This document shows, one piece after another, positions 1 to 64,000 of a stretch of DNA of 64,000 bases; the first letter of the stretch is position 1, and the number at the start of each line of letters is the position of its first letter. Location: positions 62,001 through 126,000 of the forward strand of contig UCAG01000010.1 in the NCBI GenBank assembly GCA_900470285.1, in the 5' to 3' direction. A program made the translations under genes and the position numbers. A model generated the notes under the pieces. That model worked only from the letters and a program-made list of their open reading frames with translations. It ran no database searches and was not told where the DNA came from. This DNA is from Hyphomicrobiales bacterium. Its GTDB lineage: Bacteria > Pseudomonadota > Alphaproteobacteria > Rhizobiales > Rhizobiaceae.

Positions 1-537
1 AGCCATGGTGCGGCCATTGGCTGTGCTGACAGGATTCGTATAGCTGAGGCTGCTGACATCAATACCGGCTTTTTCAGCATCTGCCTGTGTCAGCACGATT
101 GTGGAAGCACCGGTATCGACCATGAAGCGCACGCGCTGGTCGTTCACCAGTGCATTGACTTCAAAATGCCCGTTGGACGACTGACCGATACTGACAGTTT
201 CAGCACCATCAACACTATTCCCGCTGATTGCATTGCCTGGTATCAGTCCTGCGGTTACGCGATTGGCGATATTGGTCAGCTCATACTGATATTGATAGCC
301 GGTGACGAGGCCGAGAATAATCACTGCCCAGATTGCAATATTGCGCATCATATGATTGAGCGGGATACCGGAGCCAAGTAAACCGGCAGCCACGACAACG
401 CCAAAAATGCTCATATAGGCCGCATCGGCAAAATCATCATTGGCAAGGCCGAGTGTTGTGCCGCTCTCGTCATTGACGATCAGAACGAGCAGAAGAATGG
501 CAATTGCTGCGATAACCAGCCAGAATAAACGGTTCAT
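1..537 (-). CDS. TIGR02281-type membrane-anchored aspartic protease (partial, runs off left edge)
   Basis: An open frame runs leftward from an ATG at 537 to base 1 without a stop (179 codons), so the C-terminus lies outside the window. Three hydrophobic segments (about residues 4-21, 41-57 and 67-80) are followed by a retropepsin-like domain with the catalytic motif DTGAS at residues 141-145. This layout fits the clan AA aspartic proteases of the TIGR02281 family, found in many alphaproteobacteria and often near cobalamin genes. The membrane segments imply a domain anchored at the inner membrane, probably facing the periplasm; the substrate is unknown. It is divergent from cobT. Family is confident; role is not known. 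Confidence 0.85.
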   Translation of the reverse strand, partial: MNRLFWLVIAAIAILLLVLIVNDESGTTLGLANDDFADAAYMSIFGVVVAAGLLGSGIPLNHMMRNIAIWAVIILGLVTGYQYQYELTNIANRVTAGLIPGNAISGNSVDGAETVSIGQSSNGHFEVNALVNDQRVRFMVDTGASTIVLTQADAEKAGIDVSSLSYTNPVSTANGRTMA

Positions 538-716
538 GAAGTCATTGTTCCTGAGACTGTCGGATGATCCTGCCGAAGCAGGCATGTCTTTATATGGAGG
601 CTTTAGCCTGCGGGCACAATAATTTCATTTTTCTGCACTTTGAAAAACTGTGAGCAGGGCGTATAGCAGGCGCAGATGAATTTCCCCCTCTACGGCTAAA
701 AGACGGATTTGATAAC

Positions 717-1742
717 GTGAGTACCAGCGGACTGCCATTTGATGATTTTCGTGAACTTATCAGCCAGCTTCCGGAAGCGAGTGAATTCGCTAGCGAAGCG
801 GTGCGTGAACGTGAAGCGCATTTGAGCAAACCTGTCGGTTCACTCGGGCGTCTGGAAGAGATCGCGGAATGGCTGGCTGCATGGAGCGGTAAAGCTAAGC
901 CGCAGATCATGCGCCCTTTGGTGGCAATTTTTGCCGGTAATCATGGTGTGCTGGCGCAGGGTGTAAGCTCGCAGCCGCAATCTCTGACTATGGATATGGT
1001 CAATAATTTTGCTGCGGGCGGCGCTGCCATCAACCAGATTTGCATTGCCAATGATCTGGGGTTGAAGGTCTTTGATCTGGCGCTGGAGCATCCGACCGAA
1101 GATATTACCGTGACTGCGGCGATGGATGAGCGCACTTGTGCGGCAACCATGGCTTTTGGCATGGAAGCGATTGCCGGTGGTACGGATTTGCTGTGCATCG
1201 GTGAAATGGGCGTTGGCAATACAACCATTGCGGCTGCGATTTCTATGGCGCTGTTTGGCGGTCAGGCTGAGGACTGGGTAAGTCTTGGTGCCGGTGAAGA
1301 TGCAAGTATATTGCCTGCAAAAATCGCTGCGGTGAAAAAAGCCGTTGCGCTGAATGAGGGAAATTTACGCGATCCGCTGGAAGTGTTGCGTCGTCTGGGT
1401 GGCCGTGAACTTGCGGCAATTACCGGTGCAATTCTGGCTGCGCGTGCCGAGAAAATTCCGGTGCTGATTGACGGTTATGTTGCCAGTGCCGCCGCAGCCA
1501 TTTTGCTGGCGATGAATGGCGATGCGCTGGATCATTGCCTGTTCTCTCATGTGTCTTCCGAGCCGGGACATCGCCTGTTGCTGGAGAAAATGGGCAAGGC
1601 ACCGTTACTCGACCTGAATATCAGCCTTGGTTCCGGCACAGGTGCTGCTCTTGCTGCCGGTCTGGTGAAAACTGCTGCTCAATGTCATGTCTCCATGGCA
1701 ACTGCTGAAGATGCCGGTATGGACGGTCGCAGCATTTCTTAA
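717..1742 (+). CDS. cobT: Nicotinate-nucleotide--dimethylbenzimidazole phosphoribosyltransferase CobT
   Basis: CobT transfers phosphoribose from nicotinate mononucleotide to 5,6-dimethylbenzimidazole, giving alpha-ribazole phosphate for the lower ligand of cobalamin. The 341-residue product has the usual family length and the family signatures GEMGVGNTT (about residues 161-169) and a glycine-rich LGSGTGAAL near the C-terminus. Translation starts at GTG 717. The gene stands alone, with a divergent protease gene upstream and its own terminator. I saw no cobalamin riboswitch in the 180-base leader. Odd point: the C-terminal motif normally reads LGEGxGAAL, and its glutamate is the catalytic base in the Salmonella enzyme. 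Here it is serine (codon TCC), so activity may differ. Confidence 0.93.
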   Translation: MSTSGLPFDDFRELISQLPEASEFASEAVREREAHLSKPVGSLGRLEEIAEWLAAWSGKAKPQIMRPLVAIFAGNHGVLAQGVSSQPQSLTMDMVNNFAAGGAAINQICIANDLGLKVFDLALEHPTEDITVTAAMDERTCAATMAFGMEAIAGGTDLLCIGEMGVGNTTIAAAISMALFGGQAEDWVSLGAGEDASILPAKIAAVKKAVALNEGNLRDPLEVLRRLGGRELAAITGAILAARAEKIPVLIDGYVASAAAAILLAMNGDALDHCLFSHVSSEPGHRLLLEKMGKAPLLDLNISLGSGTGAALAAGLVKTAAQCHVSMATAEDAGMDGRSIS

Positions 1743-1764
1743 TTTGAACTGCAGGTTTGAAAAT

Positions 1765-1800
1765 AAAAAATCCGGCCGCGAGAGCGTGCCGGATTTTTTT
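1765..1800 (+). terminator. Intrinsic terminator of cobT
   Basis: A-rich stem with arms reading aatccggc and gccggatt (about 1769-1776 and 1788-1795), followed by a run of seven T. It sits 22 bases after the cobT stop. The A-tract on the other side could let it act in both directions. Confidence 0.85.
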
Positions 1801-1951
1801 GTATCTGCATAATAATTATAAGCTGCAAGGGAAAAAGTTGCCAATACTGCAACTAATTGCGGTTGTGCGCAGCCTGTCGCTTTTTTAAGCATATACATAT
1901 TAGAGCATGAGCGTTTTTAAGGACGGGCGGCAATTTTACTCAAAGTAATAT

Positions 1952-2090
1952 TTGCTGAGAAGTCAGCCGAAGGATGTATTTACGCTGGTATATCCGCTGC
2001 GTTTTTTACAATTTATATTGGCCGGTGTTTCATGTCGCCTGTAGCATAAGTGGCACTATCCTTGCCGTGGGATAGTGCCATTTTATTTTT
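1952..2090 (+). ncRNA. Candidate small RNA with own promoter and terminator
   Basis: The 429-base gap between cobT and the Lrp-type gene contains no credible reading frame, yet it has a promoter-like pair (TTGCTG at 1952-1957, 17 bases, TGTATT at 1975-1980). This is followed about 70 bases later by a strong intrinsic terminator: arms tggcactatcc (2051-2061) and ggatagtgcca (2070-2080), then ttttattttt. The hairpin is oriented only for the plus strand and lies after cobT already has its own terminator, so it must end some other transcript. A roughly 100-nt RNA starting near 1987 is the simplest reading. Sequence alone gives no target or family. Confidence 0.45.
2051..2090 (+). terminator. Strong orphan intrinsic terminator
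   Basis: Perfect 11-bp stem (2051-2061 with 2070-2080), 8-base loop, then a T-rich tail at 2081-2090. No protein gene ends upstream of it on this strand, apart from cobT, which has its own terminator 250 bases earlier. Confidence 0.85.
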
Positions 2091-2171
2091 GAGATCGGGC
2101 ATTTCCGGTTTGAATTGGAATAGGGGAATGCTCTGTCTGTTTATATTTTGCTTCACCGTTTGGGGATGGGT

Positions 2172-2651
2172 TTAGTTGCCGTCTTTATCAAGCACCATAT
2201 AATCCAACGGCAGTTCTGTTGTGTATTTGATCTGCTCCATCGCAAAAGATGAAGAAACATTGCGGATCTCGATTTTGCTGATCAGGCGCTTATAGAAAGC
2301 GTCATAGGCAGCAATATCCGGCACCACAACGCGCAGCAGATAATCGACATCACCGCTCATGCGATAGAATTCCACCACTTCTGGAAATTCCTGCACCACT
2401 TCGGCAAAGCGCTTAAGCCATTCATGACTGTGAGAGCTGGTTCGTACTGAAACGAAGACTGTGACACGGGCATTAATTTTTACCGGATCAAGCACAGCAA
2501 CGCGGCGTTTGATAATGCCGTCTTCTTCCAGTTTCTGAATACGGCGCCAGCACGGGGTGGTGGACAGGCCAACTTTTTTAGCAATATCTGCTACTGCCAG
2601 CGTTGCATCTTCCTGCAACAGACGGAGGATTTTTCTGTCAAGTCTGTCCAT
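2172..2651 (-). CDS. Lrp/AsnC family transcriptional regulator
   Basis: A 159-residue protein with the two-domain Lrp/AsnC layout. An N-terminal winged helix-turn-helix (about residues 4-60, beginning LDRKILRLLQ, with recognition-helix sequence STTPCWRRIQKLE) is followed by a RAM/AsnC ligand-binding domain (about 65-150, with MSGDVDYLL). Such proteins bind amino acids or related small molecules and control transport or metabolic genes. The neighbour upstream (UDG/nuclease pair) points the same way, so there is no divergent target gene to suggest a ligand. The 118-base upstream gap may carry its own autoregulated promoter. Family assignment is strong; ligand and regulon are unknown. Confidence 0.93.
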   Translation of the reverse strand: MDRLDRKILRLLQEDATLAVADIAKKVGLSTTPCWRRIQKLEEDGIIKRRVAVLDPVKINARVTVFVSVRTSSHSHEWLKRFAEVVQEFPEVVEFYRMSGDVDYLLRVVVPDIAAYDAFYKRLISKIEIRNVSSSFAMEQIKYTTELPLDYMVLDKDGN

Positions 2652-2769
2652 TTTGCCTCACATTAAGCGCCAAATTGTATAATTTTGAAACTATATACCT
2701 TATGAATGAGCGCGCGATTAAACGCGAAGAATATAATACTATCAAATTGCATTAAGTTAGAAATTATTT

Positions 2770-3432
2770 TTATCTCGACAATAAGGGCCGGATTTTTTGA
2801 CGAAGCACCGGCAAAAGTTCGTTCTCAAACCACGGATTACGCTTCAGCCAACCGCTGTTACGCCATGACGGATGCGGCAGCGGCAGAACAGCAGGGCCGT
2901 CATTCTGATTGCTCTCAATATAGCGTCGCCAGTTTTTCACGGTCTCGGTCATATTGAGCGGCTTTTGCTGTGCTTGCAGATATTCGCGATAGGTCGGATT
3001 GCGTCCCAGATGATATGTCTGTGCATGACTGCCGATGGCAATAATCAGTTCAACTTGCGGCATGAGATCAAACAGCCGGTCATGCCATGTCAGGCGGCAT
3101 TCGCGGCGCGGGGGCAGGTCACCGCCATGCTTATCATAACCTGGAAAGCAGAAACCCATGGGGATGATTGCAAAGCGCTCTGCGTCATAAAACTCTTCCG
3201 GTGTCACATCGAGCCATTGGCGTAGCCGCACACCGGAGGGGTCGTTAAACGGAATACCGGTATTATGCACACGGATACCCGGTGCCTGACCGCAAATGGC
3301 AATTCTGGCTGTCGGAGAGGAGATACATACCGGCCTTGGCTCATGATCCAGCGGGCGTGAACCAAGCGGTTGATCACGACAAATTCTGCAGTCATTGATC
3401 TGATGTTGCAGTGTCTGCAATGCCGTTGCCAT
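2770..3432 (-). CDS. Uracil-DNA glycosylase superfamily protein
   Basis: The frame stays open further upstream, but those codons lie inside the nuclease gene. The ATG at 3432 starts one base after the nuclease stop and gives 220 residues. Motifs fit the family 4/5-like uracil-DNA glycosylase fold: GQAPG followed by GIPFNDPSG (active-site loop) and a late LPLPHPSWRNS (HPS-type leucine loop). A CxxC pair near the N-terminus (CRICRD) plus other cysteines could hold an iron-sulfur cluster, as in family 4 enzymes, but I cannot confirm the four ligands. Likely role is base-excision repair of uracil. It is coupled to the upstream nuclease gene, forming a small DNA-processing operon. Confidence 0.85.
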   Translation of the reverse strand: MATALQTLQHQINDCRICRDQPLGSRPLDHEPRPVCISSPTARIAICGQAPGIRVHNTGIPFNDPSGVRLRQWLDVTPEEFYDAERFAIIPMGFCFPGYDKHGGDLPPRRECRLTWHDRLFDLMPQVELIIAIGSHAQTYHLGRNPTYREYLQAQQKPLNMTETVKNWRRYIESNQNDGPAVLPLPHPSWRNSGWLKRNPWFENELLPVLRQKIRPLLSR

Positions 3433-3433
3433 A

Positions 3434-4117
3434 TTACTGATTGCTCCGGTTGCGCTCATTGGAGCGCGACTGATTTTCCCGCCGCCATTTGCCGGGGCGT
3501 TCAAACTCTCCCGCCCACAATCCGCGTTTATTCTTGCGTGCCTGTGCTTCCTCACGCTGATAGAGGCCATAGGAGACTGCCCAGCCTTGCTCGACCATGG
3601 TGCGATTGAGATCAGTCTCTCCGGCCATGCAGGAGGCGAGAATGCGGTCATACTGATCGCGTCCGTCCGCTGTGCAGCTAACAGTCTGATTGCCGATCAG
3701 GCGACGTAACTCCGCAGTCGCATTGCGGCCGCAGCTATAGTCTTTACCGTCAATTTTACAATTCTGTTGAGTTTCCGGCGTATCCATGCCTTTCAGACGT
3801 ATGCGCTGCCCTTGTAGGGCAATTGTATCACCATCGTAAATATGCAGGCTGCTGCCGCGACCACTCAATTGGGCAGGTAAGGTTTTATTCTTGTCTGCAC
3901 GAACAGGCTGGCGTGGCTGATTGCTGCCGGAGACAGTTTCTGCCCATTGCGGCATAAAGGTCTGCATCAACGCATATATACCGAGTAACAGCAGTGCAGT
4001 CACAATCCCAGACCGGCGAAGGAAGGAATAGGGTTTGCGATAGTGCCTGCGATTACTGCGGCGCTGCGGCTGTCGTCTGTAAGGTTGAGGTCTGCGCCCC
4101 GAAGCAGATGGTTTCAT
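3434..4117 (-). CDS. Membrane-anchored thermonuclease (SNase) family protein
   Basis: The 227-residue product starts with a very basic, Arg/Gln-rich tail (residues 1-32). One transmembrane segment follows (about 35-53, GIVTALLLLGIYALM), then a staphylococcal-nuclease domain from about residue 90 (IYDGDTIAL; IRLKGMDTPE; GRNATAELRRLIGN; LNRTMVEQGWAV). The Asp and Arg positions of the SNase active site appear present. The topology places the nuclease domain in the periplasm, where it would cut DNA or RNA in a calcium-dependent way. Its stop is one base from the glycosylase start, so the two are probably translated from one mRNA. Confidence 0.88.
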   Translation of the reverse strand: MKPSASGRRPQPYRRQPQRRSNRRHYRKPYSFLRRSGIVTALLLLGIYALMQTFMPQWAETVSGSNQPRQPVRADKNKTLPAQLSGRGSSLHIYDGDTIALQGQRIRLKGMDTPETQQNCKIDGKDYSCGRNATAELRRLIGNQTVSCTADGRDQYDRILASCMAGETDLNRTMVEQGWAVSYGLYQREEAQARKNKRGLWAGEFERPGKWRRENQSRSNERNRSNQ

Positions 4118-4207
4118 GAGGCGGACTATAAGGCGCTCTTGCCTGAAGAAAAGAGGATTATCGCAAGGATGGCTGAAATCACACCTGCATCATCCTGAAT
4201 TGCTGCT

Positions 4208-4256
4208 AGAGCATAATTTCTTAAACTTGAAACAGTTTAAGTTAAAATTATGCTCT
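4208..4256. repeat. 49-bp near-perfect palindrome (AGAGCATAATTT type)
   Basis: Outer arms agagcataattt (4208-4219) and aaattatgctct (4245-4256), with an inner pair cttaaact/agtttaag. The AGAGCA ends recur in other intergenic hairpins in this window (for example 17041-17088). It lies immediately before another repeat (4271-4310), so this spacer is a repeat mosaic. Confidence 0.75.
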
Positions 4257-4270
4257 CATTTTAAAGTGTT

Positions 4271-4310
4271 AGAGCGGCCTTTGTGCGCCCAATGAGGCGC
4301 ACGGCGCTCT
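4271..4310 (+). repeat. 40-bp AGAGCG...GCGCTCT hairpin repeat, copy 1
   Basis: Ends agagcggcctttgtgcgcc and ggcgcacggcgctct pair into an imperfect hairpin. A second 40-bp copy with the same ends lies at 23146-23185, and an inverted, degenerate copy precedes prfB at 60569-60612. The copies share the ends and the cctttgt/acaaagg block but differ in the middle. Confidence 0.75.
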
Positions 4311-4635
4311 GGCACACAGGGAATCGATTCTGAACAGCGATTCTCCTGAAAATCCCGCTTCTCTATAAAACCAAGATTTATAATCACTTGCTTAACTATA
4401 TTTCGCAACCGGATGACAACTATGACGCCCTGAAACCGGATTGTTTCATGATTTTGAGGGGGCAATTTTATATATCAGTGTAAATTTGTGTTGTTTTGGT
4501 AACAGTATTTACCTTTCAGCCGCGCTAAGGTTCACAGAGACGAACTTGGCCTATTTCCCGCCATAAATACGGAGCACCGATAGGAGGCGGGCTAAGTTTA
4601 GTCCTGACAAAATGTGAAACAATCTTTGCTCTTCA
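4311..4635. other. Spacer without a recognised gene
   Basis: Apart from the two repeats just upstream and the exoR promoter region downstream, I see no gene here. Frames on both strands are short, lack a credible ribosome binding site, and resemble no family I know. Confidence 0.5.
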
Positions 4636-4663
4636 TTGAGGTCGGTAATTGCAGAATTATAGT
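4636..4663 (+). promoter_or_regulatory. Candidate exoR promoter
   Basis: TTGAGG at 4636-4641, 16 bases, TATAGT at 4658-4663. Transcription would begin near 4670, giving an exoR leader of about 190 bases. A housekeeping-type match only; no experimental support. Confidence 0.4.
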
Positions 4664-4860
4664 TTTTTTCAAAAAAATCCGCAGGTTAGCGTGCAGTCTT
4701 GCATGGTGACTTCAGCTGCGGGCTCTGCTGAAGGAAATCTGTTTGGCCGACTTTATTCACAGGTCGCAATCTTGCCTGAAAAAATGGCTAGTTTTTCTCA
4801 TCTTGTTAACTTGTCCTTTACCAAATTTATTTTGGCAAACGATAATGAAAGAATGCTGTC

Positions 4861-5640
4861 GTGATCGGGTCGTTTAAGAAAATCGCGTATTCTGTTTGTG
4901 GAGCCGGTGTTGCACTCTATCTGGTGTGCAGCAGTGCGTTTGCTTTTGATATTCCGGACAATGCGGAAAAGAAGAGCAATCCGTTCGAGGTTTTCAAATT
5001 CGGGGTATCCGCTTTTAAGAACGGCCATAAGGACGAAGCGCTGAAAGCTCTGCGCTATGCCGCAGATCAGGGACATCCGGGTGCTAACTGGAAACTGGCC
5101 AGCATGTATGCTCAGGGCGACGGTGTTCCGGAAAATGATTACGAAGCATATAAAATTTTCGAAAAAATCGTCCATGAAGGCGCAGAGCCGGGTTCGCAGA
5201 ACGAATCTTATGTGGCCGGTGCACTGGTGCAGATGGCACGCTATCTCAAGCGCGGTATTCCCGGCACCCCTGTAAATTCCAATCCTGATATGGCCCGTGA
5301 TCTCTATGTGCAGGCCGCATCCAATTTTGGCGACTCGACAGCACAATATGAGCTTGGCGCTATGCTGCTCAAAGGTGACGGGGTAGAGAAGAACAAAACG
5401 CAGGCTGCACGATGGTTCCAGCTGGCTGCCAGAAAAGGCAATGCCAATGCGCAGGCTATGCTTGGTAATATGCTGTTTCAGGCCGGTAAGACTGTTCGCG
5501 GCCTTGCGATGCTGACGGCAGCTTTTGAGCGTTGTTCGGATCAGGATTGCGAATGGATCCGTGCTATGCAGGAACAGGCGTTTTCGGTTGCCGGTGAGGC
5601 TGACCGCCGTAATGCGATTGCACTTGTCGGCCAGCACTAA
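4861..5640 (+). CDS. exoR: ExoR-type periplasmic Sel1-repeat regulator
   Basis: GTG at 4861 is the only usable start, because an in-frame stop lies five codons upstream. The 259-residue product has a signal peptide (cleavage after SSAFA, about residue 29) and Sel1/TPR-like repeats over about 40-220. It matches Sinorhizobium ExoR in several places: FKFG near residue 44, ALRYAADQGH, YLKRGIPGTPV, and AMQEQAFS near the C-terminus. In rhizobia ExoR is a periplasmic inhibitor of the ExoS/ChvI two-component system, controlling exopolysaccharide, motility and acid response; the Brucella equivalent of that system is BvrS/BvrR. Neighbours xthA, erpA and dgt fit a conserved rhizobial order. Function here is inferred from homology. 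Confidence 0.88.
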   Translation: MIGSFKKIAYSVCGAGVALYLVCSSAFAFDIPDNAEKKSNPFEVFKFGVSAFKNGHKDEALKALRYAADQGHPGANWKLASMYAQGDGVPENDYEAYKIFEKIVHEGAEPGSQNESYVAGALVQMARYLKRGIPGTPVNSNPDMARDLYVQAASNFGDSTAQYELGAMLLKGDGVEKNKTQAARWFQLAARKGNANAQAMLGNMLFQAGKTVRGLAMLTAAFERCSDQDCEWIRAMQEQAFSVAGEADRRNAIALVGQH

Positions 5641-5729
5641 CGCTGGGTAAAAACAGTTATGCAGGCGCTGCAACTTAGCAAACTGATTCAGTTTGCGGCG
5701 CTATAATCTTAAAATCATTGAATAATTCT

Positions 5730-6509
5730 TCAGCAGCTAAGCTGAATAACAACCGGCACATGGTCAGATGGTTTGTCCCATGCGCGTGTGTGTTTCTCGA
5801 TTTCCGCGCCATCCAGCAGATTGGCTGCTTCCGGCGACAGCATCAGATGGTCAATGCGGATGCCGTTATTCTTCTGCCATGCGCCGGCCTGATAATCCCA
5901 GAATGAGAACATCTGCTCATCGCTGACATTGCGGACAGCATCATAAAAACCGAGATTTTCCAGACGACGGAATGCCTGTTTGCTCTGTGGCAGGAACAGC
6001 GCGTCATTTATCCAGTTTTCCGGATGTTTGGCATCAATCGGCTGCGGGATGATATTATAGTCACCGGCGAGCACCAGCGGTTCTTCCAGTTCCAGCCGCT
6101 CTTTCGCCCAGTTTTCCAGACGCTGCATCCAGCCGAGTTTATACGGGTATTTTTCTGTATCCACCGGATTGCCGTTTGGCAGATAGAGCGAGACGATACG
6201 GATCACGCCTTTATCGGTGGTGAATACCGCTTCGATAAAACGGGACTGCTCATCGCTGTCGTCACCCGGCAGCCCGCGATTGACCTCAACCGGTGAGACT
6301 TTGGAGAGAATGGCAACGCCGTTGAAGCCTTTCTGACCGTGGGTTTCCACATGGTAGCCGAGTGCTTCAATTTCCAGTCGCGGGAACAGGTCGTCTACGG
6401 ATTTGATTTCCTGAAGGCAGGCGACATCAGGCTGACATTCCTGCAACCAATGTAGCAGGTTTTCGATACGTGCTTTGACACCGTTAATATTCCACGTAGC
6501 AATTTTCAA
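5730..6509 (-). CDS. xthA: Exodeoxyribonuclease III (AP endonuclease)
   Basis: A 259-residue endonuclease/exonuclease/phosphatase-fold protein opening with MKIATWNINGVKAR. It carries LQEIKS (metal-binding Glu), LAGDYNIIP (Asp-Asn pair) and a final DKPSDHVPV with the catalytic Asp-His. These are the ExoIII/XthA hallmarks at the expected spacing and length. The enzyme cuts DNA at abasic sites during base-excision repair and degrades 3' ends. It is convergent with exoR and lies downstream of erpA, but a terminator between erpA and xthA suggests separate transcripts. Start chosen at ATG 6509, the beginning of the conserved domain. Confidence 0.95.
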   Translation of the reverse strand: MKIATWNINGVKARIENLLHWLQECQPDVACLQEIKSVDDLFPRLEIEALGYHVETHGQKGFNGVAILSKVSPVEVNRGLPGDDSDEQSRFIEAVFTTDKGVIRIVSLYLPNGNPVDTEKYPYKLGWMQRLENWAKERLELEEPLVLAGDYNIIPQPIDAKHPENWINDALFLPQSKQAFRRLENLGFYDAVRNVSDEQMFSFWDYQAGAWQKNNGIRIDHLMLSPEAANLLDGAEIEKHTRAWDKPSDHVPVVIQLSC

Positions 6510-6534
6510 AGCCGTATCCCCGTATTGATTTGGT

Positions 6535-6575
6535 ATAAAAAAGCTGCCGCAGTGCAGATTATGCGGCAGCTATTC
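6535..6575 (-). terminator. Intrinsic terminator of erpA
   Basis: Arms agctgccgca (6542-6551) and tgcggcagct (6562-6571). On the minus strand the stem is followed by a T-run, seen as the A-tract at 6536-6542. It lies 15 bases after the erpA stop. Confidence 0.8.
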
Positions 6576-6589
6576 ATGGCAGAAACCGG

Positions 6590-6916
6590 TCAGATCGCGA
6601 AACTGACACCGCAGCCGCAGGATGACGTGACATTCGGATTGTTGATCTGGAAGGACTGTCCCATCAGATCATCAATAAAATCAATAACCGAACCGTCAAT
6701 ATAAGGTACGGAAATGCTATCGATCAGCACTTTGGCACCGTCTTTTTCAATGATCAGATCATCATCATTGGTATCGCTGACGAGATCGAATTTATAGGAA
6801 AAGCCTGAACAGCCGCCGCCCTCAACGGAAATACGCAGAGCTGATTTGTCGGCTTGTTTTTGCAGAATTTTGACGATGCGTTTGGCCGCCGCATCCGATA
6901 CGGAAATGTCCGTCAT
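6590..6916 (-). CDS. erpA: Iron-sulfur cluster insertion protein ErpA (A-type carrier)
   Basis: A 108-residue HesB/IscA-type protein. The three conserved cysteines are present: one in GGGCSGFSY (C36) and a CGC pair at the C-terminus (C100, C102). A-type carriers receive Fe-S clusters and deliver them to apoproteins. An in-frame GTG lies three codons upstream (6925), but the ATG at 6916 has a Shine-Dalgarno AAGGTG at good spacing, so I use it. A well-formed promoter lies upstream. The position between xthA and dgt is typical for this order. ErpA versus IscA naming is by family convention. Confidence 0.93.
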   Translation of the reverse strand: MTDISVSDAAAKRIVKILQKQADKSALRISVEGGGCSGFSYKFDLVSDTNDDDLIIEKDGAKVLIDSISVPYIDGSVIDFIDDLMGQSFQINNPNVTSSCGCGVSFAI

Positions 6917-6979
6917 AATAGTCACCTTAAAATCATGGGCGGTTCAAGTTCCGCACAGGATATATGTTGATAGGACTAT

Positions 6980-7008
6980 AATATAGGTCAGCAGGGCAGA
7001 GGGTGCAA
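6980..7008 (-). promoter_or_regulatory. Candidate erpA promoter
   Basis: On the minus strand TTGCAC (7008-7003), a 17-base spacer, then TATATT (6985-6980). Spacing and hexamers fit a housekeeping sigma promoter, with a leader of roughly 55 bases to the ATG. Confidence 0.55.
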
Positions 7009-7185
7009 TCTCCTGTCACAAGTCATTTGCCCTAAAGTTTTATACTGCACTGCATATCAAACCTGTTATTTTGCACTGCAATCATGATAATGCAGTAGAG
7101 TGCAATTGTTGCGAAGGGCCTGATGTGCTTTGCGCAATGTTACAGATTTTTGGTTGATGAAACACAAATCATAACAGGAAGAATG

Positions 7186-8382
7186 ATGGACAGTATTGGT
7201 TTCGGCTATCGTGAACGTGCTCCTTATGCATGCGATCCTGCGCAAACGCGCGGACGCTTGGTGCATGAGACCGAGAGCCGAACACGCACGCCTTATCAGC
7301 GTGACCGCGACCGTATTATCCATTCGACGGCTTTCCGACGATTAAAGCACAAGACACAGGTGTTTATCGCCCATGAAGGCGACCATTACCGCACAAGGCT
7401 GACCCATACGATTGAAGTGGCGCAGATCGCCCGTGCTTTGGCGCGCGCATTGCGGCTGGATGAAGATCTGGCAGAAGCCGTGGCGCTCGTACATGATTTC
7501 GGCCATACGCCGTTTGGTCATACGGGTGAAGATGCCCTGAATGAGAAAATGGCGGATTATGGCGGCTTCGATCATAATGCGCAGTCGCTGCGCATCGTGA
7601 CATTGCTGGAAAAGCGCTATGCGGAATTCGACGGTCTCAACCTGTCATGGGAAACGCTGGAAGGACTGGTCAAGCATAACGGCCCGCTGACCGGTCCTTA
7701 TTCGGATGGTGAGCCGGTTCCGGGGTCGATCCTCAAATATAATGAGCGTTTTGATCTGGAGCTTTCCGGTTTTGCAAGTCTTGAAGCGCAATGCGCGGCA
7801 ATTGCCGATGACATTGCCTATAATGCCCATGATATTGATGATGGTCTGCGCTCCGGCCTGCTTACGCTGGAACAGCTGGAAGAAGTGCCGCTGACACGGG
7901 ATATTTTGCAGGAAGTGCAACGCCTTTATCCGAAGCTTGATCCGGTGCGTCGTGGCCATGAACTGATGCGCAGGCAGATCACGCGCATGGTTGAGGATGT
8001 GATTGCGCATGCCCAAGAGCAGATCAAAAAATTCAATCCGCAGAGTGTGGATGATGTGCGTGCGGCCAGTGAGATGATGGTCGGTTTTTCGCCGGATATG
8101 GCGATTGCCGAGAAAACCTTGAAGAAGTTTCTCTACCAGAATCTCTATTTCAATGCGCACGTCGTGCCTATCCGCAAAAATGCCGATCAGGTCGTGAAAG
8201 ACCTTTTCGATGCTTATATGACAGCACCGGATGCGATGCCTGCCGACTGGCGGGCAGGGATTGCCGGTAACGAGACTTCGGCCTTTGCGCGTCAAATTGC
8301 GGATTTCCTAGCAGGTATGACTGATAATTATGCCGTGCGTGAACACCGACGATTGTTTGACCATACGCCCGACTTGGCTTAA
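7186..8382 (+). CDS. dgt: Deoxyguanosinetriphosphate triphosphohydrolase-like protein
   Basis: An HD-domain nucleotide triphosphohydrolase that releases triphosphate from dNTPs. Motifs include [13 protein letters not shown], then [11 protein letters not shown] (H of the HD motif), [14 protein letters not shown] (HD and second histidines) and a later [16 protein letters not shown]. The 398-residue length is normal for the alphaproteobacterial dGTPase-like family. The frame is open 21 codons further upstream. I choose the second of two adjacent ATGs, at 7186, because AGGAAG lies just ahead of it and the conserved sequence begins there. It precedes argS, as in related genomes. Substrate specificity within the family is not certain. 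Confidence 0.93.
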
Positions 8383-8511
8383 ACGGGCTGCAAAACTGCC
8401 ATTTCTGACTGTGTGATTTGCGAGGCGCTGAGCTTCCCCATTGCATGACGTTCAATTGATTGAATGTGAATTGCGGCCTTGCTCCGCATTTATGTTCCGA
8501 CAGGACAGATT

Positions 8512-10269
8512 ATGAATATCTTTGCTGATTTCGACGTTAAAATTAAAAAGACACTGCAAGATCTTGGTTTGAAAGACAAAGACGGTGGTGAACTGGATGT
8601 TTCCCGTGTTGGTGTTGAGCCGCCGCGTGATGCCACACATGGTGATATTTCCACCAATGCGGCCATGGTGCTTTCCAAGGCGGTTGGCAGCAATCCGCGT
8701 GAACTGGCAGCCAAAATTGCTGACGCGCTGAAAGGCGATGCGGATGTTGCATCCGTTGATGTGGCAGGTCCGGGCTTTATCAATCTGCGTCTGAATGATG
8801 ATTACTGGCAGCGTCAGCTTGGCGTTATGCTGGCAGAAGGTACTGATTACGGCCGTTCAAAAATGGGCGGTATGCGTAAGGTCAATGTGGAATATGTTTC
8901 TGCTAACCCGACCGGTCCTATGCATGTCGGCCATTGCCGTGGCGCGGTTGTCGGCGATGTGCTGGCCAACCTGCTGAAATTTGCCGGTTATGACGTAACC
9001 AAAGAATATTACATCAATGATGCCGGTGCGCAGATTGATGTTGTCGCCAAATCCGTGATGCTGCGTTACCGTGAAGCACTGGGCGAAGATATCGGTGAAA
9101 TTCCTGCCGGTCTCTATCCGGGCGATTATCTGGTGCCGCTTGGTCAGGCATTGGCCAAAGAATTTGGCTCGTCGCTGCTGGAAAAGCCGGAAGAAGAAGT
9201 TCTGCCGCTGATTAAAGACCGTTCGATTGATGCCATGATGGCGCTGATCCGTGATGATCTGGCCTCCCTCAATGTGCATCATGACCTGTTCTTCTCCGAG
9301 CGCAGCCTGCATGCTGACCATGCCAAGCTGATCCGCACCGCGATCAACGATCTGACGCTCAAAGGTCATGTCTATAAAGGCAAGCTGCCGCCGCCAAAAG
9401 GCCAGCTGCCGGACGATTGGGAAGATCGTGAGCAGACATTGCTGCGCTCGACCGAAGTCGGCGATGATATGGATCGTGCGCTGGTTAAATCCGATGGCAG
9501 CTTCACTTATTTCGCTGCGGACGTTGCTTACTTCAAAAACAAGTTCGATCGCGGCTTTGAGGAAATGATCTATGTCCTCGGCGCGGATCATGGCGGCTAT
9601 ATCAAGCGTCTGGAAGCAGTGGCAAAGGCTGTTGCTGAAGGCAAGGCTGAGCTGACAGTGCTGATCTGCCAGATGGTCAAGCTGTTCCGTGATGGCGAGC
9701 CGGTGCGTATGTCCAAGCGTTCAGGTCAGTTTATTACGCTGCGCGATGTGGTGGATGAAGTTGGTTCCGATGCTGTGCGTTTCATGATGCTTTACCGCAA
9801 AAATGATGCGTCGCTTGATTTCGATTTTGCCAAGGTGACGGAACAGTCCAAAGACAATCCGGTATTCTACGTGCAATATGCGTCTGCACGTGCGAACTCG
9901 GTTTTCCGTCAGGCGAAAGAGCAGCTTGGTTTGGAAAAAATCGAGCGTGAAGAGGCTGCAAAACACCTGTCTCTGCTCACGGATGAGAGCGAAGTGGCGC
10001 TGGTGCGTAAGCTCGCGGAATATCCGCGTTTGATCGAAACCGCGGCTATCCATCAGGAGCCGCACAGGCTCGCATTTTACCTCTATGACCTTGCAAGTGC
10101 GTTCCATTCTCAGTGGAATCGTGGCTCGGACAACGCGGACTTACGTTTTATTAAGGTTAACGATACAAACTTGTCACTTGCCAGGTTAGGGCTGGTGCAG
10201 GTTGTTTCTGATGTCTTGGTATCCGGATTGTCGATTATCGGTGCGGATGCTCCGACAGAAATGCGCTGA
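8512..10269 (+). CDS. argS: Arginyl-tRNA synthetase
   Basis: Class I synthetase that charges tRNA-Arg. The 585-residue product has an N-terminal Add-1 domain, a HIGH-type signature ([12 protein letters not shown] near residue 130) and a C-terminal DALR anticodon-binding domain ending in the expected region. The KMSKS loop appears as RMSKRSGQF. The ATG at 8512 follows AGGACAG at good spacing and begins with the conserved MNIFADF. The frame continues 11 codons further but without a ribosome site. A strong terminator follows, so the large SPOR gene is likely transcribed separately. Confidence 0.97.
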
Positions 10270-10318
10270 ATAGAATGAGGGCGGTTTAAGTTATCGCCCC
10301 TGATATTCAGGTAAAGAC

Positions 10319-10359
10319 CGGCACGAATGGCGCATTTGCTGCGTTTTCGTGCCGTTTTT
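10319..10359 (+). terminator. Intrinsic terminator of argS
   Basis: Arms cggcacgaa (10319-10327) and ttcgtgccg (10346-10354), followed by five T. Confidence 0.85.
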
Positions 10360-10458
10360 GCAGGAAACTACTGTCAAGTTTTGCCCACATTGCCTTGCTA
10401 TATTAGCAATGATTAGGGAGACGTCGGCGGGCGCTCCAGTTGAAATTAGGAAAACGCC

Positions 10459-13400
10459 ATGACTGACAGTAGCGTGACGGGCCGCAATCAGAATCACAGT
10501 GATATTCGCGACGAATCGGCGCGGGATAATGATCCGCTGTTTGAATTGTCGCGCATTTTTGGCTTTGATGAACCGGCAGAACAAAAAAATATGCAGAATT
10601 CGCAGGCTGAACCGGAAATGTCTTCCGAGATGAGCCTTGAGCGGGAACTGATGGCAGATTTCGATGCTGAATTCGCGGCGGACTTCGCTGCAGAACCGGC
10701 TCAGCCAGTCAGCAATTTCCAGACAGCACAGGATGAAGTTTTCAGCCCTGTTCAGCAGACCGCTGCCGAGAGCCGCTCTTACCAGCAGGCTGTTGAGCCG
10801 CGCTTTACCGGCTATGCGCCGTTACAGCGTGCTTATGCAGAAGAAAAAGCACCGGAACAGCCCCAGCCGACCTTCCAGCAGGACATTCCGCAATATTATG
10901 CAGAAGAGCAGGATTATACAGCTGCTGCACCGCAGAATGCTTATTATGAGGCCTATTCCGATCTGCCTCAGGATGCAGCATTTTCAGAGCCTGTGCAGGC
11001 TGTAAATGAAGATTATTTCTCTTCGCTGGAAAGTGAGCTAAGCCAGAATTTTGAACCGGAAGCCGCTTCTCATGCGGCTGCCGAGCCATATTATGAAGCG
11101 CCGGAGAACCAGTATGCTCAGCCTTATCAGGCGGGTTATGGTTCTCATGCGCCTGAATATTCGGAAGTTGCCGCCAATGTTTCACAAGAGCAGGCCGCAC
11201 AGGATTTTGATCTGCCTGAACTGAATACAGAGGATTTCGATCTTTCTGATATCGGCCGTGAACCGCAACAGGAATTTGTTGCTCAGAGCTATGATAATGT
11301 ATTTGCGGAAAACGAGGTGTATCGCTCCGTGAATGCAGCACAGCAGCCTGATGCCAGCTTTGAAGATGAGCTTGCATTTCTGCTGCAGGATGAAGCACCT
11401 GTCGCGGCGTCTGCTCAGACGGATAATTACGCTTATGAAGCGCCGTTTGAAGCAACACCTGAAGCAGTGTCCTATGCTGATCCGGTTGCGGCTTATGATG
11501 ATGAAGTCGTTCCGCAAACCGATATCGAACCATTGTTTGATGCACCATCCCTTGAGGTTGCGCCTGCTGTAGCCGATTTTGACGGTCAGGAGCCGGTTGC
11601 GGATCATCATGCCCATGCAGATTTGCAGGCTGAGGATGATTATACACAGGTTGCGCCTGTACAGAATTACGACCAGATTGATGATGAGTTCTTTGCTGCT
11701 CCTGATCTGAGTCGTTTGCCTAACCGCACAGTCAACGCCCAGACCAATTGGGAAGAAGACAACGCTGCTGATGCAGCTGAAGCTCCGGCAGCCAGTTCCT
11801 TTGCGGATCTGTTCGGCGCCAGATCACAGTCTGATTACGCGGAAGAAACAACAGAAACCTATGAGCCGGAACAGGCTGTTGCTTTTGAAGAAGAGCAGCA
11901 AACTGAAAATTTCAATTTCGGAGATGATTTCTACGAAGCGGAAGAAAATGCGCCAGTTGCAGAACCGGCCATAGAGCAGCCTTATGTACCGGAGCCGGAG
12001 GCTCCATTGACTTATAATGAGCCGGAAGCTCCGTTGGCATATAATGAGCCGGTAGCTCCGTTGGCCCATAATGCAGTGCGCGGTTATTCTTCCTACACAT
12101 TTGGTGCGGCGACTCCGGCTGCAGCAAGTGCAACCGCAGCTGCTGCAGGTACAACAGAACGCACTGTCAGCAGCTTTGCGGATACGATTGCAGCTGTTCC
12201 GTCTTCCTATGCTTCGCAGCCTGTGCGTGACACTGCTCCTGCTGCAGCTTCCTACGAAGAACCGGCTTATGAAGAACCGGCTGCGGCGGATAATTTCTTC
12301 AGCAATGATGATTTCGATTTTTCATTCGATGAAGACCTGCAGCCTGCCGATGATTTCGCCGTTGCAGAAGCATCGGAAGAACTGCCGCTTGATCTTGATC
12401 TGAATGATGAACCGGAGATTTCGGCCTATCAGCCTGCTCAGAGTGCAGCCTCCAAGCCGTTTGTACCGGCACCGGAAATTGAATCCGTTGTTGTGTCGGA
12501 AAACAAGGTTGAGCAGACACAGGCGCTTGATCTGCCTGAGGTCAGCTATGGTGATGATGTTAAAGAAACGGGGCTGAACAGCCTCGAATCAGAATTCGCA
12601 GAAATTTTCAGCACGATTAGTGTGAATGAAGCTGCCGCACCGGATACAACCAGTGAAGCGGACAAGGCTTTCGAAAATATTCTGCAGGATAATTTTGCAG
12701 ACTATCATACGAGCGTCAAAGCCGAGCCGGAAGAAACCGGTTCAAATGGTGCAGGTTTCGGCACTATTGCCGGCGCTGCTGCTGGTCTTGCCGGTGCAGC
12801 CGTTGCGGGTGCAGCATTGCGTGGTTCTGCCGCGCAGAGCGGTGCAGGCCAGACAGGTAATGCCACGCAGGATGATTATTACAATCACTGGGCGGCACAG
12901 GGTGCACAGAATAATGATTTCGACACCTATAATCTGTCCGAGAATTTTGCCCGCGATGAGGATGACTATACGGAAGCCCGTCCGCGTGAAGAGAACCCGT
13001 TGCGTAAACCTATCCTCTGGGCATCCGTCGCTGCTGCAACTCTGATCGTTCTGGGCGGCGGTTACTATATGCTCAAATCCGGTGGTGTTGTCGGCGGTGA
13101 ACCTGCAGTTCTGCGGGCTGACAGCCAGCCGGTCAAAGTCCAGCCGGAAAATCCGGGCGGTATGGTTGTTCCAAATCAGGACAAGGCTGTTTACGATCAG
13201 GTTTCCGGTACTAAGCCTGCTGCGCCTGAACAGAAAACCCTTATCAATACGGAAGAAGAACCGGTTGATGTTGGTCTGTTGCAGGGGGCGGATGCGGAAG
13301 AAGACCGTTTGTTGTCGAATGAACCGGAAAGCACTAATCCTGCAACGCCTCCTGCTGCCAATAATCAGGCACAAGAGGCTGAGCGTGAGCTGGTAACACC

Positions 13401-14043
13401 ACGTACGGTGAAAACCATGGTCGTGCGTGCTGACGGTACAATCGTACCGAGTGAAGCACCGGCGGCCACTGCGCCTGCAAATAATAATGCAGCAGCAACC
13501 GATAATGGTCTTGATGAGGCATCCCGTCTGATCAGCCAGAGCGCTGTTCCTGAACGTCTGGGTACTGATGCACCGGCACCTTCTGCACAGAGTGCAGCAG
13601 CACCGCGTGTTGTACAGACGCAGACTTTCACCGCTTCCGGTGAACAGGTCAAACCGCGTGAAGTGACAACAGCTCCGGTTGTGCCGTCACGTCCGGCCGA
13701 ACAGCCGGTTAATGTTGTGGGTAATGTGGAGCGTCCTGCGCAAAATACCGCGCCGCAGCAGGTTGCCAGCGCCACTGCGCCTGCAGCCAATGTTCCGGCT
13801 GGTACATGGTTCATTCAGATTGCCTCGCAGCCGAGTGCAGAACTGGCACAGAAGAGCTATGCCAATATGAGCTCGCGTTACGGTAATGTTATCGGTGGTC
13901 GTGGTGTTGATATCAAAAGGGCGGATATTGCCGGTAAGGGTACTTATTACCGTGTCCGTATTCCGGGTGGTACCAAGGCTGAAGCCGCAGCGCTCTGCGA
14001 GCGCCTGAAATCTGCCGGTGGCAGCTGCTTCCCGACACTCTGA
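10459..14043 (+). CDS. Large SPOR-domain cell-division protein with long disordered acidic region
   Basis: A 1194-residue bitopic membrane protein. Residues 1 to about 840 are low-complexity, rich in Glu, Asp, Ala, Pro, Gln and Tyr, and predicted cytoplasmic, with a short local repeat (EAPLTYNEP, EAPLAYNEP, VAPLAHN). A Gly/Ala-rich stretch near 770-800 and one transmembrane segment at about 851-873 follow. A periplasmic linker then leads to a C-terminal SPOR domain (about 1115-1194, with WFIQIASQP and YYRVRIPGG). SPOR domains bind denuded glycan strands made by amidases at the septum, so a role in division or wall remodelling is likely. Location before nagZ and scpAB is conserved in rhizobia. 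The cytoplasmic partner is unknown. Confidence 0.9.
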   Translation: MTDSSVTGRNQNHSDIRDESARDNDPLFELSRIFGFDEPAEQKNMQNSQAEPEMSSEMSLERELMADFDAEFAADFAAEPAQPVSNFQTAQDEVFSPVQQTAAESRSYQQAVEPRFTGYAPLQRAYAEEKAPEQPQPTFQQDIPQYYAEEQDYTAAAPQNAYYEAYSDLPQDAAFSEPVQAVNEDYFSSLESELSQNFEPEAASHAAAEPYYEAPENQYAQPYQAGYGSHAPEYSEVAANVSQEQAAQDFDLPELNTEDFDLSDIGREPQQEFVAQSYDNVFAENEVYRSVNAAQQPDASFEDELAFLLQDEAPVAASAQTDNYAYEAPFEATPEAVSYADPVAAYDDEVVPQTDIEPLFDAPSLEVAPAVADFDGQEPVADHHAHADLQAEDDYTQVAPVQNYDQIDDEFFAAPDLSRLPNRTVNAQTNWEEDNAADAAEAPAASSFADLFGARSQSDYAEETTETYEPEQAVAFEEEQQTENFNFGDDFYEAEENAPVAEPAIEQPYVPEPEAPLTYNEPEAPLAYNEPVAPLAHNAVRGYSSYTFGAATPAAASATAAAAGTTERTVSSFADTIAAVPSSYASQPVRDTAPAAASYEEPAYEEPAAADNFFSNDDFDFSFDEDLQPADDFAVAEASEELPLDLDLNDEPEISAYQPAQSAASKPFVPAPEIESVVVSENKVEQTQALDLPEVSYGDDVKETGLNSLESEFAEIFSTISVNEAAAPDTTSEADKAFENILQDNFADYHTSVKAEPEETGSNGAGFGTIAGAAAGLAGAAVAGAALRGSAAQSGAGQTGNATQDDYYNHWAAQGAQNNDFDTYNLSENFARDEDDYTEARPREENPLRKPILWASVAAATLIVLGGGYYMLKSGGVVGGEPAVLRADSQPVKVQPENPGGMVVPNQDKAVYDQVSGTKPAAPEQKTLINTEEEPVDVGLLQGADAEEDRLLSNEPESTNPATPPAANNQAQEAERELVTPRTVKTMVVRADGTIVPSEAPAATAPANNNAAATDNGLDEASRLISQSAVPERLGTDAPAPSAQSAAAPRVVQTQTFTASGEQVKPREVTTAPVVPSRPAEQPVNVVGNVERPAQNTAPQQVASATAPAANVPAGTWFIQIASQPSAELAQKSYANMSSRYGNVIGGRGVDIKRADIAGKGTYYRVRIPGGTKAEAAALCERLKSAGGSCFPTL

Positions 14044-14068
14044 TCCGAAAATATGTAAAACAAACATG

Positions 14069-14110
14069 AAATGCGCTGTGTATCTTTAAAATACGCAGCG
14101 CATTTTCTCT
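14069..14110 (+). terminator. Intrinsic terminator after SPOR gene
   Basis: Arms aatgcgctgtgtat and atacgcagcgcatt with one G-T mismatch, then ttctcttt. It separates the SPOR gene from nagZ. Confidence 0.7.
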
Positions 14111-14233
14111 TTATGGGTTATGCAGAGAGCATTATCTGATTTGTCGCATTATCGCGGACGTTAAATGAAGCCATTTATCTGCGAAATGCTTGTCTGATTT
14201 GTCATATTCCAATAGGCGAGGAGCATTGCCGCA

Positions 14234-15256
14234 ATGACATTTAAAGCCATGATTACCGGTTTCGAAGGTACAATGCTGACCGAAGCTGAGCAGGAATTAT
14301 TCCGTCGTGTGCGTCCGTGGGGCTTTATTCTGTTTGCCCGCAATGTGGAAAGTCTGGAGCAGTTGCGCGCATTGACCGCGCAAATCCGCGATGTGACCGG
14401 ACGGGATGAGACACTGATCTTTATCGATCAGGAAGGCGGACGTGTGCAGCGTCTGCGCCCGCCGCTGGTGCCTAATTATCCGTCGGCTTCGCAGATCGGT
14501 GCGCTTTATGAACAGGATGAAGAACAGGGTATGCGCGCCGCCTGGCTGCTCGGCCGTCTTCATGCTTTTGATCTGATGGGCGTTGGCATCAATGCCAATT
14601 GTCTGCCGGTGCTGGATGTGCCGGTTGAGGGCTCTCATGAGGTGATCGGTTCGCGCGCGTATTCCTATGATCCGGAAACTGTTGCGGTACTGGGCAATGC
14701 GGTTGCTGAAGGGCTGATGGCCGGTGGTGTGCTGCCGGTGATGAAACATATGCCGGGGCATGGCCGTGCATTTGCCGACAGCCATAAGGAACTGCCGAGC
14801 GTTGATGCGCCTTTGAGCGAACTATGCGCCCGTGATTTTGTACCATTCTGCCAGTTGGATGATCTGCCGGCCGCTATGACTGCGCATATTGTTTACAAGG
14901 CGCTTGATCCGGAACGTCCTGCAACGCTGTCACCGGTGGTTATCAATTGCGTGATCCGTGATATGCTGGATTATGACGGCTTGCTGATGAGCGACGATAT
15001 TTCCATGAAGGCGCTGTCCGGTAATCTGGATGATATTGCCCGTGAGATTATCGCTGCCGGTTGTGATGTGGTGTTGCATTGCAGCGGTGTGCTGGAAGAA
15101 ACCATTGCCGTTGCCGCTGCTATTCCTGATCTGAAAGATGAGAGCCTGCGCCGTGCGGAACTGGCTGAAGTCTTTGCAGGTGAAGCGGATCTGAGCAATG
15201 AGGCCGCGATCCGTGCGGAATTTAACGCTTTATTCCCAGAGGTCGCTGTTGCCTGA
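14234..15256 (+). CDS. nagZ: Beta-N-acetylglucosaminidase NagZ (GH3)
   Basis: A 340-residue glycoside hydrolase family 3 enzyme of the single-domain NagZ type. It has IDQEGGRVQRL, a KHMPGHGRAFADSH loop carrying the catalytic His/Asp dyad, and LLMSDDISMKAL with the nucleophile Asp. NagZ removes GlcNAc from anhydro-muropeptides in the cytoplasm during peptidoglycan recycling; its products can act as inducers of AmpC beta-lactamase in some bacteria. No signal peptide is seen, as expected. The start at ATG 14234 opens the conserved domain. It is followed closely by scpA. Confidence 0.95.
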   Translation: MTFKAMITGFEGTMLTEAEQELFRRVRPWGFILFARNVESLEQLRALTAQIRDVTGRDETLIFIDQEGGRVQRLRPPLVPNYPSASQIGALYEQDEEQGMRAAWLLGRLHAFDLMGVGINANCLPVLDVPVEGSHEVIGSRAYSYDPETVAVLGNAVAEGLMAGGVLPVMKHMPGHGRAFADSHKELPSVDAPLSELCARDFVPFCQLDDLPAAMTAHIVYKALDPERPATLSPVVINCVIRDMLDYDGLLMSDDISMKALSGNLDDIAREIIAAGCDVVLHCSGVLEETIAVAAAIPDLKDESLRRAELAEVFAGEADLSNEAAIRAEFNALFPEVAVA

Positions 15257-15290
15257 TAGTCGGGCAGAACTTCAATAAATAACAGGCCGG

Positions 15291-16196
15291 ATGATGAGTA
15301 CCGAAACCGCAAAGACGGATAATCTCCAGACACCAAAGGCCGATGTGCCGATGGATGATCTGTGGCAGTCGGAGACGGCGCTTATCATTCCGCCGGACAG
15401 TGCCGAGGATTTGACCCTGCATGTGGATGTGCAGGGTTTTGAAGGGCCGATGGATTTGCTGCTGCATCTGGCACGCAATCAGAAGGTTGATCTGACACAG
15501 ATTTCTGTGCTGGCGCTTGCCGAGCAATATCTGAAATTCATTGAGCTGGCACGCGACCGTAAGCTGGAACTGGCTGCTGATTATCTGGTGATGGCGGCAT
15601 GGCTTGCCTATCTCAAATCGCGTTTGCTGATCCCCAAGGTCAAAGATGAGGACGGTGAGACCGGTGAACAGCTGGCTTCTGTTTTGCAATTCCGGTTGAA
15701 ACGGCTTGAAGCTATGCGTGATGCGGCAGGCAAGCTGGTCAATCGTGACCGGCTGGGGCGCGATGTATTTGCCCGTGGTATGCCGGAAACGGTGCTGGTG
15801 GAAAAGACCAGCCTTTACAGCGCTTCGCTTTATGATCTGCTCACGGCTTATGCTTCACAGCGCCAGAGGCAGGCGGTTTCCCATGTGCAGATTGCCAAGC
15901 GCACAGTCTGGTCGCTGAAAGAGGCGCGGGTGCTGCTGGTGCGCATGGTAGGTGAATTGCAGGACTGGGTGGCGCTGGATGCGTTTCTGCTGGATTATAT
16001 TGCACGGCCGGAAGACCGTGCGAGTGCGATTGCCAGTTCTTTTGCCGCCAGTCTTGAGCTGGTGCGTGAAGGGCGGATGGAGTTGCGCCAGAATGCAGCT
16101 TTCGAACCGATTTTTGTACGCGCTGCCGAACGCAAACCGGTAAGCAGTGTGCCAGATGATCTGAAGACGGATCGCGAAGATAAGGATGAAGCGTGA
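15291..16196 (+). CDS. scpA: Segregation and condensation protein A
   Basis: ScpA is the kleisin subunit of the Smc-ScpAB condensin. The 301-residue protein shows the N-terminal kleisin block (FEGPMDLLLHLARNQKVDL; YLVMAAWLAYLKSRLL) and a C-terminal winged-helix region (about 220-270). Two ATGs are adjacent (15291 and 15294); either could be used. Its last four bases overlap the scpB start (GTGA), so the subunits are translationally coupled. It begins 34 bases after nagZ, probably in one operon. Confidence 0.94.
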   Translation: MMSTETAKTDNLQTPKADVPMDDLWQSETALIIPPDSAEDLTLHVDVQGFEGPMDLLLHLARNQKVDLTQISVLALAEQYLKFIELARDRKLELAADYLVMAAWLAYLKSRLLIPKVKDEDGETGEQLASVLQFRLKRLEAMRDAAGKLVNRDRLGRDVFARGMPETVLVEKTSLYSASLYDLLTAYASQRQRQAVSHVQIAKRTVWSLKEARVLLVRMVGELQDWVALDAFLLDYIARPEDRASAIASSFAASLELVREGRMELRQNAAFEPIFVRAAERKPVSSVPDDLKTDREDKDEA

Positions 16197-16942
16197 GCGA
16201 GACTGAAATTTTGACAGCTGCTGAGGCTGAAATGCCGATCATATCTTCAGATGATGTAAATCCGTCCGTGCCGTCACGCGAGGCGCTGGGTGATGTGGTG
16301 CGTATGGTTGAGGCGATTATTTTTGCGTCTTCCGAGCCGGTGACGGAGAAAATGCTGTCGGAGCGACTGCCGCTGGATGTGGATCTGTTGACGGTGCTGA
16401 AAGTGCTGCAAAGTGAATATCGTCTGCGTGGTGTCAATCTGGTCAAAGCCGGTGACGGCTGGGCATTCCGCACAGCATCGGACTTAAGCTTTCTGATGAG
16501 CCGCGATCTGGTCAAGCAGAAGAAGCTGTCGCGTGCGGCGCTCGAAGTGCTGGCGATTATTGCTTATCATCAGCCGGTAACCCGTGCGGAGATGGAAGAT
16601 ATTCGTGGCGTGGAAACCTCAAAAGGTACATTGGATGTGCTGATGGAGACCGGCTGGGTGAAGCTGCGTGGTCGCAGACGCACGCCAGGGCGTCCGGTGA
16701 CCTATGGCACGACAGACAGTTTTCTGGATCATTTCGGTCTGGCAGAGATTCGCGATCTGCCGGGTATGGATGAGTTGCGCGGGGCAGGGTTGCTCTCCGC
16801 ACGACTGCCGTCGAATTTCTCTGTGCCGGTGCCAAGTGTGCGGCCGGATGAGTTGCTGGCGGATGAGGATCCGCTAACCGCCGGTGATATTGAGGAACTT
16901 GGCCTCTTCATGCCGAAGGTCGAGGACGATCAAGATAAATAG
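16193..16942 (+). CDS. scpB: Segregation and condensation protein B
   Basis: ScpB is the tandem winged-helix (kite) partner of ScpA in condensin. The 249-residue product has two winged-helix units: about 30-100 (VRMVEAIIFASSEPV) and 105-185 (LEVLAIIAYHQPVTRAEME; GRRRTPGRPVTYGTT). Translation starts at GTG 16193, overlapping the scpA stop by four bases. The C-terminal 50 residues are acidic and variable. Downstream lies a repeat-bearing spacer with a terminator-like hairpin. Confidence 0.94.
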   Translation: MSETEILTAAEAEMPIISSDDVNPSVPSREALGDVVRMVEAIIFASSEPVTEKMLSERLPLDVDLLTVLKVLQSEYRLRGVNLVKAGDGWAFRTASDLSFLMSRDLVKQKKLSRAALEVLAIIAYHQPVTRAEMEDIRGVETSKGTLDVLMETGWVKLRGRRRTPGRPVTYGTTDSFLDHFGLAEIRDLPGMDELRGAGLLSARLPSNFSVPVPSVRPDELLADEDPLTAGDIEELGLFMPKVEDDQDK

Positions 16943-17040
16943 CGTGTCCCGAAAAGTGTGAAACGCCTACGCGGGGAAATCAGTTCACTGGATTGATTTC
17001 TGATCCCGCTTCGATCGGATACGCTACGCATAAAAACAAA
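16943..17040 (+). repeat. Intergenic repeat element (GTGTCCCGAAAAGTGTGAA type)
   Basis: A stretch beginning gcgtgtcccgaaaagtgtg and ending cgatcggatacgct. The inner segment gaaatcag...ctgatccc can fold. Its right end (ccgatcgaaacgggatacgct class) is echoed, inverted, at 52278-52303. I cannot name the family, but the pieces recur between genes here and look like dispersed non-coding repeats of Hyphomicrobiales genomes. Confidence 0.5.
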
Positions 17041-17095
17041 AGATAGAGCATTTCATGTGATTCATGGCGGAATAGAAATGCTCTATCTCTTTTTC
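17041..17095 (+). terminator. Repeat-derived hairpin, probable scpB terminator
   Basis: Arms agatagagcatttc (17041-17054) and gaaatgctctatct (17075-17088) pair perfectly and are followed by cttttt. The AGAGCA ends link it to the palindrome at 4208-4256, so a repeat may have been recruited as terminator. The remaining 280 bases to tatA hold no gene I can recognise. Confidence 0.65.
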
Positions 17096-17372
17096 GCTGC
17101 GTTTACAGTGAAAATTGTCATAATTCTGTGCTTGTTAACTTTTAAGCAGCGGCGGGGTTGCAGCCATTTCAAACAGCGGCACGTTACCGGATAAGAGCTT
17201 CATCAGAGTTCTGCCGGATAAATGTTTTTTATTTTTGTAACTATGCTGTAGAACAAAGAGAAATTTCACCGGTTCTGTTTGAACAATGCTGTGATTGCGC
17301 TTAAATAGAGACTGAGTTTGGATAATCCTGCTCCGGTATGAATATGCCGCGAGAGCATTTAGGGGATATGAG

Positions 17373-17594
17373 ATGGGTAGTTTTTCGATCTGGCACTGGC
17401 TTATCGTTCTGGCGGTTGTGCTGCTGTTGTTTGGCCGCGGCAAAATTCCTGAACTGATGGGCGATGTTGCCAAGGGCATCAAAAACTTCAAGCAGGGCAT
17501 GAACGAGCCTGAAGAAACCGATGTTGCTTCTTCCAAGACCATCGACAATGAGACCGGTGAACAGGTCAAGCCGACGAAGAAAACGACAAAATAA
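17373..17594 (+). CDS. tatA: Sec-independent translocase protein TatA
   Basis: A 73-residue protein with the TatA plan: a short N-terminal transmembrane helix ([15 protein letters not shown], about 7-21), the [12 protein letters not shown] hinge, an amphipathic helix (GIKNFKQGM) and a polar tail. TatA oligomers form the passage for folded proteins bearing twin-arginine signals. It is the first gene of a tatA-tatB-tatC cluster. The 97-base gap to tatB is larger than the tatB-tatC overlap, which may allow more TatA to be made. Confidence 0.95.
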
Positions 17595-17691
17595 GTCATT
17601 ACTGATCATGCTGCGCGTGTAATACGAATGTGTTGCCAATTATCTTTGGCCGGTTGCCGGCCAAAGACGCAGATGATGAAATGGAACGCCG

Positions 17692-18357
17692 ATGTTAGAT
17701 ATAGGCTGGTCGGAGCTTCTGGTAATTGCGGTTGTTATGATCGTTGTTGTCGGCCCGAAGGATCTTCCGAAAATGTTGCGCGCCTTTGGCAAGGCAACAG
17801 GAAAGCTGCGCGCCACGGCGAACGAGTTCCGGACGCATTTTGATGAAGCTATGCGCGAGGCAGAGCTGGACGAAGTCAAGAAAACGATTGACGGCGTGAA
17901 GCAATATGACCCGCGTAAAACGGTGACGGATATTTTTGAACCGGTGCGCAGCGCCGGTGATGATTTGCGTGCCAGCCTGAATAATGCATCGCCGAAGCCG
18001 GAGGAAACACCGGCTGTGCCTATGGACTCGCCGTTGGATCTCTCTGAAATCAAAGAGGAAGAGGCGAAAGCGACAACGCCTGCTGCACAGCCCGTTGCTG
18101 CAAAGCCTTCGGTTGCCAAAACTTCAGCTGTTGGTGCGGAACCTGTTGCCGCAGAGCCGGTGAAAAAAATCACGAAGCCAAGAGCTTCAAAAGCTGCGGC
18201 TGACACGGCGGCTAAGCCTGTTGCAAAGAAAGCACCAGCAAAAAGCAATTCTGCTGTGAAAACTGCACCGGTAAAACAAGCCGCAGCGAAAAAAGCTGCC
18301 GCACCCCGTGCAAAAGCCGCAGCGAAAACAACGAAAAAGACAGGAACTGAGCAGTGA
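17692..18357 (+). CDS. tatB: Sec-independent translocase protein TatB
   Basis: TatB binds twin-arginine precursors together with TatC. The 221-residue protein starts MLDIGWSELLVIAVV with the TatB-specific glutamate in the helix, then VVGPKDLPKMLRAFG and a long amphipathic helix (to about residue 80). A tail rich in Ala, Lys and Pro makes up the last 100 residues and is typical of alphaproteobacterial TatB. The stop overlaps the tatC GTG start by four bases, indicating coupled translation. Confidence 0.95.
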   Translation: MLDIGWSELLVIAVVMIVVVGPKDLPKMLRAFGKATGKLRATANEFRTHFDEAMREAELDEVKKTIDGVKQYDPRKTVTDIFEPVRSAGDDLRASLNNASPKPEETPAVPMDSPLDLSEIKEEEAKATTPAAQPVAAKPSVAKTSAVGAEPVAAEPVKKITKPRASKAAADTAAKPVAKKAPAKSNSAVKTAPVKQAAAKKAAAPRAKAAAKTTKKTGTEQ

Positions 18358-19190
18358 GCAGTGATCAGGATGAAATAGACCAGAGCTCTGCGCCATTGCT
18401 TGAGCATCTCATCGAGCTGCGCCGCCGCCTGATCTGGTCGATTGTAGCTTTTTTTCTGGCCTTTATACTCTGTTTTGCTTTTGCCAAGCATCTCTTCAAT
18501 ATGCTGGTTCTGCCTTATCAATGGGCGCTGGACTGGGCAGGGATGGATCGCAGCAAAGCCGCATTGATCTATACCGCACCGCAGGAGTTCTTTTTCACGC
18601 AGGTGAAAGTAGCGATGTTCGGCGGTCTGGTTCTTGCCTTTCCGATGATTGCTTCGCAGATTTACAAGTTTGTTGCGCCCGGCCTTTACAAGCATGAGCG
18701 CATGGCATTTCTGCCGTTTCTGGTTGCCTCGCCTTTGCTGTTCTTGCTGGGCGGTGCACTGGTTTATTTCTTCTTCACACCGATGGTGATGTGGTTTTTC
18801 CTTGCTATGCAGCAATCTGGTGTGGGCGGTGAAGTGCAGATTTCGCTGCTGCCGAAAGTGTCGGAATATCTCAGCCTGATTATGACACTGATTTTTGCCT
18901 TTGGTCTGGTATTCCAGCTGCCGGTTATCACATCGCTGATGGCCAAGGTCGGACTGGTGACTGCACAAGGGCTGCGGGATAAGCGCAAATATGCGATTGT
19001 GATTGCTTTTGTGGTGGCTGCCGTGTTGACACCGCCGGATCCGGCAAGTCAGATCGGTCTTGCTATACCGGCAATCCTGCTCTACGAAATCTCGATCTGG
19101 CTGGCACAGATGATTGAGAAAAAGCGTACTCAGGCCGAGATTCTCAATAATCTTACGCCTGCAGATGATAATGAGCAAAAATCGTCCTGA
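18354..19190 (+). CDS. tatC: Sec-independent translocase protein TatC
   Basis: TatC is the polytopic receptor for twin-arginine signals. The 278-residue product has the conserved cytoplasmic N-terminus (LLEHLIELRRRLIW), six hydrophobic helices and the loop motif IYTAPQEFFFTQVKVA with the key Glu/Phe region. The start is GTG 18354, inside the tatB end. A twin-arginine substrate candidate, the amidohydrolase at 36100, is encoded later in the window. A compact terminator follows. Confidence 0.96.
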   Translation: MSSDQDEIDQSSAPLLEHLIELRRRLIWSIVAFFLAFILCFAFAKHLFNMLVLPYQWALDWAGMDRSKAALIYTAPQEFFFTQVKVAMFGGLVLAFPMIASQIYKFVAPGLYKHERMAFLPFLVASPLLFLLGGALVYFFFTPMVMWFFLAMQQSGVGGEVQISLLPKVSEYLSLIMTLIFAFGLVFQLPVITSLMAKVGLVTAQGLRDKRKYAIVIAFVVAAVLTPPDPASQIGLAIPAILLYEISIWLAQMIEKKRTQAEILNNLTPADDNEQKSS

Positions 19191-19215
19191 TTTTCGTATC
19201 ATGTGATAAAAATTG

Positions 19216-19240
19216 AAGGCAGCATTTATGCTGCCTTTTC
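19216..19240 (+). terminator. Intrinsic terminator of the tat operon
   Basis: Arms aaggcagca (19216-19224) and tgctgcctt (19229-19237) with loop ttta, followed by a short T-run. Confidence 0.75.
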
Positions 19241-19345
19241 ATGCATTGCAGCGGATCAGTTGTGATCGTGTTGCGATATAAGAGCCTGCCGTAACCGCTT
19301 GTTGTGATTACGGTGAACCTGAACCTAAAAATAACGGTACTTCCA

Positions 19346-20626
19346 ATGCTGGACATTAAATGGATACGCGAAAACCCTGAAGCTCTTGATGCTGCCCTTA
19401 GTAAGCGCGGAGCCTCTGCTGTATCCTCCGATGTGTTGGCGCTGGATGAAGCCCGCCGTCAGCATATCGCCAAGGTGCAGGAAGCGCAGGAGCGCCGCAA
19501 TGCCGCCTCGAAAGAGATCGGCAAAGCGATGGGCGAAAAAGATATGGCGACCGCTGACCGCCTGAAGGCGGAAGTTGCCGAGCTGAAAACCTTCCTCACC
19601 GAAGCGGAAGAAGAAGAGCGCCGTCTCGATAAAGCGCTGAATGATGTTCTTTCGAGCCTGCCGAATGTGCCTTATGACAGTGTTCCTGTCGGTAAAGACG
19701 AGAATGATAATGTCGAGACACGTCGTGTCGGCAATATCCGTAATTACGGTTTTGAGCCGAAAGAGCATTTTGAACTGGGCGAAGCCCTCGGTCTGATGGA
19801 TTTCGAGCGTGCAACACGTATGTCCGGCTCACGTTTTACCGTGCTGAAAGGCGCACTTGCGCGTCTGGAACGTGCGCTTGGTCAGTTTATGCTTGATCTG
19901 CACACCACGGAACATGGTTATTCTGAAACCATGGTGCCGCTGATGGTGCGTGATGATGCGGTTTACGGCACAGGCCAGCTGCCGAAATTCTCGGAAGACC
20001 TGTTCCGCACCACTGACGGCCGCTGGCTGATCCCGACTGCTGAAGTGCCGCTGACCAATCTGGTCAATGGCGAGATTGTGGATGGCGCTGAATTGCCGAT
20101 GCGTGTGACTGCGCTGACACCTTGCTTCCGCTCGGAAGCCGGTTCTGCCGGTCGAGATACACGCGGTATGCTGCGCCAGCACCAGTTCTGGAAAGTGGAA
20201 ATGGTATCGGTCACTGATGCGGAAAGCTCGGAAGCCGAACTGGAACGTATGACCGGTTGCGCTGAAGAAGTTTTGAAGCGTCTTGGTCTGCCATTCCGTA
20301 CCGTTACACTTTGCACCGGTGATATGGGCTTCGGTGCTCAGAAAACCTACGATATCGAAGTATGGTTGCCGGGTCAGAACACATTCCGCGAAATCTCAAG
20401 CTGTTCTGTTTGCGGCGATTTTCAGGGACGCCGCATGAATGCGCGCTACCGTGCCGCCGGTGAAAAAGCGACCCGCTTTGTGCATACGCTGAACGGTTCC
20501 GGTGTTGCTGTTGGCCGTGCGCTGATCGCTGTGATGGAAAATTATCAGGAAGAAGATGGCAGCATCACCATTCCTGAGGCTCTGGTGCCTTATATGGGCG
20601 GCATGACCCGTATCGCAAAAGCCTGA
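19346..20626 (+). CDS. serS: Seryl-tRNA synthetase
   Basis: A class II synthetase that charges tRNA-Ser (and tRNA-Sec where present). The 426-residue protein has an N-terminal coiled-coil arm (about 30-105, rich in Glu, Lys and Arg) and class II motifs: motif 2 [17 protein letters not shown] and motif 3 [16 protein letters not shown]. The ATG at 19346 opens the conserved [13 protein letters not shown]; the frame extends 14 codons upstream without support. A terminator follows. In related genomes surE usually comes next, but here pcm follows after 137 bases. Confidence 0.97.
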
Positions 20627-20646
20627 TATTCAGGTGTGTATTTAAG

Positions 20647-20684
20647 AAATGCCGGAGGCGGAAATGTCTCCGGCATTTTTATTT
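20647..20684 (+). terminator. Intrinsic terminator of serS
   Basis: Arms aaatgccggag (20647-20657) and ctccggcattt (20668-20678), then a T-rich tail. Confidence 0.85.
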
Positions 20685-20763
20685 TTCTGCATTATCTCTG
20701 AATTTACAATTTTGAAGGATGATGCTGCCTGATTAGCTATAAATCTGACTTCGGGCAGGGTTC

Positions 20764-21441
20764 ATGAATATTCATATGCAGGCAAATACGGGTAAATATC
20801 GCATGAGCGGCAAAGAAGGTTTTGCCTCTTTTGTATTGCGTATGCGCAGTCGGGGTTTGCATGATCCGCGTTTGTTTGCAGCTATTGAAGCGACGCCGCG
20901 TCAGCATTTCATTAATTCTGCCTATCAGGATTTTGCCTATAGCAATCGTGTTTTGCCACTGGCTTGCGGCGAATCAATTGAAGGGCTGGACGATCAGGCG
21001 CGTTTTCTCTCGGCTTTGTCGCTTGAATCCGGACATCGCGTGCTGGAAATCGGCACAGGGTCGGGCTTCACTGCCGCTGTTATGGCGCGTCTTGCCGCGC
21101 GTGTGACGACGATTGAGCGTTATAAAACTTTGGCAGAAGCAGCGCGTAATCAGTTTCAGGCGCATCAGATCGAAAATGTTGTTTGCAAACATGCAGATGG
21201 CCGCCATGGCGTAGCCGGCGGTCCTTATGATCGTATTATTGTCTGGCTGGCATCGGATGCAATACCAAGGCAATATCTGGATTTACTGGCAACGCATGGC
21301 GTGATGATTGCGCCGGTCGGGCAGGGTGACGGACAGCAGGTCATGTGCCGCATGGCTAAAGTCGGCAGCCGCTTTGAGCGCGAAGACCTGATGATGGTGC
21401 GTTATCAGCCGTTTATCGAAGGCTCTGCTGCGTTTCTCTGA
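20764..21441 (+). CDS. pcm: Protein-L-isoaspartate O-methyltransferase
   Basis: This SAM-dependent methyltransferase repairs or marks isoaspartyl residues in aged proteins. The 225-residue product carries the PCMT block QHFINSAYQDFAY and the motif I nucleotide-binding loop VLEIGTGSGFTAAVMA (about residues 96-111). A post-I acidic position lies in TTIERY. The ATG at 20764 is the first start; a second in-frame ATG (MSGKEG) lies 13 codons later and could also be used. Located between serS and nlpD, as in many proteobacteria (pcm-nlpD), though surE is missing. Confidence 0.92.
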   Translation: MNIHMQANTGKYRMSGKEGFASFVLRMRSRGLHDPRLFAAIEATPRQHFINSAYQDFAYSNRVLPLACGESIEGLDDQARFLSALSLESGHRVLEIGTGSGFTAAVMARLAARVTTIERYKTLAEAARNQFQAHQIENVVCKHADGRHGVAGGPYDRIIVWLASDAIPRQYLDLLATHGVMIAPVGQGDGQQVMCRMAKVGSRFEREDLMMVRYQPFIEGSAAFL

Positions 21442-21637
21442 AACTGCGACTGATTTATTTCCCTGTTTTATGGTTGTTATAGTGGTCTGACAGGCTTCGG
21501 AGTAGCTTGTCGTGTATCAAATTTGCCTGATTTAGCGATTATGGTATCCGTTTGATGAATCTTTTAATTTTTTTGCAGCAATTTTAACCAGCAGGTAACA
21601 TTAACGCGCTTTAATAAGTCTACTTAGAGTTTCGGGT

Positions 21638-23086
21638 ATGGACGGGTTGAATATGCGTAGAAATGTTTTGCATCATGCGTCCGAGCGTCTTTTGCGTCAT
21701 AGCGCGGTCATCCTGCTTGCAGGTGTGGTTGCTGGCTGTAGCGGGGATATGACACGCTTTACGGATGGCCTTACGACTGGATCGACGAATAATCAGCGCG
21801 CGATTATGCAGTCACAGAATCAGTCCTCACAGCAGAATAGCGGCGCGGATAATTATCCGTCTATGCCGGCTGCGCAGCGTGTAGCTTCCGGTAATGTGCA
21901 GCGTAATGAGTTGCCGCCGGTAGGGACTGCCGCACCGATGGGGGCTGCGCAGGTTGTGCAGAATAATGTTCAGTCAGTACGCGATCAGGCGACACAGCAG
22001 GTTGCAATGGCTGGCAGCAATATGACCAATGCTGCGGCAGCTTCGGTTAACAGTGCAATGGTACAGCCGGGTGAAACACTTTACGGCGTTGCGCGCCGGT
22101 TTAATGTGTCGCCGGGTGATCTGATGGCTGCGAATAATATGACTGACCCGAATATGTTGCGGGCAGGGCAGACACTGACAATTCCGGGCGTTAAAGCCGC
22201 TGCGGGCGGCGCACTGGTTGCTGCTGCCAATGGCGGTACGCAGACCCTTGGCCAGCTGAAGTCAAACGGCACACAGGCTGTTGCCAATGCCCAGCAGGCC
22301 GCTACGAATAAAGTGAATAATGCTGTTGCCAATGCGGGTGCAAAAGTGGCTGCTGCGACCGGTGGTTACACTGTGCAGAGCGGCGATACACTGCATGCGA
22401 TTGCTCAGCGCAATGGTGTGACAGCTGCAGCTCTCAAGCAGGCTAACGGTATGAGCGACGGTACAATCCGCGTCGGTCAGTCTCTCGTGATCCCGGTTGC
22501 CGCAACTGCTGCTGCTACGCAGGTTGCGGCTGTTGCCAAGCCGGTTCAGGCTGCGGTAGATACGACAGTTAAAACAGCTTCAACCCCGCCTGCTGCTGCA
22601 AAACAGGTGCCGGATGGCAGCGTGAAACCTTATACACCGCCGCAGGCGAGCAATAAGGTGATTGAAGAGGCCGAGCAGGATGTCGCCATGGCGCCTTCTG
22701 CAACCGGTATCTCGCAGATGCGCTGGCCGGTGCGTGGCAAGGTGCTGACCAGTTTTGGTCAGCGTGACGGCGGCACTGTGAATGACGGTATCGATATTAT
22801 GGTGCCGGAAGGTACGCCGGTTAAAGCGGCTGAAAACGGTGTGGTCATCTATGCCGGTGACGGGCTGAAGGAATTTGGTCAGACTGTTCTGGTGCGCCAT
22901 GAAAATGGTCTTGTGACTGTCTATGGTCATAACAGCAAGATCAATGTACAGCGTGGTCAGAAAGTGCGTCGCGGTGAGGAAATTGCCCGCTCCGGTATGA
23001 GCGGCAATGCGAAATCACCAAAACTGCATTTTGAAGTGCGTAAGAATTCAACGCCGGTTAATCCGTCGAAATATCTGGAAACTTAA
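21638..23086 (+). CDS. nlpD: NlpD-like LysM/M23 lipoprotein, probable amidase activator
   Basis: The protein begins with a lipoprotein signal (LLAGVVAGC, lipid-modified Cys near residue 34). Two LysM domains follow (about 142-185 and 243-286), both with the PGETL/SGDTL-type opening, and then a C-terminal M23/LytM domain (about 365-482). The usual zinc-ligand motif HxxxD appears as NDGID, with Asn replacing His, as in E. coli NlpD. It is therefore probably a non-catalytic LytM factor that activates a wall amidase; AmiC is encoded at 56463. ATG at 21638 or, five codons later, at 21653 may be the start. Localisation is outer membrane or periplasm. Confidence 0.9.
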   Translation: MDGLNMRRNVLHHASERLLRHSAVILLAGVVAGCSGDMTRFTDGLTTGSTNNQRAIMQSQNQSSQQNSGADNYPSMPAAQRVASGNVQRNELPPVGTAAPMGAAQVVQNNVQSVRDQATQQVAMAGSNMTNAAAASVNSAMVQPGETLYGVARRFNVSPGDLMAANNMTDPNMLRAGQTLTIPGVKAAAGGALVAAANGGTQTLGQLKSNGTQAVANAQQAATNKVNNAVANAGAKVAAATGGYTVQSGDTLHAIAQRNGVTAAALKQANGMSDGTIRVGQSLVIPVAATAAATQVAAVAKPVQAAVDTTVKTASTPPAAAKQVPDGSVKPYTPPQASNKVIEEAEQDVAMAPSATGISQMRWPVRGKVLTSFGQRDGGTVNDGIDIMVPEGTPVKAAENGVVIYAGDGLKEFGQTVLVRHENGLVTVYGHNSKINVQRGQKVRRGEEIARSGMSGNAKSPKLHFEVRKNSTPVNPSKYLET

Positions 23087-23105
23087 AATTTTCCAATGAG
23101 ATAGA

Positions 23106-23141
23106 AAAACCGCTTCGGTCACAGGCCGGAGCGGTTTTTTG
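23106..23141 (+). terminator. Intrinsic terminator of nlpD
   Basis: Arms aaaaccgcttcgg (23106-23118) and ccggagcggtttt (23126-23138), then T-run. It may work in both directions. Confidence 0.85.
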
Positions 23142-23145
23142 CTTT

Positions 23146-23185
23146 AGAGCGACCTTTGTTTACCAAGTCTGGCACGCGGCGCTCT
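23146..23185 (+). repeat. 40-bp AGAGCG...GCGCTCT hairpin repeat, copy 2
   Basis: Same length and ends as the copy at 4271-4310 (agagcg, cctttgt, gcggcgctct). It lies between the nlpD terminator and the nucleotidyltransferase gene. Confidence 0.75.
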
Positions 23186-23225
23186 AATATTGGCTTTTAC
23201 AAAGTTTGTCCGGCAGAACAGAGCA

Positions 23226-24020
23226 ATGATGTCATCTGAAATGATAAAAATTCCTGCAGAGGCGGAGAAGGCATTTGCTGTTGTGCGTGATTGCCTCGGT
23301 AGTGCTTTGCTTGGTTTTTATTTGCATGGTTCGGCTGTTGCCGGTGGTTTGCGTCCGAATAGTGATGTGGATGTGCTGGCTGTAATTAATCGCCCGTTAA
23401 GGGAAGTGGAGCGGCAGGTTTTAACATCTGGATTGCTCGAGGTTTCAGGGCATTATCCTGCACCGGAAGGAGCGCCACGCCCGCTTGAACTGGTTGTAAT
23501 GCAACAGGCTGATCTCTCCCTGCTATCTTATCCTGCAAAGTGCGAGTTGGTTTATGGTGAGTGGTTGCGCGATGAGTTTGAGGCCGGTGGCGTAGCGCAA
23601 ACAGTGAGCGATCCTGAATATACGCTGCTACTGGCACAGGCACATCAGCAAGCTGTGGTGCTTTATGGTGCGCCGCTTGCGGATTTTATGACAGATGTTT
23701 CTCTGGACGATATTCGTCAGGCGATTGCTGACGCATTAGCAGTGCTTATTCTTGATGTGCAAGGCGATGAGCGCAATGTGTTGCTGACATTGGCACGGAT
23801 GTGGCGCACTGTCGTTGACGGTGATTTTTTGCCGAAAAATAGCGCTGCTGACTGGGCAATCCCGCGTTTGCCGGAAGAAGCCGCTTCTTTGCTGGAGCAC
23901 GCGAGACAGGATTACTTGTCAAATAGCGGGTTTGACTGGCAACAGCAGCAACAGGCAGTTCAGAGAACAATTGTGCTGTTAAAAAAACATATTGAGGATA
24001 ATCTGCCGCAAAACTTGTGA
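23226..24020 (+). CDS. AadA-like aminoglycoside 3''-nucleotidyltransferase (ANT(3'') family)
   Basis: The 264-residue product aligns along its length with AadA-type streptomycin/spectinomycin adenylyltransferases. Shared blocks are the nucleotidyltransferase signature HGSAVAGGLRPNSDVDVL with catalytic aspartates, YPAKCELVYGEW, GDERNVLLTLARMWRTVV, and a C-terminal PKNSAADWAIPRLPEE. Length matches AadA (about 260). The frame extends 12 codons upstream; I take ATG 23226 (or 23229). It is flanked by a short hairpin repeat but by no integron or transposon features, so it looks like a resident chromosomal gene. Whether it gives resistance cannot be told from sequence. Confidence 0.8.
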   Translation: MMSSEMIKIPAEAEKAFAVVRDCLGSALLGFYLHGSAVAGGLRPNSDVDVLAVINRPLREVERQVLTSGLLEVSGHYPAPEGAPRPLELVVMQQADLSLLSYPAKCELVYGEWLRDEFEAGGVAQTVSDPEYTLLLAQAHQQAVVLYGAPLADFMTDVSLDDIRQAIADALAVLILDVQGDERNVLLTLARMWRTVVDGDFLPKNSAADWAIPRLPEEAASLLEHARQDYLSNSGFDWQQQQQAVQRTIVLLKKHIEDNLPQNL

Positions 24021-24053
24021 GGTTTTGCGGCAGATAGAGCGAAAATCACCTAA

Positions 24054-24920
24054 TCAGGCGCTTAAAGCGATACCAAGCCTTCCGGCCAGATCTTGTACAT
24101 ATTGCCAGGCAACGCGGCCTGAACGGTTGCCGCGTGTGGTTGACCATTCGAGAGCTTCCGCATGCAGTTTTTCAACAGGGTAGTTGAAATTGTAATGCGC
24201 GGCATAGCCATCAACCATCGCCAGATAATCATCCTGATTGCATTTATGGAAGCCAAGCCACAGACCGAAACGATCTGAGAGAGAGACTTTTTCTTCTGTC
24301 GCTTCAGACGGATTGATAGCGCTGGAACGCTCATTATCAATCATTTCACGCGGCATCAGATGGCGGCGGTTGGATGTGGCATAGAAAATCACATTATCAG
24401 GACGGCCTTCGACACCACCTTCAAGTGCCGCTTTCAATGATTTGTAGGATGTATCGTCATGGTCGAAGGACAGGTCGTCACAAAACAGAATGAAACGGTA
24501 GTCACTCTCCTTGATGAGATTCATCAATACCGGCAGGCTGTTGATATCTTCGCGGTGAATTTCAATGAGCTTCAGCGGTTTTTCAGCAGTTTGATTGACT
24601 GAAGCCTGCGCGGCTTTGACCAAAGAGGATTTACCCATGCCGCGTGCGCCCCAGAGCAGCACATTATTTGCAGACAAACCACGGGCAAAACGCTCGGTAT
24701 TGCTCACCAGCTGATCGCGCACATGGTCAACACCATGAATGAGGCCGAGATCAACGCGGTTGACCTTTTTAACCGGTGCCAGTTCAAGGCGGGAAGGCTC
24801 CCAGACAAAAGTATCAGCACTCTCTGCCTGTAACGGTTTGGGGGCAGGTGGCGCCATACGTTCAAGAACAGCCAGCAGCTGATCCAGTTTTGCACTTAAT
24901 AATTGCTCAGTCGTGTTCAT
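24054..24920 (-). CDS. DUF815-type AAA ATPase
   Basis: The 288-residue protein has a Walker A loop GARGMGKSSL (about residues 91-100) and a Walker B-like FILFCDDLSFD (about 150-160). Arginine-rich sensor sequences follow around YATSNRRHLMPREM and LSDRFGLWLGF. This is the DUF815/YraN-adjacent ATP-binding family common in alphaproteobacteria; its client is not known. It is convergent with the nucleotidyltransferase gene and divergent from yajC, with a 468-base spacer on its start side. Start at ATG 24920 begins the conserved N-terminal helix. Confidence 0.88.
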   Translation of the reverse strand: MNTTEQLLSAKLDQLLAVLERMAPPAPKPLQAESADTFVWEPSRLELAPVKKVNRVDLGLIHGVDHVRDQLVSNTERFARGLSANNVLLWGARGMGKSSLVKAAQASVNQTAEKPLKLIEIHREDINSLPVLMNLIKESDYRFILFCDDLSFDHDDTSYKSLKAALEGGVEGRPDNVIFYATSNRRHLMPREMIDNERSSAINPSEATEEKVSLSDRFGLWLGFHKCNQDDYLAMVDGYAAHYNFNYPVEKLHAEALEWSTTRGNRSGRVAWQYVQDLAGRLGIALSA

Positions 24921-25111
24921 TTTAAAGCCTGTATTCTATCCGCGGCACTCTTGTATCCGGCCCTTAGACTTATGACGGGATGCAAGAATGCCCGGATTTT
25001 AAGTAAAGCACTTGAGCTGTAGCTACCGGCTTTACCGGACTGTTTCTGTTTGCTTCTTAAAGACTGTCTTCAAGAACAGGCTGACTTTAGCAAGATTATT
25101 GTCTTTGAATA

Positions 25112-25125
25112 GTACCCATGGGTAC
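25112..25125. promoter_or_regulatory. 14-bp perfect palindrome GTACCCATGGGTAC
   Basis: Lies in the 468-base divergent spacer between the DUF815 ATPase and yajC, upstream of a possible micro-ORF at 25179. A palindrome of this length suits a dimeric regulator site, but no regulator can be named. The rest of the spacer holds nothing else I recognise. Confidence 0.35.
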
Positions 25126-25178
25126 GGTTGTGTGAAAATATTGTATTTATGCCGGTAACCAAGGCCGGAGTGAAAAAA

Positions 25179-25241
25179 ATGATGGCCGTACTGGTAAAGT
25201 GGATTAAGAATTTGCATCTATGGTTGCATAACGGCGTATAA
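25179..25241 (+). CDS. Possible 20-codon micro-ORF
   Basis: ATG at 25179 follows GGAG at eight-base spacing and encodes a 20-residue amphipathic, Trp/His-containing peptide (MMAVLVKWIKN...), stopping at TAA 25239-25241. It lies in the spacer before yajC. Composition would suit a small membrane-associated peptide, but so short a frame can arise by chance. Confidence 0.2.
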   Translation: MMAVLVKWIKNLHLWLHNGV

Positions 25242-25388
25242 CCGTTGTAATGCGCAGTGAATGAATTTGATGCATGCCGGTGAAATATGACGGCTTTGGT
25301 TACATAATTCCCTAACCCGCAATTGGTTTAAGGAATTCTGCAGCCGAGAAGCATCGGACAGTTTTCAGTTTGACGAGGAGTCACTTTC

Positions 25389-25730
25389 ATGTTTGTTACC
25401 CCTGCTTACGCTCAGGCCGCCGGTGGTGCCGGTGGCGCGGATATGCTGATGAGCATTCTGCCGTTTATTCTTATTTTCGTTGTTATGTATTTCCTGATTA
25501 TCCGCCCTCAGCGTAATCAGATGAAAAAACGCGGTGAAATGCTTACTAATATCCGCCGCAATGACACGATCATTACCGGTGGCGGTATCATCGCTAAAGT
25601 TACCAAAGTGATCGACGACAATGAACTGGAAGCTGAAATTGCTGACGGTATCAAAATCCGCGTTCTGCGCTCCACCATCGGTGATGTGCGCACCCGCGGT
25701 GAACCGGTTGCTGACAACAAGAACAAGTAA
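25389..25730 (+). CDS. yajC: Preprotein translocase subunit YajC
   Basis: YajC associates with SecDF at the Sec translocon. The 113-residue protein shows an N-terminal Ala/Gly-rich segment, one transmembrane helix (ILPFILIFVVMYFLII), then the signature RPQRNQMKKRGEML and a small cytoplasmic beta domain (NDTIITGGGIIAKV). GACGAGGAG lies just ahead of the ATG. It is followed by a terminator and then secDF in the same direction, the usual yajC-secDF neighbourhood. Confidence 0.96.
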   Translation: MFVTPAYAQAAGGAGGADMLMSILPFILIFVVMYFLIIRPQRNQMKKRGEMLTNIRRNDTIITGGGIIAKVTKVIDDNELEAEIADGIKIRVLRSTIGDVRTRGEPVADNKNK

Positions 25731-25750
25731 GCTTATTGCTTATTGTTATT

Positions 25751-25777
25751 AAAGCCCGCTTTGAGCGGGCTTTTTTA
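25751..25777 (+). terminator. Intrinsic terminator of yajC
   Basis: Arms aaagcccgct and agcgggcttt with loop ttg, followed by TTTTTT. It separates yajC from secDF, so secDF probably has its own promoter in 25780-26020. Confidence 0.85.
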
Positions 25778-26021
25778 TTGGTCTGAATATATAATTTGAT
25801 GTGCTGCAATAGCGCATCATAAGCTTAAAATCTGCGCCATCCGCCTGTGTGCCTGCTGAGATTTGTACGAATCACGTATAAGATCAGAAAATGAGGTGGT
25901 GTAAGCAGAGTTTGCCGTGTTTTATTCGGCGGTTATTCTCAAAAACATCACTGTTACGTCTGATCCTGTCTGTTTTGCGGGTTTGCTGCAAAGCGGCATC
26001 AATTTTACGGATGGATTGCCG

Positions 26022-28271
26022 ATGCTCTATTTCCCGCGCTGGAAATCGGTACTGATCTGGCTGGTCGTTCTGGCCGGTTTTATCTTCGCGTTACCTAATT
26101 TCTTTTCCGCACAGCAATTGTCGGGTCTGCCTGGTGGTTTCCCGAAAGGGCAGATTATTACCGGTCTTGATCTGACAGGCGGTACGCGTGTTGTTCTGTC
26201 ATCGCCTAAGATTACTGCGGAAGATCTGGATAAAACTGCAGCCGTTATGGCCGACCGTCTGTCTGAACTGGGCTATGATAATGCCCGTATCAATGTGCAG
26301 AACAAAAACCAGATACGGGCTGAAGTGCCGGATGTTTATGATGCACAGCTCATCAAAGATCTCCTGAGTCTTAAAGGGGACATCAGCTTCCGTCAGGCAA
26401 AAACGGTGACTACGCCGGATCCGCTGGCAGAGGGGCTGGTTCCGCAGGATTCGGAAGTCATCTATTCGTTCGATGATCCGCCGGTTGGTTATATTGTTAA
26501 AAAAGCACCGGTTCTTACCGGTAAAGACATTGCAGATGCAGAAGTTGGCGTGAATACCGCGCAGGATTCGGTCATTACCATCTCCCTGACAGAAGAGGGT
26601 AAAAAAGGACTGGCCGACTTTACAACCAAAAATACCGGCTCTGTTCTTGCTGTTGTGATTGATAATCAGATTGTGTCGGCTCCGCGTATTCAGGAAGCGA
26701 TTACGACCGGCAATCTGCAGATCACCGGTGATTTCGATCTGGAAACACTGAGCAATCTTGGTGTTGTTCTGCGTTCGGGACCACTTGCTGCTCCGGTTCA
26801 GGTTCTGGAAGAGCGCAGCATCGCATCGGCACTTGGTCAGAATTATACAAGCTACGGACTGATTACTGCGCTGAGTGCGCTTGTGGTTGTCGCCCTGTTT
26901 ATGGTGCTGTCCTATGGTTTGCTTGGCCTGATCTCTGTGATTGCGCTTGGCGTCAATGTTATGCTGATGATTGCCGTCGTGTCATTCTTCGGCGTTGCAG
27001 TCGGGCTGGCAACCATTGCCGGTCTGGTGCTGACAATCGGTATGGCGGTGGACAGCAATATTCTGCTGTTTGAGAAAATGCGTGAAGATCGCCGTAACGG
27101 CTATTCTGTTGTACAGGCGATTGAATCCGGTTTTTCCCGTGCGCGTGCCTGTGTTGTGGATGCCAATCTGACAACGCTGATCGCCGCATTGGTTCTGCTG
27201 ATGTTCGGCAGCGGGCCGTTGCATGAGTTTGCGATCATCGTGACCATCGGTGTTGCGACGTCACTTTTCACGACCTATACCTTCTCCCGTCTCCTGATTT
27301 CTCTCTGGGTTCGTCAGTCGAAACCAACGGTGATTCCGGCACGTTTCCTCAAGCTGGTGCCAACCAATACCAAAATTGGCTTTATGAAACTGAGCGGCAT
27401 TACGGCGATTATCTCTGCCGCAGTCTGTGTGACTGCCCTCGTGTTTTATTTCACTCTGGGTTTGAATTACGGCATCGATTTCGACGGCGGTTCTTCAGTC
27501 GAGCTGCAGTCGCGTGAAGGGCCTGCAGACCTGGATGATATTCGTTTGCGTCTGTCTGAGCTGAATATTGACGGTGCGCGGGTGGTGCAGGGTAAGAATG
27601 AAAACCTTGCCGAACTGCTGATCGGCTCACAGGATGCCGGTGATGATGCCGAGCAGACCGTAGTCGTGAAATTGCGTGACGAGTTTGAGCAGGATTATGA
27701 TTTCCAGCGTGTTGAAGTGGTGGGACCTACAGTTTCCGATCATTTGTCGCGTATTGGTAATGCAGCACTCGGACTGGCACTGATCGGCGTTTTTGCCTAT
27801 TTGTGGCTGCGTTTCCGCTGGCAGTTTGCTGTCGGTGCGGTACTGGCAACGACGCATGATATTATCATCATGATTGGTGTTTTTGCGCTGTTCCGCTTCG
27901 AATATAATTTGTGGAGCCTTGCGGCGCTGCTGACGGTTATCGGTTATTCGCTTAACGATACGGTGGTCGTGTATGACCGCGTGCGTGATAATTTGCGCCG
28001 CTATCCGCAAACACGGGTCAGTATGCTGGTGGATGCTGCGATCAATCAGACGTTGTCCCGCACAATTCTGACCTCACTGGTCACGCTGCTGGCGCTGATC
28101 CCGCTCTACATCTTTGGCGGCGCGGATATTGGTTCCTTTGCAGTGATGATGTCACTGGGGATTATTATCGCGACCTATTCGTCGATTTATATTGCGGGGC
28201 CGTTGCTTTGGCTGCTCGGCATCAGACCGTCAGATGTCAGCGAAAACGCGGAACCACAAACCGCAAGCTGA
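26022..28271 (+). CDS. secDF: Fused protein translocase subunits SecD-SecF
   Basis: A 749-residue fusion of SecD and SecF, which use the proton gradient to pull exported proteins through SecYEG. SecD half: first helix (SVLIWLVVLAGFI), periplasmic P1 domain, conserved LDLTGGTRVVL, then five helices with GMAVDSNILLFEKMRED. SecF half begins near residue 450 with its own helix, GLNYGIDFDGGSSVEL, and ends with VIGYSLNDTVVVYDRVRDN. The frame is open 35 codons further upstream, but MLYFPRW at 26022 is where SecD normally begins. The fused form is usual in Brucella and rhizobia. Two homologues of complex I assembly factors follow. Confidence 0.95.
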   Translation: MLYFPRWKSVLIWLVVLAGFIFALPNFFSAQQLSGLPGGFPKGQIITGLDLTGGTRVVLSSPKITAEDLDKTAAVMADRLSELGYDNARINVQNKNQIRAEVPDVYDAQLIKDLLSLKGDISFRQAKTVTTPDPLAEGLVPQDSEVIYSFDDPPVGYIVKKAPVLTGKDIADAEVGVNTAQDSVITISLTEEGKKGLADFTTKNTGSVLAVVIDNQIVSAPRIQEAITTGNLQITGDFDLETLSNLGVVLRSGPLAAPVQVLEERSIASALGQNYTSYGLITALSALVVVALFMVLSYGLLGLISVIALGVNVMLMIAVVSFFGVAVGLATIAGLVLTIGMAVDSNILLFEKMREDRRNGYSVVQAIESGFSRARACVVDANLTTLIAALVLLMFGSGPLHEFAIIVTIGVATSLFTTYTFSRLLISLWVRQSKPTVIPARFLKLVPTNTKIGFMKLSGITAIISAAVCVTALVFYFTLGLNYGIDFDGGSSVELQSREGPADLDDIRLRLSELNIDGARVVQGKNENLAELLIGSQDAGDDAEQTVVVKLRDEFEQDYDFQRVEVVGPTVSDHLSRIGNAALGLALIGVFAYLWLRFRWQFAVGAVLATTHDIIIMIGVFALFRFEYNLWSLAALLTVIGYSLNDTVVVYDRVRDNLRRYPQTRVSMLVDAAINQTLSRTILTSLVTLLALIPLYIFGGADIGSFAVMMSLGIIIATYSSIYIAGPLLWLLGIRPSDVSENAEPQTAS

Positions 28272-28297
28272 CCAATCAGCAAAATATAAGAATAAGT

Positions 28298-28335
28298 ATT
28301 GCCCGCAGAAGCTCCTGCGGGCAATGCTGTTTTAT
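28298..28335 (+). terminator. Hairpin after secDF
   Basis: Arms attgcccgcag (28298-28308) and ctgcgggcaat (28315-28325), followed by gctgtttta. The T-tract is weak, so it may be a partial terminator or processing site before the next gene. Confidence 0.55.
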
Positions 28336-28459
28336 CAGACTGAAATGCACTGTAATAAACTGGTAAAACTCCCATATTGTTGTAGAAGGGGCGCATATCA
28401 GTGCTTGCCATCCATGCGGGGCTGAGCAGATTATAGTGCTCAAGATAAAGAGAGACAAA

Positions 28460-28849
28460 ATGAATACTGGCATTGAAATCCGTGAGGCGCATTTTCCGGG
28501 ACGGGCACCGATTGATGCCTATGGAAATGGCGGGTTTCGTTTTGCGGAAATGTCGCATCGCGGTTCATTAATGTGTCTGCCATCCGGCATTCATGGCTGG
28601 GAGCCAAAACAGTCACCAATTCTGACCGTGGCTGATCTGAATATGATCCTGCAACAGGCAAGCGATATTGAAATTCTGCTGGTTGGTACGGGTATGGATC
28701 TGCGCCGGATACCGGAAGATGTTAAGGCGGTGCTCCGTGAGCACCGCATTTCATCCGATCCGATGAGCACCGGCGCTGCTGTGCGCACTTATAATGTGCT
28801 GCTTGCGGAAGACCGTGCCGTTGCCGCCGCTCTGATTGCCGTGGAGTGA
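28460..28849 (+). CDS. Mth938-domain (DUF498) protein, NDUFAF3-like
   Basis: A 129-residue Mth938-like protein with the family elements WEPKQSPILT, EILLVGTGMDLRRIPEDV and STGAAVRTYNVLLAEDRAVAAALIAV. The human homologue is NDUFAF3, a complex I assembly factor. Alphaproteobacterial members sit beside secDF, which has been used to argue for a membrane-insertion-linked role. ATG 28460 is preceded by AGAGAGAC; the frame begins eight codons earlier without support. It ends a few bases before the NDUFAF6-like gene, so the two are likely co-translated. Role in NDH-1 assembly is inferred. Confidence 0.88.
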   Translation: MNTGIEIREAHFPGRAPIDAYGNGGFRFAEMSHRGSLMCLPSGIHGWEPKQSPILTVADLNMILQQASDIEILLVGTGMDLRRIPEDVKAVLREHRISSDPMSTGAAVRTYNVLLAEDRAVAAALIAVE

Positions 28850-28853
28850 GAGT

Positions 28854-29729
28854 GTGGCTGAAACTGACAATAAAGCCGTGACACTTTCAGCGGCCGAGAC
28901 CGGACATTATCAGCATTGCCTGCAATTTCTGCGCCAGAGTGATTTTGACCGCTATCTGGCTGTGCTTTATGCGCCGGAAGATAAGCGGCCTGCGCTTGCT
29001 GCACTCTATGCATTCAATGCAGAAATCGCCCGTATCCGTGATGTGGTACATGATGCATTGCCGGGGGAAGTGCGTCTGCAATGGTGGCGTGATCTTATCA
29101 ATGGCACCGAACATGGTGCAGTGACCGGCAATCCGGTGGCGGCTTTGCTGCTCAAGGCGATTGGTGAATATCAGCTGCCGCGTTCCGTATTTGATGCCTA
29201 TTGTGAGGCGCGGATTTTTGATCTCTATAATGATCCGATGCCGAGCCGCAATGATCTGGAAGGCTATTGCGGCGAAACCGCCTGCGCCACTTTGCAGATG
29301 GCGGCAATGATATTGGATGCCGATGCGGCGAAATCCTCGGCTGAACTCTCCGGCCATGCGGGTGTTGCGCAGGCAGTCAGCGGTTTGCTGCGACTTATGC
29401 CTTTGCATCGCCGCCGCGGGCAGGTCTATGTGCCGGAAGATATGTTGCAGGCTGTGGGTGTTTCGACAGAGCAATTTATCAAGGGGGATGACAAAGCGGC
29501 GATGCAACGTGTCGTGGCTGTGGTGACAGCTCTGGCGAAGGAACATTATGCGGCATTCGAAAAACAGCCTATGCCGGCAAGTCTGAAAGCGGCCTATCTG
29601 CCGGTGCGTTTGGTTCCGTTGGTGCTGAAGCGCGCGGAGCGCAAGGCTGATCTGGTGGCCGGGCAGGGCATTGACCTGTCACAATTACAGCGCCAGTGGA
29701 TATATCTGAAATCCTCACTCAAATCATAG
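28854..29729 (+). CDS. Squalene/phytoene synthase-fold protein, NDUFAF6-like
   Basis: GTG 28854 with GGAG seven bases upstream gives 291 residues; ATG 28836, overlapping the previous gene, is the alternative. The product has the trans-isoprenyl synthase fold (ALYAFNAEIARIRD; LQWWRDLI; YCGETACATLQM) but lacks clear DxxxD diphosphate-binding pairs. This resembles the NDUFAF6 branch rather than a true carotenoid or squalene enzyme. No other isoprenoid genes are nearby. Next to an NDUFAF3-like gene, a role in complex I biogenesis is the best inference; a prenyl-transfer activity is not excluded. Confidence 0.82.
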   Translation: MAETDNKAVTLSAAETGHYQHCLQFLRQSDFDRYLAVLYAPEDKRPALAALYAFNAEIARIRDVVHDALPGEVRLQWWRDLINGTEHGAVTGNPVAALLLKAIGEYQLPRSVFDAYCEARIFDLYNDPMPSRNDLEGYCGETACATLQMAAMILDADAAKSSAELSGHAGVAQAVSGLLRLMPLHRRRGQVYVPEDMLQAVGVSTEQFIKGDDKAAMQRVVAVVTALAKEHYAAFEKQPMPASLKAAYLPVRLVPLVLKRAERKADLVAGQGIDLSQLQRQWIYLKSSLKS

Positions 29730-29830
29730 AGCGGTTTCCGTTCATATTGAAACAATAGAACCGCTCTGTCCTTTTGTTTTACGCATTATCCTTACGCAAA
29801 ACCGGTTTCCACTTTTGCTGGAAATGCTCA
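29727..29830 (+). repeat. Dispersed repeat (AGCGGTTTCCG / TTTTACGCATTATCC type), fullest copy
   Basis: Starts tagagcggtttccgttc, forms an imperfect hairpin to gaaccgctct, then continues gtccttttgttttacgcat and ends aaaaccggtttccactttt...ggaaatgct. Partial copies occur at 38805-38883, 47490-47520 and 52215-52303. Similar blocks are familiar between genes of Brucella and rhizobia; I give no formal family name. Confidence 0.6.
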
Positions 29831-29862
29831 AAAAAAAGCCGCCCTTTGAGGCGGCTTTTTAA
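29831..29862. terminator. Bidirectional intrinsic terminator
   Basis: Arms aaaaagccgcc (29833-29843) and ggcggcttttt (29850-29860) with A- and T-tracts on both sides. It serves the NDUFAF6-like gene on the plus strand and trmFO on the minus strand. Confidence 0.85.
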
Positions 29863-29865
29863 ATG

Positions 29866-31269
29866 TTACTGCTGTTCTTGCAACCAGACTTTGAAGTCAT
29901 TGAGAGCCCGTGCGCTGAGAGCACGTTTTTTGGCCTGTGTCTTTTCTTTGCCGCGCAGGCGTACGCCTTCCTGTTTCGGAACTGTAACTTCAGGAAACAG
30001 TCCGAAATTCACATTCATTGGCTGGAAAGAACGTTTGCCCGGTTCATCATCACTGACCAGGTGACCGCCGGTAATGTGATTGAGCAAAGCGCCAAAAGCT
30101 GTTGTGACGGGCGGTGGCGGCAAAGTCTCACCGCGCTGCTGTGCAGCTGCAAAACGACCGGCGAGCAAACCCATTGCTGAAGATTCCACATAGCCTTCAC
30201 AACCGGTAATCTGGCCTGCAAAACGGATCTGCGGGCGGGATTTTAGGCGCAGACTGGTATCAAGCAGGATCGGCGAATTGAGATAGGTATTGCGGTGTAA
30301 ACCGCCGAGACGGGCAAATTCCGCATTCTCCAGACCTGGAATCATGCGCAAAATCCGGGTCTGTTCGCCATATTTCAGTTTGGTCTGGAAACCGACCATA
30401 TTATAGAGCGTGCCGAGTGCATTATCCTGACGAAGCTGCACAACTGCATAGGGCTTCACATCGCGATTATGGGCATTAGTCAGTCCCATCGGTTTCATCG
30501 GGCCGTGACGCAATGTTTCAGGGCCGCGCTCTGCCATCACTTCAATCGGCAGACAGCCGTCGAAATAAGGTGTGCCTTCCCATTCTTTGAACTCGGTCTT
30601 TTCACCATCAATCAAAGCCTGAATGAAAGCCTGATATTGCTCTTTATCCATCGGGCAGTTGATATAGTCTTTGCCTGTGCCGCCCGGACCAACTTTGTCA
30701 TAGCGCGACTGGAACCAGCAGACATCCATATTGATGCTGTCAAAATGGATGATCGGCGCAATCGCATCAAAGAAGGCGAGGGAATCGGCTTCGGTTTCCT
30801 GTGCGATTGCCTCCGCCAGTTCTGCGGCGGTCAGCGGACCGGTGGCGATGATGGTATTGCCCCAGTCTTCCGGTGGCAGGCCTTCAACCACTTCACGCTG
30901 AATAGTGATGAGCGGATGCGCTTCAAGCTTTGCAGTGACTGCATCAGAGAAGCCGTCACGGTCAACCGCCAGCGCACCACCGGCCGGAACCTGATTGGCA
31001 TCGGCGCAGGCCATAATCAGCGAATTGGCCAGACGCATTTCAGCATGTAGCACGCCGACGGCATTGGTTTCAGCATCATCCGAGCGGAAGGAATTGGAGC
31101 AGACAAGCTCCGCCAATCCGTGGGTCTTATGCGCATCTGTACCGCGCACGGGACGCATTTCATGAATGATGACGGGAATGCCTGCTTCAGCAATCTGCCA
31201 TGCCGCTTCGCTGCCTGCGAGGCCGCCGCCGATAATGTGAACAGGTGAATAGGATGATAAATTGGACAT
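29866..31269 (-). CDS. trmFO: Methylenetetrahydrofolate--tRNA (uracil-5-)-methyltransferase TrmFO
   Basis: This FAD/folate-dependent enzyme makes ribothymidine at position 54 of tRNAs. The 467-residue product opens with a dinucleotide-binding loop ([16 protein letters not shown]), then [25 protein letters not shown], a central ATGPLT motif and a C-terminal [19 protein letters not shown]. All are characteristic of the TrmFO (GidA-small) family. ATG 31269 begins the conserved part; the frame extends 12 codons upstream into a non-conserved stretch. It lies just downstream of the terminator of the DUF1127/CCUCC-RNA locus on the same strand. Confidence 0.96.
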
Positions 31270-31350
31270 GCTTTGTCCAATACCGCTTTTACAACGCAGC
31301 ATCAATCACCTCTGTGCCAGATCACAAGCTTTTGCGGATAGGAATAATGG

Positions 31351-31394
31351 ATAAAAAAATAGCCCTGTCGCAGGAGGGAGGGCGACAGGGCTAT
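31351..31394 (-). terminator. Intrinsic terminator ending the DUF1127/CCUCC transcript
   Basis: Stem 31382-31394 with 31359-31371 (atagccctgtcgc and its complement, 13 bp), loop of CCTCCCTCCT on the minus strand, then a run of seven T seen as the A-tract at 31353-31359. Confidence 0.88.
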
Positions 31395-31592
31395 CTTAAG
31401 GAGGACTGATATGGGGGGGATATCAGTCAGCGCAGAATGGAGGACATAGTCCTGACAGCGCTATGCCTGCTGAAAAACGGGAGGGACAACAGCAGGCAAT
31501 AAAACATGACCGGTACGGGAGGAGGAATACCGGTCATGTAAGGGGAGGATGTTTATCCGTCTGTGCCGGTGGTTAAAAAACTCCGGCACAGA
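31351..31592 (-). ncRNA. Array of CCUCC-loop hairpins downstream of DUF1127 gene (CcsR/cuckoo-like RNAs)
   Basis: Read on the minus strand, hairpins follow the DUF1127 stop with stems at 31592-31560, 31539-31504, 31498-31464, 31456-31426, 31428-31404 and 31394-31359. Six CCTCC clusters occur (plus-strand GGAGG at 31373, 31400, 31439, 31480, 31518 and 31544), spaced 26-41 bases apart and mostly in loops. One is the exact CCTCCTCCC (31517-31525). The last hairpin has a 13-bp stem and a T-run and is an intrinsic terminator. In Rhodobacter, CcsR RNAs with CCUCCUCCC loops are cotranscribed with a DUF1127 gene; 'cuckoo' RNAs are described in Rhizobiales. Membership here is inferred from motif and context; the number of mature RNAs is unknown. 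Confidence 0.78.
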
Positions 31593-31665
31593 TATTTCGT
31601 GGCATACATACTATCAGTTCAGGCGAATTCCCGATCCTGACAGTTTTAGCAATGACTTGCTTAAA

Positions 31666-31818
31666 TTACATACCGGCAGTGTTGGACTTGCGGGCGATGT
31701 AAGGAATGTCGGAGCGGGAGATACCGAGATCACCGAGTTCACGATTGGACAAACGGTTCAGTTCGGAAACTGTGTCACGGTAACGGCGCCAGTTGTTGAA
31801 AGAGCGAATGATGTTCAT
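31666..31818 (-). CDS. DUF1127 small basic protein (CcaF1/YjiS-like)
   Basis: A 50-codon gene starting at ATG 31818, with GAGGG eight bases upstream. The product reads MNIIRSFNNWRRYRDTV, then ELNRLSNRELGDLGISRSDI and ends RKSNTAGM. The LNRLSxRELxDLGISRxDI block is the DUF1127 signature. Members are short, Arg-rich and often stress-induced; Rhodobacter CcaF1 binds RNA and influences processing of the CcsR RNAs encoded with it. The same arrangement occurs here, with CCUCC hairpins immediately downstream. A TATATA (31869-31874) might be part of its promoter, but I find no convincing -35. Confidence 0.92.
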   Translation of the reverse strand: MNIIRSFNNWRRYRDTVSELNRLSNRELGDLGISRSDIPYIARKSNTAGM

Positions 31819-32267
31819 TTTTAAAACCCTCGATTGTGTTCAGTTGTGTTGTGTAATCTGTTGTCCTGTATATAGCCCGGGTGATCAGAAATGAGGAGAG
31901 ACAAGATTGCATAGCTCCTCTGCGAGCCTTGCAGACCTCATTTAAACGATTTAAATCGCTATTTAGTCGCTATTTGGACAAAATTGGTGCCGGTCGCAAT
32001 TTTCGTTCGTTAAACTGTGATTGCGGGCAATTTAAATGCGGTATGACGCATTAAGCCTCACAAAAATATCGCCTGTGGGTTGTGTAGGAATTGTGACATT
32101 TCAAGAGCTATGCAAGGCGACACGGCATTAAGGTTAGTGACTGGTAAAATTGCGGGCTGGTTGTTGAGTGGCTGTGCGATTTTTGGATACTTGAATGCGG
32201 GGAATTTTCGTGGGAACCTTGCTTTCATGAAGGGGAACGGCTTGTTTACAGGGGGAGATCAGGTCGC
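31819..32267. other. Spacer: leader of DUF1127 locus and a 12-bp palindrome
   Basis: Divergent spacer of 449 bases. It holds the leader of the DUF1127 transcript, a perfect palindrome cgatttaaatcg at 31947-31958 amid AT-rich repeats (tttaaacg, atttagtcgct), and the leader of the gene at 32268. An open stretch at 32080-32274 has no family resemblance or ribosome site and is not called. Confidence 0.5.
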
Positions 32268-32723
32268 GTGCTGAGTTTGCCTGTACTGATTGGCATGATC
32301 GTTGCCGGTATTATCGCCGGCGCAGTGGCTGTCCATCTGCTTGGCGGTAACCGGCAGGCGTTTTTAAACAGTGATAAGGATGTGCTGGAGCGTTTCCGGC
32401 AGGATTATCCGGAAAGCCTGATCACCCGCATTTATTATACTCAAGACCGGCGCACTGCTTTTTTCGACCTGCCGCAGCAGGGAACCGGTATTGTTCATGC
32501 GGTGGGTGCTAAATTTCTGACACGCATTTTAAAAGCGCAAGATATTGCGGAAATCCGTAAGCAGGACGAAACAAGACTGTTTCTGCAGATGCATGATTTT
32601 ACATGGCCTGTGGCTGTTTTTTCTTTCGATGACAAAAAGACACGCGATCAGGTCTGTGAATGGCTAGAGCATTTCACAGTCAAGTTGGATCAACTTGGCG
32701 CCCGTGATAGTGCGACCAAATAA
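32268..32723 (+). CDS. Hypothetical single-pass membrane protein
   Basis: Start at GTG 32268 with GGGGGAGA upstream; 151 residues. One N-terminal transmembrane helix (VLIGMIVAGIIAGAVAVHLLG) is followed by a soluble alpha/beta domain with RIYYTQDRRTAFFDL and TRLFLQMHDFTWPVAVFSFD. I do not recognise the family. Base composition and codon use look like the neighbours, and the clear ribosome site supports expression. No enzymatic motif is visible. It is followed by a 40-bp hairpin repeat and then the desaturase gene. Confidence 0.72.
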   Translation: MLSLPVLIGMIVAGIIAGAVAVHLLGGNRQAFLNSDKDVLERFRQDYPESLITRIYYTQDRRTAFFDLPQQGTGIVHAVGAKFLTRILKAQDIAEIRKQDETRLFLQMHDFTWPVAVFSFDDKKTRDQVCEWLEHFTVKLDQLGARDSATK

Positions 32724-32730
32724 AGAATCT

Positions 32731-32770
32731 AGAGCGAGCGCTATGATCCAATCTGGACGTAAACCGCTCT
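32731..32770 (+). repeat. 40-bp AGAGCG...CCGCTCT hairpin repeat, variant
   Basis: Begins agagcgagcgctatgatcc and ends aaaccgctct; 40 bp like the copies at 4271 and 23146, but with a different centre. It lies between the membrane protein and the desaturase-family gene. Confidence 0.5.
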
Positions 32771-32806
32771 GGCGCGGCCTCAACAATAAAAAGGGGAGTT
32801 GTCTTT

Positions 32807-33745
32807 ATGAATGATCCGGCATTCTTCGACGTAACACTGCTGGCAGTGCCTTTATATCTCCTTGCGATTATGATTGAGCTGGTTGCTGTGCGCTATTGGC
32901 ACCGCAAGGGCGAATTTGAAACCCGTGATGCGCTGACCAGTCTGCTAATGGGCACCGGTAATGTTGTGGCAGGGCTGTTGCTCGGTTTTGTGTCTGTCAC
33001 AGCTTTGCTGTGGGTATGGCAGTTCCGTTTCTTTGATCTCGGACTGCATTGGTGGGTCTTTATCGCTGCCTTTATTTTCGATGATTTGCGCTATTACTGG
33101 TATCACCGTATTGCCCATCGGGTGCGCTGGGTCTGGGCGGAGCATGTCAATCATCATTCCAGCCAGCATTATAATCTGACCACAGCGCTGCGTCAGTCAT
33201 GGACAGGGCAGATCACCGGCATGTTTATATTGCAGGTGCCGCTGGTATTACTGGGCTTTCATCCGGCAGTTATTGCTTTCGTCTATGGATTTAATCTGAT
33301 CTACCAGTTCTGGATTCATACCGAGGCAATAGGCAAAATGTGGAAGCCTATTGAGTTCATATTCAATACGCCGTCGCATCACCGAGTGCATCACGCGACC
33401 AATCCGCGATATCTGGATGCGAATTTTGCTGGCACCTTGATTATCTGGGACAGATTATTCGGCACATTTGTGGAAGAACTGCCGGAGGATATGCCGCGCT
33501 ACGGGATCGTGCGCAATATCGGTACTTTCAATCCGGTGCGGGTGGCATTTCATGAATGGGCGGGGATGATGAAAGATGTGTTTGCGCCGGGGCTGAGCCT
33601 GCGGCAAAGGCTGATGTATATGGCAGCGCCGCCCGGCTGGAGCCATGACGGCAGCCGTAAAACATCGGAAGATCTGAAAGCGGATTATGTGCGCCTGAAC
33701 CCTGATGAAGCCGGTAAGCCGGGATTGCCTGAGCGTTCGTCTTAA
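32807..33745 (+). CDS. Sterol desaturase/fatty acid hydroxylase family membrane protein
   Basis: A 312-residue di-iron membrane oxygenase. Several hydrophobic helices carry the histidine clusters of the family: HRIAHRV (about residue 104), HVNHHSSQH (about 115) and SHHRVHHATN (about 188). An intervening His in WIHTEAIGKMW is also present. These histidines hold the two irons that activate oxygen. Substrates of bacterial members include hopanoids, ornithine lipids, carotenoids and fatty acids; none can be chosen from sequence. GGGGAG lies ahead of the ATG. The C-terminal 40 residues are polar and probably cytoplasmic. Confidence 0.9.
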   Translation: MNDPAFFDVTLLAVPLYLLAIMIELVAVRYWHRKGEFETRDALTSLLMGTGNVVAGLLLGFVSVTALLWVWQFRFFDLGLHWWVFIAAFIFDDLRYYWYHRIAHRVRWVWAEHVNHHSSQHYNLTTALRQSWTGQITGMFILQVPLVLLGFHPAVIAFVYGFNLIYQFWIHTEAIGKMWKPIEFIFNTPSHHRVHHATNPRYLDANFAGTLIIWDRLFGTFVEELPEDMPRYGIVRNIGTFNPVRVAFHEWAGMMKDVFAPGLSLRQRLMYMAAPPGWSHDGSRKTSEDLKADYVRLNPDEAGKPGLPERSS

Positions 33746-33838
33746 TTTAACACGATAGTAAAGCTATGCGCTCGTCTATTGCATCGGGCAGGTTTGTTCT
33801 CATGCAAGCCGGAGCAACCATTATAACAGGATCGCCAT

Positions 33839-35011
33839 TTGTCCATTTTTGTTTCCCTTGCAAGTCAGATCGACCATTGGCAGTCACAAGGGCTGCTGGA
33901 TCAGGAAACCGCAGACAGGCTGCGTCTTGATGTTAAAACCCGCAAGAACGGCTTTGGTATTGGCGGTGTTCTCGCCGTACTTGGTGCATTATTGCTTGGC
34001 GCAGCGCTGATCCTGTTTGTTGCAGCCAATTGGGAAGTTATACCGCGTGTCTGGCGCGTGGCGCTGATCCTGTTTGTCATGTGGAGCGGTTATCTTGGCG
34101 GCGCATGGCTGCAAAGGCGCGGTGAAAGCGGGCAAAGCACATTGGCAGCGATTTTTGCACCGGCGCTCTATCTGCTCTCGGCAATTACCTATGGTGCCGG
34201 TATCGCGCTGATCGGACAGATGTATCATATGTCCGGTGATATGACGACGGCGGCGCTGGCATGGGGCGTTGGTGTGTTGATTGCTGCGGTGCTGCTGCGC
34301 GCGCCGATTTTGACCGCTGCGGCATTGGGTATCGGTGGCTTTTATCTGTCAACCGTGCTGAATGAGCTTGGCGGGCAGGTCAATCTGGTTGCATCTTATC
34401 GCTGGGTTATGCCGCTTTATATTCTCGCCTGTGTCGGAGCCATTATCTACACAAAAGCGGATAAGGCCATGCATTTGCTGGCCGCGCTGACACTGGCTTA
34501 TTTCCTCACTTTGTATTTTGATATTGAAAATCAGGCGATCCTGATCCTGATGATTGCTCTCGGTGCTATGCTGGTGATTTGTCAGGGGCGTTGGCCGGCC
34601 TTTGAACGTTACAGCTACGGATTTGGCTCGCAACTGGCCGGTTATGGTCTGGCCTCGTTGCTGATCGCGCTGTTTATCTTTCAGGTTGAGCATAAAGACC
34701 TGTTCAATAGTTATGAGGCCGGTGCCGATGCGGTCTATTCGCTGGCAGCGATTGCCATCTGTGTTTTTGCGCTGATTATTGCCGGTGAAAAAAGCGGACA
34801 ATTACGCTGGTTTGCCTATGCCGGTTTCTCGCTGCATGTGTTGTATCTGGCCACAGTGACAGTGGGGACAATGATCGGCACATCGGGTGTATTCCTTATC
34901 GGCGGTTTGTTGGTGATGGGCTTGGCCTATCTGGTTACCCGTATGGAAAAATATCTGCATGGCTCAACTGTTAAAGCGGTGTCCGTTCATGATGGGGAGC
35001 AGCAGCCATGA
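33839..35011 (+). CDS. DUF2157 polytopic membrane protein
   Basis: TTG 33839 follows AACAGGA at good spacing and gives 390 residues. The short soluble N-terminus (WQSQGLLDQETADRL) leads into a DUF2157 block with many hydrophobic helices (IGGVLAVLGALLLGAALILFVAANWE and on, about ten in all). The next gene, encoding a GDYxxLxY protein, overlaps its end by four bases (ATGA). DUF2157 and GDYxxLxY proteins are repeatedly neighbours in bacteria, suggesting a joint membrane complex of unknown function. Confidence 0.85.
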   Translation: MSIFVSLASQIDHWQSQGLLDQETADRLRLDVKTRKNGFGIGGVLAVLGALLLGAALILFVAANWEVIPRVWRVALILFVMWSGYLGGAWLQRRGESGQSTLAAIFAPALYLLSAITYGAGIALIGQMYHMSGDMTTAALAWGVGVLIAAVLLRAPILTAAALGIGGFYLSTVLNELGGQVNLVASYRWVMPLYILACVGAIIYTKADKAMHLLAALTLAYFLTLYFDIENQAILILMIALGAMLVICQGRWPAFERYSYGFGSQLAGYGLASLLIALFIFQVEHKDLFNSYEAGADAVYSLAAIAICVFALIIAGEKSGQLRWFAYAGFSLHVLYLATVTVGTMIGTSGVFLIGGLLVMGLAYLVTRMEKYLHGSTVKAVSVHDGEQQP

Positions 35012-35589
35012 GTTTTCTTAAAAAGCGCTGGCTTTATGTCGCTGCCATTATCGCGGCATTGTTGCAGTCAGGTGTGATGCTGGCAGGTGTTCAGCAGCGT
35101 ATCAGTATTTTGCGCAGCGGTTCGGAAGTGGTGCTTCGGACTTTGCCGGTTGATCCGCGTGATCTGATGCGCGGCGATTATGTTATTCTGAGCTATGAAA
35201 TTTCCCACCTGCCTGCTCGTATGATTAACGGTCAGCCGCAACGCAAAAGCGGCCTGAACTATATTTATGTGGTGCTGAAGAAACAGGCCGATGGTTTGTG
35301 GGAGGCGCAGCGGGCGCAATTTGATGTTCCGGATGCATTAAAGGACGGCGAAATCTTTTTGCGCGGAGAAGTCGAAGCGCCGTTCCAGTTCTATGATGAT
35401 AGTTCAACCCTTCCTGTTGTTTATGGAATTGAGCGCTATTATGTGCCGGAGGGCGAGGGGCTGGCAGTTGAAAATGCCCAGCGCGACAGCAGCGTTGATA
35501 TTGTTCTGTCAGTGAATGAAAAAGGTGTCGCGGCGATCCGCGCGCTCAGAATTGACGGCAAACAGGTTTTTGATGAACCGTTGTTCTGA
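35008..35589 (+). CDS. GDYxxLxY-domain membrane-anchored protein
   Basis: A 193-residue protein with an N-terminal signal-anchor (WLYVAAIIAALLQSGVMLAGV) and the family motif RDLMRGDYVILSYEIS at about residues 51-66. The rest is a beta-rich periplasmic domain with RYYVPEGEG. Translation is coupled to the DUF2157 gene through a four-base overlap. The biochemical role of the family is unknown; the pair is likely one functional unit. Confidence 0.87.
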   Translation: MSFLKKRWLYVAAIIAALLQSGVMLAGVQQRISILRSGSEVVLRTLPVDPRDLMRGDYVILSYEISHLPARMINGQPQRKSGLNYIYVVLKKQADGLWEAQRAQFDVPDALKDGEIFLRGEVEAPFQFYDDSSTLPVVYGIERYYVPEGEGLAVENAQRDSSVDIVLSVNEKGVAAIRALRIDGKQVFDEPLF

Positions 35590-35721
35590 GTAAGATTACA
35601 AAGGGAAATGATAAGATCTGTGTATGACAGTCTCTTATCAAAAATAATCTGTTTTTCCCCTTTGAAGCCGGAAAATTGAATGCTATAGAGCGGCGCACAT
35701 CAAAGCATACGTGCTTCGGTT

Positions 35722-35804
35722 GCGGATATGGCGAAATTGGTAGACGCACCAGATTTAGGTTCTGGCGGGAGACCGTGGGGGTTCGAGTCCCTCTATCCGC
35801 ACCA
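35722..35804 (+). tRNA. tRNA-Leu (anticodon UAG)
   Basis: Acceptor stem gcggata/tatccgc with discriminator A and encoded CCA (35801-35804). The D-arm gcgaaattggtagacgc, anticodon stem ccaga/tctgg with loop tttaggt (anticodon TAG), a short class II variable arm and T-loop ttcgagt are all recognisable. It reads CUA and possibly other CUN leucine codons. No integrase or attachment-site duplication is seen next to it. A protein-like frame on the opposite strand is the usual tRNA antisense artefact. Confidence 0.96.
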
Positions 35805-36099
35805 CTTTTATTCTCTTTGTTTTTTGTAAGTATTTGTAATTGCAGCATGTTTGAAGCTGTAATTTGGATCAAACTGCGTTTTTGGCCGGTTTTGTGATAC
35901 AGAGCGTGTTACAAATTGGGTTACAATGCAGTTTGAGATGTCCTCTTTTCTCATTGCCTGCTGATTATAGTCTCCGCAGCAAATATATCCTGCCGGATCG
36001 TGCTGAATTTCATCAATTCTAAAACTTTATGGCCGAAGTTTCCGCATAATATATTTATGCTGATGCAGTCTTATCAAAGCTTTAGAAAGGTTTGAGACT
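35805..36099. other. Spacer after tRNA-Leu
   Basis: AT-rich region of 295 bases between tRNA-Leu and the amidohydrolase gene. A T-rich tract just after the tRNA may end its transcript. I see no gene or mobile-element trace. Confidence 0.5.
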
Positions 36100-37566
36100 A
36101 TGGGAAACTATGGTGCGCGTTACGGGCAATATGCTCATGGGTTTGGATGCTTGTGCCATAGTCCGGCAATCACACAGCTGAATGAACGCATTGGTCGCGG
36201 ATTAAGCCGCCGTTCTGTCCTGAGCGGCCTTGCGGCTGTGATGGCGGGCGCCGTGGTTGCTGATCCGGTTCAGGCACTGGCTCAGACACCCGTTTCTGTC
36301 GCAGGCCAACCTGTTTTGCTGAAAAATCTGCGCATTTTCGACGGAAAATCCTCAAAGCTGCTTGAAGGGCATAATGTTCTGGTGAGCGGCGGAAAGATTA
36401 CGGATATTCTCAAGGCTTCAGAGAATGTTGCTGATGCGCAGGTGATTGATTGTGGCAACCGCGTGCTGATGCCGGGTCTGATTGATGCCCATTGGCATAG
36501 TATTCTGGCGGCTATTCCGCAAATGGTGGCGATGACATCTGATATTGCCTATGTGCATCTTGTTGCGGCGCAGGAAGCACAGCGCACGCTGATGCGTGGA
36601 TTTACGACAGTGCGTGATCTTGGCGGGCCTTCATTTGCGCTGAAACGTGCGATTGATGAAAAGCGCATTCCGGGGCCTCGTATTTATCCGTCCGGCGCGA
36701 TGGTGTCACAAACCTCCGGTCATGGCGATTTTCGCCAGCGCAGTGATATTCCCCGCCATAGTGCGAATGATCTGAGCCTTGCGGAATCGGCAGGTATTGC
36801 TGCGATTGCGGATGGTGAGGCCGAAGTGCTGCGTCGTGTGCGTGAACAGCTGATGCTGGGTGCCAGTCAGATCAAGATTATGGTCGGCGGTGGTGTGGCT
36901 TCAGCCTATGATCCGCTGGATTCACTGCAATTTACTGAAACTGAAATCCGTGCGGCTGTCATGGCTGCCAAAGACTGGGGCACTTATGTCTGTGCACATG
37001 TCTATACCTCCGCCGGTATTCAGCGGGCGCTGGCTTGCGGTGTGCAGTCAATTGAGCATGGTCAGCTGGCCGATGAGGAAACCGTCAAGCAAATGGCTGA
37101 TGCCGGTGCATGGTGGAGCATTCAGCCGTTTCTGGCGGATGAAGACGCCAATGTTTATGCCTCGCAGATACAGAGTGATCAGCAGAAACTGATTGCGGAA
37201 GGCACGATCCGTGCATTTGAACTGGGGCCTAAATATAATGTCAAAATGGCATGGGGGACGGATATCCTGTTTAATCCGAAAGGTACGGCCTCGCAGGGGC
37301 GTCAATTGACGAAACTGGCGCGCTGGTTTGACAATGGCGATGTGCTGAAAATGGCGACTGGCACCAATGCAGAACTGCTGGCAATGTCCGGAAATCGCAA
37401 TCCGTATGCTGGCGCTATCGGCGTGATTGAAAAGGGCGCAATGGCAGATATGCTGCTGATTGACGGTAATCCGCTGGAAGATATTTCTCTGATAGCTGAT
37501 CCGGATAAAAATATGAAGCTGATCATCAAAGATGGTGTAATTCATAAGAACACACTAGCTGCATGA
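36100..37566 (+). CDS. Tat-exported amidohydrolase family protein
   Basis: A 488-residue metal-dependent hydrolase. The N-terminus carries a twin-arginine signal (SRRSVLSGLAAVMAG, RR at 37-38; cleavage likely near residue 61, QALAQ). It then has the amidohydrolase elements PGLIDAHWHS (HxH metal site, about residues 125-134), an HV.TSAG.QRALACG region with further histidines, IEHGQL, and AWGTDILFNP with the final Asp. The closest class is the imidazolonepropionase/prolidase-like group (COG1228), which includes peptidases and lactamases; the substrate is unknown. Export would depend on TatABC, encoded at 17373-19190. Confidence 0.88.
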   Translation: MGNYGARYGQYAHGFGCLCHSPAITQLNERIGRGLSRRSVLSGLAAVMAGAVVADPVQALAQTPVSVAGQPVLLKNLRIFDGKSSKLLEGHNVLVSGGKITDILKASENVADAQVIDCGNRVLMPGLIDAHWHSILAAIPQMVAMTSDIAYVHLVAAQEAQRTLMRGFTTVRDLGGPSFALKRAIDEKRIPGPRIYPSGAMVSQTSGHGDFRQRSDIPRHSANDLSLAESAGIAAIADGEAEVLRRVREQLMLGASQIKIMVGGGVASAYDPLDSLQFTETEIRAAVMAAKDWGTYVCAHVYTSAGIQRALACGVQSIEHGQLADEETVKQMADAGAWWSIQPFLADEDANVYASQIQSDQQKLIAEGTIRAFELGPKYNVKMAWGTDILFNPKGTASQGRQLTKLARWFDNGDVLKMATGTNAELLAMSGNRNPYAGAIGVIEKGAMADMLLIDGNPLEDISLIADPDKNMKLIIKDGVIHKNTLAA

Positions 37567-37638
37567 GCTTTTGATGTGATGAAATATTTCTGCGGCCGGA
37601 TATTCCGGCCGTATTTGTATGAAGTTGAGGGAACTGGA

Positions 37639-38076
37639 ATGCGTACCGGTAAAATGAAACTGATCGCATCGGCTGTCACGATGATTGCGTTGTTTTCAGG
37701 CTCAGCTGCTCATGCCTTTACAGCAGGGGATTATTACCTGCCGGTTAGCGCAGAGGCTAAGGCCATTACCGGCGATATTCAGATTGATGATTTCAGTATT
37801 CGTTTTGAAGCCGGAGCGACGATGAAATTCGCTGAGCTGGTTGCAGAGACATTTGAAGTTGACGGGAAGGAGCTGCCTGCTTCCGTGTATCGTGTTGCTC
37901 AGCCTGCTGATCCGGCCTTGAAGGACGGACAGCACTTATGCGGTAATGGTGACGTCTCTTACATTGTCTATTGGATGGCGGTGCCGGAGCAGGTCACGAT
38001 CGGCGTTTTTACCGGCGATAAAGCACCCCGCAATGATACGGAAAGTTGCAAGGCATATATCTACAAGAACCGTTGA
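37639..38076 (+). CDS. Hypothetical periplasmic protein
   Basis: ATG 37639, with GAGGGAACTGGA ahead of it, begins a 145-residue secreted protein. The signal peptide ends near residue 27 (GSAAHA). The mature part is small and beta-rich (YYLPVSAEAK; FSIRFEAGATMKFAELV) with two cysteines that could form a disulfide (LCGNGDVSYIVYW; ESCKAYIY). I do not recognise the family. It lies 72 bases after the amidohydrolase in the same direction and could share its transcript. Confidence 0.7.
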   Translation: MRTGKMKLIASAVTMIALFSGSAAHAFTAGDYYLPVSAEAKAITGDIQIDDFSIRFEAGATMKFAELVAETFEVDGKELPASVYRVAQPADPALKDGQHLCGNGDVSYIVYWMAVPEQVTIGVFTGDKAPRNDTESCKAYIYKNR

Positions 38077-38092
38077 GGTTGCATGATCACGT

Positions 38093-38127
38093 ATCAAAGC
38101 CGCTCCGACTATCGGAGCGGCTTTGAT
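38093..38127. terminator. Long hairpin between convergent genes
   Basis: Arms atcaaagccgctccga (38093-38108) and tcggagcggctttgat (38112-38127) are perfectly complementary with loop cta. There is no long T-run on either side, but the position between converging genes suggests transcription ending or mRNA 3' protection in both directions. Confidence 0.6.
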
Positions 38128-38147
38128 GTTGGCAACAATCAGCTGTC

Positions 38148-38645
38148 TTACAGCTTGCTTTCCAGCAGTGTGGTTAGCGCTTTTGTACGCGGCTCGATAT
38201 CACCGGTATTGGAGAAAGGCTTCCAGTTGATTGTCAGCTTGCCGTCTTCAAAAGTCAGGCCGTCAGCATAGTTTGATGCCGGAGCGGTTTTCTCGTCATA
38301 GAGAATGACAACGGATTTGAGCTTCTCTTTCAGGGCTGTTTTGCCCATATCATCCGCTGCAATGGCTTTGAATGAGCGGATAACCGGCTCAATCACCGTA
38401 TTTTGCAAATAATCCGGATTGGCATAGGAATCCGCATAGCCCGGCAAAGCGAGGCTGTTGAGGTTCAGTTCAATCGCAACCGGAAAGCCTGCTACATCCT
38501 GAATGGATTTTTCATATTGCGGCCAGACATCTTTGGCATAGGCTGCAATGGCGCGGCGTTCCGCAAGACCTGCTTCCTGTGCATGGGAAACGACAGGTGC
38601 AAGCGGCAAAAGCAGTGATAACAAAGCAATCAAACGAAATTTCAT
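38148..38645 (-). CDS. Hypothetical secreted protein
   Basis: ATG 38645 gives 165 residues with a clear signal peptide (LIALLSLLLPLAPVVSHA, cleavage near residue 23). The mature protein is mostly helical by composition and lacks cysteines. Notable stretches are AYAKDVWPQYEKSIQ and KLKSVVILYDEKTAP. I do not recognise a domain. It converges on the preceding secreted protein and shares the hairpin at 38093 with it. Start chosen because the signal peptide begins here; the frame extends eight codons upstream. Confidence 0.7.
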   Translation of the reverse strand: MKFRLIALLSLLLPLAPVVSHAQEAGLAERRAIAAYAKDVWPQYEKSIQDVAGFPVAIELNLNSLALPGYADSYANPDYLQNTVIEPVIRSFKAIAADDMGKTALKEKLKSVVILYDEKTAPASNYADGLTFEDGKLTINWKPFSNTGDIEPRTKALTTLLESKL

Positions 38646-39320
38646 TCTGTAATCCTTGAAACAGAGCATAAAGCAGGGCCTGTATCAGAAGTGTCTTTCC
38701 CGTAAAAGGGCCGGTTTTTAGCAGCCGGATCAGCTATTTATTATTACAGATCGGGGAATGGCCGCTGTGATGTGCCCGCAGGAGCGTGTCATATTTGATT
38801 GTATCCATTGCGGCCGCTCTGTCTCTTTGTTTTACGTATGTCGTTATCGGAAAACCGGTGCCCGCTTTTCTGCGGCATGGTTTTGCCGGTTTTATCCTGA
38901 AACGGCAGCAATGAAGGAGATCAGGCTGATAAAATCCGATGGATTGCAGGGTGAACATTCAATCGCATCTTGTATTTTGCGGGCGCTGATTGTAATGGGT
39001 TTGCGATAAATGGGATTCTGGCGCAATGCTGTCACACGGGCTCTGTTACGAAATGTGACTTTATGCCGGTGAATGAGCAGATATTGTGCAGGAAATTCAA
39101 TAGCAGAAATCAGGTATGGCTGCTTAAAATCCGTACCATTTATATGTAGAGTCACTGTCATAATCCGACAGGCTTTATATCCGTTCCGGGATGTCTCATA
39201 GCCTTTGCGCATATTTGTGCGCGGTATGTGACAAACAGAAAAACAAGAAATTTCGCTAGCCACGGCGGCTACGGTCATGTGGCCGGTCATGCGAAACGAA
39301 GACAAAGTGAAGGTTTTGAC
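38646..39320. other. 675-base spacer upstream of trigger factor
   Basis: Contains a partial repeat (38805-38883: gccgctctgtctctttgtt ... aaaaccggtgcccgctttt), matching the element at 29727-29830, and a small hairpin gcgcatatttgtgcgc (about 39207-39222) in the probable tig leader. Frames seen on either strand overlap tig antisense or the repeat and are not supported. Confidence 0.5.
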
Positions 39321-40736
39321 ATGCAGGTTACCGAAACGCTCAATGAAGGGCTGAAGCGCGAGATCAAAGTCGTGGTTCCGGCACAGGATCTTGAAGCAAA
39401 GCTTGCTGAGCGCCTCGAAACCGCTCGCGGTCGCGCTAAGATCGATGGTTTCCGTCCTGGTAAAGTCCCTGCAGCACATCTGCGTAAGATGTACGGCAAG
39501 TCTTTCATGGCTGAAATCGTGAATGAAATTCTGAACGATTCAACCCGTTCGATCCTTGCTGACCGCAACGAAAAAGCTGCAACCCAGCCTGAAGTTGCAA
39601 TGAGCGAAGACGAAGCAGAAGCTGAAAAGGTTCTGGCCGGTAAAGCTGATTTCGAATTCACCATGAATTACGAAGTTCTGCCGGCAATCGAAATCAAAGA
39701 CGTTTCCGGTCTCAAAGTGACCCGTGAAGTTGTTGATATTTCGGACGAAGAAGTTGAAGAGCAGGTTAAGAAGATTGCTTCTTCCGCTCGTACTTTCGAA
39801 GCGAAAAAAGGCAAAGCTGAAGACGGCGACCGCGTTACTATGGATTACCTTGGTAAGCTCGGTGATGAACCGTTTGAAGGTGGCGCAGATCAGGATGCAC
39901 AGCTGGTTCTCGGTTCCGGTCAGTTCATTCCGGGCTTTGAAGATCAGCTGATCGGTGTAAAAGCTGGTGATGAAAAGCAGATCAAAGTTACTTTCCCTGA
40001 AAATTACGGCGCTGCTCATCTGGCCGGTAAAGAAGCAACCTTCGACATTACTGTGAAGGAAGTTGCTAAAGCTGCTGAGCTGGAACTGAACGACGAAGTT
40101 GCTAAGAAGCTGGGCATTGAAAGCCTTGATCGTCTGCGCACTGTTGTTCGTGAACAGATCGAAGGTCAGTACGGCCAGATCACCCGCCAGAAAGTTAAGC
40201 GTCAGATCCTCGACGGTCTGGATGCAGAATATCAGTTCGAAACACCAGAGCGTCTGGTCAATGCTGAGTTCAACAACATCTGGCAGCAGATCAATTTCGA
40301 CCTGCAGCAGGCTGGCAAGACTTTTGAAGACGAAGAAACCACTGAAGAAGCTGCACGCGAAGAATATCGCAAGCTGGCTGAACGCCGTGTGCGCCTTGGT
40401 CTGGTTCTCTCCGAAATCGGCGAAAAAGCCGGTGTAGAAGTAACCGAAGAAGAACTGCAGCGCGCTGTTTACGATCAGGTTCGCCGCTACCCGGGTCAGG
40501 AACAGCAGGTTTATGAATTCCTGCGTAAAACTCCTGATGCAGTTGCTAACCTGCGCGCACCAATCTTTGAAGAAAAGGTTGTTGATCACCTGCTCGGCAC
40601 AATCTCCGTCACCGATAAAAAAGTGACTAAAGAAGAGCTGACAGCTGACGAAGAAGGCGCAGAAGAAGCAAAGCCAGCTAAAAAAGCTGCTCCAAAGAAA
40701 AAAGCAGCTAAAAAAGCTGACGATGCAGCTGAATAA
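39321..40736 (+). CDS. tig: Trigger factor
   Basis: Ribosome-bound chaperone and peptidyl-prolyl isomerase that meets nascent chains. The 471-residue product has the N-terminal ribosome-binding domain with the signature [16 protein letters not shown] (about residues 45-60), the FKBP-type domain (about 150-245, with [14 protein letters not shown] and FIPGFEDQL), and a helical C-terminal chaperone domain. A Lys/Ala-rich tail ([15 protein letters not shown]) is typical of alphaproteobacteria. ATG 39321 has GAAGG upstream; a longer frame of 31 codons lacks support. Its codon choice looks more biased than its neighbours, fitting high expression. Confidence 0.97.
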
Positions 40737-40758
40737 TCAGACCGCATAAAGTTGCGAG

Positions 40759-40790
40759 AAAGCCGCGTTGCAAAACGCGGCTTTTTTGTT
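40759..40790 (+). terminator. Intrinsic terminator of tig
   Basis: Arms aaagccgcgtt (40759-40769) and aacgcggcttt (40774-40784), then a T-run. It lies inside the upstream extension of the next open frame, which argues that that frame starts later. Confidence 0.88.
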
Positions 40791-40802
40791 GGGCTGTCAG
40801 TG

Positions 40803-41309
40803 ATGGCTTTACTGCTGGTCGTGTTTCGCTATTGTGATGCGATGCAACCAAGACCTTATTATCATTTATGTAAATCACTGAGCGACGAGCTGCCGCAACC
40901 TGTCTGGTCAAAGAATGTGATTTTATCCGCCTTTCGGCCGGATATGATTGCAGAACTCCATGCTTTGCTGACAGCCTCCTATGAAGCTGTTGGTAATACA
41001 GTGCCGCCATTACGTGACTGGTGGCAGGCATTGTCTGCGGATGAGGAATATGATGCTGGTCTGATTTTTCCGGTGACAGATACCCAAGGACAACTCATTG
41101 CTTTTGCGCAATGCTGGAGTAGCGGCTTTATCAAGGATATTGTCGTGCATCCCGACTGGCGCAGACAGGGCATCGGTGAAGCTTTATTGCTACATTGTTT
41201 TCAGGTTTTCCAATTGCGCGGTGCGGAGAATGTTTGTCTCAAAGTAGAGAGTAATAACCCCTTTGGAGCAGAGCGGCTCTACCGCCGGCTTGGTATGGCG
41301 GATGTATGA
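40803..41309 (+). CDS. GNAT family N-acetyltransferase
   Basis: A GNAT-fold acetyltransferase with the acetyl-CoA binding loop VHPDWRRQGIGEALL (about 115-130 from this start) and the following ENVCLKVESNN and ERLYRRLGM blocks. Start is uncertain. The frame opens at 40752, but those codons form the tig terminator. ATG 40803 and ATG 40842 are both possible, and neither has a good ribosome site; 40842 would give a protein starting nearer the conserved region. Substrate is unknown. It stands between tig and gatB and seems to be a single gene. Confidence 0.78.
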   Translation: MALLLVVFRYCDAMQPRPYYHLCKSLSDELPQPVWSKNVILSAFRPDMIAELHALLTASYEAVGNTVPPLRDWWQALSADEEYDAGLIFPVTDTQGQLIAFAQCWSSGFIKDIVVHPDWRRQGIGEALLLHCFQVFQLRGAENVCLKVESNNPFGAERLYRRLGMADV

Positions 41310-41556
41310 CCGTGCTGTGAGGTCATTTATCTTTACAAGCCCATGCTTTGTTACGGGAATTTGTACTTTTTCCGTCAATGCAGGGTGCACTGTTGCACCA
41401 TAATGTTTATAGTCCGCGCCATGATCGTTTATTGATGCTGAAACAGTGCTGTTGTGATGCACAGAGCACTTGCCAGTCAGGCCGGTTTGTTTTAGCCAGA
41501 AGCATGAGAAAACGGCGGAGTTTAGCTCGCGCCGCAAAACAGAGATTTAAGAGCCC

Positions 41557-43056
41557 ATGTCCCTTATCGATACACGCACGCCAGACCCGAAACGCCTGAT
41601 CTCCGGTGCCACCGGTGACTGGGAAATCGTGATCGGGATGGAAGTTCATGCGCAGGTGACTTCCAATTCCAAATTGTTTTCCGGTGCTTCCACCGAGTTC
41701 GGTGCCGAGCCAAATGCCAATGTTTCGCTGGTGGATGCTGCGATGCCGGGTATGCTGCCGGTTATCAATGCGGAATGTGTGGCGCAGGCCATTCGTACCG
41801 GTCTCGGGCTGAAAGCGCAGATTAATCTGAAGTCGGTTTTTGACCGCAAAAACTATTTCTATCCGGATCTGCCGCAGGGTTATCAGATTTCTCAGTTCAA
41901 GCAGCCGATCGTGGGTGAGGGCACTGTGACTGTGTCTGTCGGCCCTGATTCCAAAGGCCAGTTTGAAGATGTTGAAGTTGGTATTGAGCGTGTGCATCTG
42001 GAACAGGATGCCGGTAAATCCCTGCACGATCAGCATCCGAGCATGTCCTATGTCGATCTGAACCGTTCCGGTGTGGCGCTGATGGAAATCGTTTCCAAGC
42101 CGGATATCCGCTCATCGGATGAAGCACGCGCTTATATGACTAAGCTACGCAGCATTTTGCGTTATCTTGGTACCTGTGACGGTAATATGGATCAGGGCTC
42201 AATGCGCGCAGATGTGAACGTTTCTGTGCGTCGTCCTGGCGGTGAATTCGGCACCCGTTGCGAAATCAAGAACATGAACTCGATCCGCTTCATTGGCCAG
42301 GCGATTGAATATGAAGCGCGCCGCCAGATCGGTATTCTCGAAGATGGTGGTTCGATTGATCAGGAAACCCGTCTTTATGATCCGGTAAAAGGTGAAACCC
42401 GCTCGATGCGCTCCAAAGAAGAAGCGCATGATTATCGCTATTTCCCTGATCCTGATCTGCTGCCGCTGGAATTCACACAGGCTTATGTGGATGAATTGGC
42501 ATCAGTTCTGCCGGAACTGCCGGATGACAAGAAAACCCGTCTGGTTGAAACCATGGGTCTGTCTGTCTATGACGCATCCATTCTGATCACTGAAAAAGCC
42601 ATTGCTGACTATTTCGAATCGGTTGCAGAAGGCCGTGACGGTAAAGTTGCTGCAAACTGGGTCATCAATGATCTGCTCGGCGCTTTGAACAAGGCCGGTA
42701 AAGATATTGAAGATGCTCCGGTTTCTCCGGAACAGCTGGGCGCTATTCTTGATCTGATCAAGGAAGGCACAATCTCCGGTAAAATCGCAAAAGACCTGTT
42801 TGAAATCGTCTGGAACGAGGGCGGTGATCCGAAAGAGATCGTCGAATCCCGCGGCATGAAGCAGGTGACTGATACCGGCGCGATTGAAAAGGCCGTTGAT
42901 GAAATCATCGCTGCTAACCCTGAAAAAGTGGCTCAGGCAAAAGAAAAGCCGACACTGGCGGGTTGGTTTGTTGGTCAGGTGATGAAGTCAACCGGCGGTA
43001 AAGCTAATCCGCAGGCTGTGAATGATCTGGTTAAAGCGAAACTGGGCATCGAATAA
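41557..43056 (+). CDS. gatB: Aspartyl/glutamyl-tRNA amidotransferase subunit B
   Basis: GatB converts misacylated Glu-tRNA-Gln and Asp-tRNA-Asn, as part of GatCAB, using ammonia made by GatA. The 499-residue protein has the catalytic cradle signatures [29 protein letters not shown] and [14 protein letters not shown]. It also has the C-terminal YqeY/tail domain (about 350-499) ending in the expected [13 protein letters not shown]. Start ATG 41557 opens the conserved part. Its stop overlaps the next start by one base (TAATG). gatA and gatC are not in the window. Confidence 0.97.
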
Positions 43057-43559
43057 TGTGGCTGCGCTCTGCAAATAAGGATGATCTGAAGGCCGTGCAT
43101 CAGTTGCTGGTCAAAACCTGGCACGCCACATTTGATGATGTGCTGGGTATTGAGACCGTCAATAAGGTGACAGGTGAATATCATTCTGTTGCTGCGCTGA
43201 CACGCAATCTGGCCAAGCCTTATTCGGAGTTTGTTGTGGCGGATGACGGCGAGGGCAACCTCGTCGGCATGGCTTATGCCAGCCAGAGCAAAGACGGTAT
43301 TGCGGAGCTGCACCAGCTTTATGTCGACCCTGAGCAGCAGGTTCAGGGTATCGGCACCATGTTGCTAGCGGAGATTGAAATGGCTTTTCCTGATGTGGAG
43401 AAGCTTGCTCTCGAAGTGATTGCTAAGAATCAAAAAGCTCTGGACTTCTACACCCGCAAAGGTTTTGAAAAGACCGGCGAGACAAATGACTGGGGTACGC
43501 TCAATCTGGATATTCCGGTTATTAAAATGGAAAAGTCTCTGACAGGCTGGTCTATGTAA
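43056..43559 (+). CDS. GNAT family N-acetyltransferase coupled to gatB
   Basis: A 167-residue GNAT enzyme with LHQLYVDPEQQVQGIGTMLLAE (acetyl-CoA loop, about residues 85-110), then LEVIAKNQKALDFYTRKGFEKTGE, the standard end of the fold. It begins within the gatB stop codon, so the two are translationally coupled; the same pairing is seen in Brucella-type genomes. The substrate is unknown. Alternative names such as RimI-like would be guesses. Confidence 0.88.
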   Translation: MWLRSANKDDLKAVHQLLVKTWHATFDDVLGIETVNKVTGEYHSVAALTRNLAKPYSEFVVADDGEGNLVGMAYASQSKDGIAELHQLYVDPEQQVQGIGTMLLAEIEMAFPDVEKLALEVIAKNQKALDFYTRKGFEKTGETNDWGTLNLDIPVIKMEKSLTGWSM

Positions 43560-43613
43560 CCGGAGCATCCCGCATTTTAATTGTGCCTGTTGCGCCCGTA
43601 CAAAGTTTTATGA

Positions 43614-43654
43614 GTTAAGTGTTCTCTGGTGTTAAATGGCGCCACTTAACTGCG
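43614..43654. repeat. Inverted repeat agttaagtg/cacttaact
   Basis: Nine-base perfect arms at 43614-43622 and 43646-43654, 23 bases apart, in the promoter region of the NDUFA12-like gene. A TTGACC at about 43677 could be the -35 of that gene. Possible operator; no regulator can be named. Confidence 0.35.
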
Positions 43655-43775
43655 AAATGCTGAAAACAGCGGCAACTTGACCCTTGCGACACGCCTCAGA
43701 TAAGGGCATAAGCAGGGAATAATCTGCATGATCCTGCGCCTTTATGGTCAGGATAGTTCAGGATCCGGAAGTGCT

Positions 43776-44171
43776 ATGAAAAAATTTATTATTCAGGTCT
43801 TTACCTGGTGGAACAGCCAGACTATCGGCACCCGTCTTCATACATGGCGCAAAGGTAAGCGCGTCGGCGAAGATGAGTTCGGTAATGTTTATTATACCGG
43901 TGGTAAGGATTCTGAAGGCCGCACCCGTCGTTGGGTTATCTTCAACGGCTATAGCGAAGCCAGTGCAATTCCTGCCGGCTGGCATGGCTGGATGCATCAC
44001 CGCACCGATACGCCACCGACTGAAGAAAACTATCAGCCGCGTGAATGGCAGAAGCCGCACCAGCAGAACCTGACCGGTACGCCTTATGCTTATCGCCCGC
44101 AGGGTGCGATCTCCGCATCCGGTCAGCGTCCTAAAGTGGGCGGCGACTATGATGCATGGACACCGAATTAA
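43776..44171 (+). CDS. NADH:ubiquinone oxidoreductase subunit NDUFA12-like
   Basis: ATG 43776 follows GGAAG and encodes 131 residues. The family blocks are GTRLHTWRKGKRVGEDEFGNVYY, RRWVIFNGYSEASAIPAGWHGWMHH and a polar C-terminus. NDUFA12 (B17.2) is an accessory subunit of mitochondrial complex I with homologues in alphaproteobacterial NDH-1. The protein is soluble and would sit on the cytoplasmic arm. The frame opens 16 codons earlier, but those lack conservation. The main nuo operon is not in this window. Confidence 0.92.
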   Translation: MKKFIIQVFTWWNSQTIGTRLHTWRKGKRVGEDEFGNVYYTGGKDSEGRTRRWVIFNGYSEASAIPAGWHGWMHHRTDTPPTEENYQPREWQKPHQQNLTGTPYAYRPQGAISASGQRPKVGGDYDAWTPN

Positions 44172-44387
44172 GATTCAGTCCTGATAGATTTGACAGGCGG
44201 CATGGTTTTTCAGCTGTGCCGCCTTTATCTTTCCCCTAAATTTACGTCCGGTGCAGTGGTCTGCCGCTCTGGATTGGGGAAAACCCTGTCCGGCGAGTTT
44301 TTTTCTCACAAATGCCGCAAAGAACAGGCTAATTTTCCGGCGGGTGTTTTCTCCGCATCCGTTTATGCAACCAGTACCAAAGGCAGA

Positions 44388-44819
44388 ATGTGTATGAATG
44401 TTTCTTCCGGACGATCTTTTGGAACAACATTTCTGCTGGTTGCAGGGCTGGCACTTGCCGGTCTGGGCGTAGCATCTGAGGCACGTGCCGAGCGTATTTC
44501 CAATAAAGTTGCGGAATTTTCCGGTCTGGACAAGATCACCGGCCGGATCACAACTTTTGACGTTTATATTAATGAGACAGTGCAATTCGGTGCGTTACAG
44601 GTAACGCCGAAGGTTTGCTACAGCCGCTCGGATAATGAAGCGCCGCGTACCGACAGTTTTGTGCAGGTGGATGAAATCACACTGGATCGTAAAATCCGCC
44701 GCATTTTCTCCGGCTGGATGTTTGCCGATAGTCCGGGTCTGAATGCGGTAGATCATCCGGTTTATGATATCTGGCTGAAAGACTGCAAACAGACGTCCGA
44801 TATTCCTGCGCCGCAATAA
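44388..44819 (+). CDS. DUF2155 secreted protein
   Basis: Start is ATG 44388 or 44394, after AAAGGCAG; about 143 residues. A signal peptide (TTFLLVAGLALAGLGVASEARA) is followed by the DUF2155 domain, with DKITGRITTFDVYI, FGALQVTPKVCYSR, FVQVDEITLDRKIRRIFSGWMF and PVYDIWLKDCK. Two conserved cysteines could pair in the periplasm. Family function is unknown. The order NDUFA12-DUF2155-aat is conserved in Brucella-like genomes. The frame's long upstream extension is not supported. Confidence 0.85.
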   Translation: MCMNVSSGRSFGTTFLLVAGLALAGLGVASEARAERISNKVAEFSGLDKITGRITTFDVYINETVQFGALQVTPKVCYSRSDNEAPRTDSFVQVDEITLDRKIRRIFSGWMFADSPGLNAVDHPVYDIWLKDCKQTSDIPAPQ

Positions 44820-44831
44820 GGTTTGGCAGTT

Positions 44832-45446
44832 TCAGAATTGCGCCGGCGTTAAAATCGCCGGCAGCAACATATCTTCATAATCCTTCGCAGGAATTTCAAC
44901 CGCGCCAAAACGCTGTAAATGCTCCGTGGTAAACTGCGTATCCAGCAGTTTGAAACCATGTGCACGCAACCGCTCTACCAGATGCACGAGGCAGACCTTG
45001 GAAGCATCGGTGACATGGCTGAACATGCTTTCACCAAAGAATGCGCCACCCAGCGACACACCATAAAGACCACCGACAAGTTGCCCGTCCTGCCATGCCT
45101 CAACAGAATGGCAGTGTCCGGCTTTGTGTAGGGCAATATAGCCGTCACGGATCGTCTGATTGATCCATGTACCGGCATTGGGATCCCGCCTGATAGCACA
45201 ACCTTCCAGCACCTGTTCAAAAGCGGTGTCATAGCTGATCTCGAATGGCGAGCGCTTCAGTGTTTTTTGCAGACTGCGGGAAATGTGGAACTTATCGAGC
45301 GGGATAATGCCGCGTTGTTCCGGTCGTACCCAGAATATTTCCGGATCATCAGCACTTTCTGACATAGGAAAAATGCCGGAGGCGTAAGCCCGGAGCAGAA
45401 GCTCCGGACTTAAATTTTGAGGCGGAGGGGATTTGCGTCCCGCCAC
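44832..45446 (-). CDS. aat: Leucyl/phenylalanyl-tRNA--protein transferase
   Basis: Aat adds Leu or Phe to the N-terminus of proteins starting with Arg or Lys, making them N-end rule substrates for ClpAP. The 204-residue product has the family blocks [72 protein letters not shown] and [16 protein letters not shown]. Start is GTG 45446, five bases after the accC stop, so it is likely the last gene of the accB-accC-aat operon. Confidence 0.95.
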
Positions 45447-45451
45447 CGGAG

Positions 45452-46807
45452 TTACTGACCCGATGCGTTTTTCTTTTCCAAATATTTTTCAAGCCAGTGG
45501 ATATCATAATCGCCATTGGCGATATCCGGATTGGCAATCAAATCCTGGAAAAGCGGCAGGGTTGTATCAACGCCGTCAACGACGAATTCATCCAGCGCAC
45601 GACGCAGACGCATCAGGCATTCCACGCGGTTACGGCCATGCACAATCAGCTTGCCGATCATGCTGTCGTAATATGGCGGGATTTTATAGCCGCTATAGAC
45701 GCCGGAATCGACACGAATGCCCAGACCACCCGGTGTGTGATAATGCTTAATCGTGCCCGGTGACGGTGTGAATGTGCGTGCGTTTTCCGCATTGATACGG
45801 CATTCAATCGCATGACCGGAGAAGCGTACATCGTCCTGCTTGATCGACAGACCAAGACCGGCGGCAATACGGATCTGTTCATGAACCAGATCAATACCGG
45901 TGATCGCTTCGGTAATCGTATGTTCCACCTGAAGACGTGTGTTCATTTCGATGAAATAGAATTCGCCGTTTTCATAGAGGAATTCGATTGTACCGGCACC
46001 GCGATAGCCCAGTTCTGCAACCGCATTGGCGCAGATCATGCCGATCTTGTCACGGGCTTCGGAATTCAGGGCAGGGGAATTGGCTTCTTCCCAGACCTTC
46101 TGGTGGCGGCGCTGCAGTGAGCAGTCACGTTCGCCCAGATGCACAGCTTTGCCTGCACCGTCGCCAACAATCTGAACTTCAATGTGGCGCGGCTTTTCGA
46201 GATATTTCTCGATGTAAACAGCATCATCACCGAATGCAGCAGCTGCTTCCGATCGTGCTGTATTATAGGCAACAGAGATATCTTCTGCCGATTTGGCAAC
46301 CTTCATCCCGCGGCCGCCGCCACCGGAAGAAGCCTTGATGATGACCGGATAGCCGATTTCGGAAGCAATACGAATTGCATCCTGTTCACTGGCAACCCCG
46401 CCGTCAGACCCCGGAACAACCGGAATGCCGAGGCGTTTTGCAGTCTTCTTCGCTTCGATCTTATCGCCCATGATGCGGATATGCGCAGCGGTAGGGCCGA
46501 TGAAGGTAATATCGTGTGCTTCAAGAATTTCAGCGAATTTGGCATTCTCGGAGAGGAAGCCGTAACCCGGATGGATTGCATCAGCACCGGTGATTTCGCA
46601 GGCAGCAACGATCTGGTGAATATTCAGATAGCTGTCGCGCGATGATGGTGGTCCGATACATACGCTTTCATCTGCGAGGCGCACATGCATGGCATCGGCA
46701 TCGGCAGTGGAGTGAACGGCAACAGTCTTGATGCCAAGCTCCTTACAGGCGCGCAGCACCCGCAGGGCAATTTCGCCGCGATTGGCTATGAGGATTTTTT
46801 GAAACAT
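45452..46807 (-). CDS. accC: Acetyl-CoA carboxylase, biotin carboxylase subunit
   Basis: AccC carboxylates biotin on AccB with ATP and bicarbonate, the first step of malonyl-CoA and fatty acid synthesis. The 451-residue protein has the biotin-carboxylase N-domain ([16 protein letters not shown]), the ATP-grasp glycine loop [13 protein letters not shown], and the catalytic [14 protein letters not shown] region. ATG 46807 has CAGGAG upstream; the frame extends 14 codons further without conservation. It follows accB on the same strand. Confidence 0.97.
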
Positions 46808-46911
46808 CGGAGCTCCTGCCTCAGGCATAATCTGAGACAGACTATGCATTAATTCAAATTGGTCAGCGATGGCTGTATGTTTGAAAATACAGCCGTGATC
46901 TGTGAAAGATC

Positions 46912-47385
46912 TTATTCGATGACGATAAGAGGTTCGCCGAATTCAACTGGCTGGCTGTCGCTGACCAGAATAGCAGTCACTGTACCTGCACGCGGAGCAG
47001 CAATCTGGTTCATGGTTTTCATCGCTTCGATGATGAGAACTGTCTGGCCTTCTTTAACGCTCTGGCCGACTTCCACGAACTGCTTGGCACCTGGTGCCGG
47101 TGCGAGATAGGCGGTACCAACCATTGGCGAAGGCACGGCGTTTTTGGATTTGTCAGCAGCTTTCGGTGCTTCTGCAGCCGGAGCAGGCGCAGCGGCGGCA
47201 ACCGGTGCGGCGGCAGCAGGTGCAAAATATTGCTGAGGTGCTGCAGCCTGAACAGTGATATTGCGCGATACGCGAATGCGCAGATCGTCCTGTTCAACTT
47301 CAATTTCTGTCAGATCGGTATCTTTGAGGATGTTCGCGAGATCGCGAATGATCGTCTGATCGATACCGGAGCTTTTGTTCGTCAT
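46912..47385 (-). CDS. accB: Acetyl-CoA carboxylase, biotin carboxyl carrier protein
   Basis: The 157-residue AccB carries the biotin that shuttles carboxyl groups. Its layout is an N-terminal helical segment (1-45), an Ala/Pro-rich linker (about 48-78) and the C-terminal biotinyl domain with EAMKTMNQI, the Lys being the biotin site. The expected 'thumb' residues ([15 protein letters not shown]) are present. It is the first gene of the accB-accC-aat group; a stable inverted repeat lies in its upstream region. Confidence 0.97.
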
Positions 47386-47428
47386 GGGTCTGGCCCCTTT
47401 ACCGCTGATATATATTGTTGTTTCTGCA

Positions 47429-47469
47429 GAGCCTATTCCGATCCGGTTAAGGCAGATCGGAATAGGCTC
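47429..47469. repeat. 15-bp inverted repeat upstream of accB
   Basis: Arms gagcctattccgatc (47429-47443) and gatcggaataggctc (47455-47469), loop 11 bases, followed on the plus strand by ccatttttatttt. It could terminate plus-strand transcription, but no plus-strand gene precedes it. It is 44 bases from the accB start and is followed by a fragment of the dispersed repeat (aacggaaaaccggttcccg, about 47494-47512). Confidence 0.55.
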
Positions 47470-47603
47470 CCATTTTTATTTTCGCAGTTTTGAACGGAAA
47501 ACCGGTTCCCGTTTTTGCCTTAACTGCTTTTAGCATATGCCTGACGGTCAGGGTACATTATGCTGGTTAGGTATGCGTGGCATAATCCACTCTGAAAATC
47601 CGG

Positions 47604-48053
47604 TCAACTTTCAGGATTATGCTGATAGCCGGCGAGAGCCCGCAGACCCATCAAATAACCTTCCGCACCGAAGCCGCACAGTACAGCTTTGGCAACCGGA
47701 GAAACGAAGGATTTGTGGCGGAACTCTTCACGGGCGTGAATATTTGAGAGGTGAACCTCTACGACAGTCACCTGAGCTGCGCGAATGGCATCAAGCAGCG
47801 CAATAGATGTGTGTGTATATGCTGCAGGGTTAATCAGAACCTGCGCGCCTTTCTCACCGGCTTCCTGAATCCATGTGACCAGATCGCCTTCGTGATTAGA
47901 CTGACGGAAGTCAATTTCCACACCCAGTTTTTCAGCTTCTTTGCGGCAGTTTATGTGAATATCATCAAGGGTCGTCGAACCGTAAATTGCCGGTTCTCTT
48001 TTACCCAGCATATTCAGGTTCGGGCCGTTCAGAATGAAAATCACTTGTGCCAT
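47604..48053 (-). CDS. aroQ: 3-dehydroquinate dehydratase, type II
   Basis: Third step of the shikimate pathway. The 149-residue protein has the type II signature [17 protein letters not shown] (with the catalytic Tyr), [34 protein letters not shown] (His region) and [15 protein letters not shown]. The dodecameric type II enzymes are about 150 residues, as here. It lies upstream of accB on the same strand but 218 bases away, so it likely has its own transcript end. Confidence 0.97.
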
Positions 48054-48231
48054 CGGGTGTGGTGTCGCTTTACGATTCCGTTATTCGTATGAATTCAGCT
48101 TGTCTGAAGTCTTTAACTCTTCCCATATAATGGGGAATGCTTTGCTGTTAAAGCCTGTAAATTGTATCCGTACAGGCTTTAACTGCATTTTCCGGCACTA
48201 AATTCAAATTTTATAGATAAAATTATGAATT

Positions 48232-49005
48232 TTATTTGTTGCCGGTGTTTGATTGACGCTGTTCAGCAATTTTTTCAGACAATGTTTCCAGACCGACAGC
48301 ACCCGGAACCAGCTCATTGCCGATAATATAAGACGGTGTGCCGGAAATATTCAGCGCCTGAGCAACATTATAAGCGCTCTGGAAGGAGGTCACGACCTCT
48401 TTGCTTTTCATCAGTTCACGCAGCTTTGCTTCATCTGCGCCCAAAGAGGTGGCAATCTTCATTGCGCTCTCTTCGGTAGAGCTTTTCGGCTCTTTCATCA
48501 GCGCTTCGTGCAATTCCATGTATTTTTCAGGCATCAGGCGCTTGAATGCCTGTGCAACCAGATGGGTACGCATGGAATCCGGCCCGAGAATCGGGAATTC
48601 TTTCAAAACAAAGCGGATATTCGGGTCGGCTTTGAGCAGCGCTTGCATATCCGGCATTGCACGTTTGCAATAGCCGCAATTGTAATCATAGAATTCAACG
48701 ATGGTCACATCGCCTTTCGGATTACCGTAAACGGCATCATTGGCGTCGTTGAAAATCGAATCATGATTTTCTGTAATGATTTTGGATTGGCTGTCACGGG
48801 CTGATGCGGCCTGTTTCACTTCCAGAGCGTCTTGCACTTCAAGCATAACTTCAGGATTGGCGATCAGATATTCGCGGACGATTTTTTCAACGGCAGCTTT
48901 ATCGAGCGGCTTTGCTTCTTGTGCATGGGAAGCTGCAACGGCAGAAACCAGAGCAGCTGCGCCGAAAACAGTGGTAGCTAAACGGCGCTTGAAATGAATG
49001 GTCAT
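48232..49005 (-). CDS. DsbA family thioredoxin-like periplasmic protein
   Basis: A 257-residue secreted protein with a signal peptide (VFGAAALVSAVAASHA). A helical N-terminal extension (about 30-90) precedes a DsbA/thioredoxin domain with the active site CGYC at residues 110-113 (YDYNCGYCKRAM) and a cis-Pro loop SGTPSYIIGN near 222. The N-terminal extension and CGYC site resemble the Com1/BdbD-ScsC-like group, which may act as oxidase or isomerase in the periplasm. No partner DsbB is seen nearby. Confidence 0.9.
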   Translation of the reverse strand: MTIHFKRRLATTVFGAAALVSAVAASHAQEAKPLDKAAVEKIVREYLIANPEVMLEVQDALEVKQAASARDSQSKIITENHDSIFNDANDAVYGNPKGDVTIVEFYDYNCGYCKRAMPDMQALLKADPNIRFVLKEFPILGPDSMRTHLVAQAFKRLMPEKYMELHEALMKEPKSSTEESAMKIATSLGADEAKLRELMKSKEVVTSFQSAYNVAQALNISGTPSYIIGNELVPGAVGLETLSEKIAEQRQSNTGNK

Positions 49006-49115
49006 AGGATCACTCCGGATAAACCGGCCTTGTCGTTCGGGTTAAAGGTGGTAGTCCGCCACGCTGGCGAAATGTGAAGTTCTGTTACGGCAAACCGGTA
49101 TCGGTTTGCCGTGGT

Positions 49116-50555
49116 TTATTTCTTTTTGGTCTTGGTATTGATGATGTCCTGTGCCCGCAGCCAGTCCGGCGAGCCGGATTTCAGGCGTGTCTGCGCACGG
49201 GTTGCGAAAATCCTCGCCTCATTGATACGGCCTGCATAATAATGCTGATCCGCCGTTGCGAGGTCTGAAAGCCCCATCTGGCCGGACTGGCCGTAGGCTT
49301 GTGCCAGATAGCCATAACCTTCCGAAAACTCCGGATCACGAACCATACCTGCTTTCAGCTCGCGGATAGCCGCTTCCATATTAGCTTTATTGCCGGTCAG
49401 CATCAAAGCGCGGCCATAGCTCATACGGATCAGGCTGGATTTGCGCGGATCAAGCGCGGCAGCCTGTTTGAACTCGGCGGCAGCACCAGTCGGATTATTG
49501 GCTTTCAGCAGCATTTCCCCCTTTATTTCACGGAAATAAGGGTTTTTCGGCTGTTCTTTGATTAATGCATCGATTTTTGGAATGGCATTGCGGGGATTGC
49601 CATTGAGAAAAGTATAAATCGCATCGCCGTAACGGGCGCCTACGCCGCGCGGATTGTTGCGGAACATGCGTTGCAGAGAGCCGAGGCCGCCGGAATAGGC
49701 TGCGATTTTTGCCCGCGCCATATCATGACGAAGCTGCAGGGCTTCCGGGTCTTTTTTCTCAAAATACGGGCTTTGATGCGCCAATGTTGTCAGATTGGCA
49801 ATACGGTCACGCGGCAGCGGGTGGCTGATACGATAGGCATCAACCTGCGTGCCGCTGATCGATAAGGCACTGGCAAAGCGCTCGAATGTTGTCAGCATGC
49901 CTTTGGCGGACTGGCCGGTTTTATTCAGATAATTGATTGCCGAGCGGTCGGCTGCGGCTTCTTCCGAGCGCTGATAGGACAGCAGGCTGCGCATGGCAAT
50001 TTCACCGCCACCGGCAGCAATACCGCCACCGGCACCGGCAATGGCACTGTTGCGGGTCGCCGCACCGGCAATCCCCGCACCAAGGCCGAGCAATGTGCCG
50101 ATAACAGCCATGGTTTTGGCCTGTTTCAGCTGTTCACGCAGGCGATCCTGATGGCCGCCGGCAAGGTGGCCGGTCTCGTGGGCGATAACACCGATAATCT
50201 CATTCGGGGTTTCAGACTGGAGCAGGGCACCGGTATTGATAAAGATGCGTCGTCCGTCAACAAAAGCGTTGAAGCTCGGGCTGTTGACCAGAATTGTACC
50301 GATGCGCTTTTTGCCAAGACCTGCGGCATTGAGAATTGGGGTCGTGTAATCGGTGACGAGGGCTTCAATTTCTGCATCACGCACAACCGGTACTGAGCGC
50401 GACTGCGCCGAGGCAGTGACTGCGGAGCCGGCCAGAATAGCGGCGGAAATCATCAGGGAAAGCGGGCGGCGCAGCCTGTGGCGGGCGGGAACCGGTGCCG
50501 GTGCTGCCAGTTGCGGCGCAGGGGCTGTATAAAGAAGAGCGGTTTCGGCCATCAA
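49116..50555 (-). CDS. M48 family metalloprotease with TPR repeats (BepA-like)
   Basis: The 479-residue product has a long positively charged N-terminus and a signal-type hydrophobic segment (LSLMISAAILAGSAVTASA, about 32-50). The M48 zinc site is HETGH at 126-130, with a downstream EEAAADRSA providing the third ligand. C-terminal TPR-like repeats follow (about 300-475: MLLKANNPTGAAAEFKQAA and on). This is the plan of BepA/YfgC proteases, which act in the periplasm on outer-membrane protein and LPS assembly. Two ATGs are adjacent (50555, 50552). Confidence 0.93.
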   Translation of the reverse strand: MMAETALLYTAPAPQLAAPAPVPARHRLRRPLSLMISAAILAGSAVTASAQSRSVPVVRDAEIEALVTDYTTPILNAAGLGKKRIGTILVNSPSFNAFVDGRRIFINTGALLQSETPNEIIGVIAHETGHLAGGHQDRLREQLKQAKTMAVIGTLLGLGAGIAGAATRNSAIAGAGGGIAAGGGEIAMRSLLSYQRSEEAAADRSAINYLNKTGQSAKGMLTTFERFASALSISGTQVDAYRISHPLPRDRIANLTTLAHQSPYFEKKDPEALQLRHDMARAKIAAYSGGLGSLQRMFRNNPRGVGARYGDAIYTFLNGNPRNAIPKIDALIKEQPKNPYFREIKGEMLLKANNPTGAAAEFKQAAALDPRKSSLIRMSYGRALMLTGNKANMEAAIRELKAGMVRDPEFSEGYGYLAQAYGQSGQMGLSDLATADQHYYAGRINEARIFATRAQTRLKSGSPDWLRAQDIINTKTKKK

Positions 50556-51002
50556 TAAAATCCTGTTTTAAAAACGATCAAGAGCGGTAGTACGGTATCG
50601 CACTCGCTCCGGACACTTTCATTTACCGCATGATGTATCCAAACAGGTCAGTTTGAACAGGGACATGCATCAGGTGTGAATCAGCTGCAATAATTATAAT
50701 GCTGTTTTAGCTTACAGAATGCGAAAAACAGAATGATATATTCCGCCAGGAATCCGCAGTTGTGAACCACAGTTTATTTCATGATCTTTCAGGCCTTTTT
50801 TATGACCTGAACTGAAGTCAGGCTTAAGAAGTTTAAAGTTTCGGTTCGTTTTGCTGTTTTATAGCTAATATTTTGTGATTGTTATGCGGTTGTTGCACTG
50901 TGCAGTTCGGGCTATGGAACAGCCGGTGTTTAAAGCTTAACCGGTTCTGCAGACTGCTGTTTCATACAGGCGACAGGGCAGGTGTTTTTTGAGGGCAGAG
51001 AA
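50556..51002. other. Divergent spacer between protease and aminotransferase
   Basis: AT-rich region of 447 bases holding the promoters of both flanking genes. A degraded piece of the dispersed repeat may lie at about 50582-50640 (agagcggtagtacgg ... tttaccgcatgatg). No gene is supported. Confidence 0.45.
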
Positions 51003-52151
51003 GTGAGAGTTTTTTCCTACCGGAGTGAAGTTGATCCGTTTCATGCTATGGATGTGCTCGCTGAAGCGAACCGGCGCCGTGCAGAAGGCGCGCCGATGAT
51101 TTCCATGGCGGTTGGTCAACCTGCTGATCCGGCACCGCTCCGCGTGCGTGAAGCTGCGCAAAAAGCCTTGATTGATGGTAAAATCGGTTATACGGATGCG
51201 CTGGGCCTGATTGGTCTGCGTGAAGCGATTGCGGCCCATTATGCCGAGCAATATGGCGTTGAAGTCAGCCCGCAGCGCATTGCCGTGACGACCGGCTCAT
51301 CGGCTGCTTTCAATCTGGCCTTTCTGACTTATTTTGATGCCGGTGACCGTGTGGCGATTACCCGTCCGGGTTATCCGGCCTATCGCAATATTCTGAAAGC
51401 CCTTGGCGTTGAAGTTGTTGAGATCGGCACCGGTGACGGTGCAAGCGCCAATCTGACAGCTGAAAGCCTGATTGCTGCCCATGCGGAAAAACCGCTCAAA
51501 GGTGTGCTTTTCGCCAGTCCTGCCAATCCGACCGGCGCAATCATTGAAGATGATGAGCTGAAAGCCATTCTGGAGGCGGCGCGCGAACGCAATATCCGTG
51601 TGATCTCCGATGAGATTTATCATCGCCTGACCTATGATCGTCCTGACCAGACTGCACTGGCCTTTGATGATACTGTGACGGTTATCAATTCCTTTTCCAA
51701 ATATTATTGCATGACCGGCTGGCGTATCGGCTGGATGGTGCTGCCGGAAGAGGCGGTGCGCCCGAACGAGCGGATTGCGCAAAGCCTGTATATTTCCGCA
51801 CCGGAACTGTCACAGATTGCGGCGATTGAAGCCTTTAAGGCAACGGATGAGCTGGATATCATCAAGCAGCGTTATGCGCTGAACCGCTCAATCCTTGGCG
51901 AGCATTTGCCGAAAATGGGGCTGACACTGGCTGCACCGATGGATGGTGCATTCTATGCCTATTGCGATGTGTCCCGCTTTACCAATGACAGCATGGCCTT
52001 TGCCCGCAAGATGATTGCCGAGATTAATGTGGCGGCTACACCGGGGCTGGATTTTGACCCGCTGGAAGGCCATCGCACAATGCGCTTCTCCTATGCGGGT
52101 ACAGCCGATGAAATGCGTGAAGCAATGCGCCGGCTGGAAGGCTGGCTCTGA
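51003..52151 (+). CDS. Pyridoxal phosphate-dependent aminotransferase (class I/II)
   Basis: A fold-type I aminotransferase with 382 residues from GTG 51003 (GAGGG upstream); GTG 50982 is an alternative start. The PLP-binding lysine is in NSFSKYYCMTGWRIGW (about residue 225). The SPANPTGAI loop holds the conserved Asn, and the C-terminal substrate Arg is in MRFSYAG. The closest class is the aspartate/aromatic-type aminotransferases; exact substrate is uncertain. It stands alone, with a strong terminator after it. Confidence 0.9.
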   Translation: MRVFSYRSEVDPFHAMDVLAEANRRRAEGAPMISMAVGQPADPAPLRVREAAQKALIDGKIGYTDALGLIGLREAIAAHYAEQYGVEVSPQRIAVTTGSSAAFNLAFLTYFDAGDRVAITRPGYPAYRNILKALGVEVVEIGTGDGASANLTAESLIAAHAEKPLKGVLFASPANPTGAIIEDDELKAILEAARERNIRVISDEIYHRLTYDRPDQTALAFDDTVTVINSFSKYYCMTGWRIGWMVLPEEAVRPNERIAQSLYISAPELSQIAAIEAFKATDELDIIKQRYALNRSILGEHLPKMGLTLAAPMDGAFYAYCDVSRFTNDSMAFARKMIAEINVAATPGLDFDPLEGHRTMRFSYAGTADEMREAMRRLEGWL

Positions 52152-52174
52152 GTTTTTGAAACACAATTATAAAC

Positions 52175-52210
52175 AAAAAAGCCGCCGGAAATTCCGGCGG
52201 CTTTTTTTAT
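52175..52210. terminator. Bidirectional intrinsic terminator between aminotransferase and rne
   Basis: Arms aaaaaagccgccgga (52175-52189) and tccggcggctttttt (52193-52207). A- and T-tracts on both sides let it end both converging genes. Confidence 0.88.
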
Positions 52211-52214
52211 TCTG

Positions 52215-52303
52215 GAGCGGTTCCGGTTAATATTGAACCGGCAGAACTGCTCTAACTCTTTATTATAACGCGCATCTTATCCGATCGAAACGGGATACGC
52301 TCT
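52215..52303 (+). repeat. Dispersed repeat, copy with GAGCGGTTCCGG / AACTGCTCT ends
   Basis: A hairpin gagcggttccggttaatat ... gaaccggcagaactgctct, then ctctttattataacgcgca and ccgatcgaaacgggatacg. It combines pieces of the element at 29727-29830 with the tail of the one at 16943-17040, suggesting a mosaic family. Confidence 0.5.
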
Positions 52304-52323
52304 ACGGACTTTATTGGCAGGGC

Positions 52324-55299
52324 TTAAAAGAAGCCCTTTTTCTGCCACCAGCCACCACGTTTAGGCTGATCAGACTTAGGCTGATCTGCAAGTTCTTCCT
52401 GCTTGTCAGCCTGACTGATCTGCGAGGTCACAACCGGTTTGGATGCTTCCTGTGTGCTGCTGCGTTTACGTGCAGGCTTTTCTGGTTGCTGTTCCGCAGC
52501 AGGTTCTGCCACCTCTGTCACAACTGCTGCTTCAGCAACTTCAGCCTGTGTTTCTGCGACCGGTTCGGCTGCTTTTTTAGCGCGCGGCTTGCGGGCAGGC
52601 TTGGCTGGTTTTTCCGCAGTTTTTTTGCGTGTGGTTTTGGCCGGAGCCTCATCACTCACAATTTCAGCTTCCGTAACCACTGCTTCTGCAACAACCGGTT
52701 CAGCCACTTCAACCACAGTTTCCGCAGCGGTTTCGGCCGTTGCTTTTGCACCGCGTGGTTTTGCAGGTCGTTTACGGGCAGGTTTTGCAGTTTTCTTTTC
52801 AGATTTTGCCTCAGCCTGCGGGGCTGCTTCAGTCTTGAACGGAGCATCCTGTGTCAGGGCAGCAGCGGGAGATACTGATTTCACCTGCGGGTTAAAGCCC
52901 ACAAATTCCGGTGAAGGCAGAGGTGCCGATGCTTTTTTCGCAGCCTGTTTATAGGCAGTCAGGCGGGTGACAGCTTCATCACGGCTGAAGCCGACAAATT
53001 CCACCGCAGGCATACGGTTGTCATTGTCATATTCACCGCGACGGTTCTTGCGTCCGCCACGACGGCCGCGACGACGCTTCTTACGACGGTCTTCTTCCGA
53101 CTGGGAAGGTGCGTCATCTGCGTCTGTATCATCGCCTTCATCTTCATCAGCGGCGGCTTCACCCTGTGTTTCCGAATTATCGCGATCACGGGCACCGCGA
53201 CGACGACGACGACGACGGCTGCGTTTGCGGTCGTCATTATTATCGTCGCGTGCGTTATCTTCATCGCCTGATGTTGCTTCGGTTTCCGCATCATCTTCCA
53301 CATCGATGATTTCCGGATCATTTTCCTCGTCATAAGGCATGAACTGGATTGTCTGCGGAACCGGATTAACAGGACCGGCAGCCGGTGTGCCCTTATCAAT
53401 CGCCAGATGCTGATGACCAACGGTTTCATCGATCTGCAATTCAATCGTCAGGCCGAAACGGCTTTCCATTTCTGCAAGCAGATGGCGCTTATGATTCAAT
53501 ACGTACAGCGCTGTGGCCTGTGGTGCGCGAACAGTAATATTGTTCTGCGAATTGCGCTGCAGGAATTCTTCAATCGAGCGGATGACAAAAAGCGCCGTCG
53601 AGGAATCCGAGCGGATCAGACCAGTACCTGCGCAATGCGGGCAAGGCTGCATGGTGCTTTCGAGAACCGATGCACGGATACGCTGACGCGACATTTCGAG
53701 AAGACCGAAATGCGAAATACGGCCAACCTGAATACGGGCACGGTCATCTTTCAGGCAATCTTTCATGCGTTTTTCAACGGCACGATTGTTGCGCTTTTCT
53801 TCCATATCAATGAAGTCAACTACAACCAGACCGGCAAGGTCGCGCAGACGCAGCTGGCGTGCAACTTCTTCCGCGGCTTCCAGATTGGTCTGCAATGCAG
53901 TTTCTTCAATCGAATTTTCACGGGTTGAACGGCCGGAGTTGACGTCAACCGCTACCAGAGCTTCGGTCTGGTTGATGATGATATAACCGCCGGATTTCAG
54001 CGTGACCTGCGGATGCAGCATCCGGTCGAGCTGGGCTTCAATGCCGTTGCGGGCAAAGATCGGCGTGATTTCACGGTAAGGCTGGACGACGCGCGCATGG
54101 GTCGGCATCAGCATCCGCATGAAATCTTTGGCTTCGCGGTAACCGGCTTCACCGGCAACCAGAATATCCGTGATGTCTTTGTTATAAAGGTCGCGGATCG
54201 AACGCTTGATGAGATTTCCTTCTTCATAGACGAGTGCAGGCGCCTGTGACTGCATGGTCAGCTGGCGGACATTATCCCACATACGCATCAGATATTCATA
54301 GTCACGACGCACTTCTGCCTTGGTGCGGTTGGCACCGGCAGTACGCAGGATCACACCCATGCCCTGCGGCACTTCGAGTTCCTTGACGATATCTTTCAGG
54401 CGTTTGCGATCCTGAATATTGGTGATCTTGCGAGAAATACCGCCACCGCGTGCGGTGTTTGGCATCAGTACGGAATAACGACCTGCCAGCGACAGATAGG
54501 TTGTGAGAGCTGCGCCTTTATTGCCGCGCTCTTCTTTAACCACCTGCACCAGAATAATCTGGCGGCGCTTGATGACTTCCTGAATCTTGTAGTGCTTGCG
54601 GTGCGCACGGTTGCTGCCCGGCAGCTCTTCCATGGCATCTTCAGCGCCGACCGATTCAACCTGATCGTCTTCATCATCGTGATCGTCATCGTCGTCACTG
54701 TCTGATGCGTGCTGTTTGCGCGGTGCTTTTTCGCGGATCACCGGCTGATCAGAAGAGGCAGCCATGACGGATGTATCATCCGCATCGTCATTTGCCTGTT
54801 CCTGAGCAGCATTGAGCAATGCCTGTGCATAGGCTTCCTGCGCTTCAACGGCGAAGTCACCGACAAATTCAGGTGCCGGCAGAGCAGGTGCCGCAGCATG
54901 ATCTTTGCTGTTGTTGTGATGACGGTGACGGCCCGAGCTGCGACGGTCGTTGTGACCGCGGCGATTGCGGCGTGGTGCATCTTCACGCTCTTCATCATCT
55001 TCATCACGTGCTGCACGGGCTTCTGCTTCCAGCAGCGCTTTACGGTCAGCTTCCGGAATCTGGTAATAGTCCGGATGAATTTCGGAAAAGGCGAGGAAGC
55101 CATGGCGGTTGCCGCCATATTCCACAAAAGCAGCCTGCAATGACGGCTCAACGCGGGTTACGCGTGCCAGATATACATTGCCTTTTAACTGCTTCTTATG
55201 CTCAGATTCAAAATCGAATTCTTCGATCTTGTTACCGCGCACCACTACGACGCGCGTTTCCTCCGGGTGGGAGGCATCGATAAGCATTTTGTTCGACAT
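52324..55299 (-). CDS. rne: Ribonuclease E
   Basis: The 991-residue RNase E drives mRNA decay and rRNA/tRNA processing. The S1 domain starts near residue 36 and is interrupted by a large acidic/Arg-rich insertion (about 75-235) before resuming (IIVQVVKEERGNKGAAL). The DNase I-like catalytic part has VAVDVNSGRSTRENS and LVVVDFIDME with the metal-binding aspartates. The zinc link is CPHCAGTG (near 550). The C-terminal half is disordered, with Arg-rich tracts (RKRSRRRRRRRGARDR; KKRRRGRRGGRKNRRG) and Lys/Ala/Pro repeats, serving as degradosome and RNA platform. ATG 55299 follows AAGGAAAAACAC. The split S1 domain is typical of alphaproteobacteria. Confidence 0.96.
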   Translation of the reverse strand: MSNKMLIDASHPEETRVVVVRGNKIEEFDFESEHKKQLKGNVYLARVTRVEPSLQAAFVEYGGNRHGFLAFSEIHPDYYQIPEADRKALLEAEARAARDEDDEEREDAPRRNRRGHNDRRSSGRHRHHNNSKDHAAAPALPAPEFVGDFAVEAQEAYAQALLNAAQEQANDDADDTSVMAASSDQPVIREKAPRKQHASDSDDDDDHDDEDDQVESVGAEDAMEELPGSNRAHRKHYKIQEVIKRRQIILVQVVKEERGNKGAALTTYLSLAGRYSVLMPNTARGGGISRKITNIQDRKRLKDIVKELEVPQGMGVILRTAGANRTKAEVRRDYEYLMRMWDNVRQLTMQSQAPALVYEEGNLIKRSIRDLYNKDITDILVAGEAGYREAKDFMRMLMPTHARVVQPYREITPIFARNGIEAQLDRMLHPQVTLKSGGYIIINQTEALVAVDVNSGRSTRENSIEETALQTNLEAAEEVARQLRLRDLAGLVVVDFIDMEEKRNNRAVEKRMKDCLKDDRARIQVGRISHFGLLEMSRQRIRASVLESTMQPCPHCAGTGLIRSDSSTALFVIRSIEEFLQRNSQNNITVRAPQATALYVLNHKRHLLAEMESRFGLTIELQIDETVGHQHLAIDKGTPAAGPVNPVPQTIQFMPYDEENDPEIIDVEDDAETEATSGDEDNARDDNNDDRKRSRRRRRRRGARDRDNSETQGEAAADEDEGDDTDADDAPSQSEEDRRKKRRRGRRGGRKNRRGEYDNDNRMPAVEFVGFSRDEAVTRLTAYKQAAKKASAPLPSPEFVGFNPQVKSVSPAAALTQDAPFKTEAAPQAEAKSEKKTAKPARKRPAKPRGAKATAETAAETVVEVAEPVVAEAVVTEAEIVSDEAPAKTTRKKTAEKPAKPARKPRAKKAAEPVAETQAEVAEAAVVTEVAEPAAEQQPEKPARKRSSTQEASKPVVTSQISQADKQEELADQPKSDQPKRGGWWQKKGFF

Positions 55300-55338
55300 A
55301 AGTGTTTTTCCTTCCGGCGGAAAAACGCAAATCAAGAG

Positions 55339-55368
55339 GAACCGGAGACGCTTCGGGAGCGCCGGTTC
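55339..55368 (-). promoter_or_regulatory. Stable hairpin in rne 5' untranslated region
   Basis: Nested stem gaaccgg/ccggttc (55339-55345, 55362-55368) with an inner cgct/agcg, 40 bases upstream of the rne start on the transcript. E. coli rne mRNA has leader hairpins used in feedback control by RNase E; a similar role is possible here. A TATAAT on the minus strand at 55544-55539 could be the -10, giving a leader of about 235 bases, but the -35 is poor. Confidence 0.4.
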
Positions 55369-56462
55369 GTATATATTCGCGGTTGCCGGATAAATTAAGG
55401 TTCGCCGGAACGCAGAGTACAGTCTTCACGCGCTGATGCCTTGCGGCAATCGCGATTTTCAGGCTGGCAATGGTCAAGTCTGCGTGACCCATAGCGGTTC
55501 CGATCGAAACGACCTCGAAAGACCTGATAAACAGGCCGATTATAGTGCCGCACAAATCCAAAAGGATAAAATATGCAGCAATTCAAAAGTGTTACGGCAT
55601 TTTAAACTGCGTTTCTTACAACGCGTGATGCCGCAGATAACAGATTGCCGATTATGATTTCTCACATAGTCCGCAGTCTTTATGAGCAGTGGCCGGGGGA
55701 ACCGTGCCAGTGCTGAATCCTTGTTCAGTTACGCTGAGCCGCGGGATAATCTTTCAAACCAAAATTATCACAAACGGCTGTTCTGCAGTTTTCTGACGGT
55801 TGTAACGTCAGGTTCTGAGCTGATCTGCCACGATAAGAGCCTGTCCGCGGGTGTTAACCGGACGCTGGACAGAGAATGATTCCGATGGCGGATCTGTAAC
55901 CTGATAATGCTTTTAGGACCTGATCGCCCCTCTGACAAGCAGAATATAATAATGCGTCACACTCCGTTCAAACTATTCAGGCATGAATTTTATAATTTCG
56001 GCATTTATCTCAAAGTTTTAGAATGATTTTTTGATGTCGTTGACGCGGGATTTAAGTGAAGATACGGCGGGCGGAATCTAAGCCGGCTTTATTTCATGCG
56101 CGATTTGTACGCGCAGCTTTGTCAGTTGCCGGTTGCGACGGGAAATGGCATTGAAATCTTGTGATCATAAAAGCCGGATACAGAGACAGATTTGATGAAA
56201 CTTGCAAAGGCTTCATTAACGATAAAGCTCTAGCATATCTGTGTTACGGGCGGTTGCAGCATCCGGCAGGAGCGGGTGAGGCAGTGTGGTTTTTCTGAAA
56301 CAGGAGAAATGAAACTGCTCAGACGTCACCGAACTGCCGCAAAGGCAATCATAATGCCCGATCACGGGCGGGTGTTCGTAAATGCTGATTTGCGGGCAGG
56401 GGATTGCAAACGATGTGCAGGATCTGAACGAATCTCAGCTTTGTAATAATTTGATCGAGACG
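55369..56462. other. Spacer of about 1.1 kb between rne and amiC
   Basis: The longest gene-free stretch in the window apart from short uninformative frames. It must contain the promoters for rne (minus) and amiC (plus). I see a short fragment like the repeats (agcggttccgatcgaaacg, 55494-55512) and no tRNA or convincing reading frame. Remnant of a lost gene, long leaders or an unrecognised RNA are all possible. Confidence 0.5.
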
Positions 56463-57737
56463 ATGTTTTTACGAATTCTGACAGCCAATCTTTTTTCTTT
56501 AAAACCGGCTTTTCGCAAATTTTTGCGGCAGCAGGCATTGCTTTCGGCTTTTTTGACAATAATGCCGCTGTATTCTGCATTTGCAGCACAGGGCGGTAAG
56601 TCTGAACTCTCTGCGCTGACCTTTAAAATGGCCGGCGATGATCTGCGCAGCCGTATCGTTGTTATGTTTGACAATGAGCCGAATGTAGAGACGCATCTTC
56701 TGGAGCGTCCGCATCGTCTTGTGATCGACCTGCCGGAAACCAGTTTCGGTTTTGATAAAGAATCACTAACACCGCGCGGCCTGATTTCCGAGGTGCGCTA
56801 CGGACTGATTGCGCAGACGCGGTCGCGGTTGATTCTCAATGCCAAAGGGCCTTTCAAAGTTGAAAAGCTGGAAGTTGTAAAAAACGAATCTTCGTCCGGT
56901 TATCGTATGGTTGCGGATATTGTTGCCAGTTCTGACCGCGAGTTTGCACAGGCTCTTGCCGATCAGAAAGTGACCACGGCCTCATTAAATGCTGATACAG
57001 GCGGGGCGTCTCCTGCCATTAGTGATACGCTCGGCTCAAGCCACCAGTTTACGGTGATGATCGATCCGGGACACGGCGGCATCGACAGTGGCGCAGAAAG
57101 TGTGAGCGGTACACTGGAAAAAAATGTGACGCTTGCTTTCGGGCGCGAACTTCGTGATGAACTCATGAAGAACAAGAATATCAATGTTCTCCTGACCCGC
57201 GAGGATGATACTTTTCTGCGGCTCGGGGAGCGGGTGCGTCTGGCGCGCCAGCATGAAGCGGATCTGTTTATCTCGCTTCATGCCGATACGATCCGCCATA
57301 AGGATATCCGTGGTGCCACGGTTTATACCTTGTCTGACAAGGCGTCGGATGATGTGGCCAGAGCTATGGCGGAGCGTGAGAATAATTCTGATGCCAGCGC
57401 GGGTATTTACAGCGAAGAAGCGCCGGTTGTTCATGATATCCTCATGGAGCTGACTCAGCGTGAAACCCATTCTTTTTCGCTGAATTTTGCCGACGGGCTG
57501 GTCAAATCTCTGCAGGGGCAGGTTAATCTGATTAATAATCCTCATCGTTTTGCCGGATTTCAGGTGTTGCGTGCACCGGATGTTCCTTCGGTTCTCGTCG
57601 AAATCGGATATTTGTCGAATAAAGATGATGAAAAACTGCTGAAAGATGCTTCATGGCGCAAGCGTGCGGTGGAGCGGATTTCCCATGCAGTGGATAAATA
57701 TTATACGTTGCGCAACAATGTTCAGGCGCAGCCGTAA
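56463..57737 (+). CDS. amiC: N-acetylmuramoyl-L-alanine amidase AmiC
   Basis: The 424-residue amidase cuts the amide bond between MurNAc and the stem peptide during septum splitting. Layout: signal peptide (about 1-41, LYSAFA), AMIN domain (about 50-150, septal targeting), then an Amidase_3 zinc domain from about 195 with VMIDPGHGGIDSG, NVTLAFGREL (second ligand Glu region), SLHAD and VLVEIGYLSN with the catalytic Glu. ATG 56463 is where the signal peptide begins; a longer frame to 56382 is not signal-like. The NlpD-like factor at 21638 is a candidate activator, and mrcA follows. Confidence 0.95.
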   Translation: MFLRILTANLFSLKPAFRKFLRQQALLSAFLTIMPLYSAFAAQGGKSELSALTFKMAGDDLRSRIVVMFDNEPNVETHLLERPHRLVIDLPETSFGFDKESLTPRGLISEVRYGLIAQTRSRLILNAKGPFKVEKLEVVKNESSSGYRMVADIVASSDREFAQALADQKVTTASLNADTGGASPAISDTLGSSHQFTVMIDPGHGGIDSGAESVSGTLEKNVTLAFGRELRDELMKNKNINVLLTREDDTFLRLGERVRLARQHEADLFISLHADTIRHKDIRGATVYTLSDKASDDVARAMAERENNSDASAGIYSEEAPVVHDILMELTQRETHSFSLNFADGLVKSLQGQVNLINNPHRFAGFQVLRAPDVPSVLVEIGYLSNKDDEKLLKDASWRKRAVERISHAVDKYYTLRNNVQAQP

Positions 57738-58016
57738 ACTCTGTGAGAGCTGCGTCAAAAGCGTCACAGAAATGAATAAAGAGTTAAAAACAGTAAATTC
57801 ATCTTGTCTTTGACGTATTTGCTGTTCACTACCACGCTGTTGGTCTGGTTAAACACCGGATCAGGGTTCAGGTCAGGGCTCAGAGATGAATGGCTTGGAA
57901 CGATTCATCAGGTTGAAAATAATTTTACGCTGCAAAGCCTGCTAAAATTGCCTGTGAATTTTTACTAAGTTAATGATATGTAATGCAGATAATCTGAAAC
58001 GGACACCGGATAAAAT

Positions 58017-60485
58017 ATGGTACGGCTCATCGGATATTTTTTCGGCATCGGAACGGTGCTGATGCTGATCGTTGCGGGAGGCGTTGCCTTCTATGTCGGC
58101 AGCATAAGCAAAGACTTGCCGGATTATGAAGTGCTGGCCAAATATGAGCCGCCGGTGACAACGCGCGTGCATGCCGCAGACGGTAGTCTGATGGCAGAAT
58201 ACTATAAAGAACGCCGCATGTTCCTACCGATTCAGGCTGTTCCGGATCGCGTGAAAGCAGCGTTTGTTTCAGCAGAAGACAAGAGCTTTTATCAGCATCA
58301 CGGGCTGGATTATCTCGGTCTTACCCGTGCGATGTCCACCAATATTGTCAATAAGCTGACCGGTAATGACCGCCGCCCTGTGGGTGCGTCGACCATTACG
58401 CAGCAGGTTGCCAAAAACATGCTGCTCTCTTCCGAGCAGACCTATGACCGTAAAATCAAAGAAGCGATTGTTGCGCTGCGTATGGAGCGTACTTTCACCA
58501 AAGATCAGATTCTTGAGCTGTATCTCAATGAAATGTTCTTCGGTTTGGGCGCTTATGGTATTGCCGGTGCCGCGCTGACCTATTTTGACAAGTCCGTCAA
58601 TGAACTGACCATCAGCGAATCTGCTTATCTTGCAGCACTTCTCAAAGGCCCTGCGAATTATCATCCTTATCGCTATACCCAGCGCGCGCTCGAGCGCCGC
58701 AACTGGGTAATCGACCGTATGCAGGAAAACGGCTATATTTCAGTTGAAGATGCAAAAGAAGCCAAAGAAACACCGCTTGGTGTGAAACCGCATAATGCGG
58801 ATGGCCGCCTGTTCGCCAGCGAATATTTTGCCGAAGAAGTCCGCCGCCAGATTGTAGCCCGTTACGGCAATGCCTCTCTGCTTGAAGGCGGGCTTTCTGT
58901 GCGTACAACGCTTGATCCGCAATTGCAGATTAAAGCGCGTAAGACACTGCATAACGGGTTTATCCGTTATGATGAGGCGCAAGGCTATCGCGGCCCTGTC
59001 AAGCATCTCAATCTGAGTACAGACTGGGGTCAGGAACTGGGTGAAGTTGCCGGTCTGACCGATGTGCCTGAATGGCATCTGGCCGTTGTGCTTGATGCTA
59101 CTCCGGATGCATTGGAAATCGGATTGCAGCCAGCCCGTGATCCGTCCGGTAAAATCAGTGAAGAACGTGCGACCGGCCGTGTTGCCGCAGCAGATATGAA
59201 ATGGGCGATGCGCATGAATATCGGCGGTAAGCGCTCGACAGCGAAATCACCGGCAGGTGTGCTTGAGGTCGGTGATGTGATTTACGTTGAGAAAAAAGGC
59301 GAAGGCAGCGATGCTTATCGCCTGCGTCAGGTGCCTAAAATCTCCGGCGCGCTGGTTGCCATGGATCCGCATACCGGACGTGTGCTGTCAATGGTTGGTG
59401 GTTTCTCCTATGCGCAGTCGGAATTTAACCGCGCAACACAGGCTTATCGCCAACCGGGCTCGGCTTTCAAACCATTTGTTTATGCGGCAGCGCTGGATAA
59501 TGGCTATACACCGGCATCCGTGGTGCTCGACGGCCCGATCTCTGTCAATCAGGGTGGTTCGCTTGGTGTCTGGAGCCCGAAAAACTATTCCGGTAAATTC
59601 TCGGGTCCTTCTACCCTGCGTTATGGTATTGAACAGTCGCGCAACCTGATGACTGTGCGTCTGGCACAGGATATGGGCATGAAAACCGTTGCGGAATATG
59701 CAGAGCGCTTCGGCATTTATGACAAGATGATGCCGGTGCTTTCCATGTCACTTGGTGCCGGTGAAACCACCGTATTGCGCATGGTCACCGGTTATTCGAT
59801 TATGGCGAATGGTGGGCGCTCGATCACACCTTCGATGATTGACCGCGTGCAGGATCGTTACGGCAAGACTATTTTCAAACATGACATGCGTCAGTGCCAG
59901 AATTGTAATGCTGAAGAATGGAGCAATCAGGAAGAGCCGGAGCTGGTTGATGATCGTGATCAGGTGCTTGATCCGATGACTGCTTATCAGATTACTTCTA
60001 TGATGGAAGGCGTTGTTCAGCGTGGTACTGCGCGTATGCTGCTCAGCCTGAACCGTCCGCTTGCCGGTAAAACCGGTACGACAAATGACGAAAAAGATGC
60101 GTGGTTTGTCGGATTTACACCGGATATGGTTGTTGGTCTTTACCTTGGTATGGATCAGCCGGCACCGCTTGGTCGCGGTGGTACAGGTTCCGGTCTTGCA
60201 GTGCCGGTGTTCAAAGACTTCATGACTGTGGCAATGCAGGGGGCGCCGAAAGTTGATTTCCGTGTGCCTGAAGGCATGACCATGATTGCGATCAACCGTC
60301 GTACCGGTATGCGTGCAACGCCGGGTGGCCCGGATGTGATTATGGAAGCCTTTAAACCGGGAACAGGTCCTGCTGACAGCTATTCTGTTATTGGTGCCGA
60401 CAGCTTCCAGGAAGGTTCACCGGTGCAGCCGCAATCGCCGCAGGCGAATAAGGCAATTAATTCAGGATCAGGCGGTCTTTATTAA
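58017..60485 (+). CDS. mrcA: Penicillin-binding protein 1A (bifunctional transglycosylase/transpeptidase)
   Basis: The 822-residue class A PBP polymerises and cross-links peptidoglycan. It has an N-terminal membrane anchor (FFGIGTVLMLIVAGGVAFYVG, about 8-28) and a GT51 glycosyltransferase domain (SAEDKSFYQHHG with the catalytic Glu near 87; GASTITQQVAKN). A middle OB-like insert is followed by the penicillin-binding domain, with SAFKPF (Ser near 482), SRN (near 540) and KTGTTND (near 684). It follows amiC in the same direction. A strong terminator comes after it. Confidence 0.97.
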   Translation: MVRLIGYFFGIGTVLMLIVAGGVAFYVGSISKDLPDYEVLAKYEPPVTTRVHAADGSLMAEYYKERRMFLPIQAVPDRVKAAFVSAEDKSFYQHHGLDYLGLTRAMSTNIVNKLTGNDRRPVGASTITQQVAKNMLLSSEQTYDRKIKEAIVALRMERTFTKDQILELYLNEMFFGLGAYGIAGAALTYFDKSVNELTISESAYLAALLKGPANYHPYRYTQRALERRNWVIDRMQENGYISVEDAKEAKETPLGVKPHNADGRLFASEYFAEEVRRQIVARYGNASLLEGGLSVRTTLDPQLQIKARKTLHNGFIRYDEAQGYRGPVKHLNLSTDWGQELGEVAGLTDVPEWHLAVVLDATPDALEIGLQPARDPSGKISEERATGRVAAADMKWAMRMNIGGKRSTAKSPAGVLEVGDVIYVEKKGEGSDAYRLRQVPKISGALVAMDPHTGRVLSMVGGFSYAQSEFNRATQAYRQPGSAFKPFVYAAALDNGYTPASVVLDGPISVNQGGSLGVWSPKNYSGKFSGPSTLRYGIEQSRNLMTVRLAQDMGMKTVAEYAERFGIYDKMMPVLSMSLGAGETTVLRMVTGYSIMANGGRSITPSMIDRVQDRYGKTIFKHDMRQCQNCNAEEWSNQEEPELVDDRDQVLDPMTAYQITSMMEGVVQRGTARMLLSLNRPLAGKTGTTNDEKDAWFVGFTPDMVVGLYLGMDQPAPLGRGGTGSGLAVPVFKDFMTVAMQGAPKVDFRVPEGMTMIAINRRTGMRATPGGPDVIMEAFKPGTGPADSYSVIGADSFQEGSPVQPQSPQANKAINSGSGGLY

Positions 60486-60527
60486 GCCTGCTCAGAGCCT
60501 GAAATATTGACAGGCTTAAACACAATC

Positions 60528-60567
60528 AGCATACAGGCTTTCTAAACATGCCTGTATGCTTTTTTAT
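60528..60567 (+). terminator. Intrinsic terminator of mrcA
   Basis: Arms agcatacaggc (60528-60538) and gcctgtatgct (60550-60560), then six T. Confidence 0.88.
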
Positions 60568-60568
60568 T

Positions 60569-60612
60569 AGAGCGCCGTGCTGACACGAATTTTGTAAGAC
60601 TGACAAAGGAGC
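60569..60612 (-). repeat. Degenerate inverted copy of the AGAGCG hairpin repeat, containing the prfB ribosome site
   Basis: Reads agagcgccgtgctgacac ... gactgacaaaggagccgc on the plus strand. This matches the reverse complement of the repeats at 4271 and 23146 (agagcgccg(t/c)g ... acaaagg(c/t)(c/g)gct). The AAAGGAG inside it lies seven to eight bases ahead of the prfB ATG and is its Shine-Dalgarno sequence. Confidence 0.6.
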
Positions 60613-60619
60613 CGCAGCT

Positions 60620-61748
60620 ATGCGTGCCGAGATTGAGAACTTGGTTGATGAAATCAAGCAGGCCATAAGCCTGCTGAGGAGGCATCTTTGACTGGGATCA
60701 GTCACTGAAAAAACTCGAATATCTGAACAGCCGCGCTGAAGACCCTACACTGTGGAATGATCCGCAGGAAGCACAGAAGCTGATGCGTGAACGCCAGCAG
60801 CTGGATGACAGCATTAACAGTATTCTGGCGCTGACCCGTTCGCTCGATGACAATATTGAGCTGATCGCTATGGGTGAAGAAGAGGGCGATAAGTCCATCA
60901 TCACCGATGCGGAAAACGGTATTCGCGAGATCAAGGCGGAACTCGACAAGCGTCAGATTGAAATGCTGCTCAGCGGTGAAGCTGACGGCAATGATGCTTA
61001 TCTGGAAGTTCATGCCGGTGCCGGTGGTACGGAAAGTCAGGACTGGGCGTCCATTCTGCTGCGCATGTATTCGCGCTGGGGTGAACGCGACGGCCGTAAG
61101 GTGGAAGTTCTGGAAGTTCAGGCAGGGGAAGAAGCGGGTATTAAATCCGCAACCATCCTCGTGAAAGGCCATAACAGCTACGGTATGCTGAAAACGGAAT
61201 CAGGTGTGCATCGTCTGGTGCGTATTTCGCCGTTTGACTCCAATGCCCGCCGCCACACATCCTTTGCCAGTATCTGGGTCTATCCGGTGATCGACGACAA
61301 TATTGAAGTCGAAGTGTCGGAAGCCGATGTACGTATTGATACTTACCGCGCCTCCGGTGCCGGTGGTCAGCACGTTAACACCACAGATTCGGCGGTTCGT
61401 ATTACGCATATTGCTACCGGTATTGTGGTGCAGTGTCAGACCCAGCGTTCGCAGCATAAAAACCGTGAACAGGCTTGGTCGATGCTCCGTGCGCGTCTTT
61501 ATGAAGAAGAGCTGAAGAAGCGTGAAGAAGCCGCCAATGAGGTGAATTCTTCCAAGACTGATATTGGCTGGGGGCACCAGATCCGCTCTTATGTCATGCA
61601 GCCTTATCAGCTGGTCAAAGACCTGCGCACCGGTGTTGAAAGCACAAGCCCGGACGATGTTCTGGATGGTGATCTGGATGAGTTTATGGAAGCTGCTCTG
61701 GCGCAGCGCGTACACGGCAAGGATGCTGATGTACAGGATATTGACTGA
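60620..61748 (+). CDS. prfB: Peptide chain release factor 2, with programmed +1 frameshift
   Basis: RF2 ends translation at UGA and UAA. The first 23 codons run from ATG 60620 to an in-frame TGA at 60689-60691. Just before it lies AGGAGG then CATCTTTGAC, the classic signal: the internal Shine-Dalgarno pushes the ribosome +1 at CTT, and reading resumes at GAC 60690 to the stop at 61748 (375 residues in total). RF2 marks are the SPF codon-recognition tripeptide ([16 protein letters not shown]) and the GGQ at about 248-250. Low RF2 lets more ribosomes shift, so the protein regulates itself. The upstream half is too short to be listed by simple gene finders. Confidence 0.97.
60674..60692 (+). promoter_or_regulatory. 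Programmed +1 ribosomal frameshift site of prfB
   Basis: The sequence has AGGAGG at 60677-60682, then CAT, slippery CTT (60686-60688) and stop TGA followed by C. Spacing between the internal Shine-Dalgarno and the CTT matches the E. coli site. Confidence 0.95.
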
Positions 61749-61765
61749 TCTGAGTTGATTAAATG

Positions 61766-61809
61766 AAAAAAAGCCGCCGGTGAGATGATCTTACCGGCGG
61801 CTTTTTTAT
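61766..61809. terminator. Bidirectional intrinsic terminator between prfB and 61816 gene
   Basis: Arms aaaaaagccgccggt and accggcggctttttt (61766-61780, 61793-61807) around a 12-base loop, with A- and T-tracts. Confidence 0.85.
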
Positions 61810-61815
61810 GATCTG

Positions 61816-62175
61816 TTATTTAGGCACAGGGCCGGTGATGAAAGGATCAATTCCGGCAAAACTGGCAGCGGTGTTCAGATCAACAGCGCCTTCGTGGAAT
61901 CTGGCATCATAGATCTGATCCGGCAGTGGCGGCATCGGCTGGGTCGCGACACTCTTTTCAGATTTCAGCATGGTCAGGGATGTGTCAGGCAGCGGAGCCT
62001 GAGCCGGCAGAACAGAGGCAGCCAAAGCACCGGCAATCAGCACACCTGCACTCACACTATAACCGAGCAGGCTGGCGAGCAGAAAACGCCCCGCGCGGCG
62101 TGGTAAGCGCAGCAGTGTAACAGAGGCGGATATATATGAACCGTATCGGGCCATGATCTTACCTGTAACTGACAT
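61816..62175 (-). CDS. Hypothetical single-pass membrane protein
   Basis: A 119-residue protein. A basic N-terminus (LLRLPRRAGRF) precedes a hydrophobic helix (LLASLLGYSVSAGVLIAGALAASVL, about 32-56). A Pro-rich polar segment then ends in IDPFITGPVPK. No known domain is visible. Its orientation opposite to prfB and the shared terminator support a real gene, though nothing indicates function. Start ATG 62175; a later ATG (MARYG) is also possible. Confidence 0.6.
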   Translation of the reverse strand: MSVTGKIMARYGSYISASVTLLRLPRRAGRFLLASLLGYSVSAGVLIAGALAASVLPAQAPLPDTSLTMLKSEKSVATQPMPPLPDQIYDARFHEGAVDLNTAASFAGIDPFITGPVPK

Positions 62176-62431
62176 CGTCTTATCCCGTAATGCCTGCTGT
62201 TCGTTCTGCTTTTCATTAAAGAAAAACAGCTTTGTGATATTATCTCAGACAGATTTGCGGGTTTTATATGGCAGTGAGAGTGAACTTTACTGCCCCGCAA
62301 TTACCGTCTGAGCGGATCACTTCTTAACTATAACAAACTGTGCGGACGGGTAAAACTGTTCTGGACTGTTGCGCAGATCATACACCGTAACAGGGTTAAT
62401 AAAGGGTTTCCGTGCCGGATATTTTCGATAT

Positions 62432-62929
62432 TCAGCCGAGTTTGCGTGCGGCTTCAAGCACAGCCTCTGCGTGACCGGCAACTTTTACTTTGCGCCACAC
62501 CTGCGCGATTTTTCCGTCTTTACCGATGAGAAAGGTAGAGCGCTCAATGCCCATATATTTGCGGCCATACATGCTCTTTTCTACCCAGACACCATAGGCA
62601 TTGCTCAGGGCTTTTTCTTCATCAGCAAGAAGATCGATGGTGAGATCATGTTTATCGATGAACTTGTCATGCTTGCGCACGCTGTCAGGGGATACGCCGA
62701 TAATGCTGACATTGATGGCATTAAATTCCGGTTTCAATGCGCTGAAGTCAATTGCCTCGCGGGTGCAGCCGCTGGTATCGTCCTTCGGATAAAAATACAG
62801 CACATAGGCTTTGCCCTGAAGAGCGGCAGATGAAAGCGTATCGTCACTGTTTTTAGGCAGAGAAAATGCCGGAGCCGGATCACCTGCCTGAAAAGCAATT
62901 GCAGCAACATTATCTGTCGAGTTGGTCAT
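62432..62929 (-). CDS. bcp: Peroxiredoxin of the Bcp/PrxQ type
   Basis: A thiol peroxidase of 165 residues that reduces hydroperoxides. The peroxidatic site is YFYPKDDTSGCTREAIDF, with the conserved Thr/Ser and Cys. E. coli Bcp has a resolving cysteine five residues later (CTKEACDF); here that position is Ile, so the enzyme may work as a 1-Cys type or use another thiol. The C-terminal FLIGKDGKIAQVWRKVKV is typical. ATG 62929 has AAAGGCG upstream; the frame extends six codons further. Upstream lies a 446-base spacer. Confidence 0.93.
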   Translation of the reverse strand: MTNSTDNVAAIAFQAGDPAPAFSLPKNSDDTLSSAALQGKAYVLYFYPKDDTSGCTREAIDFSALKPEFNAINVSIIGVSPDSVRKHDKFIDKHDLTIDLLADEEKALSNAYGVWVEKSMYGRKYMGIERSTFLIGKDGKIAQVWRKVKVAGHAEAVLEAARKLG

Positions 62930-63375
62930 AAGTGCGCCTTTCTTCATCCTTATGGGAGCAGAGACAGAGCGTGTTGCGTTTCATCTGATCCGCTGCATTC
63001 GCTCTATCTGTTTTCAAAAGCATGTTTATATGCCCAAACCGCATGTGTTTGGGGAGGGACATGCTTCAAACTGTTTCAGCATGTGAATAGCTCAGAATGT
63101 GTTCTACAATGATTCTGCATGAGGATTAATGTTGTGCCGGATAATAGAAAATCTCAAAGCAGCCGGGGTATTTCCCCGGGGGCAGATGATTTGATTTATT
63201 TCCGCGACTTGTAATCATGTGTTGTTTCTGAAATTTTGTCAGTTAATCAGAGTTTTGAAATAACGATTCATCAGTGGCAACAGTCTGACCTGTTTTATAT
63301 TGATGAGAAATGACAGAGTTTCTTTTGAAAATTATGCAGTTCAGGTGCAGCCAATCCGGATAGTGATTTAAGTTT
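62930..63375. other. Spacer upstream of AsmA-like gene
   Basis: A 446-base region with a partial repeat (cattcgctctatctgtttt, about 62997-63015) and a short GC-rich hairpin ccgggg/ccccgg (63163-63168, 63174-63179). No T-run follows it. No gene is supported here. Confidence 0.45.
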
Positions 63376-64000
63376 TTGAAAGAAAAGCCCAAAAAAATCC
63401 GCTTTAACAAGCGTGACATACAGCATCTTGATCAGTATCCGTCATCCGGTGCGGGGCCTGAGAATAAGGCTGTGCTGAAAGACTGCCCTGATTATAAGAC
63501 CGGGTTACACAGCAAAACTGCGCGCAGAAAGCGCAAAAGCTTTGTTGCGAAATGCTGGCGTGCTTTTATTTCTGTCAGTTTTGCATTGATTGTGCTGGCC
63601 GGTATCGGTTTTCTTGTACTGCGCTCCGGTATCAGCAGCGATATGCTGCGTGATGAGGCGCAGCAGCGGCTACAGGAAATTTTAGGGCCTGATGCCGGTG
63701 TGTCGATCAGTAAAGCGCAGGTTTCTCTGGACGGAAACAGGCATCTGGCGATTGAAGCACGTGATGTTGCCCTGAATAGCCGTATTCAGGATGTTTCGGT
63801 GGAAAAACTGGGTGTTGTCAGGTTGGGGCTGGCACCTTTGCCACTGCTGACCGGCTCTGTTCAGGTTGCCCAGATTGAAATCGGCGATGCTTTGATCCGT
63901 CTGCAAGAGGGAGAAGCCAAGCCGAAACCTTTTATCCGTTTACCGTTTAATAACAGAGGACTGGTCGATTTTGATCAGTTGTCGCGTGAAGTTTTTGCCG
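63376..64000 (+). CDS. AsmA-like/DUF3971 membrane protein (partial, runs off right edge)
   Basis: A frame opens after an in-frame TGA (63364) and continues to the window end, 208 codons from TTG 63376. No good ribosome site precedes the TTG, so the start is uncertain. The N-terminus is basic and polar (KTARRKRKSFVAK), followed by one transmembrane helix (AFISVSFALIVLAGIGFLVL). A beta-rich domain follows, with VSISKAQVSLDGNRHLAIEARDV and VQVAQIEIGDALIRL, which resembles the start of AsmA/TamB/YhdP-type (DUF3971) proteins that span the periplasm and move lipid. The rest lies outside the window. Confidence 0.78.
   Translation, partial: MKEKPKKIRFNKRDIQHLDQYPSSGAGPENKAVLKDCPDYKTGLHSKTARRKRKSFVAKCWRAFISVSFALIVLAGIGFLVLRSGISSDMLRDEAQQRLQEILGPDAGVSISKAQVSLDGNRHLAIEARDVALNSRIQDVSVEKLGVVRLGLAPLPLLTGSVQVAQIEIGDALIRLQEGEAKPKPFIRLPFNNRGLVDFDQLSREVFA

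Follow-up and report, generated by a model that had tools for sequence, protein, structure and literature searches.

A diverged DUF1127 locus of the CIN1 type with a candidate VtlR/LsrB box in Pseudochrobactrum

The window analysed here, i.e., the whole stretch of 64,000 nucleotides, carries on its minus strand a short DUF1127 gene and, 3' of it, predicted hairpins in a row. With a probability of about 0.7, this is a diverged locus of the CIN1 type, whose transcript, driven by VtlR or LsrB, would be processed into anti-Shine-Dalgarno (aSD) RNAs silencing mRNAs that have strong ribosome sites. The case is built on the sequence, its predicted structure, its conservation with some covariation and the enrichment of a regulatory box upstream of such genes. 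The type of locus is known, since CIN1, a short DUF1127 gene with CcsR-like RNAs, is already in print (PMC10253847, in the excerpts available), and the VtlR/LsrB box at CIN1 loci is the part most worth testing.

The hairpin row and its conservation

The 50-codon minus-strand DUF1127 gene reported by the first-pass annotation is confirmed by Pfam (Table 1). The window comes from the genus Pseudochrobactrum: named loci that encode a 100% identical DUF1127 protein include those of P. kiredjianiae, P. saccharolyticum and P. asaccharolyticum. The protein is invariant across the seven Pseudochrobactrum genomes of the comparison set (n = 7, one just 61% complete), the other six carrying one to eight silent nucleotide differences from the window. 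Each of the seven genomes has two DUF1127 genes. What defines CIN1, a short DUF1127 gene on the same strand as CcsR-like RNAs and directly 5' of them, is found here. Downstream, trmFO, which matches that of P. saccharolyticum at 99.2%, begins past the H6 terminator.

Table 1. Features of the locus, with positions in the window
Feature	Position	Strand	Remarks
Candidate VtlR/LsrB box CAGAGGAGCTATGCA	31908..31922	minus	-104 from the start codon; 11/15 letters of the VtlR motif
Candidate -10, CTATAT	31870..31875	minus	37 bases past the start of the ATGCA of the box
DUF1127 gene, 50 codons	31666..31818	minus	Pfam PF06568, E 1.2e-16
H0, hairpin of 8 bp past the stop codon, without CCTCC	31610..31644	minus	all pairs kept in 6/7 genomes
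H1, 9-bp hairpin, motif absent in the window	31561..31591	minus	CCTCC in 4/7 genomes of the genus
H2, 12-bp hairpin, loop TTCCTCCTCCCG	31504..31539	minus	exact motif in 7/7 genomes
H3, 9-bp hairpin, CCTCCC in the loop	31464..31498	minus	loop kept in 7/7 genomes
H4, outer 5-bp stem and small inner stem	31429..31462	minus	CCTCC overlaps the inner stem, unconserved
H5, 9-bp hairpin, C7 loop	31404..31428	minus	CCTCC in 3/7 genomes, 5-7 consecutive C in the other 4
H6, intrinsic terminator ending in seven T, loop CCTCCCTCC	31352..31397 (hairpin 31397-31356)	minus	loop in 6/7 genomes
Second, weaker ar14-like unit, H2-H3	31458..31560	minus	genome search 30.8 bits, E 9.9e-4
ar14-like unit, H4-H6	31356..31460	minus	Rfam RF02344, 40.1 bits, E 7.9e-6; gathering score 58.8
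trmFO, downstream neighbour, outside the RNA unit	29866..31305	minus	NCBIfam NF003739

CcsR RNAs carry CCUCC loops, and seven predicted minus-strand hairpins (H0 to H6), closed by the terminator at 31356, stand 3' of the DUF1127 gene. The earlier count of six hairpins with CCTCC was partly right: the row of strong hairpins stands, and the motif lies clearly in a terminal loop in H2, H3 and H6 only, i.e., in three cases instead of six, the exact CCUCCUCCC being limited to H2. The single exact CCTCCTCCC loop that had been noticed is that of H2, and the terminator hairpin with CCTCC in its loop was also correctly seen. Eight CCTCC start in the region (31548, 31525, 31522, 31484, 31443, 31404, 31381 and 31377). 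That at 31548 belongs to the linker before H2, and that at 31404 begins with the last base of H5 and extends into the next linker. In the predicted fold, the CCTCC of H4 overlaps the 3' arm of the inner stem and would be in a loop only if this stem opens, a state to which the hairpin finder gives a score of 14.

The 321-nt region has a predicted folding energy of -131.4 kcal/mol (z = -12.4), a value equalled by none of 100 shuffles. It holds three CCTCC-loop hairpins scoring at least 16, while in 500 dinucleotide shuffles their mean number is 0.054 and no shuffle has more than 1. At the same threshold, nine CCTCC-loop hairpins (two plus, seven minus) are found in the whole window, three of them at the locus; at a score of at least 24, those three are the sole ones on both strands. 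A simple terminator scan, whose loop limit of 8 would miss H2, returned one terminator, corresponding only to the inner part of H6, at a rate not above that of shuffles (1 vs a mean of 0.8).

The locus is kept in all seven Pseudochrobactrum genomes, with some compensatory changes in the stems. A standard pair is present in 97.0% of the 471 cells of the seven-locus alignment, as against 25–47% in slid versions. Both-sided changes affect 6 of 68 pairs (mean of the shuffles 3.0, with 9 of 500 reaching this number), four in H6, one in H1 and one in H3, where G-C became A-U in one genome; counted by cell, they number 9 for a shuffled mean of 3.5, and none of 500 shuffles is as high. Further pair types show no excess (17 vs 17.5 in shuffles, 407 of 500 as high). 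This covariation is modest, 46 of the 68 pairs being invariant, which counts against the main reading, and kinship among sequences can beat such shuffles without any structure. The first-pass annotation had named unconserved stems in related genomes as grounds for giving up its reading; examined in the seven genomes of the genus, the stems are conserved and the reading is not refuted.

The C7 loop of H5 had been put forward as a possible novelty. This idea is weakened, and the loop looks more like a decayed motif than a new one, because CCTCC stands at the same place in three of the seven genomes. Since the motif prevails in the family, it was probably lost rather than gained at H1 and H5, whose stems persist in the window with loops devoid of the CCTCC found there in sister genomes. 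These apparently decayed loops are what is unusual in the window copy and set it apart from its relatives; the row and its length do not.

The region upstream of the DUF1127 gene

The upstream region appears to point to VtlR/LsrB rather than to an RpoHI/RpoHII promoter, and the locus is probably switched on by this known LysR-type regulator. A role in heat or oxidative stress, in the sense of CcsR, is no more than possible. A conserved block that ends in CTATATACA lies upstream of each of the two DUF1127 loci of the genus, and the block of the named loci reads roughly GCAaaGCAGCTATGCAaacTTG...[CT]TATAT. The upstream block of DUF1127 loci resembles the VtlR motif, published as CAATGCAGCCATGCA (PMC12595884, in the part available); the box of the window is off this motif at 4 of 15 positions, which counts against the main reading. 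CTATAT is identical in the seven loci of the genus and in three aligned rows of the second locus. ATGCA occurs in the 200 bases upstream of 72 of the 80 named loci and is followed by [CT]TATAT at exactly +37 in 43 of these 72, each other offset from 20 to 59 being represented by at most one named locus. The conserved block fits a LysR box with CTATAT, RpoH sites having been judged by eye. No minus-strand promoter came out of a generic sigma-70 scan, and no CTTGAC-type -35 was seen by eye at 17 bases from CTATAT.

Among the matches listed, the VtlR motif with at most three mismatches lies 30–200 bases upstream of 63 of 93 hairpin-bearing family loci, as against 1 of 93 in a distant control window (530–700 bases upstream). 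These 93 loci result from a gap rule of 330 bases, which admits an intervening second DUF1127 gene. With a rule of 200 bases, which leaves 84 loci among the matches listed, the real motif is found at 57 loci, and 40 permuted motifs average 0.2 loci, with 2 at most. The named loci are within three mismatches of the motif in 45 cases out of 80 and within four in 70. However, the box is also found upstream of 9 of the 30 family loci without hairpins (among the matches listed) and may therefore belong to the protein gene rather than to the RNA part.

A weight matrix was derived from 39 distinct boxes, none from the same genus and all with at most three mismatches to the published motif. As these boxes were picked by likeness, its consensus repeats the VtlR motif by construction and it is independent only on the window, where CAGAGGAGCTATGCA comes top of about 128,000 positions with 15.68 bits. 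The runner-up reaches 14.94, and given this narrow lead, the position of the box upstream of the right gene carries much weight. Elsewhere in the genome, the matrix gives 22.7 at one AbcR, 20.6 at the second DUF1127 locus and a weak 12.2 at an orphan ar14 RNA; the same scan found no high-scoring box near the second AbcR. The weak box of the orphan and the lack of one at the second AbcR argue against a strict regulon of three classes.

One AbcR (ar15) RNA (L145:3427-3538, contig C14) adjoins lysR and trxB and has a strong VtlR-type box; the other (L146:2717-2819, contig C6) lies upstream of a solute-binding protein gene. The order trxB - lysR - AbcR matches the vtlR neighbourhood described for Agrobacterium (PMC7486931, in the excerpts available).

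Rfam placement and relatives

The CcsR/cuckoo-like family to which the locus had been assigned by motif and context holds: a DUF1127 gene with CcsR-like RNAs is the CIN1 already described, and the nearest Rfam family is ar14, which counts for the main reading. The better of the two units scores below the gathering cut-off of this family (40.1 vs 58.8 bits). Both units of the window fall short of the latter, which counts against the main reading, and a regional Rfam search places the weaker one at 31501-31582 with 25.3 bits. The ar14/NfeR1 layout of three hairpins each with CCUCCUCCC is not found, the window having one exact loop among seven hairpins. Another trait of ar14, read from the Rfam consensus, is a terminal hairpin acting as a terminator with a CCUCC loop, and H6 has it. 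Of 14 control genomes, 3 likewise show sub-threshold ar14 matches (E up to 1), which is a further point against the main reading. At gathering thresholds, Rfam finds only a tRNA in the whole window; weak sub-threshold matches to sX13, Pseudomon-1 and miRNA were rejected as chance. A plasmid collection gave no match.

By these scores, the window holds the most divergent of the three ar14-like loci of its genome, its units reaching 40.1 and 30.8 bits and the two others 75.8 and 76.9. The 75.8-bit match is the second DUF1127 locus (contig C3), an ar14 unit of three hairpins that passes the cut-off. The fifth ar14 match of the genome (24.5 bits) is an AbcR RNA. The orphan ar14/NfeR1-like RNA (L144:3100-3215, contig C17, 76.9 bits) has no DUF1127 gene and carries TGCATGACTGTTATGCAT upstream.

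At least one CCTCC-loop hairpin is found 3' of DUF1127 in 77 of the 80 named loci (L115, L116 and L119 being the exceptions). As controls, the opposite strand gives a hit with the same finder in 8 of the 80 loci, and a stretch of at most 900 bases upstream does so in 9. In Brucella/Ochrobactrum, Mesorhizobium, Aureimonas, Jiella and others, the DUF1127 gene and its hairpins are again followed by trmFO, if not in every member of these genera. A wider family set was composed of 28 loci (own genus excluded) and 100 more drawn among the matches listed; it omits the second genes of tandem pairs, some places close to contig ends and the last part of the list, and therefore leans to close relatives. 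Among the matches listed, 93 of these 128 loci have at least two hairpins, 5 have one and 30 have none. The 93 carry 383 hairpins, 304 of them with the exact CCTCCTCCC, at 2–11 per locus, so that both the row and its length are familiar, and the proposal that the number of hairpins represents a new arrangement is rejected. Classes based on ORF length were uninformative, all 128 loci among the matches listed falling into one.

The family set also suggests two subclasses of DUF1127 proteins, because hairpin rates differ between them: among the matches listed, at least two hairpins accompany 68 of 73 WRR[YWF] proteins and 12 of 35 WRK[YF] proteins, 20 of the latter 35 having none. Tandem DUF1127 genes about 200 bases apart, then six or nine CCTCC-loop hairpins, are seen in L007, L009, L016 and L018, and the hairpins form repeated triplets in L007, L009 and L016. 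The DUF1127-hairpin-trmFO arrangement also occurs in a record titled Bacillus subtilis strain SK6B4 (L047), where it is of the Pseudochrobactrum type, and in a MAG titled Xylophilus sp. (L080), where it resembles Brucella/Ochrobactrum loci. With such foreign locus types, both records look mislabelled or contaminated.

Proposed function and known systems

From these data we infer the transcription, processing, binding and targets of the locus as follows. A LysR-type regulator of the VtlR/LsrB kind would bind 31922-31908, and transcription would begin near 31865. The single transcript would encode the DUF1127 protein, then two ar14/cuckoo-like RNA units, and would end at H6, before trmFO. Its 3' part would be cut from the mRNA into stable RNAs, by RNase E if the Rhodobacter model applies; CcaF1 and RNase E both participate in CcsR maturation (PMC10253847, in the excerpts available). 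In the same way, the DUF1127 protein of the window may bind the RNAs and aid their maturation. Other DUF1127 proteins act via protein contacts, for example with PhoR (PMC12501420, in the part available), which counts against the main reading. The exposed CCUCC loops of H2, H3 and H6 would act like the anti-Shine-Dalgarno end of 16S rRNA and, by pairing with GGAGG ribosome sites, block translation of mRNAs, probably mainly of those that encode the periplasmic binding proteins of transporters. No exposed CCUCC loop is present in H1, H4 and H5, which would be spacers or protein contacts. Predicted pairing with GGGAGGA amounts to -12.3 to -14.0 kcal/mol for the CCUCC loops, -7.6 for the C7 loop and -2.6 for the loop of H1; the poor pairing of the last two counts against the main reading.

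GGGAGGA followed by ATG at 3–10 bases occurs at 47 sites of the genome, as against 2 for the reversed pattern. These sites define 30 loci and 23 frames of at least 60 codons, 20 of which were scanned, three open-ended ones being excluded. The control set started from 40 AAAGGAT sites and led to 30 loci and 20 frames of at least 60 codons, all scanned. Periplasmic or solute-binding proteins are encoded by 5 of the 20 GGGAGGA-led genes and none of the 20 controls, 2 of which encode transporter ATPases. The difference is slight (one-sided Fisher about 0.02, by hand calculation) and weak, since at 1e-8 Pfam recognises nothing in 8 of 20 control frames vs 2 of 20 test frames, and genuine genes may therefore be scarcer among the controls. 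Genome-wide, CCTCCTCCC itself shows no enrichment (12 sites vs 9 reversed), which counts against the main reading; at three of the 12, the opposite strand reads a perfect GGGAGGAGG before ATG, in one case ahead of an MmgE/PrpD gene.

The loops could instead hold a partner. As a sponge or decoy, the clustered C-rich loops would retain a protein (DUF1127 or another RNA-binding one) or a purine-rich partner RNA and would not pair with mRNAs. The many alike loops in a row and the persistence of the H1 and H5 stems after loss of the motif are in favour of this idea, as is the finding that CcaF1 of R. sphaeroides binds RNA and takes part in CcsR maturation, according to the excerpts available. We nevertheless consider it unlikely, since CCUCCUCCC itself is kept in 304 of 383 family loops (among the matches listed) and NfeR1, the founder of ar14, silences mRNAs through pairing of its aSD loops with start regions, as tested with reporters, and is described as Hfq-independent (PMC10746234, in the part available). 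A Caulobacter sponge paper was discarded as a parallel, as the part of it available concerns ar8 RNAs. The kept stems of H1 and H5, together with the one strong terminator, would also suit hairpins that only form the 3' end of the DUF1127 mRNA and stabilise or terminate it, their CCUCC loops being relics. The invariance of CCTCCTCCC in H2 and of CCTCCC in H3 (7/7 genomes each) and the presence in the same genome of an ar14 locus without a DUF1127 gene make such a role still less probable than that of a sponge. Finally, CCTCC is common, with 37 sites on both strands of the window, which is what chance C-rich hairpins or a repeat element would call on, but the shuffles, the conservation across genera and the synteny leave hardly any room for this explanation. 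Processing into silencing aSD RNAs is the reading that we retain.

It ties a known type of locus to a named regulon. If VtlR/LsrB drives DUF1127-aSD transcripts, the phenotypes of regulator and DUF1127 mutants may partly stem from the 3'-end RNAs. The seven genomes also form a natural series of loop decay for asking how many aSD loops such an RNA needs. More speculatively, and at less than even odds, VtlR/LsrB-controlled DUF1127 genes of Rhizobiales, so far investigated mostly for their small proteins, would be dual RNA-protein genes that release 3' aSD RNAs, with one redox LysR regulator driving the AbcR, NfeR1 and CIN1 RNAs; the trmFO copy of Pseudochrobactrum would be changing its job, its stems being kept, its aSD loops partly lost and its RNA becoming partly structural (protein binding or sponge).

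A cited Agrobacterium study of LysR-controlled small RNAs may already link VtlR/LsrB to CIN1. Among the papers listed on these RNAs and proteins, none joins VtlR or LsrB with CcsR, and PMC10746234 and PMC7143759 join LsrB, NfeR1 and cuckoo. Among those listed for small RNAs of Pseudochrobactrum, none deals with the window locus, judged by titles and the starts of abstracts.

Several known systems resemble the locus. The genes atu1667, BAB1_0914, BAB2_0512 and BAB2_0574 are small genes of the same type with a VtlR motif upstream, and the available parts of the sources treat them as small-protein genes without describing an RNA part. VtlR directly activates atu1667, an orthologue of VtlR-activated small-protein genes of Brucella, and the authors left the possibility of an action as RNA open (PMC7486931, in the excerpts available). 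The AbcR RNAs (ar15, RF02345) share with the window RNA the aSD motifs and, according to the source parts available, VtlR/LsrB control, but form an Rfam family separate from the ar14-like RNA and are found elsewhere in the genome. The resemblance to ar14/NfeR1/cuckoo (RF02344) lies in CCUCC loops on variable stems, a final hairpin that is the terminator and an LsrB-type box upstream. LsrB activates NfeR1, which uses redundant aSD loops to silence mRNAs (PMC10746234, in the part available). Whereas ar14, as described in the material available, has three hairpins each with CCUCCUCCC, the window has two diverged units under the Rfam cut-off with one exact loop. A counterpart in layout is CcaF1-CcsR1-4 of R. 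sphaeroides, which likewise consists of a short DUF1127 gene, a row of homologous RNAs and a terminator. In the excerpts available, CcaF1 has 71 amino acids as against 50 for the DUF1127 protein of the window, and the CcsR locus is under an RpoHI/RpoHII promoter (PMC10253847). Unlike this CIN1, the window locus carries a VtlR/LsrB-type box and part of its loops are without the motif.
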